A DNA stretch of 64,000 nucleotides from Styela clava (taxonomy: Eukaryota; Chordata; Ascidiacea; Stolidobranchia; Styelidae), in assembly GCF_964204865.1 (NCBI RefSeq), contig NC_135258.1:8795001-8859000 (forward strand), read 5' to 3'. The first letter of the stretch is position 1; the number at the start of each line of letters is the position of its first letter. The notes under the pieces were generated by a model. It made no database searches, was not told the DNA's origin, and saw nothing but the letters and a program-made list of their open reading frames with translations. The translations under genes were made by a program, and so were the position numbers. Positions 1 through 64,000 of the stretch are shown here, one piece after another.

Positions 1-716
1 TGACTACGGCAACTACCATTTTTTGTGCATTTCAACCTATAATTCAAATTATTTATTATTAACTTTAACTCAAATGGACAAAAAATTCTCGTTCGAAACC
101 CTAATACACGAATCATACCTAAACACTTCGCTCTAAATTTAGAAATTGTAGCTATTCTTCGAATGCATTACATGGATCGATTATTCACTTAATGTGCCAC
201 ATCTCCAACGTGCATATTTGGTATGAGGCATATGAAAAATAATAATAAAAAGTACTAGGAATACTAGAGCAAATACAAAGCCAAATTCCTCTCAAAAACG
301 ACAAAATTCTTCTCTCGGGTGGAGTTTCTCCCCGACTGGGAAAAGCTGGTATAACTTTTAATCAAGCCGTTCTGCTTGGTTATATTAGCATTGTAGGTTT
401 GATATCTTGGGTCCACCCCTGGTCAATTACTTAATCCCGGAATTATTGATTGGCTAGACTAGAGAATACCAAGCCAGAAAAGTTAAAATCTTTAAAAAAA
501 AAAATTGGGTATGCCTGTGGTGAGCTTTGCTCAATTTTGAAATGTGAAAAAGTCTACAAGTTCTGACATAGCGGGTGTTGGACACAGTCTCCCATTATCT
601 GGTTGCCTTGCTAATCCATTTCGGTTGTAGGAATAACAATGTATTTTTCCTAAACGGGTAGAGAAAGCGGGAACTGATTATTTAATAACTTATCACAAAT
701 GGCAAATGTTTTTCAG

Positions 717-891
717 AGATATGAAAAAAGGAAGAAAAGTGGATGTACAATGGCCTAGGTATAAACCTCAAGGCGAATACCTCGTGGCCGATAAAATATT
801 TTCCATTGGGAAGAATTTAGGCGAAAAAGAAGCTGATTTCTGGAATAATGCTATGTCCGCTCATACGAAAAAGCGAACCGTCAGAGATTAA
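717..891 (+). CDS. Terminal exon of a type-B carboxylesterase/cholinesterase-like gene (partial)
   Basis: This is the last coding exon of a gene whose earlier exons lie to the left of the window. A pyrimidine-rich acceptor ends with AG at 715-716 and the reading frame then runs 57 complete codons to TAA at 889-891. The peptide has the C-terminal signature of the carboxylesterase type-B family: a Val-Gln-Trp-Pro-Arg-Tyr block, Gly-Glu-Tyr-Leu, and a Glu-Ala-Asp-Phe-Trp-Asn block, matching the W-P-x-Y ... E-Y-L ... F-W pattern that closes the alpha/beta-hydrolase fold in liver carboxylesterases and cholinesterases. The catalytic Ser/Glu/His lie upstream and are not here, so substrate and activity cannot be stated. 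There is no HxEL-type ER-retention ending, so a secreted form is possible. Nothing resembling the preceding exon was found in bases 1-660. The family call rests on remembered motif order only. Confidence 0.6.
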
Positions 892-1254
892 GCAGTGATA
901 CCTTGTAACAGCTATGATTATTGGTGCACAGTACACACAGAACTGCACCATGTGATAATTGCATTTAGCTATATATATATCTATAATTTTCCTCGGCAAC
1001 ATGTAGTATTGGATATATTAAAACTTTTGTTTCAGTTGAAGTGTGAAATCATCTGTGTTTCTTTGAATATATATATTTATATCTTCTTCCGGTAATCAAA
1101 TCAAAGGTTGTAGGGCTTTAAATTTTTAGTCAAATTTTTCCAGAATTCTTGAAAGAACTGTTAACTCAATCGTAAAAGTATTTTCATCAAATGGCCTAAT
1201 CTTGCTATATGTAGTATTCTAGTATCGCAATATTATATTGTATCAATTATATAC
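892..1254. other. Noncoding stretch after the esterase-like exon
   Basis: AT-rich sequence expected to hold the 3' UTR of the esterase-like gene. An ATTAAA variant polyadenylation signal is present near 1017-1022; no canonical AATAAA lies close to the stop. Nothing else is recognised. Confidence 0.4.
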
Positions 1255-1259
1255 AGGGT

Positions 1260-2224
1260 TACCATATCGTGCTTATTCCTAAGATTTGTGCTTATTTTCT
1301 AGATCGTGTTTTATAAAGTAACGATGTGCTTATTTTTGAGTTGCGTTCTTATTTTGTCTTAAAAACGTGGATGACTTGGTCTTGTTTTGCGTACAAAGCA
1401 ATTTAGACAATGAGTAAGCGTAACCACGAGTTCTGTTTTGAATATGAAAAGAATTTTGTTAATAACTACTACTATTGCGACATCGAGAAAGAGGGAAATC
1501 AGTGCCCATAATACTACCACAAAACATAATAAGCATTGCGGGAAGCCAAATTAAGAAGACTTTAGATCAGGGGTTGGCCACATGCGGGCCATATCGGATC
1601 GTTAATATGTTGTTCTTGTTCTTCATTAATAAATCTTTTTCCCATCGTTATCAAAAAATCGCTTTTGTTTCCAATTACTGAATCAAAATGAAATTTTCCG
1701 TGCGAAGAACTAAGATTGGTGATTGGTGATGATTGTGATATTCATTTAGAAAATGTTCTAATTTTGGTTTTATTCAGTGTTTCACCTGATGTCGAAAAGG
1801 TATCAAGCGTAATGCAACAAATAGTGTTACATTAAATGTTATTTGTAAATGTTTTGCATAGTAAGACGACTTGATTTCACGAGTTGTCGCAGTGTTCGCT
1901 CGCTAATTAAAGTCTAGAACTTCAATTACTAATCTGTATAAATAATGTGGTTCATCAGCCATCCGTTCAGTTTTTAATTTTCTCGAAAACATATGGGCGG
2001 CCAGCCAAGATTTGTAACACTTGATTATGGCCCGTGAGCGACAAAAAGTTGCCCCTGCTTCAGAGATTGCGCGTGGCAGTGACTCCATAGCTTTTTGCGA
2101 TTTCGGAGCTGCGTACAACCAACCGTGTTCGAAGCGAATTCCAATGATCAAAATTGAAACTCGTGTATGATTTCCTTCTTGACGCCCGTGCTTATTTTTA
2201 GCTCTTGGTAGATGGCGACCCTGA
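1260..2224. mobile_element. hAT-like DNA transposon remnant with 8-bp target duplication
   Basis: The left end reads CAGGGTTACCATA and the right end, read inward on the other strand, reads CAGGGTCGCCATC, giving an imperfect terminal inverted repeat beginning CAGGGT, usual for hAT-superfamily elements. The eight bases outside the left end are ATTATATA and outside the right end ACTATATA, which is 7 of 8 identical and the correct length for a hAT target-site duplication. The subterminal phrase GTGCTTATT occurs several times near the left end and again inverted near the right end. A short open frame from 1410 encodes a Met-Ser-Lys-Arg start followed by Glu-Tyr-Glu-Lys, reminiscent of the first residues of BED-finger hAT transposases, but it stops after about 33 codons. 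The element is therefore degraded or non-autonomous. A second hAT-style end (CAGGGGTTGGCCAC) is nested at 1568. Confidence 0.55.
1568..1600 (+). mobile_element. hAT-type terminal sequence fragment nested in the larger element
   Basis: CAGGGGTTGGCCACATGCGG resembles the common hAT terminus CAGGGGTCGGCAACCTGCGGC found across animals. Only one end is visible, so the insertion limits cannot be set. It could be a nested insertion or an internal part of the surrounding element. Confidence 0.35.
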
Positions 2225-3806
2225 CTATATACCTTAGAATTGTGCATTGTTCGGAAATATTGCATATTTGACCACAATTGTTTTAAACATCTCCTAACTT
2301 TTTCATTGATTGGACATGATTTTGTTTGGTCCGTCTCGTTTTTGAAACGCGAGGCTGCTTCTAATTATCTCTATTGTAGTGGATTCTGATGAATGCTTTG
2401 AATCCATCATACCTTATTAGGTTATATGGTAAAATAGGAAAAAAGTCCTAAAAATAAACGATTATTGACAAAAATACAATACTTTATTACTTGAATATTA
2501 TCAAATTCGAATAAACCTATGCAGTGCAATTTAACGCTTTTGCAATGTTTTTACTGTTTTCCTTCGTAATTAATAAATATCGTGTTTGATCGCAGTGAAG
2601 ACAATGCTCGTATGGTTACTAAATATTTTTAATTCAATATGTGACTGAATAAAAAAATTTACAATTGCAGGGTATCTATATCGTGTAAAAAATGTGTGTT
2701 TTGAACATTCTGTGGTGAGAAAATTTTTAGCAATGAGGTGAACCTTTCGAGACGCTACAAGTGGAAGTTTCGTATTTTGAGTGAAACCGGACAAGGATTG
2801 AGGCAAATTAATCAAAACAAGGACTGCTACAAAATAATATGTATTATAGAGGCATACTCATAAGAAATAGACAACATGCCAGAAATTTCTTTAACAGTAA
2901 TTATATGTGTTAACTTAGTTTCAATATTTGTATCGTCATTTCCAAATAAAAGCAAAAATTGGTATTTTTCAAATTATTATGGTGTCAAGTTGAAATCACA
3001 AATATTCGTTCGATTGTGTAGATAGATTTACGGTAAACTTGAAAAATCTAAAATTATTCATCCTAAAAGTAAAGTTCATCAACTTTTTTGCAACGTGCCG
3101 TTACCCTGATTATACCTACAACAATGGATACAAATTTCACACCATTTGGAAACCAAATCCTACTGCAAGTGTCAATTTCATTTTTAAATATCCGATTTAT
3201 CCGGAGCCAAAATCCGGAATCGAGTTCAAAACCACGAGAAATATGATATTGTTACAGGTATCGATTACAATGGTTCAGATTGAAATTCTCATCCATACAG
3301 TAGTCGTGTTATGTAAGAACTGCAAAAAGTGTTGAAAGCACAATATAGGTGGTTTATATTGCAAGGTGTTTATATATACTCGCATGCAAAGTTCTCTCAT
3401 TTTTTTCACGCATATATTTATTCTAAGATCTTGGCAATGGCCTTTAAACATTCAACGAAAATACCCAAATTTATCCTGTACGACCCCAAACAATCTGTGG
3501 CAAATTGTAAGCTGTTTTCAGCGTAAAATTGACATCATTTACATTGATAAAAATCCAAAAGTTAACCCAATGGAATATCACATTATCACGTAATTTTTGT
3601 TATTGTGGAAACTACTTTACTCACAAATTTGGTGATAAAATTACTGAGGACGGGTCCCAATTTCAAAAGATTATACCAATTAATGGTATTAACCACAGAT
3701 CTAGTTCATCTGTAATTGAGATATGGCAAAACTGACTGAGTGACACGAAGTATGAAATAAACTAATATTTACTATCGGACACAATGTGTACATATGCATC
3801 GTTTTG
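2225..3806. other. Unassigned AT-rich intergenic DNA
   Basis: No open frame here has splice signals plus recognisable protein motifs. Part of 3100-3250 shares scattered words with 6270-6420 (CCTACAACAA, and GATCGAGTTC/AATCGAGTTC), which may mark a badly decayed dispersed repeat. Nothing else is seen. Confidence 0.4.
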
Positions 3807-4100
3807 TTATTACTTATCGATCTTGATCGGTAAGTATGTTGATAGGTATTTGTCTGTTTGTCTGTTATACACGCGATATCTCACGAAAGCGAGGTTGAAT
3901 CTGCTCCAAATTTTGCATGGGCATTTATCATATCTCGGACCAGAAGCCTATTGATTTTGGATGAATGTCGTATAATTATATCGTATAATTAGCGAGTTAT
4001 TAATTAATTAGTGACTGGACACACGGTGTCACTATGGAGTAAGAGCGCATGGTTCGATCGATAGGTCTTCGGTCTCCGACCGATATTCTCGTTATGTTGC
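3807..4100 (+). repeat. Dispersed repeat R1, copy 1
   Basis: About 290 bp that recur at 42970-43305 in the same orientation. Shared blocks include TTATTACTTATCGATC, CGATATCTCACGAAAGCGAGG, CTGCTCCAAATTTTGCATG, GGACCAGAAGCCTATT and GGTCTCCGA near the end. The first block is nearly self-complementary around ATCGAT/GATCGGTAAG, suggesting a fold-back tip. No coding capacity is seen and the transposon class is unknown. Confidence 0.7.
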
Positions 4101-4325
4101 TGTCAGAATTCTTTGTCTCATTCTTGTTCTTATAAAAATATCCCTTTTCTCATGAAGAACTGCTGGAACAATTGGTTTAAAATTGTCAGTTGTTAAAAAT
4201 TATATTTGTTGATAGAAGGCTATTCCTTTTATATATTTCAAATATTTCTGTGGGTTCTAAGGGATTCGTTTTTTATTATGACGTTATCAAAATTAAAAAT
4301 TGCGCACATTGTGGCGGTCCCGCGC
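4100..4325 (+). repeat. Dispersed repeat R2, diverged copy 1
   Basis: Shares an internal block with 49838-50174 and 59242-59489: a Thr-rich lead-in, ACCAATTG/CAATTGG, CAGTTGT, TATTTCAAA, then TTTCTGTGGGTTCTAAGGGA and GATTCGTTTTTT, followed by a GACG..ATCA box. The terminal repeats seen in the other two copies are not recognisable here, so this copy is truncated or old. Confidence 0.5.
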
Positions 4326-4978
4326 TCGCCATCTGATGGCTAGTCTTGAACACTGCGGTAACGGCAGTCTACCTACCTACGGCAGTCTATGACACATTGC
4401 ATACCGGTATTAGTGCATTTTGTGTCCCTATATTTTCATTTATTATATTACAAAAATATGAAAAAATATGGTAGAGATATAATGAATAATATTTTATATT
4501 AATATGCAAAACTCTAATACTTAAACTTACTAAACCCGGAATGGTATTACCAACTTTAAACAAATGCTTTTATGTTGGATATTCATCGATTCTTGAGAAA
4601 ATTTGAGGAATGATTCTTCAGTTTTCTTGTCGTTTGTCCCTTATGTTCAATCAAGACATGATAAATATACAATATTTGTTTTTGACTATTACTGGATAAA
4701 TCATAAATTTTGATCATATATTTAGAGCATTTTGAGAAATTCAGCCAATGCTAAAATGAGGACGCTACGATAGAAACATTCATGTACGACCACTAGATAG
4801 GGCAAGAGCGCAAAGTAAATATTTTGTAGTGATCGGGGCCAACTATTCTGATATGACACCATTTATGTAATTTGTAACTGATAAATAGACAACGTACATC
4901 TTTAATGGCTGTTGAAATTTTACACGAACTTCGACTTGCATTGTTTTAGTATTTATGACAAATCTTTGATTTACTAAA

Positions 4979-5060
4979 CAGGTGTTTCTCAAACGACGGG
5001 CGCGCCCCAAAAGGGGGGCGTACACAATTTTTGAAGGGGCGTGAAGCTAATTGACAAAAC
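4979..5060 (+). mobile_element. hAT-like terminus fragment
   Basis: CAGGTGTTTCTCAAACGACG followed by GGGCGCGCCCC and GGGGGGCG closely resembles the terminus of hAT/Charlie-type elements that begin CAG-TGTTTCTCAAAC and carry a GGCGCGCCCC box. The opposite end was not found, so only a fragment is annotated. Confidence 0.4.
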
Positions 5061-8000
5061 GATCAGTGTAAATTCATCCAGACTCAGATGTTCACCTGTA
5101 AATAACGTTGGCATTTCAGAATTCCATTTCAAGGTTAAGGTTTTGTGTAAATTATCAAAGATAAAATTAATATAAGTTTAATGTTATATTTGCCTTCACA
5201 TTAAATGTCAGACTGAACGACAAAGAAATCTTTGTTCCAATTGAACATGCTAAATATTGCTTTGTGTATTCCCACTGAATATTATTTATTTTAACATATA
5301 ATTCATAAAACAATAAACGGTATGGAAAATCAATTGCTATGATTTCAAAGTTTTATTACTATTGATATGCCTGGACACAAATCACACTCTTACATGAATA
5401 GAACATGAGGCAATTAAACTGCCGAAACTGTCTGTTATATACATGCTATTTAATAAATTTGGTAAACTTAATGACAATGGTCTGTCGAAGATAGGCTTGC
5501 CACCCTAGAACCTTGAGATGCGAAAACTTCAAAGCGTTGTGGTTAAATTTTCATCAAAGCTACCAAATATTTTGAGAATGTGGGATATAATAAATATTTA
5601 AATAACTTAAATTATCAGATTAGATATAAAAGAATTGATAGTATTTATGAACGGAGAACAAATTTTTATTATTAAATTAGTGTCGATTAATATCTACTCC
5701 AGGAGATATTAAACAGATATTTGTAAGAATTACTGCGTACATTTCTGGTCAGAGTGTGAGCGGGCATTATCTTAGATACATAATGTGTACGCTATCAATA
5801 AGATTATAATTATAACAATAATTTGAAAATTGAAAAGCCTCATTCGCTTGACTAGCCTCAGACCTTTTTGAGAGTGTGCGGAACAGATTTTTTTTCTTTT
5901 TAAAAAAAATTTGGTTTACCAAAATGATGATCGAAATTAAATGATGCCACATTTGAAAGCTTTTTAAAGCAGATCCGGCGCTGCAACTGATAAAGTTTAC
6001 TGATAATATTTAGGTTTGTGACCTCAGACATAATTCTCTTTCTTGATCGATGTCGGAGTGGTCCAGAGATAAAAATCATCAACGTGATGAGAATATGCTA
6101 ATTTAAAAAAAGACTTAACATACATCATCAGGCGTTTTATGTTTCAAACGAAACAATATCTAATATGAAAAGTACCTATTTTTTATCTTGCTCAAGAAAA
6201 TATTGTATGGATTTTTTTTTATCATTGATTGCAGTGTTTTTGGGCTCTCTACCCAAAAAGTATCAACTACTACGCAAATCTTAAACCTACAACAAATGTA
6301 AATTTGCCTACAACATTCAGAACATATATAAATCTGCTAAAGAGTCTTTGAGTTTTTATAAACCACGAGATTCTGTAATTTATAACCGACACCAATATTG
6401 GGATCGAGTTCAAAGTCTCATTGTATTTGTATTGTTATTTAAATTTGTAAATATATATTTTATTGATTCCAAGCCCAAAAGCAAACGATACCATTCTCAT
6501 TCTTTGTGTTCTTATTTGTTTACCCCCAAACTGAGATCCTAATGCTATAAAATTGTGGAATGATTCACTGTCGAGGAAATTACTGTCGTATGGATAATGT
6601 TGTGACGTCATTGGAGGCAAATCACTGGGTGGCCGAACAAAGGGGTCTGACTGTTATTTGCTGAGCGTTTAACTAAATTTATTGTCTGACTGATGGGCGA
6701 GTGATCGACATTCCTGTGGTCCAATGCATGGTAGACTACAATATACCGGAAAACGTATATATTAGTTATAAAAACTAAACCTTTCGTTATTTTTTACAAG
6801 TTTAACAAAAAACATTAATGCTATTGCTTATGGTAAAATGTTTAGCGCTTTTATATCAAACTTATTCTGTCATTACAGGTATAGACCCACGACTAAATGT
6901 CCATGCCCACACCAACAGACGTGGAGTAAGTTAGTACCTATTATGCCAAATTTGAGTATTCGCGTCGCCTCAAACAGTTCTGAACAGGAGATTTGTACTT
7001 CGAAGCTCATTTTGGCACTTAGTGGCATTTTATAAAACAGCGAGTTTTTTTTTTCAATAAAAACGTCAATTTTGTAAACGTTCTTTTAAAATACTTGCAG
7101 CGATTCTTATCAAAAATCACTGACCATTGTTAAAACATTTTTGAATGCAGTAGTTAATTGATGCGCATGCATATGGAATGTAATTTAACTCAAAATACAA
7201 CGAGAACTCTTCTAATTGATTGAAGACGCCAACTTCAAATATCAGGCTTATCGTAAGATTCTTCATAAAAGTCTAAATGTCATAAATTATATATCTTAAA
7301 CAAGCAATTAGAATCAAGTTATTTGTCGATTTAATGAAACACCATTTATAAAACACGGAACGTTTAAATCAAAGTCGCACATATATACGTCGGTAAATTT
7401 TAACCCAAACCACTAGATTATGTGCCATCTGACTAATGTATTACTTCCGCCTCGTTACATAAGTCGGAGTAATTTGCGGTTAAAATTCTTGATGGGACGA
7501 TCTATTATGCCCCCAACCTACTTCATGGCTTGAGATAGAAAGTTGCTTAAAGCACTTATTAAATGTCTTCTCAGTTGTGTAGACTCTTTGTCGATTTGAC
7601 CGAAAGGACATACCGAGCTTTAAATTCTGCCAAGCTCTGGAAGAAAATTCTGCATATTGAGCGGTACTGTAAAGCAGTTTCAAACGTCCAATTTAATCAA
7701 ATCAGCGGATAAAAACAATTCGTTAATATGAGCAACCTTCTGTTAGTCCGTGGTCCATATTATATTTTATGCCTAAGATCCCCCCCCCCATTTGACGACT
7801 GTGGACCTCAAGAAGTCATGCTAATCCGTTCAAAGAAGAATTTAATATACATGTTTATTATAACTATTACAACCTCGAACATATGCTAAAATTCTATCAA
7901 CTCTGAAACCATAACATAGGACAAGAATATTTTGTCATTTGGACAGTATATCCCCATGAAAATACTACATACACACAGCAGTAAAACCACGCGTGAGTTG

Positions 8001-11000
8001 GGCAAAATAATTTTAAGACTATCGAGTCATATTTCATAGACTAAAGTTTCACAGTTAAAATACACGCTCTCTAACCCGTCATGAATTCAAAAATATTTTT
8101 TCGACGACTTGTTTAATCACAGATCTGGACCTGATTACGAATCTAAAGGTTCGGCACCATTTTTCACTCTTGCCGAATATATGGAGTATTATTTACGTAG
8201 AAAATTCAGAAACTTATCCTTGTTATTGTGGTTTGTAACAGCAATGTATCTATGTACAAAATATTCTGTAGAGGATGGACTTATTTATTTATCTTTGTCT
8301 TATTAAATCGGTTGTTTTAGAAGGCGACGTGAGTAAGTAACCAACAAAATCATTAACACCGATGTCATTTGTTGGAATTTCATGGGTTATTGAAAATTGT
8401 GCGTAAGATGACTTAAATTTGGTCGCGATTTCGCGCTAAAGTGAGTTTATGGTCACACACTTGAGACTCGCTTCCTGAAGAAAATACAATATTATACCTA
8501 ATGTTCGGATATGACATCAAACGGCGGAAATATCTTAAATGATATTCCGTCATTGTCATTTTTTCCACGGGTAGGGGAATAGAGGTATCCTGCGTCATAC
8601 ACCACAGCAACGAGCAACATTTGTCTTTCATATGTTCGAAATTCTAACTTATACATGAAGCAACAGACTTAAGACAGAAATTTGTCAAGGTTTATTCTGG
8701 AGTCCCACATCAGAACTACCTCGGCCTTTTAAATTGATAAATATGCATAGAAAAATGACAAATTACTATCAAGCATGAAATATTTATCAAGTTGGACTAT
8801 TTGTCAGTGTTACAGAAGTGATGAAAAGTGATATCTGCGGGGATTTAAATATCAACACTACCTAACTTCTTTCCTCTGTACTTGACGAACAGTGGGCTAA
8901 TATTATCTCAGATTTGCGATTATTTTACGTAAATCTAGAACTGTATCTTAGAGGTAGGTGCATTTTTTATATCTTACTGATTTGGTTACTCATTTTCTGT
9001 CAGATCGATAAAAAGGCATCATAATTTCTTCTCGGCGTTCGTTTATTTGTTTTGCGTGCGTCAATTGTCGAAAAACGTTTAATTTACGATTTAATCTAGC
9101 TATATCTGATATACTTTTTAAAATGAAAAGGCGCTTTTTATTGGATTTATTTTGATTTATGACAGAATACTGTCATTGAATTGCCAGTGTCTACGAAAGA
9201 ATAATAGCTTGAGACAACTAAGTGCAAACAAGCGAACGATGCGAAGTACTTTGTCGGATTCGAGAAGTGCGGTTTTCCGTTCCTTTATAACTTGGACGAT
9301 CTGGAAGGCTAACCTTTGTGACTCTGTAGATATTGGCTCGACTTCGAATGAATGGATAGAATTGTTATGTAGCAGTTTCGACGTGGTATTGGCGTCATAT
9401 ATTGCAGTTTTCTGTTATGGATAATTGAAAGAAAATCATTTTCACGGTTCTCTGGCTTTCTCGGATTTAGTCAATTTTGAAGTGCCGAGTATAGATTTCC
9501 ACGGTTTCAAGTTACACCAGCACTAGATCGGACTTCGTATTAGATTTGGGTAACTCAGATAGCAGTGGTGGCATATCAATTATAGTAACCGGTGTAGATG
9601 ACTTATGTTGCTAATGCTATTGTAAACTGCAATTGGGCATGAATCTACTACTTCGTAACTGTACGAAGATATCGAATATACGGAAGATAAGACAACACAC
9701 CCAGAGCAGCACAATACTAGAATTTTCTGGTTTGAAATATGATTAAGTTTTATATTGAGACTGTAGGCCATATTTAAAATACCCAAGAAATCAGTTTATA
9801 TTCTCACGAAAAAAAAAACGTTCAGGCACGTTGCGCTTTTAGCCTTTGCCACGAAAAATATTTTTGGATTAAGAATTGAAATTTGAAGATTTTGCGTGCG
9901 TCGTCAACTTATACTACTCAAAATATATTTTATATTTTTGTAAAATCACCCATGCGCAGCGTGGGAAAAGACAGTTTTGCAAGTTGAATCCAAGTGGCAT
10001 AAATCCAAGTTTCGCAAAGGTATAAAAGCAGCTGAAACATTCAAAAATTACAGTTTGCTGCTGGGAATAAGTTGCCACCTCAGTAAAAATATAAATACAT
10101 GAGGTATTATTGTTGAAGGTAAAATTATATAAAACAAAATTGGAAACCTACAATTTTATGGTCGCATTCCTGTGATTAAAGAATAATTTGGTCAACACAA
10201 AATAATTTCGTTAAAATTGTTTCTACCGGTAATAGTTTTTCTGGTGTAATTTTTCTTGCGTGACTCTCCAATTATGACGCATTATTTCACGCAAAACTCT
10301 TGGAATTTTAATACAGCCCGCCGGCGTACAAGATGACAATTATTATTATTAATGGGAATTGGGGGTTGAAGCGGCAGACCCAGGTGCATCAAATAGCTTA
10401 GGATACGAATGAACTGGAGACTGTATTTTTGAGCAATCATTCCAAGAGCGTTTCACGCACCATATTCCGCTTTGTAGGTATATAGACTTTTTGTATGTAT
10501 TTTTCAGAGCTAGACGACCACGGGGTGATTTACCGGGATCACAGCGGTGCACATAGCGTCTCAATTCTCAGAAGTGAGAAATTTTCTAGATCGATACGAG
10601 AGCACGCAATTTTAGTGCTAAACGAAATGACTTATTACATGGTATTATATTGTTAGCATTATCATAACATAAGAGCAAAAAGTGAAAAATCGCTTTGCGA
10701 TATGGTGGCATAACTGCGATAGATAAAGTGAAAAGTGTTAGAAGGAGGCTAATGTTCCCATCGCAGCGCCGAACGAGAGTGCGAATAGTAGGACAGTTAT
10801 AAACGGAGGCGACAACCAAATTCTAGTCACTTCAGAATAGTTCTCTTCCCAGAGCGCGGTTTTAGTAAGGAATGTTTCAAAACGGTTAGCAGATCTTAGT
10901 CTTTGAATTTAACCAAATTGAGAAATGATCAACCCATAGGTCACTATAATACTAAGTCAATTCAATGGATATATATCGAAATACTATTTAGTATACGCAA

Positions 11001-13037
11001 TATAGTAAAATACTACGCCCTTGCATGGGCCACTGATTAATCATGTTTCTGTACTTCTCATCAACAATTTCGTGCTTAGACATAACTTTTGCATTTTCAG
11101 ATCACAGATCAACCCTCTAATATACTTAGCGATATTAATCAAAAATACGTGTCAAAATACTCAAAAACCTAACTCAATTTTATAGACAAGTTCAAATTGG
11201 ATTTGTACGGATATCGATTTATATTTTCTATCATTTGGTTGAATACATTAGGCTAAGTAATTTGAAAACTAAATGATGCGTATGACTACCTTGCTAAATC
11301 TATCTTTACGACCGTGTCTTATAATTAAAAACGGAAGCTGTAATAATACGTTAGAGAGCCCTATATTTGATGTGATTTACGGCACCACGTATTACAATAA
11401 GTTTACCTAATAAAATAAAGAAATTTTTCGAGTGCGAGTAAATGTAGATGACTAGATAATTATTCAAGAGTGCTTGTACGTTTCTGTGCAAAAGCTATAA
11501 TTAATTTGTGCAGTCAGTGTTCGAGAATTTTTGCAAGTTTGGAGAATTTGACTAAGTTTGACCAAAACAGGAGGCTTTTGACCAGTATAAAAAATGCTTA
11601 ATTCATGTTAATTCAGTAAAAACTGGCCCTGGTCAGAGTTTTTGAACTGACCTGCATAGCAATAGCATAGGTCAGTTTCAGTTGGATGTTTCGTGAATAT
11701 ATATAGCTGACGAAATAATATGTTGAAATCAAGAGGTCTGTTTTGACGTTATTGTTTTTGAGTTAAATCAAAATTTAATAAAAGTAAACACAAATAGATT
11801 ATAGCGTGTTCATACCAACATAACATGTAGTAACAACTACGCTATGGATTTAAAGGGATTTAATGTAATGTTTTGAAAAGCGACGGATTAAAGAAATTTG
11901 AGCTAAATTTGGAGAAAATATGGCAGATAGAATGTTACAAGTGTCGTTTCGGTTTAGGAGAGTATGGCACTATGAAGAATAGTATCTATGTAAGGATTTA
12001 GGTTTGTAAAGTATGGACGCGATCCAACTTTGCACCGACTTTACATAAAAATTGCTATCTAAAGGCAGAAAGGCAATACAGGATAGGTGAAGAGTTGGTG
12101 TTAATTCCGAACAAACATAAAATAATCTTGTGATAAAATTCTAATAAATACTACACCAGGAATGATACAAGAACGGGAACGCTTCAAGGAATCTATCTTA
12201 ATATGAGCTAAACTTTAATAAGAAATGTTATTTTTTATCTTAACCTTTTGCCCTAAGAATATCCTGATATCCACTCATTTAATGTGTTCAATTGATATTT
12301 AAAAATAAAAATAAATATGTATATTTTTTTATTTGTACTGAATTGTTTTCAGTCTGAACAACACATCTTTAGAAATCTGAGAAAAATCGAGCATATATAA
12401 TTTCCATCAATTAGTTATAGTTAAATTTGCTTCTTAATCCTGACAAATTGTTCCAAGTTATTACAATAATTTTAGCGCCTCAATTTTACCAAAAGGAGAT
12501 AAATCTCCCAATTTATTCGCATTAACTAGGTGAGACATTTGTTTACTGTTCAAGTATGAAATATTGAGATATCACGGCTACTTGAGCAATATATCTATAA
12601 TCCACGCTTGATTGAAAGTTTTAATCTCGGACGTGTGGCTAAATCGAGACATACTTTTGTCGCTTCTAAGGTGCGATATAATAAACAAGCGCGTGTTTAG
12701 GTGAGAAGCTTTCTCCTGCTGGCTTCAATCGTTCGGCTGCTTTGTAGTTTAAAGCATAGATTAGACGTTATTACTTCAAATTTGTTCTAGGCGAAGCTGA
12801 GCTAATGCCGACATGAGAAAATTCATGTATTTTTTTACCATTGGTATAGCGTCATTTTTTCAAAAATAATTCATAGCTATTTTTGTTTCGTCCTATTCAG
12901 TCTTATTTTTATCTACCTAGCTAACGTTTTGTGCCAGAGCAGACATTGTCTTACTTACCATTGAGTAAAAACCACAAGACTACTATACCAAAGAATATTT
13001 TCGATATCGGGAATTTTGAGGAATTTAGCAGACTACG
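5061..13037. other. Gene-poor 8 kb stretch upstream of the first Wnt gene
   Basis: The longest open frames here are short (90 codons or fewer), low in complexity or rich in chance-like composition, and none combines a good acceptor/donor pair with family motifs. An imperfect hairpin centred on TGCATAGCAATAGCATA occurs at 11647-11675, with CTGACCT/AGGTCAG arms. The last kilobase before 13038 should contain the 5' UTR and promoter of the Wnt gene but no TATA box in a convincing position was recognised. Confidence 0.35.
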
Positions 13038-13135
13038 ATGGCGTATATTATCAGCACAATCTGTGATTATCGACCGAGAGTCATTGTTAAACTTATCGTC
13101 GTCTTACTGATAGCAGGAGCACGATCTGAATGGTG
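13038..13135 (+). CDS. Wnt gene 1, coding exon 1 (signal peptide)
   Basis: ATG at 13038 opens 98 nt encoding the signal peptide and the first mature residues Ser-Glu-Trp. The donor is TG|GTAAGT at 13136. The split Trp codon (TG + G) joins exactly to exon 2, restoring the WW-x-LG motif found at this point in Wnts, which decides both start exon and donor. Confidence 0.88.
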
Positions 13136-16100
13136 GTAAGTCTTGTTATTTGTATTATTATATTACAATGATGTAATATTATGTACAGTGTGTCCAATTT
13201 CGTCCAAAATCCCAAAAAGATATTGTGGATATTATTTTTCAAATCAGAATATACCGATAGTGAACATAATAGTCGTAATTAATCTATTCTGGACATTGAG
13301 TTACCTGATAACATAACTTGAATAATATTTAATAAAATAGATAACTTAAAATATCAAATCAACAAGTAAAACCCATCCCATGTATGTTCTATATCATAAT
13401 GATTTAGCCAATAACTCTTCCCAGCATCATATATCTATAGTAAATGTAAAAGAACGGCTAAATATTTGCACTTTCACCCAAGATTATCAAATTTCAGTTC
13501 AACTCGGTGCTTATATTTGCATTAATTTTACCAAATAAGCTTATTTGATAAAAATAATGTTTTTTTTTCCAATATTTTCTCACAGTTTTGTGTAATTATA
13601 GATTTGATCAAAAAACACATCGTTGAATAAATAAACTTTTATGGTACAGAATAGCCCCAAACTATAAGGACGCTATTATTCTGCACTACATCGTTTGGTA
13701 GATTTCTGATATGATAACTCAAATTTAAATGACGAAACATGTAAAACTCAATAGAAACTCAAATAGAATTAGTGCGTCATTCTTTGTAATACTCATAATA
13801 TTTTGATGTAGGAAAATATCATTCTTATTGAAATAGTAGAACACAATGATTTTTTTTAAGATCTATCTTTTTGATGTTTTTTGACGAGGTTCAAGTAGGG
13901 AATTTTGTGCTCGTTTTGCCAAATGTAAATATTATATAACAAGCCAGACTTTTATATAGAATGAGGAATAAGTTTGAAAATAAATATAGAATTAACTAAC
14001 ATATACCAGATAACTTTTCAAAATTGAAGTATATGTATCCGATCCAAATATCATCATCGAACAAATTGCAAAATAGAAATGTAAATGTAGTACAGCAAAA
14101 AGGGTGAATATTCTACATTTTTAAGGCTTTAGCATTTGTTTGATTTACTTACTGTTGTGTTATCACCATTTCACTGACATGCTACTTGTTCGCCACAAAC
14201 CGTAGCAAGACCCAGTTACCGCCACCCATAATGAATAAAACTTTTAGTGTACAAAAAGTGAAAAATATTTTCTAAATCCGATTTGAATAGATTAACGATC
14301 TTACCCTTTGTTCTGCCATTCACCATTTATTGCCAAAATGCCGTCAATATATGGTAAATTAATGGGAAACCTAACAACAAGCGGCGAAGTGTTAACGGGA
14401 ACTATAGTTTGACCCGTGACTGGCGACGGCTGGCAGCTTACTCTTCAAAGGTAACCTTGACTCAGCCTCTGAACTATTAAACGTTCCATTTAGGTAAAAA
14501 GCAAATTTGCCCACTTGTAACTGTTGATTCGTTTCATCCAAGCTACAGATGAAAATTACGAATATCTCTTACGCATATTTCGTATCATATCAAGACATTA
14601 AATAATATTCTCTCAATTTCATTTTTACAGGGAATTGGGGTCGAATAAGAAGTCTCTGAATCGAGCCGCTGATGAAAGTATTCCTTGTAGTGAAATGCGA
14701 AGTTTGTCCCGCAGTCAGCGGACATTGTGTGAAAGATACCGAGATCACATCGAATTCGTGAGCGAAGGAGCAAAAGAAGGAATTGATGAATGTCAATGGC
14801 AGTTTAGAGCAAACAGATGGAATTGTACGACCGCCGAAAACAAGAAACGAAATGTTGATCTCAACACTAGCACTTTGTTCGGGAAAGTGATTGATATAGG
14901 TAAGATTCATTTTTATTTTTGGGAGAATTTATATATATGACGTGGTTCAGAGAATCTAAAAGTTGTTTTATGAAACTACTACAATATGTTCTTGCGAAAA
15001 ATCTGGTAATAGTTGACAGTTGGGACGTACGAATGAATGGGTTCCGTCGTTCATCATCTTTTCCACACAAACACCAACCGCGCACTGCATTGTGGTCGAC
15101 TTTTATGACTGTTTACATTCACAACTTGCCAAAATTATCAGAACCAACAACGAGTTTTTTAACTAATGCAAACGGCCGCCTGCGCAATGAAATAATATCC
15201 ATTTCGTTTACGCTTCGTTGTTTTCCGCAATTAAGGCTACTTAGCGGTTTTTGATGATGCTTCAAGATTAAGATAACCCAACTAAAATCCAGCTGAGATG
15301 GCAACCGTGACCTCAATTTTGACCCTGTATTTTTCTCCAACCTCCCTCTAAAACATTTGTTTCGGCGACAGGAATAGATAGCGCTCCATCCGTTTTGACG
15401 GAATAAAAACAATAAATACGACCTTGTTCATACACCCTAATAGCTTTCTTTTGATTTCCGATTTCCAAAATATAGATGGAAGTGATTTTGACGTATAAAT
15501 GATCCAATATTAGGGGTTTGTATATAGAAAATCTATTAGCCGTGAAATGCGTGTAAAACCTAAAATGGCAGGCTTCTATCAAAATCAACACATTTCCGCT
15601 ACATCAGTTCATGCCAGTATTCCTAATGTGCAGGAAGTTTTCAGAGTTTTATGATAGATTTGAATATCTTTTTTATGGCCGTAATGTATGAGTAATATAT
15701 AGACCATAACAAAATTATTGAGCATTGAGTTCGTAAAACTGAGTTGTTGCTCAATGGTCAACCGGACTCGCTCCCAGTTTGGCTCATAAGTTCCGAGTTA
15801 CCAAGTGAACTGTGTCGATTGGTGTCATTTTTATTCAACCGTTATTTGATTTGATTTGACAAAGTGGATCGACAAAAGTTAAATAGGTTTTATTAAAAGC
15901 CACAAAATTTTTAGGACAACGTTGGGAACATACAGTACTGATGTACTGTAAGTTTTTATCTATTCTGGGAATTTCTAGTCATGGATCACGCGCTAATTCA
16001 AAAACAACAAACACCGTACAAGCTTCTTAGATCACAATATTATGATTCGTTTACGCTTCGCGATAATGGAAATAGCGCTTTCAGTTTTGAGAACACGAAC

Positions 16101-19100
16101 GTCAATCTTGAACTAGGGCAAATTTTTCCATGGAGGTGCGATAATTATGACCCATACCGAGCTGCGTCTAATTTACGAGACCAAAATTTTCGTTATGGCA
16201 AAAGTTCATGTCCACCCAACCAAAAAGCTAGACAGCTATCAGTTAAGGTCAAAATTTCAGCGCCACAAGTTCAATTTGTTGTGAAGTAAACTAAATCAGT
16301 TTTGACGACCAATTGTTTTCTGATCGTTTTAAAAACAGATCCCCTGACTTTAACATTCTAATTGATCAGTAAAAATTAAACCAAGAATTCCCATTTCGCT
16401 CAATTTTGTCGAGTCCGCAGGTGTGAGACGTTTTGTAAACTTCTTATCATGCGGAAACATGTCTGGGATATCTTTCAGAGTTGTTCATGTACTTAACCAA
16501 AATGTTATAATTGCTGGACTAGGCTAGACAATGTCAATCTTCAAAAAATCAATGTAGTCTTTATTTTGGTTTCAGTAATTCCATTAAATGACATACATGG
16601 CAACGAGAAGTAAACAACTATCAATATTTTAGAAAATAAATAACAAACTTTAAATGTTTCAATAGTAAAAGTAAGAGTAACATCTACCAGTGTCGAAACA
16701 ATTTCGGTCACTCTTCTTCATCAGAGCAAGTAAATTAGGATCGCTTTCCTTACAAAGGCTCAAACTCTAGGTTTGTGTCCTAAACATTATTCGAGAGTGG
16801 GTAAAACAGGCAAGAATGTTTAAACAATTAGAATAAAGTACGTGAAAGCGAATCCGGTGCTAATTTTTCAATTCAATGAATAAAGAAAATAGGGTACACT
16901 AACTGTGTTAAATTCACTATGTGCGTCACAATTTGTTTTCTAAAAACTTTGAACAAGTTGGGGGTGGCTGAAAACTGTGATTTCAAAAAGATCTACCATG
17001 ACATGTAAACTACCACGATGTTTTGGCTGGATTAGTTATCCCAACATAAATGCTATTTATGAAAGTATTACATTTTGTCCACATTTGCTATTAACTGAAT
17101 TCATATTATTTTAATATATATGAATCTCAATAAAGACGAGTATACCAAAACGATCTTAGCTAATGCCGTTAGCATGCTTTTGGGTATATATTTTAGGTAT
17201 TTTGAGTGTTTAAGTTTGAAACACTGTAGAACTTTCTGACTTCGAGTACACGCATGCCGTTCAGAGTTTGGTTAACCATCACACCTGTCTCCTATGGGTC
17301 AGCTGTTCTCAAAAACACGACCCAATTCACATCCAGGTTATGGCAGATGTAAGTGCTTCGCAATGCTTACCTCCAAACAAAATATTAAGTTTAATAATAC
17401 ACTGAACGCAAAACAGCGTTGCGTGTGCGTATGGGAAGATTTTAGATTTTGTACAATTTTGTGGGTAACGATCTACGCATTTTCGGTCACCTTGTGGTGA
17501 CATTTGACCTATACGAAAAGAAACACAAAACAAATTTCTCTTTGATTCCCCTTTGAAGCGTTTTTACATCTAACAATAAATTTTTCCTGGGTTTAGAATG
17601 TTCCGCCCTGACATGAAAATTAGGCTGCAGTTGTCGCGAATTAATCAAAATCCAACCCCAGATGACGTCCGTCTGAGTAGGTTCGGTATCAGGTTACTTG
17701 CGGTGACGTGTATGGATAAAAAATCAGACAGGCACTTGAGGGAACAGCTGGTACAAATTGGGCTGAATTATTCACTTAATATCATTGGGAAGATTATTCT
17801 TAACACTATTTGAAATTAGTTTCAAGATTAAGTTGAAGTTCAAAAATCGCTTTACCCAGTTTGTATCGACCCTCAGTTTGCGGTCCCAGTCTCTAGAAGC
17901 GTGAAATTGTTTTCTGGGTAGGATTATTCCGTCCATCATCACCAAAACTAATCTTGGCATTCGCCAATCTCCAAACCCACAATAGTCACAGTGATTTCAC
18001 ACAATACAAGTATTTTGAAACACGGAAGAAAAAATTAGAGTGAAGTGAGTTCAAATCTGAGCCACTGAGTACATATTCTGGTTAGAATTGGACCCTACCG
18101 CATTTACATTGGTTGGCAGGAAATGCTGTTGGATGAGTAATGGCGTTGACAGCCGTTTGATATGCTGAATTTTTTGCGAAGCGATCATCAACTAATAACA
18201 GATATATTAATCACACTTATAAGCAATTTTACCGCATCATTCAATTAACACTCGACAAACTTTCGTCACTCAGGCGATAATTTCATTTCATTGGATTTCA
18301 GCACATTAGCGCCTCTATGATGAATTGCCAAACTACATCATTTGGGCGGAAGAGTAATTGTTGAAATCATAGATGATATATTTCGATTCGAATAAGAGAT
18401 ACACAGACAAATTCACAACAAGCATGAAGTTTAAATAAAACTCTAAACGTACCTAACATGATTCGTGATTAAATATTTGTAACCAAACTGTCTAATATGA
18501 TTTTATACATCGTACTCCGATTTAAACCGATTTACTAATACTGTTGATTCATGAAATCATTTTCTTTTGTTACAGGAAGTCGAGAAACAGCTTTTACCTA
18601 CGCCATATCCGCCGCAGGGGTCGTCCACAAGATTGCCAGGGCATGCAAAGAAGGAAAACTCGAAGCTTGTGGCTGCAGTAATCAGGCAAGACCAAAGGGC
18701 CTTGGCGCAATGTGGGTACGTACAATTAAAATGTTGGAAGATTTGAATAAAATAAAACCATTGGCTTGAGATGAAAGTTAAATTTCGCACATCGAATCGT
18801 ACGACTTTAAGATTTTATCTAGCGTGCTGTTAATTGAATACCAGTTAATGCGTCGTAAAGTCAATTTCCGTCGATGAATACTCTTGTTGTGAGTAACGTT
18901 AAGAGCTATTCATAACTCTGAACCAACGAATGCCAATTTCATAAAGCCAAATTTAGCGTGAACGTCATGCTCAGATCAACAGACACTCATTAAAGATTAA
19001 GTTAAGTCTGTAATATCGCGTGTTTTCTCCCATCGGCAAGCTACCGTTGATAAATGCATGTTACACAAAACGGAATGACGAAAGACAGGATTTTGCTAAA

Positions 19101-21733
19101 TTTCAAGCCATTAAAGCGAATCTTTATCTTTTGAACTTGTTCCCTGGTGCAGATGGCATTATTTAGTTCAATTTTTGTGCCCTGTCAAAGTTTTTGTATA
19201 AAACTAATATCTCTCAATTCAGGAATGGGGAGGATGCGGAGACAACACCGACTACGCATATGGATTCGCAAGAGAATTCATTGATGCTAGAGAAAGAGAC
19301 GTACAATCACCACGAAGCCCAGAGTCACGTGCCAAAAAAGCTATGAACATCCATAATAACGAAGTTGGAAGATTGGTAAGTTAAACATTAAATTTGAAAA
19401 TGTTCTCTCGAAAGGGTGTACATCCACCTGCCTATATAATGTATAAACAGTAAAAAGTATTGATGGCCTTCAAGCCAAAGCTTTCCCCACACATACACGC
19501 CAAAACATAGAGATTATAGGATTTCTTTTGGTCAGAGGTTAGGAAATACAAGAAAATATTACGACAGCTAATCCAATACCATCTGAAGTTTCATGGCTTG
19601 GTTTACCTGGTGGATCGAGAAGGATACCCGTACCTTTCTACACATGCAATGATATAGTAACATAGTAACTTATTGCTACATAACTTAATCCAAAAATCGG
19701 TATTGGTACTTACATGATATGTTCTGAACATTTGTTCCAGATTTTACTAAAAAATTTACGAGAAATTGGCACGTTTTACGCCACGGCTCATTACTTGTTC
19801 ACAAGTAACAAACTAATATTTTGTTATATGCAATATTACACCGATTTTCATAAACAACCTACTTGCGTATAACGTACCGTGGGTTGACAAGCGGTTACGT
19901 GAGTCTGGGAACGACAAAATCTTTGTTTGCCTTCGCTACGCGCAACTTAGGAATCAAACGCAAAACAAGACAATAGGTAAAGAGGGACGTAGGTGGGTCG
20001 AACTTGGGGATACGTGCCATTTACTGCAAAGAATTTGTTGAATGCCTATCATTAGGTATCTACAGATTTACCTATATATCCCTAAAATCTCAAATTTGAT
20101 CTTGTGCAATGTAAATTCATATATAATTTCTGACCTTGTTTCAAGTCAGTTCTTAGTATTTTCCATTTGATATGAGAAATTCAACGAAAAAAATCGTTTA
20201 CAAACAACAAAAAAAATGGTTAAATGAGATAGAAACCTCATTTAAATTTAAAAAATTTAAGGGTCATGGCGTGTATTATGACTCGTGAGTTCTTAGGAAT
20301 GTGAAGCAAGTTTAAGTTCAACCTCTCAAACCATATCGGTACCCGCACATTGCGCCCTAGCCACATCAAAAGGGGTTAAGAGTCAACATTCATTACTTAT
20401 TTTTTACTTTGATCAACCCACATGTTCTAGTTAATTTCCCAGAGTAATGATGCATAGCTTGACATGTTAACGGGGTGAAAAACGAAAATATGATAAATTT
20501 TAGTTTTTTCAATTCAAATTTATAAAGAGGAAAAATTCTTTAATGAGTGATCACGCAAAAAATGAGAAGATAACACTTACATAGTGTATATATTCTAAAA
20601 TCATCAAAATACAGATTCCATAACTTTCCTCTAATCGCATTACAGCGACAAATAAAAATTGAGATTTTTTGCTCTGGCAATCAATTAATTAAGAAAGAAA
20701 TGATAATGCTCATTTTTGGAATTTAGAAAAAAAGAGTTATGCTTCAGGAGGGCGTGTTTGCATAAGAACGTGACCCTTACGCCCCGATACCCCCCATTCT
20801 TGCGACATTGCCTGATATACTGAACTTTTTCGTGAGAACTCGATGTCGTTAACCAAAAGTCCTCACCCACCACTCGGGTGTGTTTAATTTACCAAATACG
20901 ACATCGTTACATGATATCATCCGCGGCTAAATATTATCGACAGCGCAAAACTAATTTGTCACAAAAATAAGGTTTTATCACACTAGTAATATAGTGAAAG
21001 AACGTAATTTTGAGTGTTTGCTCGGTAACGTTACCGATGACGTACTGGCTGTGTTTGTTATGGTGATAGCTTATAGTGCAACCTAATCTCAATGCTGCTC
21101 CCGTTGAAATTAGAAGTTAGACTAAGCACAGTCAAGCCCGTTTCGACTAATTTTGTACTAAAGATCAAATTTGATCGACAGTGATTTTATGTTATTTGAA
21201 TTTTTTTCACACATGAGGGGACTTTTGGTCAAAAATAAATATTTTTCAAGTTTCGTATCAATATGTTTTTACAGGCTGTTGTCAGAGCAGCGCGCCCAAC
21301 CTGCAAGTGCCATGGGGTCTCAGGATCGTGCAGTCTGAACACCTGCTGGCTTCAAGTTCCTGGTTTTCGTGAAATTGGCGAAAAGTTAGAGGAAAAACAC
21401 AACAATGCAATTGAAGTCAAGGTCACCAAGCGTGGGGAATTAAGGAAAAGAAAGAGAAGTAGTCCAGATGTTGGAATGATGGATCTCGTCTATCTTGATT
21501 CCTCTCCCGATTATTGCAGCCCCAACCCTCGAACAGGGGTTCTCGGTACGAAAGGTCGTGAATGCAATAAAGATTCATTTGGAAAAGATGGATGCGGGTT
21601 TCTATGCTGTGGAAGAGGTTACGATTCATTCACAGTAGAAATAGTTGAAAGATGTAACTGTAAATTTCAGTGGTGCTGCGTTGTTAAATGCCAGAAATGT
21701 AAGAAACGTGTATTGAAACATATTTGCCGATGA
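13038..21733 (+). CDS. Wnt5-like secreted signalling ligand, gene 1 (five coding exons)
   Basis: Complete model: join 13038-13135, 14631-14899, 18576-18715, 19223-19375, 21275-21733 (1119 nt, 372 residues plus stop). All introns are GT-AG, with phases 2, 1, 0, 0. Residues 15-28 form a hydrophobic signal peptide after a basic segment, followed by the WWELG start of the mature Wnt. The mature part carries 24 cysteines as in canonical Wnts, an N-glycosylation site at Asn97 (RWNCTT), and CHGVSGSC in which Ser236 is the residue that Porcupine palmitoleoylates in known Wnts. Subfamily motifs favour Wnt5: [32 protein letters not shown], DAREREx-like linker, CSLNTCWLQ and [12 protein letters not shown]. 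It would be secreted to bind Frizzled/Ror-type receptors. It lies tail-to-tail with a paralogue at 26288-39962. Orthology to Wnt5 rather than another Wnt is inference; being a Wnt is near certain. Confidence 0.93.
14631..14899 (+). CDS. Wnt gene 1, coding exon 2
   Basis: Begins after TTTTTACAG at 14630 and ends before GTAAGA at 14900. It encodes the N-terminal domain start: Pro-Cys, [29 protein letters not shown], and RWNCTT with the conserved glycosylation asparagine, then [11 protein letters not shown]. It contains four of the 24 cysteines and is 36 nt longer than the equivalent exon of gene 2 because of a 12-residue insertion after the glycosylation site. Confidence 0.92.
14900..18575 (+). 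other. Intron 2 of Wnt gene 1 (3.7 kb)
   Basis: Noncoding as far as can be supported. A 102-codon open frame at 15981-16289 has ordinary amino-acid composition but no recognised motif; it is not called as a gene. Introns 1 (13136-14630), 3 (18716-19222) and 4 (19376-21274) likewise show nothing recognisable. Confidence 0.6.
18576..18715 (+). CDS. Wnt gene 1, coding exon 3
   Basis: 140 nt between TTACAG (acceptor) and GTACGT (donor). It encodes [20 protein letters not shown] and [13 protein letters not shown], with three cysteines. The same 140-nt length occurs in gene 2. Confidence 0.92.
19223..19375 (+). CDS. Wnt gene 1, coding exon 4
   Basis: 153 nt between CAATTCAG and GTAAGT, 51 codons in phase 0. 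It encodes [19 protein letters not shown], the DARERD linker, and [10 protein letters not shown]. One conserved cysteine. Equal in length to exon 4 of gene 2. Confidence 0.92.
21275..21733 (+). CDS. Wnt gene 1, coding exon 5 (C-terminal cysteine-rich domain)
   Basis: 459 nt after TTTTTACAG, ending at TGA. It holds the lipidation motif [47 protein letters not shown] and the CxCKFQWCC..KCQKC ending at HICR, with 16 cysteines. The usual FHWCC motif is FQWCC here and also in gene 2, supporting a shared recent ancestor. Confidence 0.94.
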   Translation, partial: AVVRAARPTCKCHGVSGSCSLNTCWLQVPGFREIGEKLEEKHNNAIEVKVTKRGELRKRKRSSPDVGMMDLVYLDSSPDYCSPNPRTGVLGTKGRECNKDSFGKDGCGFLCCGRGYDSFTVEIVERCNCKFQWCCVVKCQKCKKRVLKHICR

Positions 21734-22118
21734 TCTTGCAATATTGAATAGATCCACAAAGTGGAACAACATCAACTTGCTTGAATATGCAATTGAAACG
21801 ACGTTTCTGCCACAGAATGAAATACGATGCAGGGCGCGCATTCCGATGATCAAAAATCAAGGACAAAGTGCGTTTGGGTTGATGCATAAACTCTACATAG
21901 GAAGCCCAACAATCCGTACTTATTATTATATATTAAGTGCGAATGGAACACCTCTCGGACGAATATAATAAGTCTGACTAAACCAGTTTTATTCGTAATT
22001 ATTTTGTAGAATGCAGAATCCGTAATAGCATTATTAATATGCGTAATACTGTAGACATGTTCTCAAAGAGCTGCATTTCAACTACACCACATTCGTGACT
22101 GATTGATAATTTGCTGCC

Positions 22119-22207
22119 AATAAACTGGTTATGTTATTTTTATATAACTTAATATGTTTTTGTATATTTTTATGCTGACACTGTGATCGAAATTTTCCAA
22201 CAATAAA
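22119..22207 (+). other. Candidate polyadenylation signals of Wnt gene 1
   Basis: AATAAA occurs at 22119-22124 and again at 22202-22207, about 390 and 470 nt after the stop codon and on the coding strand. Either would give a 3' UTR of 0.4-0.5 kb. Which one is used cannot be told. Confidence 0.45.
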
Positions 22208-25200
22208 TATCAAACTATTTATGAGTTTTCTATCTTTCCAGAATTTCAGATATGTAACTCCAACTAAACGGAAGATATATTAGCATAACCAAAAAGAAGT
22301 AAAATATGCAAACCTACCTCTAAATCTGAAAAAGTAGTAGGTCTGATATGATATTTACAGCTTAAAGTCGACAAATATATCATAAGTAGTGACAAAAATT
22401 TTCGCTTTAAAGGTTTATAATGAAAGCTGTAGAGACTGCTATTTGACGACGTAAATTTTATTAACTTCCCATAGCATATTTCCTTTACTCACATACATTT
22501 TGTTCAATCTTGTCGTACATAAAAGGCTGAAGAATCTGCTTAACGTTTAGAATTGTTAAATAACGGATGGCAACATTTTTTTAGGCGAAACAACTTTACG
22601 CAAAGAACCAAATTTGTGAGGCATTTGCTCCTGCTGAAGAATGAAACCGAAACAGTACCGAATATTAAATTTCACAATCACGATATTTCCCAAACGTGGT
22701 GGTTTCAATTAAGCTATATGAATGATTTGCTAGAAAGACGCAGCAACCAAACAGAAGCACAGCTTCGCTGGTTAGATTTTTTACGTGGGAGTCATGGGCT
22801 ACGGTTAGGTTATTTTCTTTGCGCTGTATCAACTTTACAACCCTTGCTTTGGCAAGAATACCCAAGGGACTGGTATATATACCTGTATACCGTAGAGCGC
22901 AGGGGAAGTCATTTCTAGTAGCCTATCACGCTACCCATAGCCTACACTCTTCGGCATGTCAACATTATCAATGATGGCATCTTAAACCCCCATATGAAAA
23001 TATCAGAAACATATAAGAGGCATTTTATAATTTAATTTTGATTCATAAGCCATGACCAAAAAAAATACGTGATATATAAATCCTGCATTGTATACTTGAA
23101 TACCGTAAGCTCACGAACATGGTAGAGCTACTGGATAGTTCACAAGGTAATATACAAAGACATTCATACCTGTCAATAGTCATTACTACTGATAGCGATT
23201 CCCTGGTCAGCAACAGCAAGATACTAAACTAGCAGGCGTACCGTTAGGACCACGCTTGCCGTCGCGAATCTGATGGTTACCTACTTACCTTGGACAGCTT
23301 GAAATATTTGAATCTCGCAGAATTGGGCACGAAAGGTATATCTAAATATCGATCTTTTTTTGTAATTGTTGTTGTTGCTGAAGGGTAAAAATAATGCTTT
23401 ACTCGTTCTTCCTAAACTGAACTAATACAAGTCTTCTGGGCCTTTTGTTGTGTTTATTTGTAGGCCCAAGTTCAAAATACGAATTGTGTCAAACCCGAAC
23501 TTGCAATTGACAACTAAAGTCAGGCCTGACAAAGCCAAGTTAATCAATATCATGAAATACATTACAAAAGCAATTATACTTAAACATTCGGCGCTTCAGA
23601 AGTATGTGTACCAATATGGAGGCAACTATTTTTTTTTTGCCTATTTTACATCAAATTGTGCAAAGGGACTGAAACCTATGGCCATTTGGCTAACAAAGAC
23701 AGTCCCCGAACCTGACCTAACCTGATACACATACTTCGGGAGTCCCGAACATTCTGTCTTCGCAGCATTGAAACAAACGTATCTGTAAATGTAATGGGAT
23801 TCATAAAAGAAGATAATCCCCAAAAGGACATGATTTTTGTTCATATTCATACGCAAAACCAGCATCACTCTGTGAATTACTGGGATGTGGTGGGCAAAAA
23901 CACCAAATATTGAAACTGAAATTCTTGGATGTGTTCAAAATTATAAATATATATTCGGATGTGGAAAAATCACAGTGCGTATAACCATCAGAGAAGTAAA
24001 ATGAAATAAATTGAATTTGTGCTTAAACATTAAATAATTATAACGTTGTAAATGTAATATTTGACAAAAATAAATTAAATGCTAGTACACAAAAGTATAT
24101 ATATACTTTTCTCATTTGTTTAATTTCGTAATATAACTAACCGCGTGTCACCTGTACAACAATTAAGATAAACTATTATTTCTAAAAATACCGTTGGAAA
24201 GTCTAGCTTCAATCACACGTTTTTTTAATTAAGTCACTAATTGCATATTTGACGGATACCTTGAGTTATGAACTTGGATAATTCGACAGAATACTTCGAA
24301 TAATTGTATGTTGAAGTTGCTATCAATTGAACAAATCTGTGGGAAGAAAAGTTTATTTTGTTACTTTTGTATTGCATCCGGAAGTTTGGGTTTAAAAATT
24401 GTTTAATTAAAGATGTTGCGCAAAACTTTTTTTGGGGTTTCCTTGAAGTTATATATCCACTACAGTGGTATTTTGAATGTCATGAAGTCTACAATTTGCA
24501 ACAACAAAGGAAAATGGCCAATATAGAAGCACTACCATGTTGGCACATTGAATACACACGTTTTCACTCATGTGCGATTCTACATAGTAGTTCATACAGC
24601 CACAAGTATGTAATTGCATTTGCTTTGATCACTTCCAATAAGATTGCAGAGCAGTCAATATTTGCCACATGAAGCCATTCATAATTTTGGTCAGTTCAAT
24701 CTCTCCCAACAAACAACCATCCATGTAATATATTCTTACTAACTTGCTGCATCATTCATTCTTTTTTAGCGGTTCACCAAACAATAGACCAAACAACAGT
24801 CGCCGTTTATGTTTGCAACAAGCCAGATTAAGCATTAAGAAATTTTTGTGCTGTTCTCGTACACAAACTTGTATTTCGTTCCATGCAACCGCATGCGCGT
24901 TCTAACTGTAGCAGTAATCTCAGAAAATATGCAGAACTAGCACATTTCAGTTCGCTAAAATGACCGTTCCAGCGCATCAGTTTCTTGCTAACGAAATATG
25001 GACGAATGCTGCACTGCCATGTTTGAACTTTAGATCGCATATCATAGCTAGTCCTACATACTCAGTGTCAACCCTAGCCAATTTGGCGAACGATCGTCAA
25101 TGTTGCACTATGTTATCGAGAAAAAGTTTTATGTTGAGACTTGAATGCACACAGGAGACATTGCTTTTACCAGACTATACACGCCAAACTCGGCGTAAGC

Positions 25201-25860
25201 GGCGGGTGTTCCTTCCGAGGGTACGGTAAAAATCTGGATTAATTTGTATTCAGAATCGTCAGTCTACTTCGCGAAGATAAATGAAAAAATGATGTTTTGG
25301 CAGTTTATTTGCGAACAAGTTTCATAAATATAAAATATAGTAAAAGCGAGCAACAATAATCAAAAAGCAATCAAAATAAACAGCAATACAAATGCGAAGA
25401 TAAACCAACACTCAAAAGTAAATCATAAAGTTGACATCGTAGCGGGTTTAGCTAATGTGTTGAATGAAAAGAAATTATTGGCAATTTTAAGGTAATTGGA
25501 TTTAATTTGTACGCTTCAATAGAATTATACGATTTTATAAACTGTAATTATTCACATTATGTGAAAGGGCCCTATTTCGTCATGTCAATAAACTTATGTG
25601 CAAATGGTGATCGAAGGAGCAGGAGGAGTACAAAGAGTGCTATTGAAAACAATGTTTTATCAGTGGTTTTATCATCGTGATTAACGGGTGCAAAAAACGT
25701 GCAAAAACTCCAAATCACAAAGTGCAATCTAATTCAACCCCATTTGTGAAATAAGAGGATAACTAATAATGTGCTTGTATTTGGATCATGCTTTCTGCAT
25801 GTCTTGGTGAAATAAAGCAGGCAACTGTAATTAGACAGAAAAATGTCAAAGGCAGTCCAG
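22208..25860. other. Intergenic region between the convergent Wnt genes
   Basis: About 3.7 kb with no supported gene. The longest frame, 121 codons at 22553-22918 on the plus strand, has no recognised domain. A small inverted-repeat element sits at 23594-23742. The remainder shows nothing beyond AT-rich sequence. Confidence 0.4.
23594..23742. mobile_element. Small inverted-repeat element (MITE-like)
   Basis: The left end contains CAGAAGTATGTGTACCA and the right end, read inward, contains CCGAAGTATGTGTATCA, bounding 149 bp with no coding capacity. A single end with the same core (CCGAAGTATGTGTACCAGG) recurs at 51476-51498, so the family is dispersed. Target duplications are not clear. Confidence 0.45.
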
Positions 25861-25882
25861 ATCAAATTTTACATAACACATA

Positions 25883-25888
25883 TTTATT
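25883..25888 (-). other. Candidate polyadenylation signal of Wnt gene 2
   Basis: AATAAA on the minus strand, about 400 nt beyond the stop codon of the minus-strand Wnt gene, a distance like that in gene 1. Confidence 0.4.
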
Positions 25889-26287
25889 CTTAAAACGTTT
25901 TTTGAGTAAATGCTTAGACTGAAGTGCAAAATTTGGTAAAACACGGATAAAAATAAAAATCAATAAAACAAAGTTAAATAGATGATGTACCGGAATGACC
26001 AATAAACAGTCACGTATGAGAAAAGACAGTTTGAGGTCAACATCATTTTTGTAGTTTCTATACATCTGCATTTCACTTATTTGAATAGCAGTGTTTATAC
26101 TGTTGTCCATTTTTTCTGTGTGCTTGGAGGACGTTCTTATTTACAAGAAATATTCTTTTCCTACACCTTGTTTTTCTTCGGATTCTAAACTTCGGACGTG
26201 CAACGCCACAATACGGCTTCATTTATCAGGAGGCATTTGTGCCTACATGGAACACTAGTGCAGAGTAGTTAATACCAAACAAAAACC

Positions 26288-26746
26288 TCAATTGCAAATG
26301 TGTTTGAGCACTGTTTCTGTACATTGCTGGCATTTTACATAACAGCACCACTGGAATTTGCAATGACAAGGCTTGACGGTTTCAACTTCGCGTGTCACGA
26401 AACCGCGTCCGCAACACATAAGTCCGCATCCGTCCATTCCAGTTGAGTCTTTGTTACACTCACGACCAGAAGTACCCATGACCCCCATTTTTGGATTTGG
26501 GTTGCAATAATCTGGCGAGGAGTCTAGAAATACGAGGTCGACAATGGTTGGTGATGCTATATTTCCCCATCTTGTTTTGAGTTGTCCACGATGAGTGACT
26601 TTCATCTCCACGGCACCTTGGTATCTTTGTCGTAACCTATCACCGACATCTCTGAAGTCAGGTACTTGCATCCAGCAAGTTTTTAAACTGCAAGAACCAG
26701 ACACTCCGTGGCATTTGCAAGTAGGTCTCGTGGCTCTGACAACACT
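26288..26746 (-). CDS. Wnt gene 2, coding exon 5 (C-terminal cysteine-rich domain)
   Basis: 459 nt after TTTTTTAG, starting Ser-Val-Val-Arg. It holds [45 protein letters not shown] and [16 protein letters not shown], ending HICN; 16 cysteines. A second AG two bases later would break the frame, fixing the acceptor. Confidence 0.94.
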
Positions 26747-29700
26747 CTAAAAAATAAATAGTATATTGGTAAAAGCGATACTTAATAACAAAAGAAAGTT
26801 TCATCAAATTCAAACGTAATGGACAAATTACGAAACATTTATATTTAAAGAATTTGAAAAATTGAAGTGCTCGGGATTGAGTCGTAAACACCCTGATAAT
26901 TTGAGATCATGGCTAAACAATCTTCAAAGATTCGTGACAACACATGACAGTAGTTTGGTTTGTAAATCTTGAAAGTTATACAGGATTATAAGATTTAATA
27001 TTGATGACGACATTCGCCATTCAAAACGAAGACAAGCTGGATTGACTTTACCAAAATATACCCAGAATGTGTATGTTATTAAGATGATTATGAGTTATCT
27101 TTATACTGATAAATCACATAAGCCGGAAATCGCGAAGTGGTCGTCTACCGAGACCCATTGTCCAGTTAAATCCAATGCTTTGCGAACACTCACTCACACA
27201 ACTATGGCCGCAGTTAGATGACCTTCCATGTAATATATTTATTAAAGACTTTTTGTAAAAAAAATAAAGCGAATCCATACTACCTTCGACATGGTTTAAT
27301 ACTCTAAACATGAACTGAGAAAAATTGGCGGTAATTTGACCTTTTGCGCACCCTAGTGTTTATATCTCTACGAGTGCTAAGCGTATGTTCCGTAATCTGA
27401 AATTTGATGGTTATCACCGTATGAAACAAGCAACAATTTGTCCGTGTTTTTATTTGTTTGTTTCAAGATAGATATCAGTATACCCACATTAAAAGGTAAT
27501 CCAAATTTACATAACAAATTTGTTTGATATTAGTGGTTGTTGATAAAATAGGGAGATATCCAGAAAATTGGAAATACTTGTATTTTGTCTGTTATTAGTT
27601 ACCAGCGGAATAATGTTTGTTGCGCAACATTTTGGTGATAATACAAAATACTCATATTTGATAAATTTGGAATTTTGAGAGTTTAGGCTATAGTTTATTT
27701 ACAGTATACTTGTAGTGAGTTTTCTGATATTTATTACAGCATAAAGAGGTAAAAGAAAAATCAAAGACCCAAAGCACATTAGATTTTATCTCTAAGTTCA
27801 AACATAACGCATCTGCATTTGATAGACAGTACATGTATTCAAATGTCATGAAGAGCAACTGTGTTCGATTGGTATCTTATAGGAACTATGTAATTAGAGT
27901 TAAATTTTGACGAGAAAAGCACAAATACGAAGAAACTAATTGAGGAATTTAAAAAGTTGCTGTAAATATTTCTCTATTTTCGAGAAGAGACAAAATGGGA
28001 TCGTGATGGAACGTTGCTTAGTTGTCTAGATAAAATTCCCAATTTAAACGGCCAATACACGACGAAAATATAGTCAGCCGTTTCTATAAAGTAGAATAGC
28101 ATTACTTTAGGTAAGGAATAGTTGCAGGCATTAGGTATTCAAATGTTGGTGAATATATATATATATATACATGATGAAACATAAAAAAGCTACTGAGCAC
28201 AATTGCTCATTTAACCACTGGAATTGTTCAAGTGTAAATCAACATTGCTTGTTTCCAATTTAATGAAAGCTTTGCTGAAATCTGCGAAGCTGCAAAGGTT
28301 GAATAAAATAATAGATTTATAAGTGTTTTGAGTTGTAGAGTTATGTGAATTGCGAATTCTTGTGCGTCGGCCAGACCATACGAATACTCAAAAAGTCATT
28401 AATCATACTCAAATCAAGCGGATATTTAGTATGAGTCCTCTTCATTTGAAAATGATTACACATCGGAGAACGTTACCAGAGTAATGAAAACAAGGTGACT
28501 CGATTTGTTTTTTTAATAATCGTAAGTTATTGAAATTACACATTTTAGTACACGATCAATCGTACTCTTGAAGGAAATAGTGGTATTATAAACAAACAAC
28601 AACGAAATCAATCAAAAATCGCAATTTTCACGTTTCGTTTCAAGAATTATATTCGTTCAGCTAGGTATCGTGTTGACCCAACGATGGAAGGGAAGGCTTC
28701 GGGGATCTTATGCCTAGACTTATGAGTTCAAATGACCGAGACTGTCAAGTCATGCAGCAGTCCGAAATCACATTGGGAGTGATTATTGGGTATAGATAGA
28801 TACTATCTACTTGATTCCATATAAGTTCTAAGCATTTTTGGTAAATATTTTTCCCGGATTCGATAATCTTTGGTTGTATTTTGATATTGTTTTGAATACA
28901 AATTTATTTTAACACCATGAAATCTCTAATACCGCATTCAAGTTGCATGAGTCACAAGTTCGTTCTGCTTTAATTTTAGTTTTATAAAGATCAATACACT
29001 AACCAGAGCACGTATATGAAAAAAAGCTCTCCCCCAGCCCCTTTCAGTGTATTGTAAACAAGAAAAGATTTGGTGGTTTTACACAAATAGGATTTTTAAT
29101 AGAAGGGTGGGGCTGTTAAGAATCACGTCTAAACGAGTACTTAAATAGCGTTAAAAGGTGTTAAAGCCCCACGCAGATAAACACGGTGGTCAAAAACCTC
29201 ATGAATTATGGCATGTCATTTTGTGTGGTAAGTGTCATCGAGAATGCGGCTAGATACCATTATGTTGGATTGTCACGTATAATATACAAAAAATTGCTTT
29301 GACGGATCAAACTAATCAAAGTTGGTCTCTGGTAACTTTTGGGCATTGGGGACATAAAAAATGACGATACCGAAAAATCGCTGGTAATTTTTGTGTCAGT
29401 TGACATATGGCTTTTAGATAAAACAATATAAATTGAATGTGTAATCCATGTATTATGAACTGAACGAATGACAAATAATTTAAAAATAAACGATTTTTGA
29501 ATTTACAACTTCGGAGACAGCATTTTATGTGATCGGAGTCGAAAGGGTATCGTCATTATTTACACTAGAGTTTACTTTCCGGATATACGGGGCATCAAAT
29601 GGAAAGTAAAGTCGGAAGACAAACGACACACGCCCGGATGAGATTGTTTAAGTAACCCAATTTCTGGGAGCTATTAGAATGAATAGCTGTGAAAATCACA

Positions 29701-32700
29701 CTTGCGCGCTGGATGAAAACAAGAGTAGTCGAAAGTATCGGCCGCATAAAAGGGGGCTCTACATATTTGGGAAAGATGTTTGCACAACACAAAACGCGGA
29801 CAATTGTAGACTAGGGCATTTACACGTTTTAGAATTAATGTCACAATGGGAAAAGTAACGACAAAAAAACGTCCACGTTGAAATGACGTCACCTCATCGG
29901 TGACGTAGTGTTGTTTATTCTAATTTATAATATTTTCAATGAACCTACCACTCGTCCAGCTTCATTGTTATGTATATTCATTGTCCGCCGGGATTTTGTC
30001 TTCTTATCCTGCGGTGATTGACTTTCTCTTTCACGTGCATCTATGAATTCATGTGCAAAACCATAGGCGTAGTCTGTGTCGTCGCCACACCCTCCCCAAG
30101 ACTGAAATATCATAAGATTTGAAAAAATGAGTATGATAAAATAATAATGAAAAATAGTTCAGTCTATTTCTGTTATTGTGATTTCGACAGGGTGGCTAAT
30201 TCACGAAAGCAGGTCGTACAAATTTATTAGTTTTTACTTACCCAATCGTTAGATAGTCCATCGGGCCGACTGTGCTTACTACAACCACAAGCTTTGAGTT
30301 CTCCGTTCTTGCACGCTCTTGCAATTGCATGAACAACTCCAGCTGACGTGATGGCGTAGGAAAAAGCAACTTCTTTGCTCCCTGAAAAGGAATAGCGACT
30401 AGATAAATATATTGATTTAAGATGGTTTATCTTTACCCTCCATCAGCTTTTTTGTTTACACGCTCTTTACATCATCTATTAGGTGTTATACGGTGTTGCA
30501 GCTCCATAAAACAATGGGTCAACAACAGAATACCGAAACTGGGTTAAGCTAAATTCTGAAAGTTATGGCCCATCAATCGGCGACCGTAGATGTATGTTTT
30601 GATAACAAAGAAAAATGTGGGGTTAAATATGCCAAATAAAACTTCAACATGGGAAATTCCCGATCACGTTTGATTGAGGATATATCAGTTCAACTTTAAA
30701 GACTTTTTAGCTGAACTTACAAAGGTGAGAACTGCTGTTGACCCCGAGTTTACAATCTTCTCAAGCGCATACAAAGATTTCTAAAATTGGTTTTTCGTTT
30801 GTTTACAAATCAGATATTTTTTCAGAAAAAGATATACTGAGCATAGAAGAATGAGTTTTTGAGAAATTGCCAAATATTTATGAAAACTGATGATATTTTT
30901 AGAAGTGCTTTATGGTCTTTATGCTTATAACCTTAAAAGATGATCTCATTAAAATATTCAATCTTGTAGCAATTATTTTTGCAATAAAAATGTTCTATTA
31001 TATCACATACATTGGCAATAAAAATTAACAAAAGTATTGAAATATATTTGCGTGAGTGTGCAGCAAGACTCTGAAATCACCTAAAACTATTGAAGTCTTT
31101 TAAACATCTCCTGGAATGCGTAGAGAGACATAGAAATGATTCGATTTATTTTCAGTTCGAAGCTTGATCAAACATATTTATTTGTTTTGTTCTTGAAACT
31201 ATGTGACTAATTCCCCAATAACGAGCATGTAACCATCTTTTGCGGCAAATCAGAAAAGGTTGTTAAGAGGATACGCCAAAATAGGAAACAAAATCAATCC
31301 CAATAATGTGGACATGAAAATACGGCTGTATTGCTACAAACAGATTTAAAAGTTGTTTTAGCACGCTAACATAATTTTACTTTTTTTCGGCAAATAATTG
31401 AAAAATAAAATGAAATATATTGCCCTCGCGGTATAGAATAAAAAACTTTTTACGTCGTAAAACGTTTAATCTTTTTTTTAAGTAAGTTTTCTTATTACGA
31501 CTGAAAATGCTAATGGTGACAGTATAACAACACCCTGTAACACTAATTCAAATTTGTTCAATATAATGGTTTACGATATTTTGGGTCATGTTCGGGGGAC
31601 ACTTTAGATGTCATTGAAGATAACTGTCTTAATCAGTCAATAATTGTCCCTTTCAAATGTGATCAAATTTGTCAAATCAAAAAGAAAATTTAACTCTAGT
31701 TCCTTTCTAAACTTAGATATTACACCACTGTTACTGAAGAGCTATTAAAAACGTAGAATGTTATATTGATCATTATTCTATTAGCACAGAAAATGAAACA
31801 GCTGCGGAAATTTATTTTTCTGTTTTATTTCTTTAAAATTTCCTCCAAATTTACGTCGCGGCAGGGTCACACGGTAAATACAGACCATCAGCGAAAACGC
31901 ACGTTTGTCCCAATTCTCATATAATTATTGTTTTCTGTCAACACAGCTATAAACCATTAAAGAGTCGCAACATTTTGCCCTTACACTACGGAGAAAGTGT
32001 GACGCCGTGTGAATCATACACGAATACAAAAAACAGATACCTCATAAGATAGGCCAACCAAGAAACTTAGCGAGTTGCTTTGATGTAACGGCAATTCCGC
32101 CAAACCCATGCGTTTCTAATGCCATAATAAAAGAAACGCCTAATTTTCAGACCCCGAACTGTATATTTACTGTACCATACAAAGTGTGCTTTGATACGTC
32201 CTCGGTTTTTGTACTCACAGCAATTATATGTCATTAGTGTAAAGTATGTGAGAATTTTTTCTCTACACATCAGACCACACATACAGGTAAAACGTATATT
32301 GTAACAGAATTTAATTTCAATAGGTCTTTCATCTTGTTTCAACAAAATCATTTTGTCATGTTAGCTAAAAGGCCTTTTTTGTTATAAAGACTACAAATTC
32401 ACTTTTCTTTGTTTTAACTCCAATGGTCTTAATATGGATTGTGAAGTATAGAATCTGTAACTCGGAGGCGAGGCGCCTGTTTCAACGGTTATATAGGTGC
32501 CAAGTTGATAGTTCGATAGCTCACTGAGATGTAAACACAGAGCAAGCTTTTAGCAATTAAATATAGCGATGACTATCATACTTTCATTTTGTTAAATCGC
32601 TCGACCGGATAGCCATCGTGATACTGCTGTATATCTATCTCATAAACAATAAAATGTGGTAAAATATAAAACATATTATTGCGTTTGACACTGAAATTCA

Positions 32701-35700
32701 TGTTTAGGCTTCGAAAGTAAGTATGACGAAACACGCACTTGTTTGTATATTATTTATAATTACATTTCGATCTTAATAATTAACCAATCAGTAATAATGT
32801 CCTATTTTGGATTCGTGCAATTCTCCAATTGCGTGAATAAACTTGTTTTATTATAATGCTGAAAGCGTTTTGTTATCTTATTACGATTCATTACAAATTA
32901 CAATTCGGTGTTACTTATTTCTAAAGTACTAAATTAACAAATGATGTCAATCTACCCATCACGTCATAATATATTAGGTTCCTTGGAGAACTAAAATAAA
33001 AATTGGGGCAAAAATAGGTAATCGAATTAACAATCAAAACAAACTTAATTTTTGCCTTTCTCTCCAGGATTACAGACGAACCACGCATAACTTTATTCAT
33101 GGCTAGTCCAAATTAAATGACGCGATCGTCATTAAAAGTGAGACGCTTCAATTAGTCGTTTGAATCTCAGTGATCATAAATGTTGATTGTTTATTTTAGA
33201 AGTTTTCCATTGCTAAATATTGAGAAAATACACATCTAAGTATACATTTAGTTTAGGCTGGTCAGTAAAAGTTTTAAAGCAATGACGTTATATGATAAGG
33301 TGTACCGCCCGTTTTATATAAACAATAATGGTTTATATTGTTTGCAAACCAAGGGTGAAATCGTTAGCAAGGTAGGAGAAAGGGGAAATGTCGATATACA
33401 AAGGTCTCTCTGCTAGAGACAAGCCCTGGGGGCCTTAACGGGAACTATATGTTAACTCGAAAACTACTATTTACCAACTGTCGAAATAAGTATTTTAGCA
33501 AAAAACGAAATGTCATTAAGTTTGTTGCTTGATATACACCGAGTTGTGTTGCGTTTCGCTTGAATCCCAATAATAGTCAGTGACCTGGAGTTTGAGCGTA
33601 AAGTTAATAAAAACAACACATTCGAATATTTTAGGGTTGTTGATTGAAATCTCCTAAAATATCACCATTAAAAGATACGGGGTTGGATTTAGATTCAGTG
33701 ATGACAAACGAATGCGGAGTTTCAGTCATATTAACGATCGGTAAAGAAGGCATGCACGGTCAATTTCAAATTTCGACGACACATGGCCCGTGGTTAGCGC
33801 GAGGACGTAGCATACTTAAACTCGTTCGAATATTGACAATACACTCGGTTAGGAATGCGGAAAGGTAGACAAAGGCCACTTGGAGCCGTCTTAACCGGTA
33901 CTCCAACTATCATCAATATTAAGATTATACATGAATAGGGTACTCAAGTACGTACTGTAAGTTCAGAACAAGAGTTTTTATGTTACAACAATAGCCTTTG
34001 GTATGTATATATGATCCAAAAATAGACTTTATTGAATACATATAATTACTTCGTATAAAAACGTGAATTTGTTATTTTTATTATAAAGGACTGTCGGGAG
34101 TCGTTATTATAATTAGAATTCATCCATTCATCTATCTATTTTTAGCATGAATAATATTTCATTAACGGATGGTAATATTTTCTTATATCGATAGGTGGCA
34201 TTTGTCAGCCATTTGATAAAAGTAACGAAGCAAGTAGTTAACCCGATTGAGGGCATGAATCGCAGAACAGCGATGCAGTGCACAGTAAAGTTGCATATTT
34301 AAGTTCTCACCAACTGTAATGGATTTTTCTGGATTCGTTTCAGGTGACGTGCTACAATTCCATCTGCTTTCTTGCATTTGATGTTTGCATTCTGCCAAGC
34401 CGTTCCGTGCACCCATGTTTACGTAAGGCATATGGTCATTGTATCGGTGACATAGAGACCTCTGATTTCTAGACAGTCCGCGTAAATTATGACATTTAAC
34501 AGGACGACTTTCTTCTAATTCGATTCCTTCATTTGCCAAAGTCCTGCAAAATAAACGATATGGTTTAATTGAGAATTCCTTTTTGGGCTCTATACGTAAG
34601 AAGAAACTTGTCAAGCTGAACGATGTGGAATTTCACATTTATAGTCAACCCTCAAATGCATGTAAATTTTTTTAATATTTTTAACAGTCAATAGTTGAAA
34701 CATTCCAAAACGACGTGACGGCAACATTATCTTAATTTGCGCATCTGCAAACGCGCGAAAACATCTGATAATTGCCGGATAATGTCCTTATAATCAGCCT
34801 CCCATTAAGAAGATTACATATTTCATTGTCAAGTCCGCTGATACAGTAACGCAACAACATTTGGTTACAGACGAACGATACCGGACAAAATCATAATGTT
34901 CAATCGAACGGTAAACCGTTATTATTGAACTTATAAACTAGTAATTTAACAATTACTCGTGAACGTGGAAGTTGGTATACTATATAGAATGGTAATTTCG
35001 GGGTAGGGTTCAGTGTTTAACAACAAAATAATCTAAAAATAGTATGAAAAAATAATAGAGAAATTCCGATGCCGAAGTAGCGAATCAGGCATGTCATAAG
35101 GTGGCTGAACTTATAAAATATTTTACGACGATTAGGACCTATGGGCAGGGCATATTTTGAGATTATAAAAAAAACGTTTTGGTAAACGTAACGATTATTC
35201 CCCAAAATCAGCAGAATATGTAACTCTATTTTACAGTTATATTGATGAAAATGGTAATTATATATTAGAATGCCATAAGTGTGCAATTTAACAAGTGTGA
35301 ACGAGATTTCTTAATTTGATGGTTGTGGATCTTAATTTTCACCTTCGCTTACGGTATGTTTTTTAGCGCACGCGATTCGTTTCGGAATGATTCGCGTCGT
35401 TTCGCTTAACTGCGACTATCTTCCCTTTCTCATAATTGTTACGTTTGAGTCAACATAATTCGCTAATTTAGCAACGTTTTCCATGTTTTGATCGGCATCT
35501 ATGGGAGAACCCAACAACTTCTTGTTGACCTATAATGCGGTTCGACGATTTTCAAACAAGAGGAAGAAATTTCTCCAGTGCTTTTGCGCAATTTCAATGG
35601 CCCCGGAAGTCGCGGCTGTCAAATTTTATGCCATTCCGGCGTCGAAACAGCTATTTCAAATTTTAGGAAAACCGCCCTACTATTTGCCTTAACCACACGG

Positions 35701-38700
35701 CCGCTAATGAACCGGTATGCCATACCACCAAAACCAAAACCGCAAAAATCAAGGATAAGCCGTCTACAAGATCTTTATATTCATTGTTCGAAGTCACTTG
35801 GTGTACATAATGCAAAGCATGATTGGGAATTTAAGAAGTTACCGACAATGGTTAATCCGCACAAGAGATATAGAAAGTCTACTTCTTATCCGTTCATTAA
35901 CCTAGATACGTTATCCTGTTTAAGTCGTATAAATCGTGTATACGCTTACAGCTAAAGGCAATGTAAATCAATCTAGCCAATTTTAATTCACAAATCTTTG
36001 GCCAAAAATTCCACCTGCCATTCAAACAAATGTCCAGAATTTAACCCGGTTAAGTTTCAGATGGAACCAGTGGAATTTAGTGTTGGATGAGAAACTTGTC
36101 TTTTAGACCATATTGGACGATTGTCAATCCTATAATGGGCCGTGGATGACGCAATAATTGGTTATGACATCACTACAGTATTGTTGATGTTCTGTGGGGT
36201 CGTGAGAACCAGAAACCACCAATTTCGTGACTAAGCTTATAAAACCATCGGGGTAGCACATGAGGCCAAAAATAGAACTCGCCCACGATAATCTGCGGTA
36301 AATCCAATGAATCCAACATTTTTGAAGTACCCCAAATGTGGTCGAGCAATGTTAATGCCTGGCTAAGTACACGCTAAGCAATTATTTACTACAGGGTGAT
36401 CGTTACCTACCATACAACCAATTCTTATGTGATAATGTGGAACATGCAATGTGGATTTGAGGTACACATTGGTTTCTATATACTGGCACTCCAATTTACT
36501 GGGCTAACATTACCATCGCAGTCCTAAAATATGATGAAGGATGAACCAAAATAACATTCTATTTTTATCGACGATAAAGACGACTCTGATCTCTGAGATT
36601 TAAACAACTTATTCCAACCGATTAACATATTTTATGCGATAACCTTAAATCCTATTGTTAGTAAAGTTGAAAAACTGTGCATAATGAGTTGTATCCAATG
36701 GTCATTATTTCATTTACATCGCCGCAGAAAAAATTTAAAAATGAAAATATAATAAAATAATTAGGACAATTAATTACAGCAGAGTTTATATTTATTAAAA
36801 ATGCAAAGATTACTCAACGATACTTTATTTGTTTGCTCATTTGCATCACTATTAATTAGTTTATATCAATATTCCAACAAGACGGGGTCATAAACTTGTA
36901 TCGTTTATACAAATTTCTGCATTTATCATTTTAGTAATATAATTTTAGAGATGCATCGCCATAAAACTGTCATTTAGGGAGAGCGGCGATGTTGCTTGGC
37001 AATTACGACAAGACGAAGTGACTAATTGTTATTCCATCCATCCAATACAAATGTAACATCTACCAAACATGGTATATATTTTATTATGGTGGTTATTTGC
37101 AAATATATCTTAGGCCAAGTATCAATCATACATGGTCTGTAAATTTATGAGTTTTCGAATACGGATGTGAGACCAGCATGGGGCTTTGGCTTCTTGTTAT
37201 ACAGCGGAAATCATGGAATAATCTTCTCGATGTTGCGTCAAAATTCACCGATTCGTAAACAACGAATGGAGTTTGTTTACTTGCAGTTACTTGCACATAA
37301 CGCAACGTCACTACGTGTCGACTGTCAAGTATTATGGAGACCTAAAATCACTTTTCATTTTTTTTTCAATTCAATTAACGATAAAGTTGCCGAATGCTTC
37401 ATTTTCTTTTTATTATGTTATATATTTTCTGCCTACATTATCAGATGATTTCGAGTTACATTTTGGTGTTGTATTTCGGCAGGATTCTGCAATGATATCA
37501 TGAGATTTGAAATAATGCAAACTGCGAAACATTATTGGCCGATTCCAAACTAACAGACAATAAGAGTCGTGAAAAACATTTTAGTCCAGACTATCCCGTT
37601 GATGAGCTACGTTCTGCCCCGTTGCGAGTCGGAAGCATTTGGTATTATTTCAAAATATCACACCATTTCGAGGTTTCTCTGCGTGATCGCAGACAACAAG
37701 ACTGCTGAAGTACCGGCAAAAGTTATCGTCACAGACACAGGCGCGTGAGTAACACTAGACTTTTCCGAACACCGCGGGTATCCCGATACACGATTTCTCA
37801 CGGTGATGGTAAGGCTACCACCCCTCAAAAATAACAATAAGGTCACGTTGAAGGTCAACCTCACAAGAGGGCGCTGAAAATTGTATGCTGATATTTACTT
37901 TCTTAGATATGTTCACGCTTGTGTGGTATTTGAAATGATAAACATACACTTATCATGTATAATCTATACAAGGAAAAGAGCATATAAATTTGTCATCAAC
38001 GTGTTTAAAACCTTTTCCACTTTCAATATTGAAGACCAAACTTTGCATGCCTAATTGGATTTGGACGGCCAAGAGGTCTAAGCCTTCTATTGTTGCAGGG
38101 CTAAGCTCTTAAGAACCTACTAACAATACAAATAGAAATACTCTACTTCTTGTGATCATTAACACTTGTTCCAAGAAAGAAAAGCCACAAGATTATTTGA
38201 AAACAAAATTGAGGGTGACGTCATGTTTTAAATGTAATTTTGTTTTCGGTTATGATCTTCCGAATAATAATATAACCCTAAAACATGCAATTCATTACAC
38301 AAATATAAAATTAATCTAACAATAATATTTTGAGGAATGGCTGTATAAACTTAAAACATTGAACATTGAAGGTATGTATTGCCGACTCAAAATTTGTTTT
38401 TGGTATGAGGGAACGGATCTGTATTTATAACTAGCTGAAGCGAATGTTTGTATTTCAAAAAAGGTCATCCTTTTATTCTTTTCAAACGGAAATTGGTAGA
38501 AATATTCTGAATATCTGAGTGAGGAGTCACAAATTACTCCGGTAAACATTTAGTGTCCAGTATAGTACAGTCCAATAATTTGGGTACAATACTGAGTGTA
38601 ATGTACGAGTGATATTAGCCTGGCCACACGCAGTAAATAACATAATTTGCAACAACTGACTTAAAACGCACCATTGCCATTTCCTGTGGCGTAGCATGCC

Positions 38701-39962
38701 CTGCCTTAGCGTGACAAAGCCCACTTTACTACCGTTGGGGCATATCGTAAAATCGGCGCCAGAGAGGGTCCATCGAAATAGCGATTTTAGCTTAGACCAA
38801 TCCACACCGCCAACATGGGTTGCGTGATTCCGTATATGTCCCTGTCACCAGTATATCACAATGTTTTTTATATTTCCCACATATTATAAAAGGTGTCAGT
38901 TACAACCGACGTCAATCTCCGGTCACGAGGGCAAAGTTGGAATCAATAAAATACATATTATTTGACTTTTTGTGTAGGAATACGTTGATTTATGTCAAAC
39001 ATGCCCCGAATACAAGCACGGAACTATCAAGGGTCGAAAAAACATCTTAAAATGACACGAATGGTTTAAGCTGGAATGAAAACATTTGACGAAAACGGAA
39101 ATTATCCCAATACTTTGTGTTAACAAAATGTGTAAACTGCGACAATTGGTAAAAATTAGTTATTTGGAGGTTGAATTAAAGTATCAGCTGATCCATTTGT
39201 GATTAAAAGATAATAATTTTTAGTACCGTACGATAGATTGATACTTTGGTGAATATGTTACAAAGCAATTGAGATTTTACAGAGTCCGAAACTTTATCGT
39301 CCTAATCTCACAATGTATAAAATTTGATCAGCCATGAGTGATTTTAAATTTATTTGTGTTAAATATTTTAGCTTTCCTATAACTAACCCGCGTGCCAAAT
39401 ATTCCAGATGAAAAATGATTCCAATCCCTATCGCACAAAAACGAGCAAACGTGCAGCTGGCGAAATTAGAATAAAATCGTTCAAAACTTAAATCCTAACG
39501 ATCAGTAGATACTTTCACACCATTTCAAAAGCTTAGTTCACTTTTAGCTGATAATGACAGATTTAAAGATTTGGGGATTTGTGTTAATCTCGTAGCTTGT
39601 ACTGTGGTATAGTTACATTCACGGTATATGAATTTGAAATAAATTTTTTTTTATTCAAATAAATAGGTTTTGGTTAATCGAGCTATAACAGTTTTTATGT
39701 ACACATAGTAGATAATTGAGGCATATGAGTATATATAAAACTTCAGCCTCGATTAGCAATAGAACCTCGACTCCCACTTTTGTTTATGTTCAAATCTATT
39801 TCTCTTTCGTAGTCCAGCCAGGTCTATTTATAACTCGAAATAATAGGGTAAATAAAGATATTTAGAAGCTTACCAAAGTTGTCCTGAGCTTCTGGTCGCC
39901 AGGGAAAGTATAAAAACAGCTAATCCAATAGTCCAATGCCCGTAAACAGCGATCAAAGACAT
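26288..39962 (-). CDS. Wnt5-like secreted signalling ligand, gene 2 (five coding exons)
   Basis: Complete model on the minus strand: 39962-39874, 34543-34311, 30381-30242, 30101-29949, 26746-26288 (1074 nt, 357 residues plus stop). Introns are GT-AG with phases 2, 1, 0, 0, the same as gene 1, and exons 3-5 have the same lengths as in gene 1 (140, 153, 459). Exon 1 supplies a signal peptide (hydrophobic residues 11-22). The mature part has 24 cysteines, a glycosylation site at Asn92 (RWNCST) and CHGVSGSC with Ser221 as the expected palmitoleoylation site. Wnt5-type motifs include [33 protein letters not shown] and [10 protein letters not shown]. Oddity: between RWNCST and the GSKEVAF block the usual Phe-Gly motif is missing and Arg of SRE is Lys, so this copy has diverged more in its N-terminal domain. 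Expected to be secreted and signal through Frizzled-family receptors. Confidence 0.92.
26747..29948 (-). other. Intron 4 of Wnt gene 2
   Basis: 3.2 kb of AT-rich DNA with a short (TA)n run near 28159-28171 and a CRE-like inverted repeat just inside the donor at 29887-29907. No exon-like frame is supported. Confidence 0.6.
29887..29907. promoter_or_regulatory. CRE-like palindrome pair in Wnt gene 2 intron 4
   Basis: ACGTCACC and GGTGACGT form perfect 8-bp arms around the loop TCATC; the left arm is part of the full TGACGTCA cAMP-response element. It lies about 40-60 nt inside the intron from the exon 4 donor. As DNA it could bind CREB/ATF proteins; as RNA it could form a hairpin near the splice donor. 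Function is inference. Confidence 0.3.
29949..30101 (-). CDS. Wnt gene 2, coding exon 4
   Basis: 153 nt between ATATTTCAG and GTAGGT. It encodes [19 protein letters not shown], the DARERE linker and [10 protein letters not shown]. The upstream intron is only 140 nt, against 507 nt in gene 1. Confidence 0.92.
30242..30381 (-). CDS. Wnt gene 2, coding exon 3
   Basis: 140 nt between CCTTTTCAG and GTAAGT. It encodes [38 protein letters not shown] and ends in Asp-Trp, the expected D-W before the WGGC block. Three cysteines. Confidence 0.92.
30382..34310 (-). other. Intron 2 of Wnt gene 2
   Basis: 3.9 kb without any frame that combines splice signals and recognisable motifs. The 94-codon minus-strand frame at 32067-32351 shows no family resemblance. 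Confidence 0.6.
34311..34543 (-). CDS. Wnt gene 2, coding exon 2
   Basis: 233 nt between ATTTTGCAG and GTGAGA. It encodes [33 protein letters not shown] and RWNCST. It ends in Ile-Thr-Val-Gly with a phase-1 donor that joins to the Gly-Ser-Lys-Glu of exon 3. Reading on past the donor loses all Wnt similarity, which supports the boundary. Confidence 0.88.
34544..39873 (-). other. Intron 1 of Wnt gene 2
   Basis: 5.3 kb. It contains a possible isolated plus-strand exon at 37587-37745 and a 125-codon plus-strand frame at 35578-35955 without recognised motifs. The stretch 37600-37870 is less AT-rich than its surroundings. No transposon ends were identified. Confidence 0.55.
37587..37745 (+). other. 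Possible exon on the opposite strand within Wnt gene 2 intron 1
   Basis: A 52-codon stop-free stretch lies between an acceptor-like TTTTAG and a donor-like GTGAGT; without splicing, a TGA follows at once. The peptide includes Cys-Val-Ile-Ala-Asp-Asn and KVIVTDTG, loosely like the last strand of an extracellular repeat of cadherin type. Flanking exons were not found, so this may be chance or a remnant. Confidence 0.15.
39874..39962 (-). CDS. Wnt gene 2, coding exon 1 (signal peptide)
   Basis: 89 nt from ATG at 39962 to the donor TG|GTAAGC at 39873. It encodes a short N-terminus, a hydrophobic core ([11 protein letters not shown]) and Ser-Ser-Gly-Gln-Leu-Trp. It was found by looking for a signal peptide ending in a phase-2 donor; the split Trp codon joins in frame to exon 2, exactly as in gene 1. 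Confidence 0.82.
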
Positions 39963-42900
39963 TCTGTGGTGTCGATCCTTTGATTTGAAGTAGAAATCCC
40001 GAAGCCTTGTAAATGTAAACAAACCTATCACACCGCAATTTGATAAATTAGTCTATGATAAGCGGCTAAATATTAACATAATGAAATAAAGTTAAGAAGA
40101 ATCGAAAGATACCACACTTATGTATTCAGCTGTAATTTCGAATATAAATAAAAGCTAGAACAGGGAGAAAACTGTTTCCCGTACAATGAGTTAAATCGCT
40201 CGGTAAAGCAATTAATCACTGCGACACCGAGTCGTGCATCGCCTCCGAGCAACTTGCATCCTCGCGTAACGACAGACGAGGGCTGTCTGATGATCTCCGC
40301 TGTGGTGCGTCTCATTGACAAACGCATTTTTTCTCGGACTCGGCATGCCGCCGTCTGTCTGACCCTGGTCGCACTACTCGAATAAATTATCCACAAAATT
40401 GAAAAGACAAATTGGCAGGGTAATTATATTATTCGGGCGTTAAACTTTCTCTATACTTTGTAGCGAGAGACTTAAATTTAAACTTTCTCTTTTGATTAGG
40501 ACTTTCGTTGAAATTGCGCAATCATCAAAGAGGTGTTCCAATAAATGCAGCCTTGAATTAGGGCTAATTAAAAATGTCTAACTCTAAAACTTTCCTAGAA
40601 TACAATAATTTTGGACGTTTTTAAGTACAGAATTTCAGCATTTGGTTTACTCTTTATACAATCTGACTCAAAATAAACAGTGTGGACGAGAGACTGTACT
40701 CGACTATAGCAATCCTTATACTGTGCTATGCTATACCCTGTTTTATAAGGCAAATCACACAGTTGACAAAACGTCACTGCTTCAATTGCTGCTACATTGA
40801 GTAACACCAACTTTATTTTTAAAATCTAGTTCATAACCTGGTACTAGTAATACGGCTGCGCTGTTAGAACGACAAATATGCGAATGTTGAATATTCATTG
40901 TCACGTCAAATAATAAATGGCGGGGATTTCTCAGAACCTAACGTAAACAAATATTGGATATGTCACCTGTCACTCGCCGTACTCCAACCTTAACTTGAAC
41001 CCGAGTACGCACGCCGTCGACGCAAAGATAACACGCTATAAGCATAACAATTTTTGTTTGCGTATTTAAACTAAACCTCGACGCTGGCTAGATGTACGTT
41101 ACGCAAGGTGCGTAATGTAAATTTGATATTTGCCAAATTCAATACCTGTGAACAGATGCATTAGATTAAATTGCCAAATGTGACTGCAAAAATTTGTTAC
41201 ATTTCAAACGACTCGCACTTTTATTCGGGAATATTAATCGAAACAACAATGTGCTTGTGAACAAAAGCGTTTTGTTTAAAATCAGTAATCAGTCTGTAAC
41301 ATCGTTTAAAATTCATATTATGTAATCATGATCAACAGTTTACCCAAACAGTTATAGGTATTGAATATTTATTCTCTTTCAGATTCGGTATGCTAAGCCA
41401 AATATAATTTTCTGAACATGAGCGATCCCGTTGGACTGGCCGAACTGGGACAAACACGATTGTCAGAAAGAAATCCGTTTCAGTGAGAAATACAAGTCAT
41501 GCAGAAATACAATACTACGAAAATATGTGTGTGTTTTATTCACTCCAAACATACCTTTACCTTTAGCAAGTTAATATTGAGAAACCGCTTATACCATCAC
41601 GTATAAGTTCCCATTAATCATATTAATAAAATGTGGGATTGTTGAAATATATTTTCAAGCATCGATTACACATGAACCGCATTAAATTTACAATCTTATT
41701 CGAATGTTTTTTTACTACCAAGCGTGGATTGGGATTACCAACATGAATAAGAAACAATACGTGATAAGCGAATAAACACTGAGATTGGAATTTTGTTTTT
41801 AAGATGGTTACTGTTGTTATTACTGTGTGACTCAACTAGTTTTACGTTTGTAACGCCACGCATTTAGAAATAGTTCATGCTTTATGGAGTTGTTAGAAAC
41901 AAAGCGAAAATTGGCAAAATTGAAAGAATATTTAGCCAAACGAAGATTTTATTGATAATTCATGAATATAAATTTAACGGATGATATTTGATAGTGTATA
42001 TTTGCATGTGTTAACGTCACGTTTGTAAATGACTAATATTATCAATTTTCCCATTTTCCACATTTCGAGACGTTACGCTAAATTAAAGTATCAGTAATCA
42101 AATGTTCAGTTGCTTAAGACGTTTCGCAGTTTTGAGCAATGGATTAACAAAACAAAATTTTCCTTTCTTTCACTTAATTTGAGGACTGTGGTAGGTCACA
42201 TAGAGGCTATGTTTGAGCAATTTTCACAAGAAAATTTTTTTAGCTTGTGGGCGACATCTAGTGTAACGCCAAAACAAAATTTCTAATATGTAAAAACACT
42301 GAGTTCAAATAATCGTCACGTGAAACATGGATAAACGCAATAACATAAACGCTCTAGACATAACAGCGACCGCCTTAATCACTTGCTCAATAGTCTGATA
42401 AGAAACATTGTTTCTAAGTTCTCAATCTTTGTAATTATTGCGAGCTTAACGCGCTTGATAACAATGACCTTCAAGTACGAACACAGGCTAACGTGACAAT
42501 TATACATATTGTTACAATATGTTGCAATTAAGCCGCCTTATTGTCTCATGTCTCAACCTATCATCGTTTGTTCACAATACTGAGGCATTCAACCAAATGT
42601 TTTTGAAGCGTTTGTCAGCTCAAACATGTTACTTTTGGCAAAATTTTTTATATGGTTCCCGGCTTTTGTATATATATTTGATATTTTCTGCTGTCATCAA
42701 ATTTATTCACAATTTATTTACGTTTCTTCTTTCACCAAAAACTCTTGGTATTTTGGCATAATTAAACTGCTTGCATGTCTGGGAAACGGGGGTTTATGGT
42801 GTCATGGACCAAGCCAGCATAGTAGATAACAAACCTAAAGACGAATGGGATCACACCAAGTACGGAATCCATGCCCAGAATAATACAGTGTATCTTGTTT

Positions 42901-42969
42901 CCCGTTTGCAACGCAATTATACATCTGTGTGGTAATATGCTAGGATTCCGAGACAGAGTGGAGGTAACC
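39963..42969. other. Region upstream of Wnt gene 2
   Basis: Should hold the 5' UTR and promoter of the minus-strand Wnt gene. A locally GC-richer patch at 40190-40390 carries a 92-codon minus-strand frame with no recognised motif and may be 5' UTR or promoter DNA. No TATA box is convincing. The rest shows nothing. Confidence 0.35.
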
Positions 42970-43305
42970 TTATTACTTATCGATCTCGATCGGTAGATAA
43001 GCTGATAAGTATTTCTCTGTTCGTTTGTTTGTCTGTTAGACACTTTCGTATGTTACGCGATATCTCACGAAAGCGAGGTTAAATCTGCTCCAAATTTTGC
43101 ATGTGCATTCATCATATTTCGGACCAGAAGCCTATTAACTTAGGAGTTGGTAATTAATTAGTGATGGGACACGCGGTGTCGCTATTGAGTCAGAGCAAAG
43201 GAATCGAAACCGCAGTTTCTGTTTTGGGGATCCCCTAACTTTCGTCGCTGCGAACGAAAGATCGTTAAGTCGGCGGTCTCCGATAGCTATCTCGTTAATG
43301 TATTG
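42970..43305 (+). repeat. Dispersed repeat R1, copy 2
   Basis: Second copy of the repeat at 3807-4100, same orientation, with an extra stretch of about 60-70 bp before the closing GGTCTCCGAT block. The shared core CGATATCTCACGAAAGCGAGG is intact in both. Confidence 0.7.
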
Positions 43306-43358
43306 ATCAGTGTGATTATATGGCAGTAGGGTAACATATACCGTAGGCCTACCAATTA

Positions 43359-43383
43359 ATATATATATATATATATATATATA
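43359..43383 (+). repeat. (AT)12 microsatellite
   Basis: Twelve uninterrupted AT units, flanked by ACCAATTA and ACGGGATA. Likely length-polymorphic. Confidence 0.9.
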
Positions 43384-43706
43384 CGGGATAAAACAGTACA
43401 GCAGTATACTCAGATACTGGTATACCAGTATGGGGTTGGTTGGACTAGCTTACATCGGTACATTCACGTTACGTCTGTGGATACTTAGCACAGCCAGAGC
43501 TTGATTCTGAATTTTTTTGCCAGTAAACGGAAAAATGCAGAAATGGCAATACAAAATCTGAATTTGCCCTCTTTACAGTTCTAGACTTTGAAATGTTAGT
43601 ACAATAGTATCTAATTACTGAATGAAGTTAAACGGCTAAATTATCAACAGCTTTATGATGATCGGATGGATACCCAACCTACAGGAACAAGAGAAGTTGC
43701 TCTACA

Positions 43707-43900
43707 CCAAGGGTATCCAACTCAAAATATGTCATGGGCCACTTTTTGAACTTTATTAATGACGCGGGCCACAAACCAACAAATTACGTTCAAAATGGAT
43801 ACACAATAATAACATAAGAAATCTGAATATATTTGGTGGAACTACATTGAACTCTCACATCATACAAGACATGAAACATATTCATGTATATTTACTTGTG
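43707..43900 (+). mobile_element. hAT-like element end upstream of the peptide cluster
   Basis: CCAAGGGTATCCAACTC followed by two GGGCCAC boxes resembles the hAT terminus CAGGGGTGTCCAACTC with GGGCCAC subterminal motifs. The other end is not clear, so the right limit is approximate. Confidence 0.35.
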
Positions 43901-44439
43901 CTGGATATTTGGCACTGTTTTGTAGCGGCGATAAACTTATTTAGCGTTGGTTTGATAGTCTTGAGACAGCATACAAATGTTCGTCGTGTGCGGAGGGCTA
44001 TTTGGTAACTGCTCGGGGCAAACATCTATATTAAAAAAAATCTGTTTTATTTTTTTCTATGTATTATTTGCGAAAGTATTCAAATGATGAGTAACATTTA
44101 TCCAACATATTGGAGTAAATGTTAGAGCACGATTTGTTGTTTCCACGTTGGATGTTCGCTAATAAAAAGCATAATTAAATCACAACTAGTCATCTCATTT
44201 AACGCAACGTACAAAAAATATGGCGACTAAGATGAGTAATCGCAATTTGCTGTCATTTAATGTTTATAGTTTTCATAATATCAGAATTAACATCACGGAA
44301 GATGGACCATCATATCATAACCTTATGAGGAATATGAACCAGTGAGTCTTATCCGCATATTCATTACTCATCACACTATATCTCTCAGAACGACTCTAAA
44401 AAGTAATTGAAGGAAAAATCGATATGAATTTTTAATGAC

Positions 44440-44529
44440 GACTTTCCTGTAACGGAACAAAGAATTCTATAAAAGGGGACAATACGCATATTTTGCATCA
44501 TTTCACTTTGTATAAACGAAAGAACTCAG
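44440..44529 (+). promoter_or_regulatory. Promoter and noncoding exon 1 of peptide gene A
   Basis: A kappaB-like box CGACTTTCCT at 44439-44448 is followed about 20 bp later by TATAAAA at 44468-44474. Transcription should start near 44498, giving a noncoding first exon that ends in ACTCAG with donor GTGAGA at 44530. The TATA-to-donor distance is 62 bp here and within 2 bp of that in the other two copies. The acceptor before the coding exon is TCTCAG at 44754. NF-kappaB/Rel control is inference from the box. Confidence 0.7.
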
Positions 44530-44758
44530 GTGAGATTTTAGAGAAAATATTTTTTTTTTCATGTAATTATGAGTGTTTCATTAGTAAGTATTGCCTTTGA
44601 TAACTCAGTTTTTCAAACACACTCTACACTGGAGAAGTTCAAGTTTTATAATATTACTTTGTTTCTATTAAGATATTCCTTAATCTTTAAAAATGTTCAT
44701 TTTATCTCCAATGACTTTGCAAAATTTCTATAACAGAAGTTTTACACATCTCAGAATC

Positions 44759-44904
44759 ATGAAAACTGCAATCATTCTAGCTTTGGTAGCAATATTTGTT
44801 GTTAATGTCTCAGGAGGATGGAAAGGCTTTACACGGAACCTGAAAAAACCCGGTTCAGTAGCGGTTAAAGCAGGTTCTGTCGCGCTCAAGGCAGCGAATA
44901 GTCC
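44759..44904 (+). CDS. Peptide gene A, coding exon 1 (signal peptide and first helix)
   Basis: 146 nt. The start is the second in-frame ATG after the acceptor-proximal region: the exon begins at 44755 after TCTCAG, so only the ATG at 44759 is in the mature mRNA. Donor GTAAGT after AGTCC. Confidence 0.85.
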
Positions 44905-46146
44905 GTAAGTCATTTTATTCACACATTAAATATGATTTCATGAATAATTTTTTCTCATTATTTTTACTTGGAAAATGCATAGTCTTTCATAGATAAAAAT
45001 TTTGTCATGTTGTTTTGCTGAGAAGTATAAAGAAGTTGTCAAGTTTTAAAACTTTTCAACTTTTAAATTATAGACCGGGAAAGTATCAAAAAGATAAATG
45101 ACGAATAAGAATAACATAATTCCTTTACACGAAATAGCAAGTATATTTGTGAACATATTTGTGAACTAACGGAAGCTGACAAATATACATGCTTATTTGT
45201 GAAACGAAAATATTTAAAGTTATCCACCGCGCATTGTTAATTCATTCATTTTCTGTATTCAGGACGGGACAAATAGCAATGGGAAGCGCAATGAGCCAGC
45301 TCGGTGATATGCGTGCAATTAGAGAAATGGTAAGATTTGATTATTTTTCCTAAATATTTGTCTACAACAAATAAAACAAAATTCAACTCAAACGAGGGAG
45401 AAAAACTGCACAAATACTGAGGTTATACAGAATAAAAACAGCGCCCAGACTTGAAATTTAAAAAATTTGAAAAATTGAGAAACAAATAATGAAAGTACAC
45501 ATTTGTCAAAATTTTTCTCATAAATTTGATACTTGTGAATAATTATAATATTAATAAATCTTTTCGTTTATTTAATATCCAAAAGTTTAATAATCCATCT
45601 TTATCGTCACAATCAGAAGTTTTTAATTGTAGACCTAGATCAGCTCAGTTACATTCGCAATTGAATAATGCCTTCATATTTTCCCAGGACGAGACCAAAA
45701 TTAGTCAATTGTTTGACGCAATTGAAATGATCAGAGAAATGGACGACGGTATGTTTTTTGGATAAAATCACAAAAAAATTAAAAAAACATACAAAAATAA
45801 TTAATTTTGAATCTAGTCAAAATTTATCTTGCCAGTATTGAAATATTAAAAAAATAGCATTGAATATTTTATCATTTTCAAATTTTACAAGTAATATAAA
45901 TTAGTTACAAACTGGCTATATATCCGTTATTCCATATAGATTTTCAGATTTTTATATTATTAGTAAATTTTTGACTGCATAACATTTTTCTTTATTTTTA
46001 ATTAGTTAATTTAGTAAAATATTCATAACATAAACAATAAAATACCATAAACGATTGCTATTGAGAAAGTATCATTAAATTATAATATCGTTTCAGACGA
46101 ATTCCTCTACTTCGCAAAAGCTGCAAGCATGAAAGATTTTCAATAG
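44759..46146 (+). CDS. Cecropin/styelin-like cationic secreted peptide precursor, copy A
   Basis: Model: join 44759-44904, 45263-45329, 45688-45748, 46097-46146 (324 nt, 107 residues), GT-AG introns in phases 2, 0, 1. Residues 1-19/20 are a signal peptide (MKTAIILALVA start, SGG end). The mature peptide would begin at Gly20/Trp21. Helix 1 (about 21-48) is rich in Lys, Ala, Gly and Val; a Ser-Pro-Thr-Gly hinge (48-51) is split by the first coding intron; a second hydrophobic segment runs to Leu-Gly-Asp at 62-64. Residues 65-107 form an acidic tail with IREMDET and FAKAASM blocks. A tryptophan near the N-terminus, a basic first helix, a hinge and a hydrophobic second helix are cecropin hallmarks; an acidic C-terminal propeptide after an LGD is styelin-like. 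Probable role: membrane-active innate defence peptide, released by cleavage of the tail. The family name and activity are inference; coding status is supported by three conserved copies. Confidence 0.85.
45263..45329 (+). CDS. Peptide gene A, coding exon 2 (second helix)
   Basis: 67 nt after GTATTCAG. Completes the hinge proline and encodes TGQIAMGSAMSQLGD and the conserved AIREM; donor GTAAGA. Confidence 0.85.
45688..45748 (+). CDS. Peptide gene A, coding exon 3 (acidic tail)
   Basis: 61 nt after TTTTCCCAG. Encodes DETKISQLFDAIEMIREMDD; donor GTATGT. This exon is the most conserved among the copies and has the same length in all three. Confidence 0.85.
46097..46146 (+). CDS. Peptide gene A, coding exon 4 (C-terminus)
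   Basis: 50 nt after CGTTTCAG to TAG, encoding DEFLYFAKAASMKDFQ. The AATAAA at 46352-46357 lies about 205 nt after the stop. Confidence 0.85.
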
Positions 46147-46351
46147 AGAGTGATATAATGGAGTAAAGACAAAAAGCTACAACAATTTTTCTTAACATTT
46201 GATTTAATACTGAATTGTCAAATATTGCTTGTCTAATCAGATATATACTTCCAAAAAGTAAACGGTCAAAACTCATGTCAAAATTAACAACAATAATCTG
46301 TATTTCTTTCATGTTGCAATATGGTTGTTTTGTCACATTTTTTGTTGCCCA

Positions 46352-46357
46352 AATAAA
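46352..46357 (+). other. Polyadenylation signal of peptide gene A
   Basis: AATAAA in the context GCCCAAATAAAGAAAG, conserved at the same distance from the stop in copy B (48772-48767, minus strand) and copy C (56354-56359). Confidence 0.75.
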
Positions 46358-47290
46358 GAAAGGTTTATTGAAAAATACGTGTTTATTGATAATCAAAATC
46401 AATTTATTAACCATCTGAACAGTTGTAAAAACGTTGGATGTGTTACCACCCGCTTCGTATGGAGCTCGTTATTTCCGAATTCGGTAATTTCGGGTTTTTG
46501 GGTGATTAAATATGATATGGGATTATAATCATATCCACCAATATGTGAGAGCTTATTCTTCAAGAGTCGGCCTTACGAGCAAGATGCTCGATTGTTGATA
46601 AAACGGTTTGTTATTGCCCACTTGTGGCATGTAAAATTGCCATCGTGCTATACAACATGGAGCCTCAAAGAAGTCGATTCATTCCATGAAACAATTCATC
46701 GTTATTATTTATTTGTGCGCTCATATTCAGAGAATAAATACTAGTTGAGATGCAAGTGCTAGTTGAATTTTGTAGACATATCGCTACTCGCTTTGGCAAA
46801 AAATATAGGAAAAGTAATAATCTCTCCCCTCATCCCGAGAAGTTTTATAGTGAATAGAAATCGTACAAGATTGTAGTTTTTTGTTTACCTTTTCTACGTG
46901 GGGCTTTTTAAAATTGAAATTCTGTGCGGAAATACGATTCTTTTCATTTTGAAATAAACTTACTATATATTGCGTATAACAACCTTGAATTGACACGCTC
47001 CGTGAAACATTTTTTATTATTCCTTCTGGAGATTCATAGCATAATAGTTTATAATATATATATAAAATAATAATTTCACACGACTCATGTCTTTCTATCT
47101 AAACCAGAGTTAAATCCCAAACAAAACTGACCTATTTTCATTTCCTAGATTATTGTAATCTCCTGTAATATTACAACATCAACGGGTAATGGAGAACATT
47201 GACTAAGATGTCGTCGAGGTGTGAATTCTATCATATATAATTTCCGGAATTTATTTATATAGCTAACTGTTCTCTGCAGGACTCCTTAAT

Positions 47291-47699
47291 CATGTAAAGA
47301 AACTAAGCCATGTTTATATTTCAACCTCGGAAATAGAAAGGAGTTACTAACCCTTTACTATGCACCTTATAACAAACAAATACTGTATTTTATGAACCAC
47401 AAGGCGCACTTTGAATCATATTTTTAAAAAGCGATCGTGCGCCTTATAAGCTGGCGCGCCTCAATTGAGCACCCCACGGTGACAATACTATATCATTTGC
47501 TACCCGAAAGCAGTAGCCTAGCCTAAAAGGTTGACTGTGGTGACTAGAGTATGTTTTTGTTACTGTGACGTGATATTTTTTTAATCTAGTTGTTGCTTTT
47601 TTTTTAGCTAATATCCATACCTCTGTAACGATCTCAAAGATCTTACTACGGTTTTCACTATTGCACGTCTAATCGTAATACATGGAGGTTGTTTTGCTT
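47291..47699. other. Spacer at the centre of the inverted duplication
   Basis: About 400 bp not shared between the arms. It contains repeated GCGC-rich phrases (AAGGCGCAC, GTGCGCCTTATAA, GGCGCGCC) unlike the surrounding AT-rich DNA; similar phrases occur in some animal DNA transposons. No gene is seen. Confidence 0.4.
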
Positions 47700-48766
47700 G
47701 ATTTAGGAATCCAGCAGAGAACAGTTGGCTATATAAATAAATTCTGGAATTTATATCAGATAGAATTCACACCTCGGCAACATCCTAGTCAATGTTTTCT
47801 ATTACCCGTTGATATTGCAATATTACAGAAGATTGGAAACGAAAATATGGCAGTTTTGTTTGGCATTTAACTCTGGTTTAGATTGAAACACATGGGTCAT
47901 GTGAAATCCTCATTTTCACTTTTGTTTGACATTTTTTTTCTGGACTAGATAGCAAGAGGTGAGTCTCAGGGGATCCTTATTTCATAATATATTACGCTAC
48001 GAATCATAAGAAGGGATAATTGAAAGTGTTTAAAGCAGCTTCTTCAATTCAAGATTTATTCATTTCAGACATGTTGTTATATTTGATAACATAGAGGGAA
48101 TTTCTTTCAATTGTACTCAATAAACAGTCAATTTATTTCAGAATGAAGAAAATCGTGTTTCCGCGCAGAATTTCAATTTTAAAAAGACCCACGTAAAAAT
48201 TTAAACCAAAATTTACAATGATTTTTATTCACTATAAAACTTCTCGGTATGAGGGTGAGATAAATAAATACTTTTCCTATATTTTATGAGAGCGGGTAGC
48301 GATACGTCTAAGCAATTTAGCTAGCCCATGCATCTTAACTATTGTTTATTCTTTGGATATGCGCGCACAAACAAATAATAACGATGAATTGTTTCACGGA
48401 ATGGAACGTCTCCATGGCCATATCCTAGGTCCCTATAGTATAATCGAAATTTTACATGCCGCAAGTGGGCGATAACAAATTGATTTCTAAAAAATCAAGC
48501 AACACGATCGTTAGGGCCATCTCTAGTAGTGGTTGTTCATCTGTAACTAGCAAAGCGCCAAGAAGAATAAGTTGTTACAGATTTGAAGGTATAATCCCAG
48601 ATCATAATTAATCACCCAAAAACCCCAAATTACCGAATTCGGAAATAACAGGCTCCGTAACGTAGCGAGGTTTAACACATCCAAAGTTTTTGCAACTGTA
48701 CTTTGTTCAGATGGTTAATAAATTGATTTTGTTTATCAACAAATACGTATTTTCAATAAACCTTTT

Positions 48767-48772
48767 TTTATT
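48767..48772 (-). other. Polyadenylation signal of peptide gene B
   Basis: AATAAA on the minus strand, about 200 nt beyond the stop, in the same sequence context as copy A. Confidence 0.75.
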
Positions 48773-48972
48773 TGGGTAACAAAAAGTGTGACAAAACAGC
48801 CATATAGCAAGATCAAAGAAATACTGATTTATTGTTGTTAATTTTCACATAAGTTTTGACCGTTTCTTTCTTTGAAATATGATTAGACAAGCAATATTTG
48901 GCAGTTTAGTATTAAATCGAATATTAAGAAAAATAGTTGTAGATTTTTGTCTTTACTCCATTTTAACACTCG

Positions 48973-49022
48973 TTATTCAAAATCTTCCATGCTTGCAGCT
49001 TTTGCGAAGTAGAGGAATTCGT
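48973..49022 (-). CDS. Peptide gene B, coding exon 4
   Basis: 50 nt after CATTTCAG to TAA, encoding DEFLYFAKAASMEDFE. Confidence 0.85.
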
Positions 49023-50452
49023 CTGAAATGATATTATAATTTAATTTAATTAATAGTAATTGTATATGTTCAATATTTTACCAGATTGATTGAAAAACAT
49101 ATAGATCGAAAATTTAATAAATATCTAATGAAAATCTCAATTGAGTAACATTTGAATAGGTAGTTCAGTGTCTTATTTATATTTCTCACAAAATTTTTGA
49201 AAAGTCATAAATATCAAATGTTAATTTTTCAGGATTCTGTCAATATAATCTACACCGAAGTGTCACAAAACTAGTTATTTTTTATGTTATTTTTATTCAT
49301 TTTATTTTCGTGGTATTATGTAAAAATATACCGTCGTCCATTTCTCTGATCATTTGAATTGCATCAAACAATTGATTAATTTCAGTCTCGTCCTGGAAAA
49401 TTTTGAATGCATTGTTAATACGAATAATATTGATATCTATTTCAACGATTAAGAACTTCTAGTTGTAAATAAATAATGTAGAGACAAACAATCAGTTGAG
49501 TATTCAAAAAATCAAAGGCATTAATGACTATTTTATTATTTTCAATCAATCAAATGTATGAAAAAATATTTCTTGTCAACTGGTAGGTGTTTACATTTTT
49601 GTCGTAGGCGAATATTTAGGACAGTAAATTGAAACTCACCATTTCTCTAATTGCTTGCACATCACCGACAAGGCCTATTGCGGCATTCACTCCAGATTTT
49701 ATTATTGCTCTACCAGTCCTAAAGACAGAAAGTGAATAATTTAAATAAAAACCGTGATTAACGTCTAACTTGAGAGTTTTTAAAACACTGAAATTACTTT
49801 GTACTTCACAGCAATATGTCATGAAATTTTATATTTAATGGACACGGAGTGGACTTATGGATCGTTGTTTGTTGTTGTTGTTCTTGTTAGAATTCATCTT
49901 CTTACATTTTTTAAAAGTCGCTTTACTCTTTAATTACTGGACCAATTGCTTTGTAATTTTCAGTTGTCAAAGATTGTTCGTTAAAGACTGTTACTTTTAT
50001 TTATTTCAAAAATTTTCGTGGGCTCTAAGAGATTCGTTTTTTTTGTATGCGATGACGCCATCAGAATAAAAAAACGCTGCTTGTGGTGATTTCGTCCGGA
50101 GACAATGCCGTGAACACAGCGGGTACCGGTAGGATATTGCGAAAGACTGTATGCGCGTACTACTCCGTGTCCATATATTTGAGCATCGGTTTCTTGTAAT
50201 TGAATGCTATTTTTTTACAAATTGACAATGATGATGTCAAAGTAAAATACTTTAAGGTAATAATTACAAAGTCGTTGTCACATGAGTGCGTATTGAGTGT
50301 GAGAATAAAATGACTTACGGACTTGTCGCTGCTTTAGCCACAGCTTTGCCAGCCTTTGCACCAAACTTCAAGATTTTTCTTCCAAATCCCCATCCTTCGG
50401 TGTTTTCAACAACAAGCAATGCTACTAAAGTCAAAATGATTGCGGTCTTCAT
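48973..50452 (-). CDS. Cecropin/styelin-like cationic secreted peptide precursor, copy B
   Basis: Model on the minus strand: 50452-50319, 49718-49640, 49392-49332, 49022-48973 (324 nt, 107 residues), GT-AG introns in phases 2, 0, 1. Signal peptide residues 1-20 (MKTAIILTLVALLVV start), then Trp21. The first helix (21-44) contains RKILKFGAKAGKAVAKAA and is the most basic of the three copies. The Ser-Pro-Thr-Gly hinge falls at 44-47, four residues earlier than in copy A, while exon 2 is four codons longer, so the Gly-Asp that ends the mature part is at residue 64 in both. The tail has DETEINQLFDAIQMIREM and FAKAASMEDFE. Transcribed towards copy A (convergent). Its first coding intron is 600 nt (358 in A) owing to a repeat insertion. 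Function as a defence peptide is inference. Confidence 0.85.
49332..49392 (-). CDS. Peptide gene B, coding exon 3
   Basis: 61 nt after TTTTCCAG; encodes the acidic DETEINQLFDAIQM segment; donor GTATAT, weaker than GTATGT in the other copies. Confidence 0.83.
49640..49718 (-). CDS. Peptide gene B, coding exon 2
   Basis: 79 nt after TCTTTAG, 12 nt longer than in the other copies. Encodes TGRAIIKSGVNAAIGLVGD and AIREM; donor GTGAGT. Confidence 0.85.
49838..50174. mobile_element. Dispersed repeat R2 inserted in peptide gene B intron
   Basis: Ends read ATGGACACGGAGTGG and, inward from the right, ATGGACACGGAGTAG, giving inverted terminal repeats around 337 bp with no coding capacity. The introns of copies A and C lack it, so it inserted after duplication or was lost there. 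Internal block GTGGGCTCTAAGAGATTCG recurs in related form at 4100-4325 and 59242-59489. TA may be duplicated at the ends. Confidence 0.6.
50319..50452 (-). CDS. Peptide gene B, coding exon 1
   Basis: 134 nt; acceptor ACTTCAG ends at 50464, ATG at 50452, donor GTAAGT at 50318. Encodes the signal peptide and basic first helix. Confidence 0.85.
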
Positions 50453-50744
50453 GGTTTTGTTTTCTGAAGTTTAATATGGTATTTTATCAATTATACATTA
50501 TGTTTGGTCATTCCCCACAAAATACAAGGTTTGTATGGTTTTTGAAATAAAATCTAAACGAATTCCAAATAAAAAACTATGAAGAAATAGGAGTTTATAA
50601 ATAGAAACAAAAAATAGAATACATATAGAGTATATACGCTAACTTCTCTGTTGTAATGGGCTTTGTAAGAATTCGTTTAAAAAGATAAAAAATAATGCTA
50701 AACCCACGACTATACAGAAATTATCAATTTTTCTGAAATCTCAC

Positions 50745-50837
50745 CTGAGTCTTCTTCGTCTTTACAAAGTGAAGTGATGCAAAAGATGTGTGTTGTGCCT
50801 TCTTTATAAAAATCCTTGCTGGTTGACGGGAAATTCG
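50745..50837 (-). promoter_or_regulatory. Promoter and noncoding exon 1 of peptide gene B
   Basis: Minus-strand TATAAA at 50808-50803; the noncoding exon ends ACTCAG at 50745 before GTGAGA. About 20 bp upstream of the TATA box lies GGGAAATTCG (50828-50837 on the plus strand), matching nine of ten positions of the kappaB consensus GGGRNNYYCC. The surrounding TCAATGACGAATTTCC block is shared with copies A and C. Confidence 0.7.
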
Positions 50838-51240
50838 TCATTGAAAATCCATCTGGATTTTTTCTTTAATTACTTTCATAACTTTTTAAGACAGGAAAGG
50901 ATTTAGAGCCGCTTTGATGGGTAACGCAATGCGTAATGAATCATATTTGTACCTGATGTTTACCATACGGTTATGACGAAAAAGTTCGTTTTACGTTTTA
51001 TGAACTCTGACATTCTCTAACTCCATGAACATGACATGAATTTTCTTGTTTGTTTTTGCTAAAATCACTCAACTCATTTTGGTCGTGTTGTCGGTTATGT
51101 TCCATATTTTTGCTACATTGTGTTAAAATGAGATGACTAGATGTGATTTTGTTTTTTATGCTTTTATTAGCAAACACCCTAATAGTGATCTATCATTTAC
51201 TTCAGTATGCTGAATGAATATTACACATCACATGAAAGAT

Positions 51241-52600
51241 AGCAATCTTATTTTGCTAACATGCACAGTGACTCGAAAAAACACAACCCAGAAATTTCTT
51301 TATCACCCTTGCAAAAATGAAGAACATTTATTTCACGCTTTGTGTATGATTGTACACCAAAGATTCAGTAATTGGAAACAAAACAAAAGTTCGCACAAAA
51401 GTTATGTTCTCTCGAGAATGTGTTCCTAATAACCTGTACATTAACTAAACACATATTTTCGATAATTTTCGGTATTCCCGAAGTATGTGTACCAGGTTGA
51501 AGGCCATTATTTTGTACCAATTTTCCTTATTTCAGTTCTATTACGAGTTCGAGGACTAGCCAAGTGACTCCCGTATAGTATAATTTTATTGTTATAGCGT
51601 CGAAAGTACTGTGCTCGATACAGAATTTAATATTAAAAGGTAATTTCGTATATATAGAACCTTTCCAAATATGGTAACTACATTTATGCATCAAAAATCT
51701 GAACTTGTATGCTCGTGTCAGATCTCTATTGTTGACTGGGCGAACTGCCATGATGGTATTTTATTTTATTTAGAAGTATTCTCGCATTTCTGCTTTCTGC
51801 TATAATTTTCTCTTCTCTTACACATAACATTATTGCGCGGTAAAATATTTTAAATTTTTGTCTGTTAAATCTGTTTAATTTAGTCAATTCAATATTTTCC
51901 ATTCAACTCACACTCTTTTGCTTGAATCATCCATTGATTTTTTGCATTGTAATGCCCTTTTTATTTAATAAAAATGAAAAATACAATTTTATAATTTATT
52001 ACCGATACAAACTTTAGCAATGTTCATAAACCTATTTTTTTTTATTATTCCCTCGCGTTGTCGCAGCTTTGTGTCAATCTTTACCCTGTCAAAGACCGAA
52101 TATTGAAAAAATCAAACGCAGCAGTTATTGAAGACTGACGAAGATCTCATACTCGTAGCACATTTTATGTTTACTCAAGTTGTTATGTATGGAGCGCAAT
52201 TGCGCGCAACCGTGGGAAAATTAACTTACGTAGCACAGCCCCCAAAAAATTACAAAATAGTGCGATACACTTGTACTCACAATGATAAACTAAATACATT
52301 CAGAGTGTTCATTTTTCTTATTTCTTTTTTTTTCGAGAGATGTTTAGATTATACGGCAACGTCAATTATAAATATACTTTTCCGACCCGGAAGCGAATTT
52401 TTCTGAATCATAAACACTTTTCTCGATTGGCATTGTGCGGCTTTGTGTGTTCGACCTAATTTTCAATTTGCAACGATATTATTCTAAATCGCGATCCCAC
52501 AATGTCAAATGATAGCTTTTCACGCGATACCTACTTTCGTCCGAAAAGTATTAAAATATATTTAAACCTTTTAATTAGCTATGGTATGTGTTGAATATTT
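51241..52600. other. Unassigned DNA between duplication units
   Basis: AT-rich. A single end of the MITE-like family (CCGAAGTATGTGTACCAGG) lies at 51476-51498. Short frames here carry no recognised motifs. Confidence 0.35.
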
Positions 52601-52601
52601 T

Positions 52602-52720
52602 ACTAGTCGTTTGATTATGTTTTTTATTTGCAAACACTCATTGTGAAAATATCAAATCGTGCTCTATCATTTATCGCAAGATGTTGGATGAATGTTACAC
52701 GACATGCGAAAACCATCTAA
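52602..52720 (-). repeat. Relic of the peptide-gene upstream region (fourth unit fragment)
   Basis: ACTAGTCGTTTGATTATG, AAATCGTGCTCTATCATTTA and GATGTTGGATGAATGTTACAC match the distal upstream region of copies A (reverse complement of 44090-44200) and B (51130-51240), in the orientation of copy B. No promoter or exon follows to its left, so the gene part has been lost or was never copied. Confidence 0.5.
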
Positions 52721-54469
52721 TTTATTTTGTTAATATATTTAATAAACATACATTTAGACTTTTGCACAACAGTAAAGGAGATTATTATAATACAATTTTA
52801 CAACATTTCTCAAACGGGGAAAAAATTTGATGTTTCGAGGATCAAAATGTTTCTTTTTATTTGCATGTGGTATTACTATACTACTGGTATATTATATTTG
52901 CTGGTATTTTGTGACTGTTAATTAGTTTCAGCTGCTGAAATAAAGATTCCATTTTATAATTAACGATGATTTTATTTTCATATTTCTGAAATTGTTATGC
53001 TTAATACAAAATTGAATATATATTGAAAATATATACATATAAATATTTTTGTTAAAAACTCCTACATTTGTAGAAAATATTTGAATAAATCAAAATATAA
53101 ACTTGGTGTCATATTCGATCTTAAAAATGTTGACTAAGGACGTCTGTGTTTTTATTTTATTCCCGTAGGCGATTTTATTCTCTTTCTTTCTGATGCGATT
53201 TGAAAATATCTTTTTAACTTAAGTCATCTAAAGATTGACTAAATTGCGCTATATTTTAATTATTTGAACTTCTATAGCAAGTATAAGAAATGAAAAGTAC
53301 CAAGTAAATGTCTCATTGAATAAATTTTACGTTGCATGAACCAGATAAATGTCTTGCTGCAGTAATACTTGTTCGATTATCCCGATAGAAGTAAACCGCC
53401 AAACTGTTTCGGTAATATTTCATTTCACAAAATAATTTTTTTTAAATTAAAATCTAATAAAAATGGAATCATTGTAGAACTTCAACAAGTATGTGTGACT
53501 AGCGAACAATGTATTCTCACTAGTTTTTTATCAAATATTTTTAATACTTATTAAGTGTTATATCAAGCGCAGTAGTTTCAGAATATGACCAAGAGGGAAG
53601 CTTTTTAAATATAAAAATAGAATAAACAGGACTGATTTCACCTATAATGAAATTTTTTTTTATTATATTTTGCTGCTACTTTAGAGTGAGGTCTACCGCT
53701 ATGTATAGCTTACTCAGATGCGGCAATTAGAGTGTTTATAAAAAAATGCATGAAAAGGTGTGTTCATGAGGGGGGCGTGGTCCATTCTTGTCTTTCTTGA
53801 AAGAGTATATTATTTTTCCGTATACAAATCATTTATTGCATCCAAAAAAAATTCATTATTGCAAAATATATGTTATGTTTTACAGTTTCCAATCGCCTTT
53901 GTTCTGTGATAATAACTGCACTCGTGCTTATAAACGTGAAGGAAAAGGTGTAAATGTAAATCTCTCATATGCATTTAAGTTATTTTTTGAAGTTGAAAGT
54001 TGGGAAGTCGGTCACAAAAACCAGGCAAACATTTCTAATGAAAAATTTTTTATATTTTTTTTTATCCGAGGTATATATCGATGCATTCATGTGTTTATTA
54101 ATATTTATCTAACATATTGGTGTATATCTGGATCACGACTTTTTATGTACTGGGATTTGCTAATAAAAATACAATTAAATCACAACTAGTCATCTCATTT
54201 TACACAATATACAGAAAATATGAAGAAAAATTGAAAATACGTCCAAGATGAGTAAGTGTCAGTCATTAAAGGATTATAGTTTTCATAATGTGAGAATTCA
54301 CAAAACGGAAGATAAACCATCTTGTCATGAACCTATGGAAAACAATAAGATGTCTTCTCCGCTTATTCATTAGTCATCACATTATTCCTCAGAACGACTC
54401 TGAATCCCTTCCTGTCTTAATGATTTACAAAAGTAATCAAATCATAAATCCAGATGGATATTCAATGAC

Positions 54470-54561
54470 GAATTTCCTGTCAACCAACAAGGAATTCTAT
54501 AAAAAGGGGACAATACACATCTTTTGCATCACTTCACTTTTCAAAGACGAAGAATACTCAG
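54470..54561 (+). promoter_or_regulatory. Promoter and noncoding exon 1 of peptide gene C
   Basis: CGAATTTCCT at 54469-54478 (kappaB-like on the other strand: AGGAAATTCG), TATAAAA at 54498-54504, noncoding exon ending ACTCAG at 54561 before GTGAGA. The acceptor TTTCAG at 54844 precedes the coding exon. Spacing agrees with copies A and B. Confidence 0.7.
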
Positions 54562-54855
54562 GTGAGATTTCAGATATAATATTTTTTTATATTTCATGGT
54601 GAGTGTTTAATTAGTTCTGCCTTTGCAAACTCAGTTTTTTAAACAATCTCTACAATAGAGAAGTTTGAGTTTTAATATATTATTCTGCTGTTGTTTCTAT
54701 CAAGAAACTTCTTAAATCTTTACAATTATTCAGTTCGAATTCATTTCATTTACAATGACTTCACAAATAACAAAAGCCTTCTCGGTTTCATTGCATTCCA
54801 TATAAATTCATTTTGTTTTCATTAATCAAGTCATTTAATTTCAGGAAACAAAATC

Positions 54856-54980
54856 ATGAAGACTGCAATCATTCTAGCTTTGGTAGCATTGTTTGTTGTT
54901 GATGTATCCGGAGGATGGGGAAGCTTTACAAGGGTCTTGAAAAAAGCTGGTTCAGCCGCGTTCAAAGCAGCAAAAAGCCC
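54856..54980 (+). CDS. Peptide gene C, coding exon 1
   Basis: 125 nt from ATG to AGCCC, donor GTAAGT. Encodes the signal peptide and first helix. Confidence 0.85.
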
Positions 54981-56136
54981 GTAAGTCATTTTATTCACGC
55001 ATTTAATGTGCATTCAGGGAATACCGCTTTTGATAATTTGCTTCTCAGGTATTTCAATAAATTTATCTCATTGTTCCTAATTTGTAAACGCATGGCATTT
55101 AATTAATGGATAAATATATAATTTTTATGGCATTTTGCTGAAAAGTATAAAATGGTTGTCAATTTTTAAAACTTCCTGCCTTTTAAATTATCGATAATAT
55201 CATTAACATAATATCATTAAACAAAATATCCAGTATATACATATGTTAGCTTACTTACATTTATACTTGCTATTTTGTAAAAAGAGAATACTTCATAGCG
55301 CGTCTCTAAATTATTCACTTTTTTTTATACAGTACCGGTCAAACAGTTATTAGAACTGGATTAAACCTGCTCGGTGATGTCCGTGCAATTAGAGAAATGG
55401 TGAGATATAATTTAATTTCTTGAATACTTGCGTACCACAAAAGAGTAAAAACTTACCCAGAACTAGAACAAAAACTACACAACTTCTAAGGTTACAAAGT
55501 TGAACACAATTAGCGTAAAACATTAAAAATTGGATTTAAGCAAGATATTTGAAAAAGAGCGAATTTGCACATTTGTCAAGAAATTTCTTCATAACGGTAT
55601 TGCTTGCAAATAATTAAAATATAAATCAATGTAAATTTTTTTTTTTTTCAATTACCCAAAAGTTTCATATACAATTGTTACAATCAAAAGTTTTCAGTTA
55701 TTGAACTAGATCATATCAGTGTCATACGCAATTAACAATGCATTTATATTTTCCCAGGACGAGACTGAAATTAATCAATTGTTTGATGCAATTCAAATGA
55801 TCAGAGAAATGGACAACGGTATGTTTTTAGAAAATATCAGAAAAACTAATGAAACAAACACAGAAAAATAGTCTTTTCATCTAATTTAAATTTACTCTAC
55901 CAAAAACCTGAAAGTCGAATATTTAACGTTTTCGGAATTTGTTTTAAAATGTACTTGATGTACTTTGTATTTTGTACATCGGTATTTTTCATTTTTAGTA
56001 AATATTCGGTTGCATGAACCAATTTTAGGAAAATATTCAACACAACTATTTAAAAATAATATCAATAGATGATAACACCTTTTTAGACGAATTCCTGGTT
56101 TTCGCAAAGGCTGCAAGCATGGAAGATTTTGAATAA
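54856..56136 (+). CDS. Cecropin/styelin-like cationic secreted peptide precursor, copy C
   Basis: Model: join 54856-54980, 55333-55399, 55758-55818, 56087-56136 (303 nt, 100 residues), GT-AG introns in phases 2, 0, 1. Signal peptide residues 1-20 (MKTAIILALVALFVV, ending SGG), then Trp21. The first helix (21-41) carries Arg and five Lys/Arg in total with Ala-rich faces and is seven residues shorter than in copy A. The Ser-Pro-Thr-Gly hinge is at 41-44 and the mature segment would end near Leu-Gly-Asp at 55-57. The acidic tail DETEINQLFDAIQMIREM is identical to copy B over this block; the end is FAKAASMEDFE with Val replacing Tyr before it. Probably co-regulated with the other copies. Defence function is inference. 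Confidence 0.85.
55333..55399 (+). CDS. Peptide gene C, coding exon 2
   Basis: 67 nt after TTATACAG; encodes TGQTVIRTGLNLLGD and AIREM; donor GTGAGA. Confidence 0.85.
55758..55818 (+). CDS. Peptide gene C, coding exon 3
   Basis: 61 nt after TTTTCCCAG; acidic tail segment; donor GTATGT. Confidence 0.85.
56087..56136 (+). CDS. Peptide gene C, coding exon 4
   Basis: 50 nt after CCTTTTTAG to TAA, encoding DEFLVFAKAASMEDFE. Confidence 0.85.
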
Positions 56137-56353
56137 TGAGTATCAAAATGGAGTAAAGACAAAAAACTACAATTTTTTCTGATTATTTGACTTAATATTA
56201 ATTTGTTGAATATTGCTATATTAATCAGATAAATAGGGCCTACTTTAGAAAAGTTAACAATCGAAACTTATTTGAAAATTAAATAGAATAAATCAATATT
56301 TCTTATGTTTTTGATATTGCTATGTGGCTGTTTTTTCGAACTATTTTTGCCCG

Positions 56354-56359
56354 AATAAA
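56354..56359 (+). other. Polyadenylation signal of peptide gene C
   Basis: AATAAA about 220 nt after the stop, in the conserved GCCCGAATAAAGAAAA context. Confidence 0.75.
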
Positions 56360-56880
56360 GAAAACTCTATTGAAAATATGTGTCCATTGATAAATAAAAT
56401 AAAATCATCTGAGGCTGAGCAACCTTTAGATGCACAAACATTACAGTTCTTTGCATTTATAACATATAGATCTTGTCTTCTTCTGGTTAGGTAATTTTGG
56501 GTATTTTGATAATTAACTATGTTCTGAGATTATACCAGTCAGCCTGTATGCTGGTTCCTGGCGTTTTGCTGGTAACATATCAGCAATCACTATGAAAGTT
56601 GGCCTAACGAGCATTCTGCTGGATTGTTGCGGTTTGTTATCATCCACTTGCGACATGTAGGATAGCCAATACGACAGGAACATAGAGACTTGAGGAGACG
56701 GTTTGTTACAACAATTCAACAATTTTTATTCATTTGTGAACACATATACACAGAAAATATAAAAATTAAAGGGTGAATATTGAAAGGCTCGCTAAATTTC
56801 AATGACGTATAATTTCGAGATTGTGAAAAATATAGAAAAAACATTATTCCTTGTTTCTTCACCTCTTGAAGTTGCTTTTG

Positions 56881-59241
56881 AAAAAAAAAGTAACTAAGCA
56901 GTTGATATAACGATTCACTCTGATATCAGTTTCAGGAAAATTTATACATTGATCACACAAAAAAAAATCTAGTATACGCGTTAGCACTGTTTTGGATTTT
57001 ATTCAAATGTGCTGAAACATTTAAAAAATAAATTTTTAAAGTAACGCAAGTTGTGGCATCATGACAATGACGTTTAGCAAATCACTTCGTCTGTGTAACC
57101 GCACTATCTAATACAAGCAAATTACTGTAGCGTTTAAAATAAGAGTCCATTTATCATAAGTATTTTTTGTTTATAGAATTTTTTATTTTGTTGATTAGTT
57201 GCTTAAATATTAATTACTACTTTTTTATTTTTATATCTCCTAAATTTCCCATTGATTTTGTCTCCAAAAAAAAAAATCTCAGAATTTTAGGAACAATACA
57301 AATTAGAACCATATATCTAAGTAAATGTTATTACTACAAGCATTTCCGACTCACGTTTATATGTTTTGTACAGAATAGCACACATCCTATCAGAACTACT
57401 TTGAATATTTTCGTAGTATCAGCAAAAGCGTTGAAACAGAAATAAAAAACACTCCAAATCAAAAACACTACAAAACCTTTATCATTCATATCAGCTGTGA
57501 ATTTTCATTTCTTTCAGGTTTTAGGGCAAAAAAAGTATTTCACTTTGTCGAACGTGAGGTTCATAGTAACTTGTGTTAGGGCCGGATTTGTCATCTGGCT
57601 GGGTAGGCTGAGATCAAAAGGCCTCGACATTCAAGTTTAAATTATTAATTATTTCACGTTGTTCTTAAAATGAAAGGCTTGTTCTGTAGCTAGACTATAA
57701 GCAGTTTAAAATGTTTTGAAACCCCCAAACCCAAATATATTCCGTTTTACCTTTGCTCTTTCTCGATGAAAATCGAACTAATCTGAAATTGTTCAAAGCG
57801 AATGTATTCTGAGAATTCATCTTGGGATGAACCAAGTTTTTTTTAGTGCGTCACGGACAATAATGACAATAACTGAATAAAAATGCTTTGCGTACTACTT
57901 GTACTGCGATGCAAATAGAGGGCAAGTTGATGGCCCTATTTAGAGGCAGGTTTGCTGTCTGTGTTGGTTGTGAGGAAAGTAGGGGTTTTGTGTTGGGCCG
58001 ACAAAAAAAGACAATGCATAGAGATTTACTGAAAAGCGGAGTTGATTTCCTTTGACGGAAGGCTGCTTATTTATACGAGCAACTAACTATCTTTGTTCTT
58101 TCAAGGAGTATTTATGTTCACAACACAGATCAGATGACGGGGAATTCAGTACGAAAGAAGAAAATGATTCTTCTTTTTAAGTCACAATAATTGATTCAAT
58201 TCCTAATACTTCGATTCTGTTTTGTTCTAAACAACGCCCTTTTGGATGAAGTTGAGTTCCAGTTGAGAGTGTCAGCAAAGTTCATTACGTATTTTCAATT
58301 TTTCAATTCAACATCTACCGTTTGAATTCCGGTTTTTATAGAATATACCGTAAAATTGGTGGTCTACCCACTTACATTCCTTACTTTCGATTTAAATTTC
58401 TGATGTGTCCATTAACCCGACGTCATTGTCACGGTCATTGAACAGCAAGGCGTACTTGCACAAAAGCTATTGCGCATTCCCGCATTGCGAATCGATTGTT
58501 GGCAAAAGCAAACTTACATGTACTTAAATCTAAAAGTAAATCTTTTTCATGACAAAAATGACATTCATCAACTTTTTCACTTCTGTGTTGACGAGTTCAG
58601 GATTTGAAGTCAACCGTATAGCAGTTCATTTGTCTTATGTCGTTCCAAAAAGATATTTAACATTTATGATGAGATCGTGATATACCCAGCAAAACGTTAC
58701 GCATATGTAGCAAAGATAATATAATGTGGTGGTTATGGTATTTTGATAGGGTTGGTTTAAAACAGTTTCTGCGTGGTCAAACAAATTACCTAAGATGACA
58801 GCAGTTATTATGCTCCATTTATATCGTATACAAAGACCAGGTATTGTTGGAACAATGGATATGTTGTATTCCGCAAAGTGGAATATTTGACCAAATTGAA
58901 TTGTGCTACCCCTATACAGTCCAATACCTTTTTAAATGAAACAATTCAAAATTTAAATCTTATTCGCAATATTGATTTGGTTACATTATTTGTAATGTGC
59001 ATTATATTGTATTTTTGAATACATGCGTTGATGTTTGAAAGACATGGCGCTAAGTCGGTGCAAAACTTCTGTCTCCAGCCTAACCTTCAATTAAATAGCA
59101 TATCTATCGATAAGCTTCTTCATAAGCACGATCCCATCAACGGTCACTGAATACGTCTATTTACTAATTGTGGTAATCCTTTTTTCTGAATATTTTCTCT
59201 TGCAGTGCATACTCATCTTAGCTGGTTATTCGTTTTCCTTA
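56881..59241. other. Unassigned DNA downstream of peptide gene C
   Basis: AT-rich sequence with no frame showing family motifs or convincing splice pairs, and no further copy of the peptide gene. Confidence 0.4.
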
Positions 59242-59489
59242 TTGGACACGAAGTGGACCCGTTTTGTCATTTTGTATTCCTATTCTTGTTGTTACCGTTT
59301 GGAAATATTCGCTTGACACATTAATTACTAAACGAATTGCATTGAAACCTTCAGTGGTTGAAGATTGTATTTTTAGCTATTATTTTTATTTGTTTCAAAA
59401 ATTTCTGTGGGCTCTATGGAAGTGGTCAGGCGAAGTCATTGTGAAAGATTGCATACCCGTACTGCTTCGTTTTGATCTTTGTGTTCATA
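59242..59489 (+). repeat. Dispersed repeat R2, copy 3
   Basis: Starts TTGGACACGAAGTGGAC, contains TTTCTGTGGGCTCTA and TATTTGTTTCAAAAATTTCT, and ends GTGTTCATATATTTAAGCATC, paralleling 49838-50174. Its terminal repeats are more eroded. The open frames inside it are not regarded as genes. Confidence 0.55.
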
Positions 59490-60852
59490 TATTTAAGCAT
59501 CTCTTTTTTGGGTTATTTTATAGTACTTCCAAATTCGAAATCTATATCATTAAGGTATGTAGATTTATCAATATATATACAGAGCATTTTGTTTGATAAA
59601 TTAATTAACTTATTGCAAATTATGATTAGTTTAACAAAAACTTTAATGAAAGAAAAATTTTGATTTCTTGCCGTTTTTAACAATTGTAAAGTAATCTCCT
59701 ACCTTGACGTCCACGCAAATTGTATTCAGTTTGGTCTAGTTTAAAATTGGAGTTCGTATGAGAATATCACACTAACTTACTGAGGTATTTTAAAAAAATT
59801 GACAAAAAAACCTATTTCAAATTCTTTTCACCTTATTAATCAAGAATTAAATGTAATAATGAGGTATAACGTTTTTTATTCTCATGGATGTTTGTAAAAA
59901 GATAAAAATTAAAAGCCAATGAAATTCCTAAAGTCCTAAAATAGCACTACAGTGCTGGAACATCTGTGCATTAATATCAATCAACTATCATTTATTTCTT
60001 AAAATAATCTGGTTTATGACGTAACTCTAAACCAACGCTAAAATGCTCCAATGAATTTCAGAACGTCATGTAATCGACCATGCAATGGTGTACATAAGCA
60101 AAATTTTGTCACAAATCCAATCTGAAGATTTGCGGGTATATTGCAGCTGTGGTAGTGTTTAGAAGCTAACAGCCAACCAAGTACGAATTAATAATCGAAC
60201 AAACCAGCTTAGATTGATTTATCTATGATTTATCGTGCATCAACCAATATCGAGTCAAAAATTATTCAGAAGAGTTTGGTGAGAAAAAGATATCTGATAT
60301 ACTGATGTTGACAACTTCCGACACGGTATTATACGCCAATGAAAAGAAACAAATCAGATTCACCGTGAAACACCAAACCACCTTGGAAACTTGATCCAGT
60401 TGCAACTTTTATAGCATCCATCTGCAATTCAAAATGTAGTGTACTAATTAGGATATTAGTTATTCGCGTAAAGTAGAAAACGAGAGAAAATGTGAGAGAA
60501 ATGGAGCAAATTTGAAAAAGGAATAAAATCAAAGAAGAACAGAAAAAATTCTAAAATGCCTCAGAAATAACTATATATGAATGATATAATGTATTCACAT
60601 ATTTTTAGACGCATTTTGATTCATTCAATTTTGCTTATTACCAAAAAAATTATGGAATCTTACAAGAAAGCTCTTAACTGCGTGGACGTAAATTGCAACT
60701 TTTTTCCGCACGCTTACTCGTTTATTTTAAAAACAAACCTATATACATGACATTTCGTCTCCTTTGGCAAACTCTGGTTTGTCCGTAAATAACCTGCAAT
60801 ATTTAGAAAACAGACCTTTTTATATTTTGAAGGAGCAGAAACACGAACTTAC

Positions 60853-61036
60853 GCAATTCATTTTCGTAGAAACATGACAACAACAGGTGGGTATTTGGAT
60901 GATACAATCTTAAGCCTGTTTTACATATTCGTTTTGCACTCAACGTTTTAGCATGTTCTAATTCCCACTTTAATACATAGGCTAACATGATATTCATGCG
61001 TAATAGTCGCAAGGTGGAAGGATTGGCGGTCAAAGA
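60853..61036 (-). CDS. Possible exon resembling the HAT-repeat region of UTP6 (uncertain)
   Basis: A minus-strand frame, open from 61036, ends at a good donor (TTGC|GTAAGT). It encodes VLKWELEHAKTLSAKR, then GLRLYHPNTHLLL and FYENEL. This order (W-E-x-E, S-A-x-R, GLR-x-HP, F-x-x-EL) parallels the N-terminal HAT repeats of UTP6/HCA66, a component of the small-subunit processome in nucleolar pre-rRNA processing. No strong acceptor is seen: the best is GTTAG ending at 60982, which would start the exon at 60981. No neighbouring UTP6 exons were recognised, so it may be a fragment of a gene, a pseudogene piece, or chance. Confidence 0.3.
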
Positions 61037-64000
61037 TTAATGAGGACAAAACAACGTTGAATCCATCGGTATGAGATATTAATAGAATAACTCCAATGCT
61101 GCATGAACTCCATGCGTAGTCGAGTTAAAAGAATAAGAATAACTCATTTCGTATAGTTTCGATTTTAATGAAGATTTTGATATTATATTCGAATTAGATT
61201 TTATACCCAAAATATAAAACAATTGTGTGACATATATACTTGAAATACTAAACTGAAGAGTCAAATAAATTCTGCAGTAATGATTTTTATGTGAAACAAA
61301 TTATGAGAGACTTTTTTCCAGTCTATCAATTTCAGTTGATTCAAGAATATGACTTTTAAAGAAACTAACTTGTCGTGAATTAGAGATGTAAGCCTAAGTG
61401 AATCGTAAAAATTAACTCCCTATATAAAAATTGCAAATAATTGACCAAGTCGCGAGTCATACCTCATCCTCAAATGCACTTCAATGAACAACCTTAAAAG
61501 CATGTGAAGATAATTGTTTTATATGTTCCAAGTCAATAACGTTTAACGCTGATCATATAAATTGAACTGCCTTTATGATTAGGATTGTCATATAATACCC
61601 ATAATATTTGGGGATGTATAATTTTACATACTTGCCATTTCTGTTTTGCATTGTTGCGTGTGCAAGATTAATTTGGAATAGTCTTATTAACTTAAATTTT
61701 ACGGTGAGTTAAAAGATAGGAATGCATATGATCAGAATACATTTCATGATATCATGATATAAAATATCTCTTCTTGCACTCATTATATCATTTTATTAAT
61801 AATTTTTAAATTTGCACCAATAGTACTCACTTTGTTGTGGATTTGTTAGGACAAGTAAAGCACATATTTGAACTCTTTAAAATTACAAGAAAAGCGGTGA
61901 GCAACTCAACTCCAAATGAGAGTTATTAATATCAATGACGTGCACCATCGCGTGATGAATTTTTGAGTAGTGCCACTGGCACAAGATGTAATTACATATG
62001 AGATTATTCTCTGATCAAGCATGACTATTTACCAACACACATCGCGTTTATATTTCTTTATTTTATAATATTATTTCATATTATATTCGCCATGGGAAAT
62101 CAAGAGAGTAATGCTCAAATATATTGACACGAAAATCGCGCATACGTATTGATACGATAAGGACTTTTTCAATGGTATTATTCATTTTTAGATTGCACTA
62201 TAAAAAAAGCAGTTTAATTTTATTGTAATCAAATTTAACAAATCAATTTGCTACTTTTTGTAGTCTTCTGTGAGTCGTTTTATCGCTGCTTGATCGAAAG
62301 AATTTAATTTAAGCACTGAAAATCTATATATTTCGCAGTATAAGCGATGTTGATGTTGGTGTCGATGACTGAATTTGAGACAACACTTTAATGTTTTATT
62401 CAAATTTTAAACTTTACGATCAAAGCAAGTACAAATAAGACTGTGGTGGAAGATTATCTCGATATTGAAATCAAAATACCTTAATGATTTAACTTCTTCA
62501 CGCGATTGCTGACACGGGGGTTCAAGAAATATGATAACTTTGCATACTCAATGCTATGTCAGAGTCAGGTGTCCAGTTCATTTACGGTTTGGTCATGGTA
62601 TTGAAAAAGTGCGTAAGACTTTCCGAAAATGCGATCTATATTTGCAGATCGATTCCCAAAAATAACTCGAAGTGGTTGTTTTTGTCGACATAAAAATCAA
62701 ACGGATGTCATTTTTGGTATAAATAGCAAATATGGTAAACTAAATCAACTGCAACGATACAAACAATCAAATTTACCTATTTCTTACTAAATGGATTTGC
62801 TTTCCCATGACACTCATTTTTTGTCCATTACTGTTTTTATGCGATACCCAAGAATACGTTTTACGCTGTCCACGCTTATTAAATTAATAAAAATAACAGA
62901 AATTCTTCGGGGCCATTGCTTGTGATAAGTAGCCAGTTTAAAGACCGGTCATCATACCAGCCTGGATAAAAATCAATGGTGTTTAGGTTGGAAATACCAA
63001 GCTTGGTATTTGATCTATATTATTAAGGAACTTCTTGTTCCGTCCAAGAATAAGAAAATACTGCCATGAAGAAAATACTACTTGTATAGAAAAATAGCAA
63101 CCTTATCACATATCAACGAGAAATATACATAGGAATTTATTGATGTAGTTAGTATTCGCACCTAATTTTAACAACTGTCTCACACACGAATTCAAATTGT
63201 CGTGAATATGAGATAAATTAGTTAGGAGTTCACGCCTTTTTTTACATTACCCCCTGATAGTGATATACAATAGAAATCATTGAATTAATGATGCTGAACA
63301 TTCATTATTATATATAAATTTTACACAGACACAAAATTTACACATGATATTCAGCGTTCTTATAATTTTAAAGCCTATAGCAAAAACTCACAAAAAACTG
63401 TAGATGACAAACTTTTTACGGATTTGAAAAATGCGCGGTATTAGCGAGATTATGTGCAAAATATTATATATAACTTAAATATGTTGATACCACCACGCCG
63501 TCGTTCTGTGGGTCACCTTAATGCTCATATGTCAACATACATATGGCAGAGGCCACGCAAGGTTGCAAGAGGTCACACGATGTGTGGCAATAGCATCAGC
63601 GCAGCGTTTGATTTGATTTTCTGCCCGACTAGAGGTCTTAACAAACGACTTAGGTAATTTTCTTCGCTTTGAAATCTTTTGATCCAGTTTAATGGCAATA
63701 ATAATATTAATAATATCGCCATACCACACGCAGGTTTCCAAGTTTTGTTAAAAACTAATAACTTAAATAACGTTAAGCTTGACCAAACATAAAATAGTTT
63801 GATGTGCTCAAATTGAAACTACAATGTTGGTATAGTAAATAATAAACATTGATTCGTTTTGAGGATGTATGACCTACTATATAAATAAAAATTAAACATG
63901 TTCGTTCTATAGGTTTATATTTAGGCATTAATAATCAATATTTATTCATAAGCTGTATATGAACTCTTCGAAAAAATTACGAATTTTCAACTTAACCCAT
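61037..64000. other. Unassigned right end of the window
   Basis: AT-rich. Frames are 69 codons or fewer, with no recognised motifs. If the 60.9 kb exon is real, upstream exons of that minus-strand gene should lie here or beyond the window, but none was identified. Confidence 0.35.

Follow-up and report, generated by a model that had tools for sequence, protein, structure and literature searches.

The window analysed here, a stretch of 64,000 nt of Styela clava DNA (NC_135258.1, the contig labelled C10 below), carries three small spliced genes, copies A, B and C, whose reconstructed sequences identify them as real genes and as members of a larger, unnamed Styela clava gene family. Copy A is on the forward strand. 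Its TATA box (44468-44473) and a non-coding first exon that runs to 44529 (together 44468..44529), recognised by a conserved TATAAA and CAG|GTGAGATTT, are followed in the rebuilt gene model by four coding exons: the first (44759..44904) encodes the signal peptide and the first mature segment and has a phase 2 donor inside SP|TG, the second (45263..45329, phase 0 donor) the second mature segment, the Gly-Asp site and the start of the propeptide, the third (45688..45748, phase 1 donor) the acidic propeptide and the fourth (46097..46146) the propeptide end and the stop. Copy B is on the reverse strand, with a TATA box at 50808-50803 and a non-coding first exon that stops at 50745 (50745..50808), both placed by conservation of box and exon, and rebuilt coding exons at 50319..50452, 49640..49718, 49332..49392 and 48973..49022, the last including the stop. 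Copy C is again on the forward strand, and by the same evidence has its TATA box at 54498-54503 and a non-coding first exon that extends to 54561 (54498..54561), with coding exons at 54856..54980, 55333..55399, 55758..55818 and, with the stop, 56087..56136. Copies A and B lie tail to tail, their 3' ends and the flanks beyond forming an inverted duplication (46074..49045; inverted repeat pairs I2, I10, I14, I16, I6, I9, I12 and I3).

Rebuilt from sequence, the three genes have GT-AG introns in phases 2, 0 and 1 and encode precursors of 107, 107 and 100 aa, so that the four coding exons per gene, the shared phases and the lengths proposed by a first-pass annotation were all recovered. Its nine junctions are the coding ones; each copy also has a non-coding first exon, and the total is therefore twelve. 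A search of the public protein database with the precursors returned Styela clava proteins, in keeping with the ascidian origin that the annotation had guessed. From end to end, the product of copy A is identical to P0005 and that of copy B to P0001 (the identical entries are LOC120339922 and LOC120339921, both named 'uncharacterized'), and that of copy C is close to P0002 / LOC120339236; the models are not products of chance. Both TATAAA and CAG|GTGAGATTT are common to A, B, C and a relative on another contig (L036, on C4). A kappaB-like motif, spotted by eye 5' of the TATA box, is a candidate element. Scans of the window for tRNA and Rfam families gave no matches.

A wider gene family in Styela clava

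Two further intact copies, D and E, lie outside the window, 57 and 100 kb past copy C. The "three-gene cluster" of the first-pass annotation thus holds for the window, but the count was too small: the cluster comprises at least five genes and has relatives elsewhere. On contig C4, exon matches were found at 12 places, six of which were read as genes, and C10 itself has two more places with relatives (L059, L060) beyond the five cluster copies. The phases 2, 0, 1 recur in relatives on C4 (L036, L037, L054-L057), C3 (L038) and C10 (L059, L060). In shuffle comparisons the five cluster copies resembled, far beyond shuffled sequences, four C4 sequences in the signal (z 11.0) and in exon 3 (z 11.6), and the C3 sequence likewise (z 5.7 and 7.5). 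With the same phases and related signal and propeptide exons, the cluster genes and the C3, C4 and other C10 genes are, at the sequence level, one new Styela family.

Contig C10 also carries three styelin genes, found in a genome search with the Pfam Styelin model; a genome search with the published 20-residue styelin stretch (which contains an X) gave no match. All three have four coding exons, separated by a phase 2 intron within the mature peptide, a phase 0 intron following Gly-Asp-Met and a further phase 0 intron, with a splice acceptor directly before the start codon, which points to a non-coding first exon. We consider that the C3/C4/C10 family is probably related to the styelins. The alternative, that the two are unrelated and that the same layout arose independently, appears unlikely, though it has some evidence behind it: the third intron differs in phase (1 against 0), the five C10 copies have a propeptide exon 3 without significant similarity to that of the styelins (z 1.2, p 0.109), and Pfam Styelin (PF17562) finds no match in A-E while matching 3/3 styelin precursors of this genome. 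The corresponding exon 3 comparisons gave p 0.022 for C4 and p 0.084 for C3. Against independent origin stand the shared phase-2 intron inside the mature peptide and phase-0 intron just past the Gly-Asp region, the four coding exons, the common contig and a signal resemblance of z 8.5. The latter is weak when taken alone, since the signal of clavanin, used as a control, is also above shuffles (z 4.7). A profile comparison with the styelins reached a probability of 88 over 30 columns, covering only the signal and mature start. Loci L059 and L060 have below-cut-off Pfam Styelin matches (E 0.012 and 0.65, over positions 1-55 of the 59 in the profile) that point the same way; a reversed L059 gives no match, yet unrelated families score as well as these two. 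Clavanin genes, by contrast, have three coding exons and introns in phases 2 and 1.

Precursor layout and relation to known peptides

The precursors begin with a hydrophobic leader of about 19 residues, the cut being placed by eye before Gly-Trp. The mature segment (36 to 43 residues, net charge +6 to +8) starts with Gly-Trp and contains an invariant Ser-Pro-Thr-Gly hinge, split by the phase-2 intron; an invariant Gly-Asp is followed by an acidic tail of 44 residues, whose net charge is -6 to -11. The features singled out in the first-pass annotation recur in all 7 aligned sequences, namely GW, SPTG, GD and the start MKTAIIL, in which MKT-IIL is constant and position 4 is Ala in 6 and Val in 1. 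Its description of a secreted cationic peptide in two segments also stands, the first segment being amphipathic beyond shuffles in 5/5 copies (p 0.002 to 0.0125). The second is hydrophobic, with no amphipathicity beyond shuffles in copies A-E (p 0.10 to 0.62); that of copy A has zero net charge. A single AlphaFold model is helical throughout at very low confidence (mean pLDDT 44.9). The PDB search gave only weak matches to unrelated proteins (best E 0.079), as did an NCBIfam search with four proteins.

Styelins have reportedly been known since 1997. Their precursor is reported to consist of signal, mature peptide with a Gly amidation signal, and a C-terminal pro-piece of 26 residues (PMC8659048), and to be cleaved N-terminal of Asp (PMC7387483). 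The same pattern of signal, mature peptide plus Gly, and acidic C-terminal pro-piece from Asp is present in A-E, and the styelin-like acidic propeptide of the earlier description agrees with both the published layout and the styelin genes of this genome. Styelins and A-E share species and contig, Gly-Trp start, a Gly-Asp amidation and cleavage site that in A-E is predicted, acidic pro-piece, four coding exons with a phase-2 then a phase-0 intron, and a probable non-coding first exon. Besides the profile match, the styelin KHK (Lys-His-Lys) motif and Phe-rich mature peptide are absent from A-E as read from alignments; the mature segment of A-E is also longer, with its SPTG hinge, and their pro-piece exceeds the styelin one. 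The locus is very likely part of a Styela clava cluster of at least five genes for secreted, linear, cationic antimicrobial peptides made via the styelin route. By that route, the leader would be removed, the acidic tail would hold the peptide inert during storage, and a cut before Asp would bare the Gly for conversion to a C-terminal amide. The freed peptide could then settle on microbial membranes as amphipathic helix, Pro hinge and hydrophobic segment and break them as cecropins do, by common design and not by common descent.

Cecropin kinship, which the first-pass annotation had suggested, found no support. Pfam Cecropin (PF00272) gave no match at E 10 in the five precursors and five mature peptides (cecropin A as control: E 2.6e-15), nor in the genome, a weak negative since genes were searched exon by exon, and local alignments of A to E with cecropin A were no better than shuffles (p 0.216, 0.052, 0.520, 0.444 and 0.414). 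Membership of the cecropins was rejected on these profile, genome and shuffle tests. The design is nevertheless alike: A-E have, by hydrophobic moment and mean hydrophobicity, the two-segment cecropin layout of amphipathic basic start with Trp at position 2, Gly/Pro hinge and hydrophobic end, as well as a probable C-terminal amide, and styelins are said to have once been called cecropin-like in a paper title. Even so, a shared ancestor with insect cecropins, or a transfer, seems extremely improbable. Insect cecropin genes are not known to have a C-terminal acidic propeptide such as that of A-E. A frog dermaseptin gives a better alignment (z 7.2) with the mature peptide of copy A than cecropin A does, which points to convergence. 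We infer an antimicrobial function for copies A-E, and the family products are probably membrane-attacking defence peptides. That they are instead secreted peptides of another function (signalling, or egg or tunic secretion) with coincidentally cationic helices is an unlikely reading; in its favour, all seven non-styelin database matches carry only 'uncharacterized' names, but the layout equals that of published styelin and other ascidian antimicrobial precursors and the mature segment is where divergence mainly falls.

Among those other ascidian peptides, Ci-MAM and Ci-PAP (Ciona) and botryllin (Botryllus) are reported to have a cationic helix ahead of a propeptide at the C-terminal end (PMC7387483, PMC9966394). 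They were absent among the protein-search matches (the method needs shared short words). Their likeness to A-E is one of design, except that one of the five copies, E, resembled the Ci-MAM-A helix as printed (z 3.0, p 0.006). The clavanins of Styela clava also have a leader starting MKT and a mature peptide ending in Gly-Asp-Asp; they differ in a charged piece before the mature peptide and a His/Phe-rich composition. Their gene structure, in which the final exon encodes the mature peptide (as spliced for one of the two clavanin loci), is not that of A-E.

Divergence of the mature peptide

Sequence comparison of the copies indicates that the ends of these genes are near-fixed, in contrast to a part of the active peptide that diverges with unusual speed. 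In close pairs from three places (D/E, 3 of 6 C4 pairs and L059/L060) mature parts diverge faster than the adjoining introns, and the signal and the greater part of the tail vary less than the mature parts. Pooled over 10 C10 pairs, pN/pS was 0.39 for the signal, 0.69 for the mature peptide and 0.35 for the propeptide. Taken pair by pair, the results also hold evidence against selection. The second mature segment is more divergent than introns in 9/10 C10 pairs (p < 0.05 in four: A/B, A/E, C/E, D/E); the first exceeds them in 1/10, not significantly, and is significantly below them in two (C/D, C/E). On C4 the mature part exceeds introns at p < 0.01 in three of six pairs, the other three being without significant excess. 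The C10 and C4 pair tests are not independent, since pairs share genes. Signal dN/dS, too, reaches 1.08 in 2/10 C10 pairs and is undefined in one. Between L059 and L060 only 2/59 sites differ in the first mature segment, and 3/30 in the propeptide-coding portion of exon 2.

Such an excess could stem, in place of selection on point changes, from gene conversion or from short segments being replaced by those of copies not seen here, and we give this a considerable, if less than even, chance. The silent changes of D/E are also high in the second mature segment (4.5 of 8.8 sites), length changes separate the members of the C4 pairs and of L059/L060, and mature dN/dS is above 1 in only two of the 10 C10 pairs (A/E, D/E). 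A single conversion tract is insufficient for L054/L057, however, in which both mature pieces differ across an intervening intron that is 97% identical (7/226 sites differ in intron 1). Intron 2 of this pair differs at 24/228 sites, a point against selection.

A broader proposal, for and against which we see about equal grounds, is a previously unrecognised Styela clava superfamily with 23 or more loci (5 + 2 on C10, 12 on C4, 1 on C3 and 3 styelins). It would have a near-fixed chassis (promoter, signal, hinge intron, acidic tail), a mature peptide outpacing introns, in some cases in both exons that border one, and copies varying between individuals, making it a chordate counterpart of cone-snail and frog-skin arsenals. 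In the same animal as the styelins, a larger set of genes of styelin-like appearance sits uncharacterized in databases, outside the Pfam models tried; if active, its peptides would amount to a naturally occurring series of variants built on one scaffold. The tunicates, sister group of the vertebrates, are not known to have vertebrate-type adaptive immunity, so that a clustered, fast-diversifying arsenal of peptides would make it possible to test whether their defence varies through gene number and focal peptide evolution. Frog dermaseptin precursors differ from A-E in the order of parts, having an acidic piece before the mature peptide, and A-E do not match Pfam dermaseptin (PF12121; control dermaseptin, E 1.9e-7). 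The two are alike in combining a conserved signal with a hypermutable antimicrobial domain, a feature of the frog precursors reportedly announced in a paper title.

The peptide gene cluster on contig C10

Rebuilding the genes by GT-AG splicing returned the three in-window copies (A, B and C) as the first-pass annotation had described them, with the same precursor lengths of 107, 107 and 100 residues and with coding intron phases 2, 0 and 1 in each. A search of 5.77 billion database proteins found the precursors of A and B identical to the Styela clava proteins LOC120339922 and LOC120339921, both named "uncharacterized", and copy C close to LOC120339236. What did not stand was the total of three. 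The reading of 214 kb surrounding the window added two intact genes with phases 2, 0 and 1, D (C10:8908679-8909895) and E (C10:8951155-8952323), the latter equal to the coding part of the database protein P0006. Throughout the genome (376.6 Mb, 379 contigs), in which the window occupies C10:8795001-8859000, the exon 3 DNA pattern was found at five places with up to three mismatches, all of them on C10, and the copy B protein gave 17 exon matches (E <=10), 14 in the cluster, two on contig C4 and one on contig C3.

Each of A, B and C is preceded by a TATA box and by a first exon that is non-coding and ends in CAG|GTGAGATTT. The database isoforms P0002 and P0006 start upstream, within the stretch that bears the TATA box, and therefore their additional N-terminal residues are probably artefacts of annotation. 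A conserved GACGAATTTCC-like element, which by eye resembles a kappaB site, is located about 20 bases upstream of the TATA box in copies A (window 44437-44447, + strand), B (50829-50839, - strand) and C (54467-54477, + strand). A and B are arranged tail to tail, and their 3' ends and flanking sequences form an inverted duplication (window 46074-49045, arms of about 1.2-1.4 kb each). The window also holds the C-terminal stretches of two Wnt genes (21263-21733, + strand, Pfam wnt E 7.4e-59; 26288-26704, - strand, E 4.7e-55) and a candidate further Wnt exon (34183-34614, - strand, frame judged by eye).

Relatives on C4, C3 and elsewhere on C10

The weak C4 and C3 matches of the copy B search are real relatives, and the kinship of the C10 copies with these genes is strong (signal and exon 3 at z 5.7 to 11.6 above shuffles). 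Two C4 loci, L036 and L037, encode one identical protein of 103 residues with SPTG, GD and VEDFE and have intron phases 2, 0 and 1; the promoter pattern of the window genes is also present at L036. This protein gave 33 exon matches in the genome, 30 on C4 and three in the window's cluster. Those on C4 comprised exon 1 at 11 places and a twelfth place with exons 3 and 4 alone, all on the + strand (C4:4844732-4971766). Five more of these places were fetched, and four were readable across exons 1-3 with phases 2, 0 and 1. The fifth, L058 (C4:4862070-4862790), has AGG at the start codon, versus ATG in the other C4 copies read, and thus may be a dead copy. The predicted mature peptides of the C4 copies L054, L055 and L056 contain one Cys each, with which dimers like that of dicynthaurin would be possible (precedent in PMC2866484).

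The C3 gene (L038) encodes a Trp-rich variant, again with phases 2, 0 and 1. Among the 11 genome matches of its protein were two more C10 genes close to the cluster, at about 9.04 and 9.05 Mb, L060 (C10:9037400-9039280, - strand) and L059 (C10:9047480-9049300, + strand). Read across exons 1 to 3, both are Trp-rich, with the same phases and with Trp-Asp replacing Gly-Asp. A final protein search with nine query sequences (3623 candidates scored) returned 10 proteins, all from Styela clava (six of the A-E family, P0007 of the C4 type and three styelins), although this search depends on shared short words and other ascidians may still have members.

Probable styelin affinity and precursor features

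Pfam Cecropin and Pfam Styelin gave no match to any of the five precursors and five mature peptides of A-E; the controls, cecropin A and this genome's styelins, matched their respective families. The Pfam search placed three styelin genes on C10 too (16.31-16.34 Mb), two of whose products are identical to P0008 and P0010. Spliced by script, all three have phases 2, 0 and 0. Like the A-E family, they have four coding exons, with a first intron that interrupts the mature peptide in phase 2 and a second, in phase 0, right behind the Gly-Asp region, whereas the third coding intron is in phase 0 rather than 1. The clavanin gene of the same genome differs from the A-E family: its three coding exons are separated by introns in phases 2 and 1. 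Signals of the A-E family resemble those of styelins (z 8.5 over shuffles), but the clavanin signal, a control, likewise lies above shuffles (z 4.7). In shuffle comparisons with styelins, the likeness of the propeptide exon was not significant for C10 (p 0.109) or C3 (p 0.084) and borderline for C4 (p 0.022). Sub-threshold matches to most of the Pfam Styelin profile at L059 (E 0.012) and L060 (E 0.65) are no better than those to unrelated families. On balance, kinship with styelins is likely but not proven. Two clavanin-like exons were located at C1:10538332 and C1:10574722 (83% and 87% identity to published clavanin B), the second belonging to the gene spliced here.

According to PMC8659048, the styelin precursor runs from a signal through a mature peptide, which bears a Gly amidation signal, to a pro-piece at the C-terminus, and PMC7387483 places styelin cleavage N-terminal of Asp. 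The Gly-Asp of the A-E family is invariant in all seven aligned sequences. In A-E the mature part has a net charge of +6 to +8 and the tail of -6 to -11; the first mature segment is amphipathic above shuffles in all five copies, and the second is hydrophobic without amphipathicity. From such features we infer that the leader would be removed, the peptide stored together with its acidic tail, the precursor cut before Asp and the mature peptide amidated, after which the freed peptide would attack the membrane. With Trp-Asp where the others have Gly-Asp, the C3 type and L059/L060 would fall outside the amidation step.

Focal divergence of the mature peptide

D and E form the closest C10 pair, with an intron divergence of 0.115. 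Between them, the signal shows a replacement divergence of 0, Gly-Asp plus propeptide one of 0.036, the first mature segment 0.082 and the second 0.534 (Fisher p 7e-7). The second segment exceeds intron divergence in nine of the 10 C10 pairs (p < 0.05 in four). Between the C4 copies L054 and L057, the mature pieces show 13 differences in 66 aligned sites and a further 39 gap bases, versus 31 of 454 sites in both introns (p 0.0015); the intron between the mature pieces differs at 7 of 226 sites, and exon 3 together with the signal and the pro part of exon 2 at 1 of 145. An excess of mature over intron differences with p < 0.01 appeared in three of six C4 pairs, and L059 and L060 differ in the second mature segment at 9 of 37 sites, versus 54 of 549 intron sites (p 0.012). 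Counting against simple selection are the silent changes, raised as well in D/E, a mature dN/dS > 1 in only two of the 10 C10 pairs, and the non-independence of the pairs.

In a literature search lying outside subscription papers and supplements, no paper was found naming any of five LOC entries (LOC144422059 left out), none that brings together duplication of antimicrobial peptide genes, hypervariability and signal peptides in tunicates, and none joining Styela clava, chromosome-level genome and innate immunity. What came up on styelins, on antimicrobial peptides of Styela clava and on Styela transcriptomes was for the most part reviews, along with work on botryllin. Two database proteins under the one gene name LOC120340204, P0004 and P0006, differ in their mature segments, which suggests that this gene varies between assemblies or individuals.
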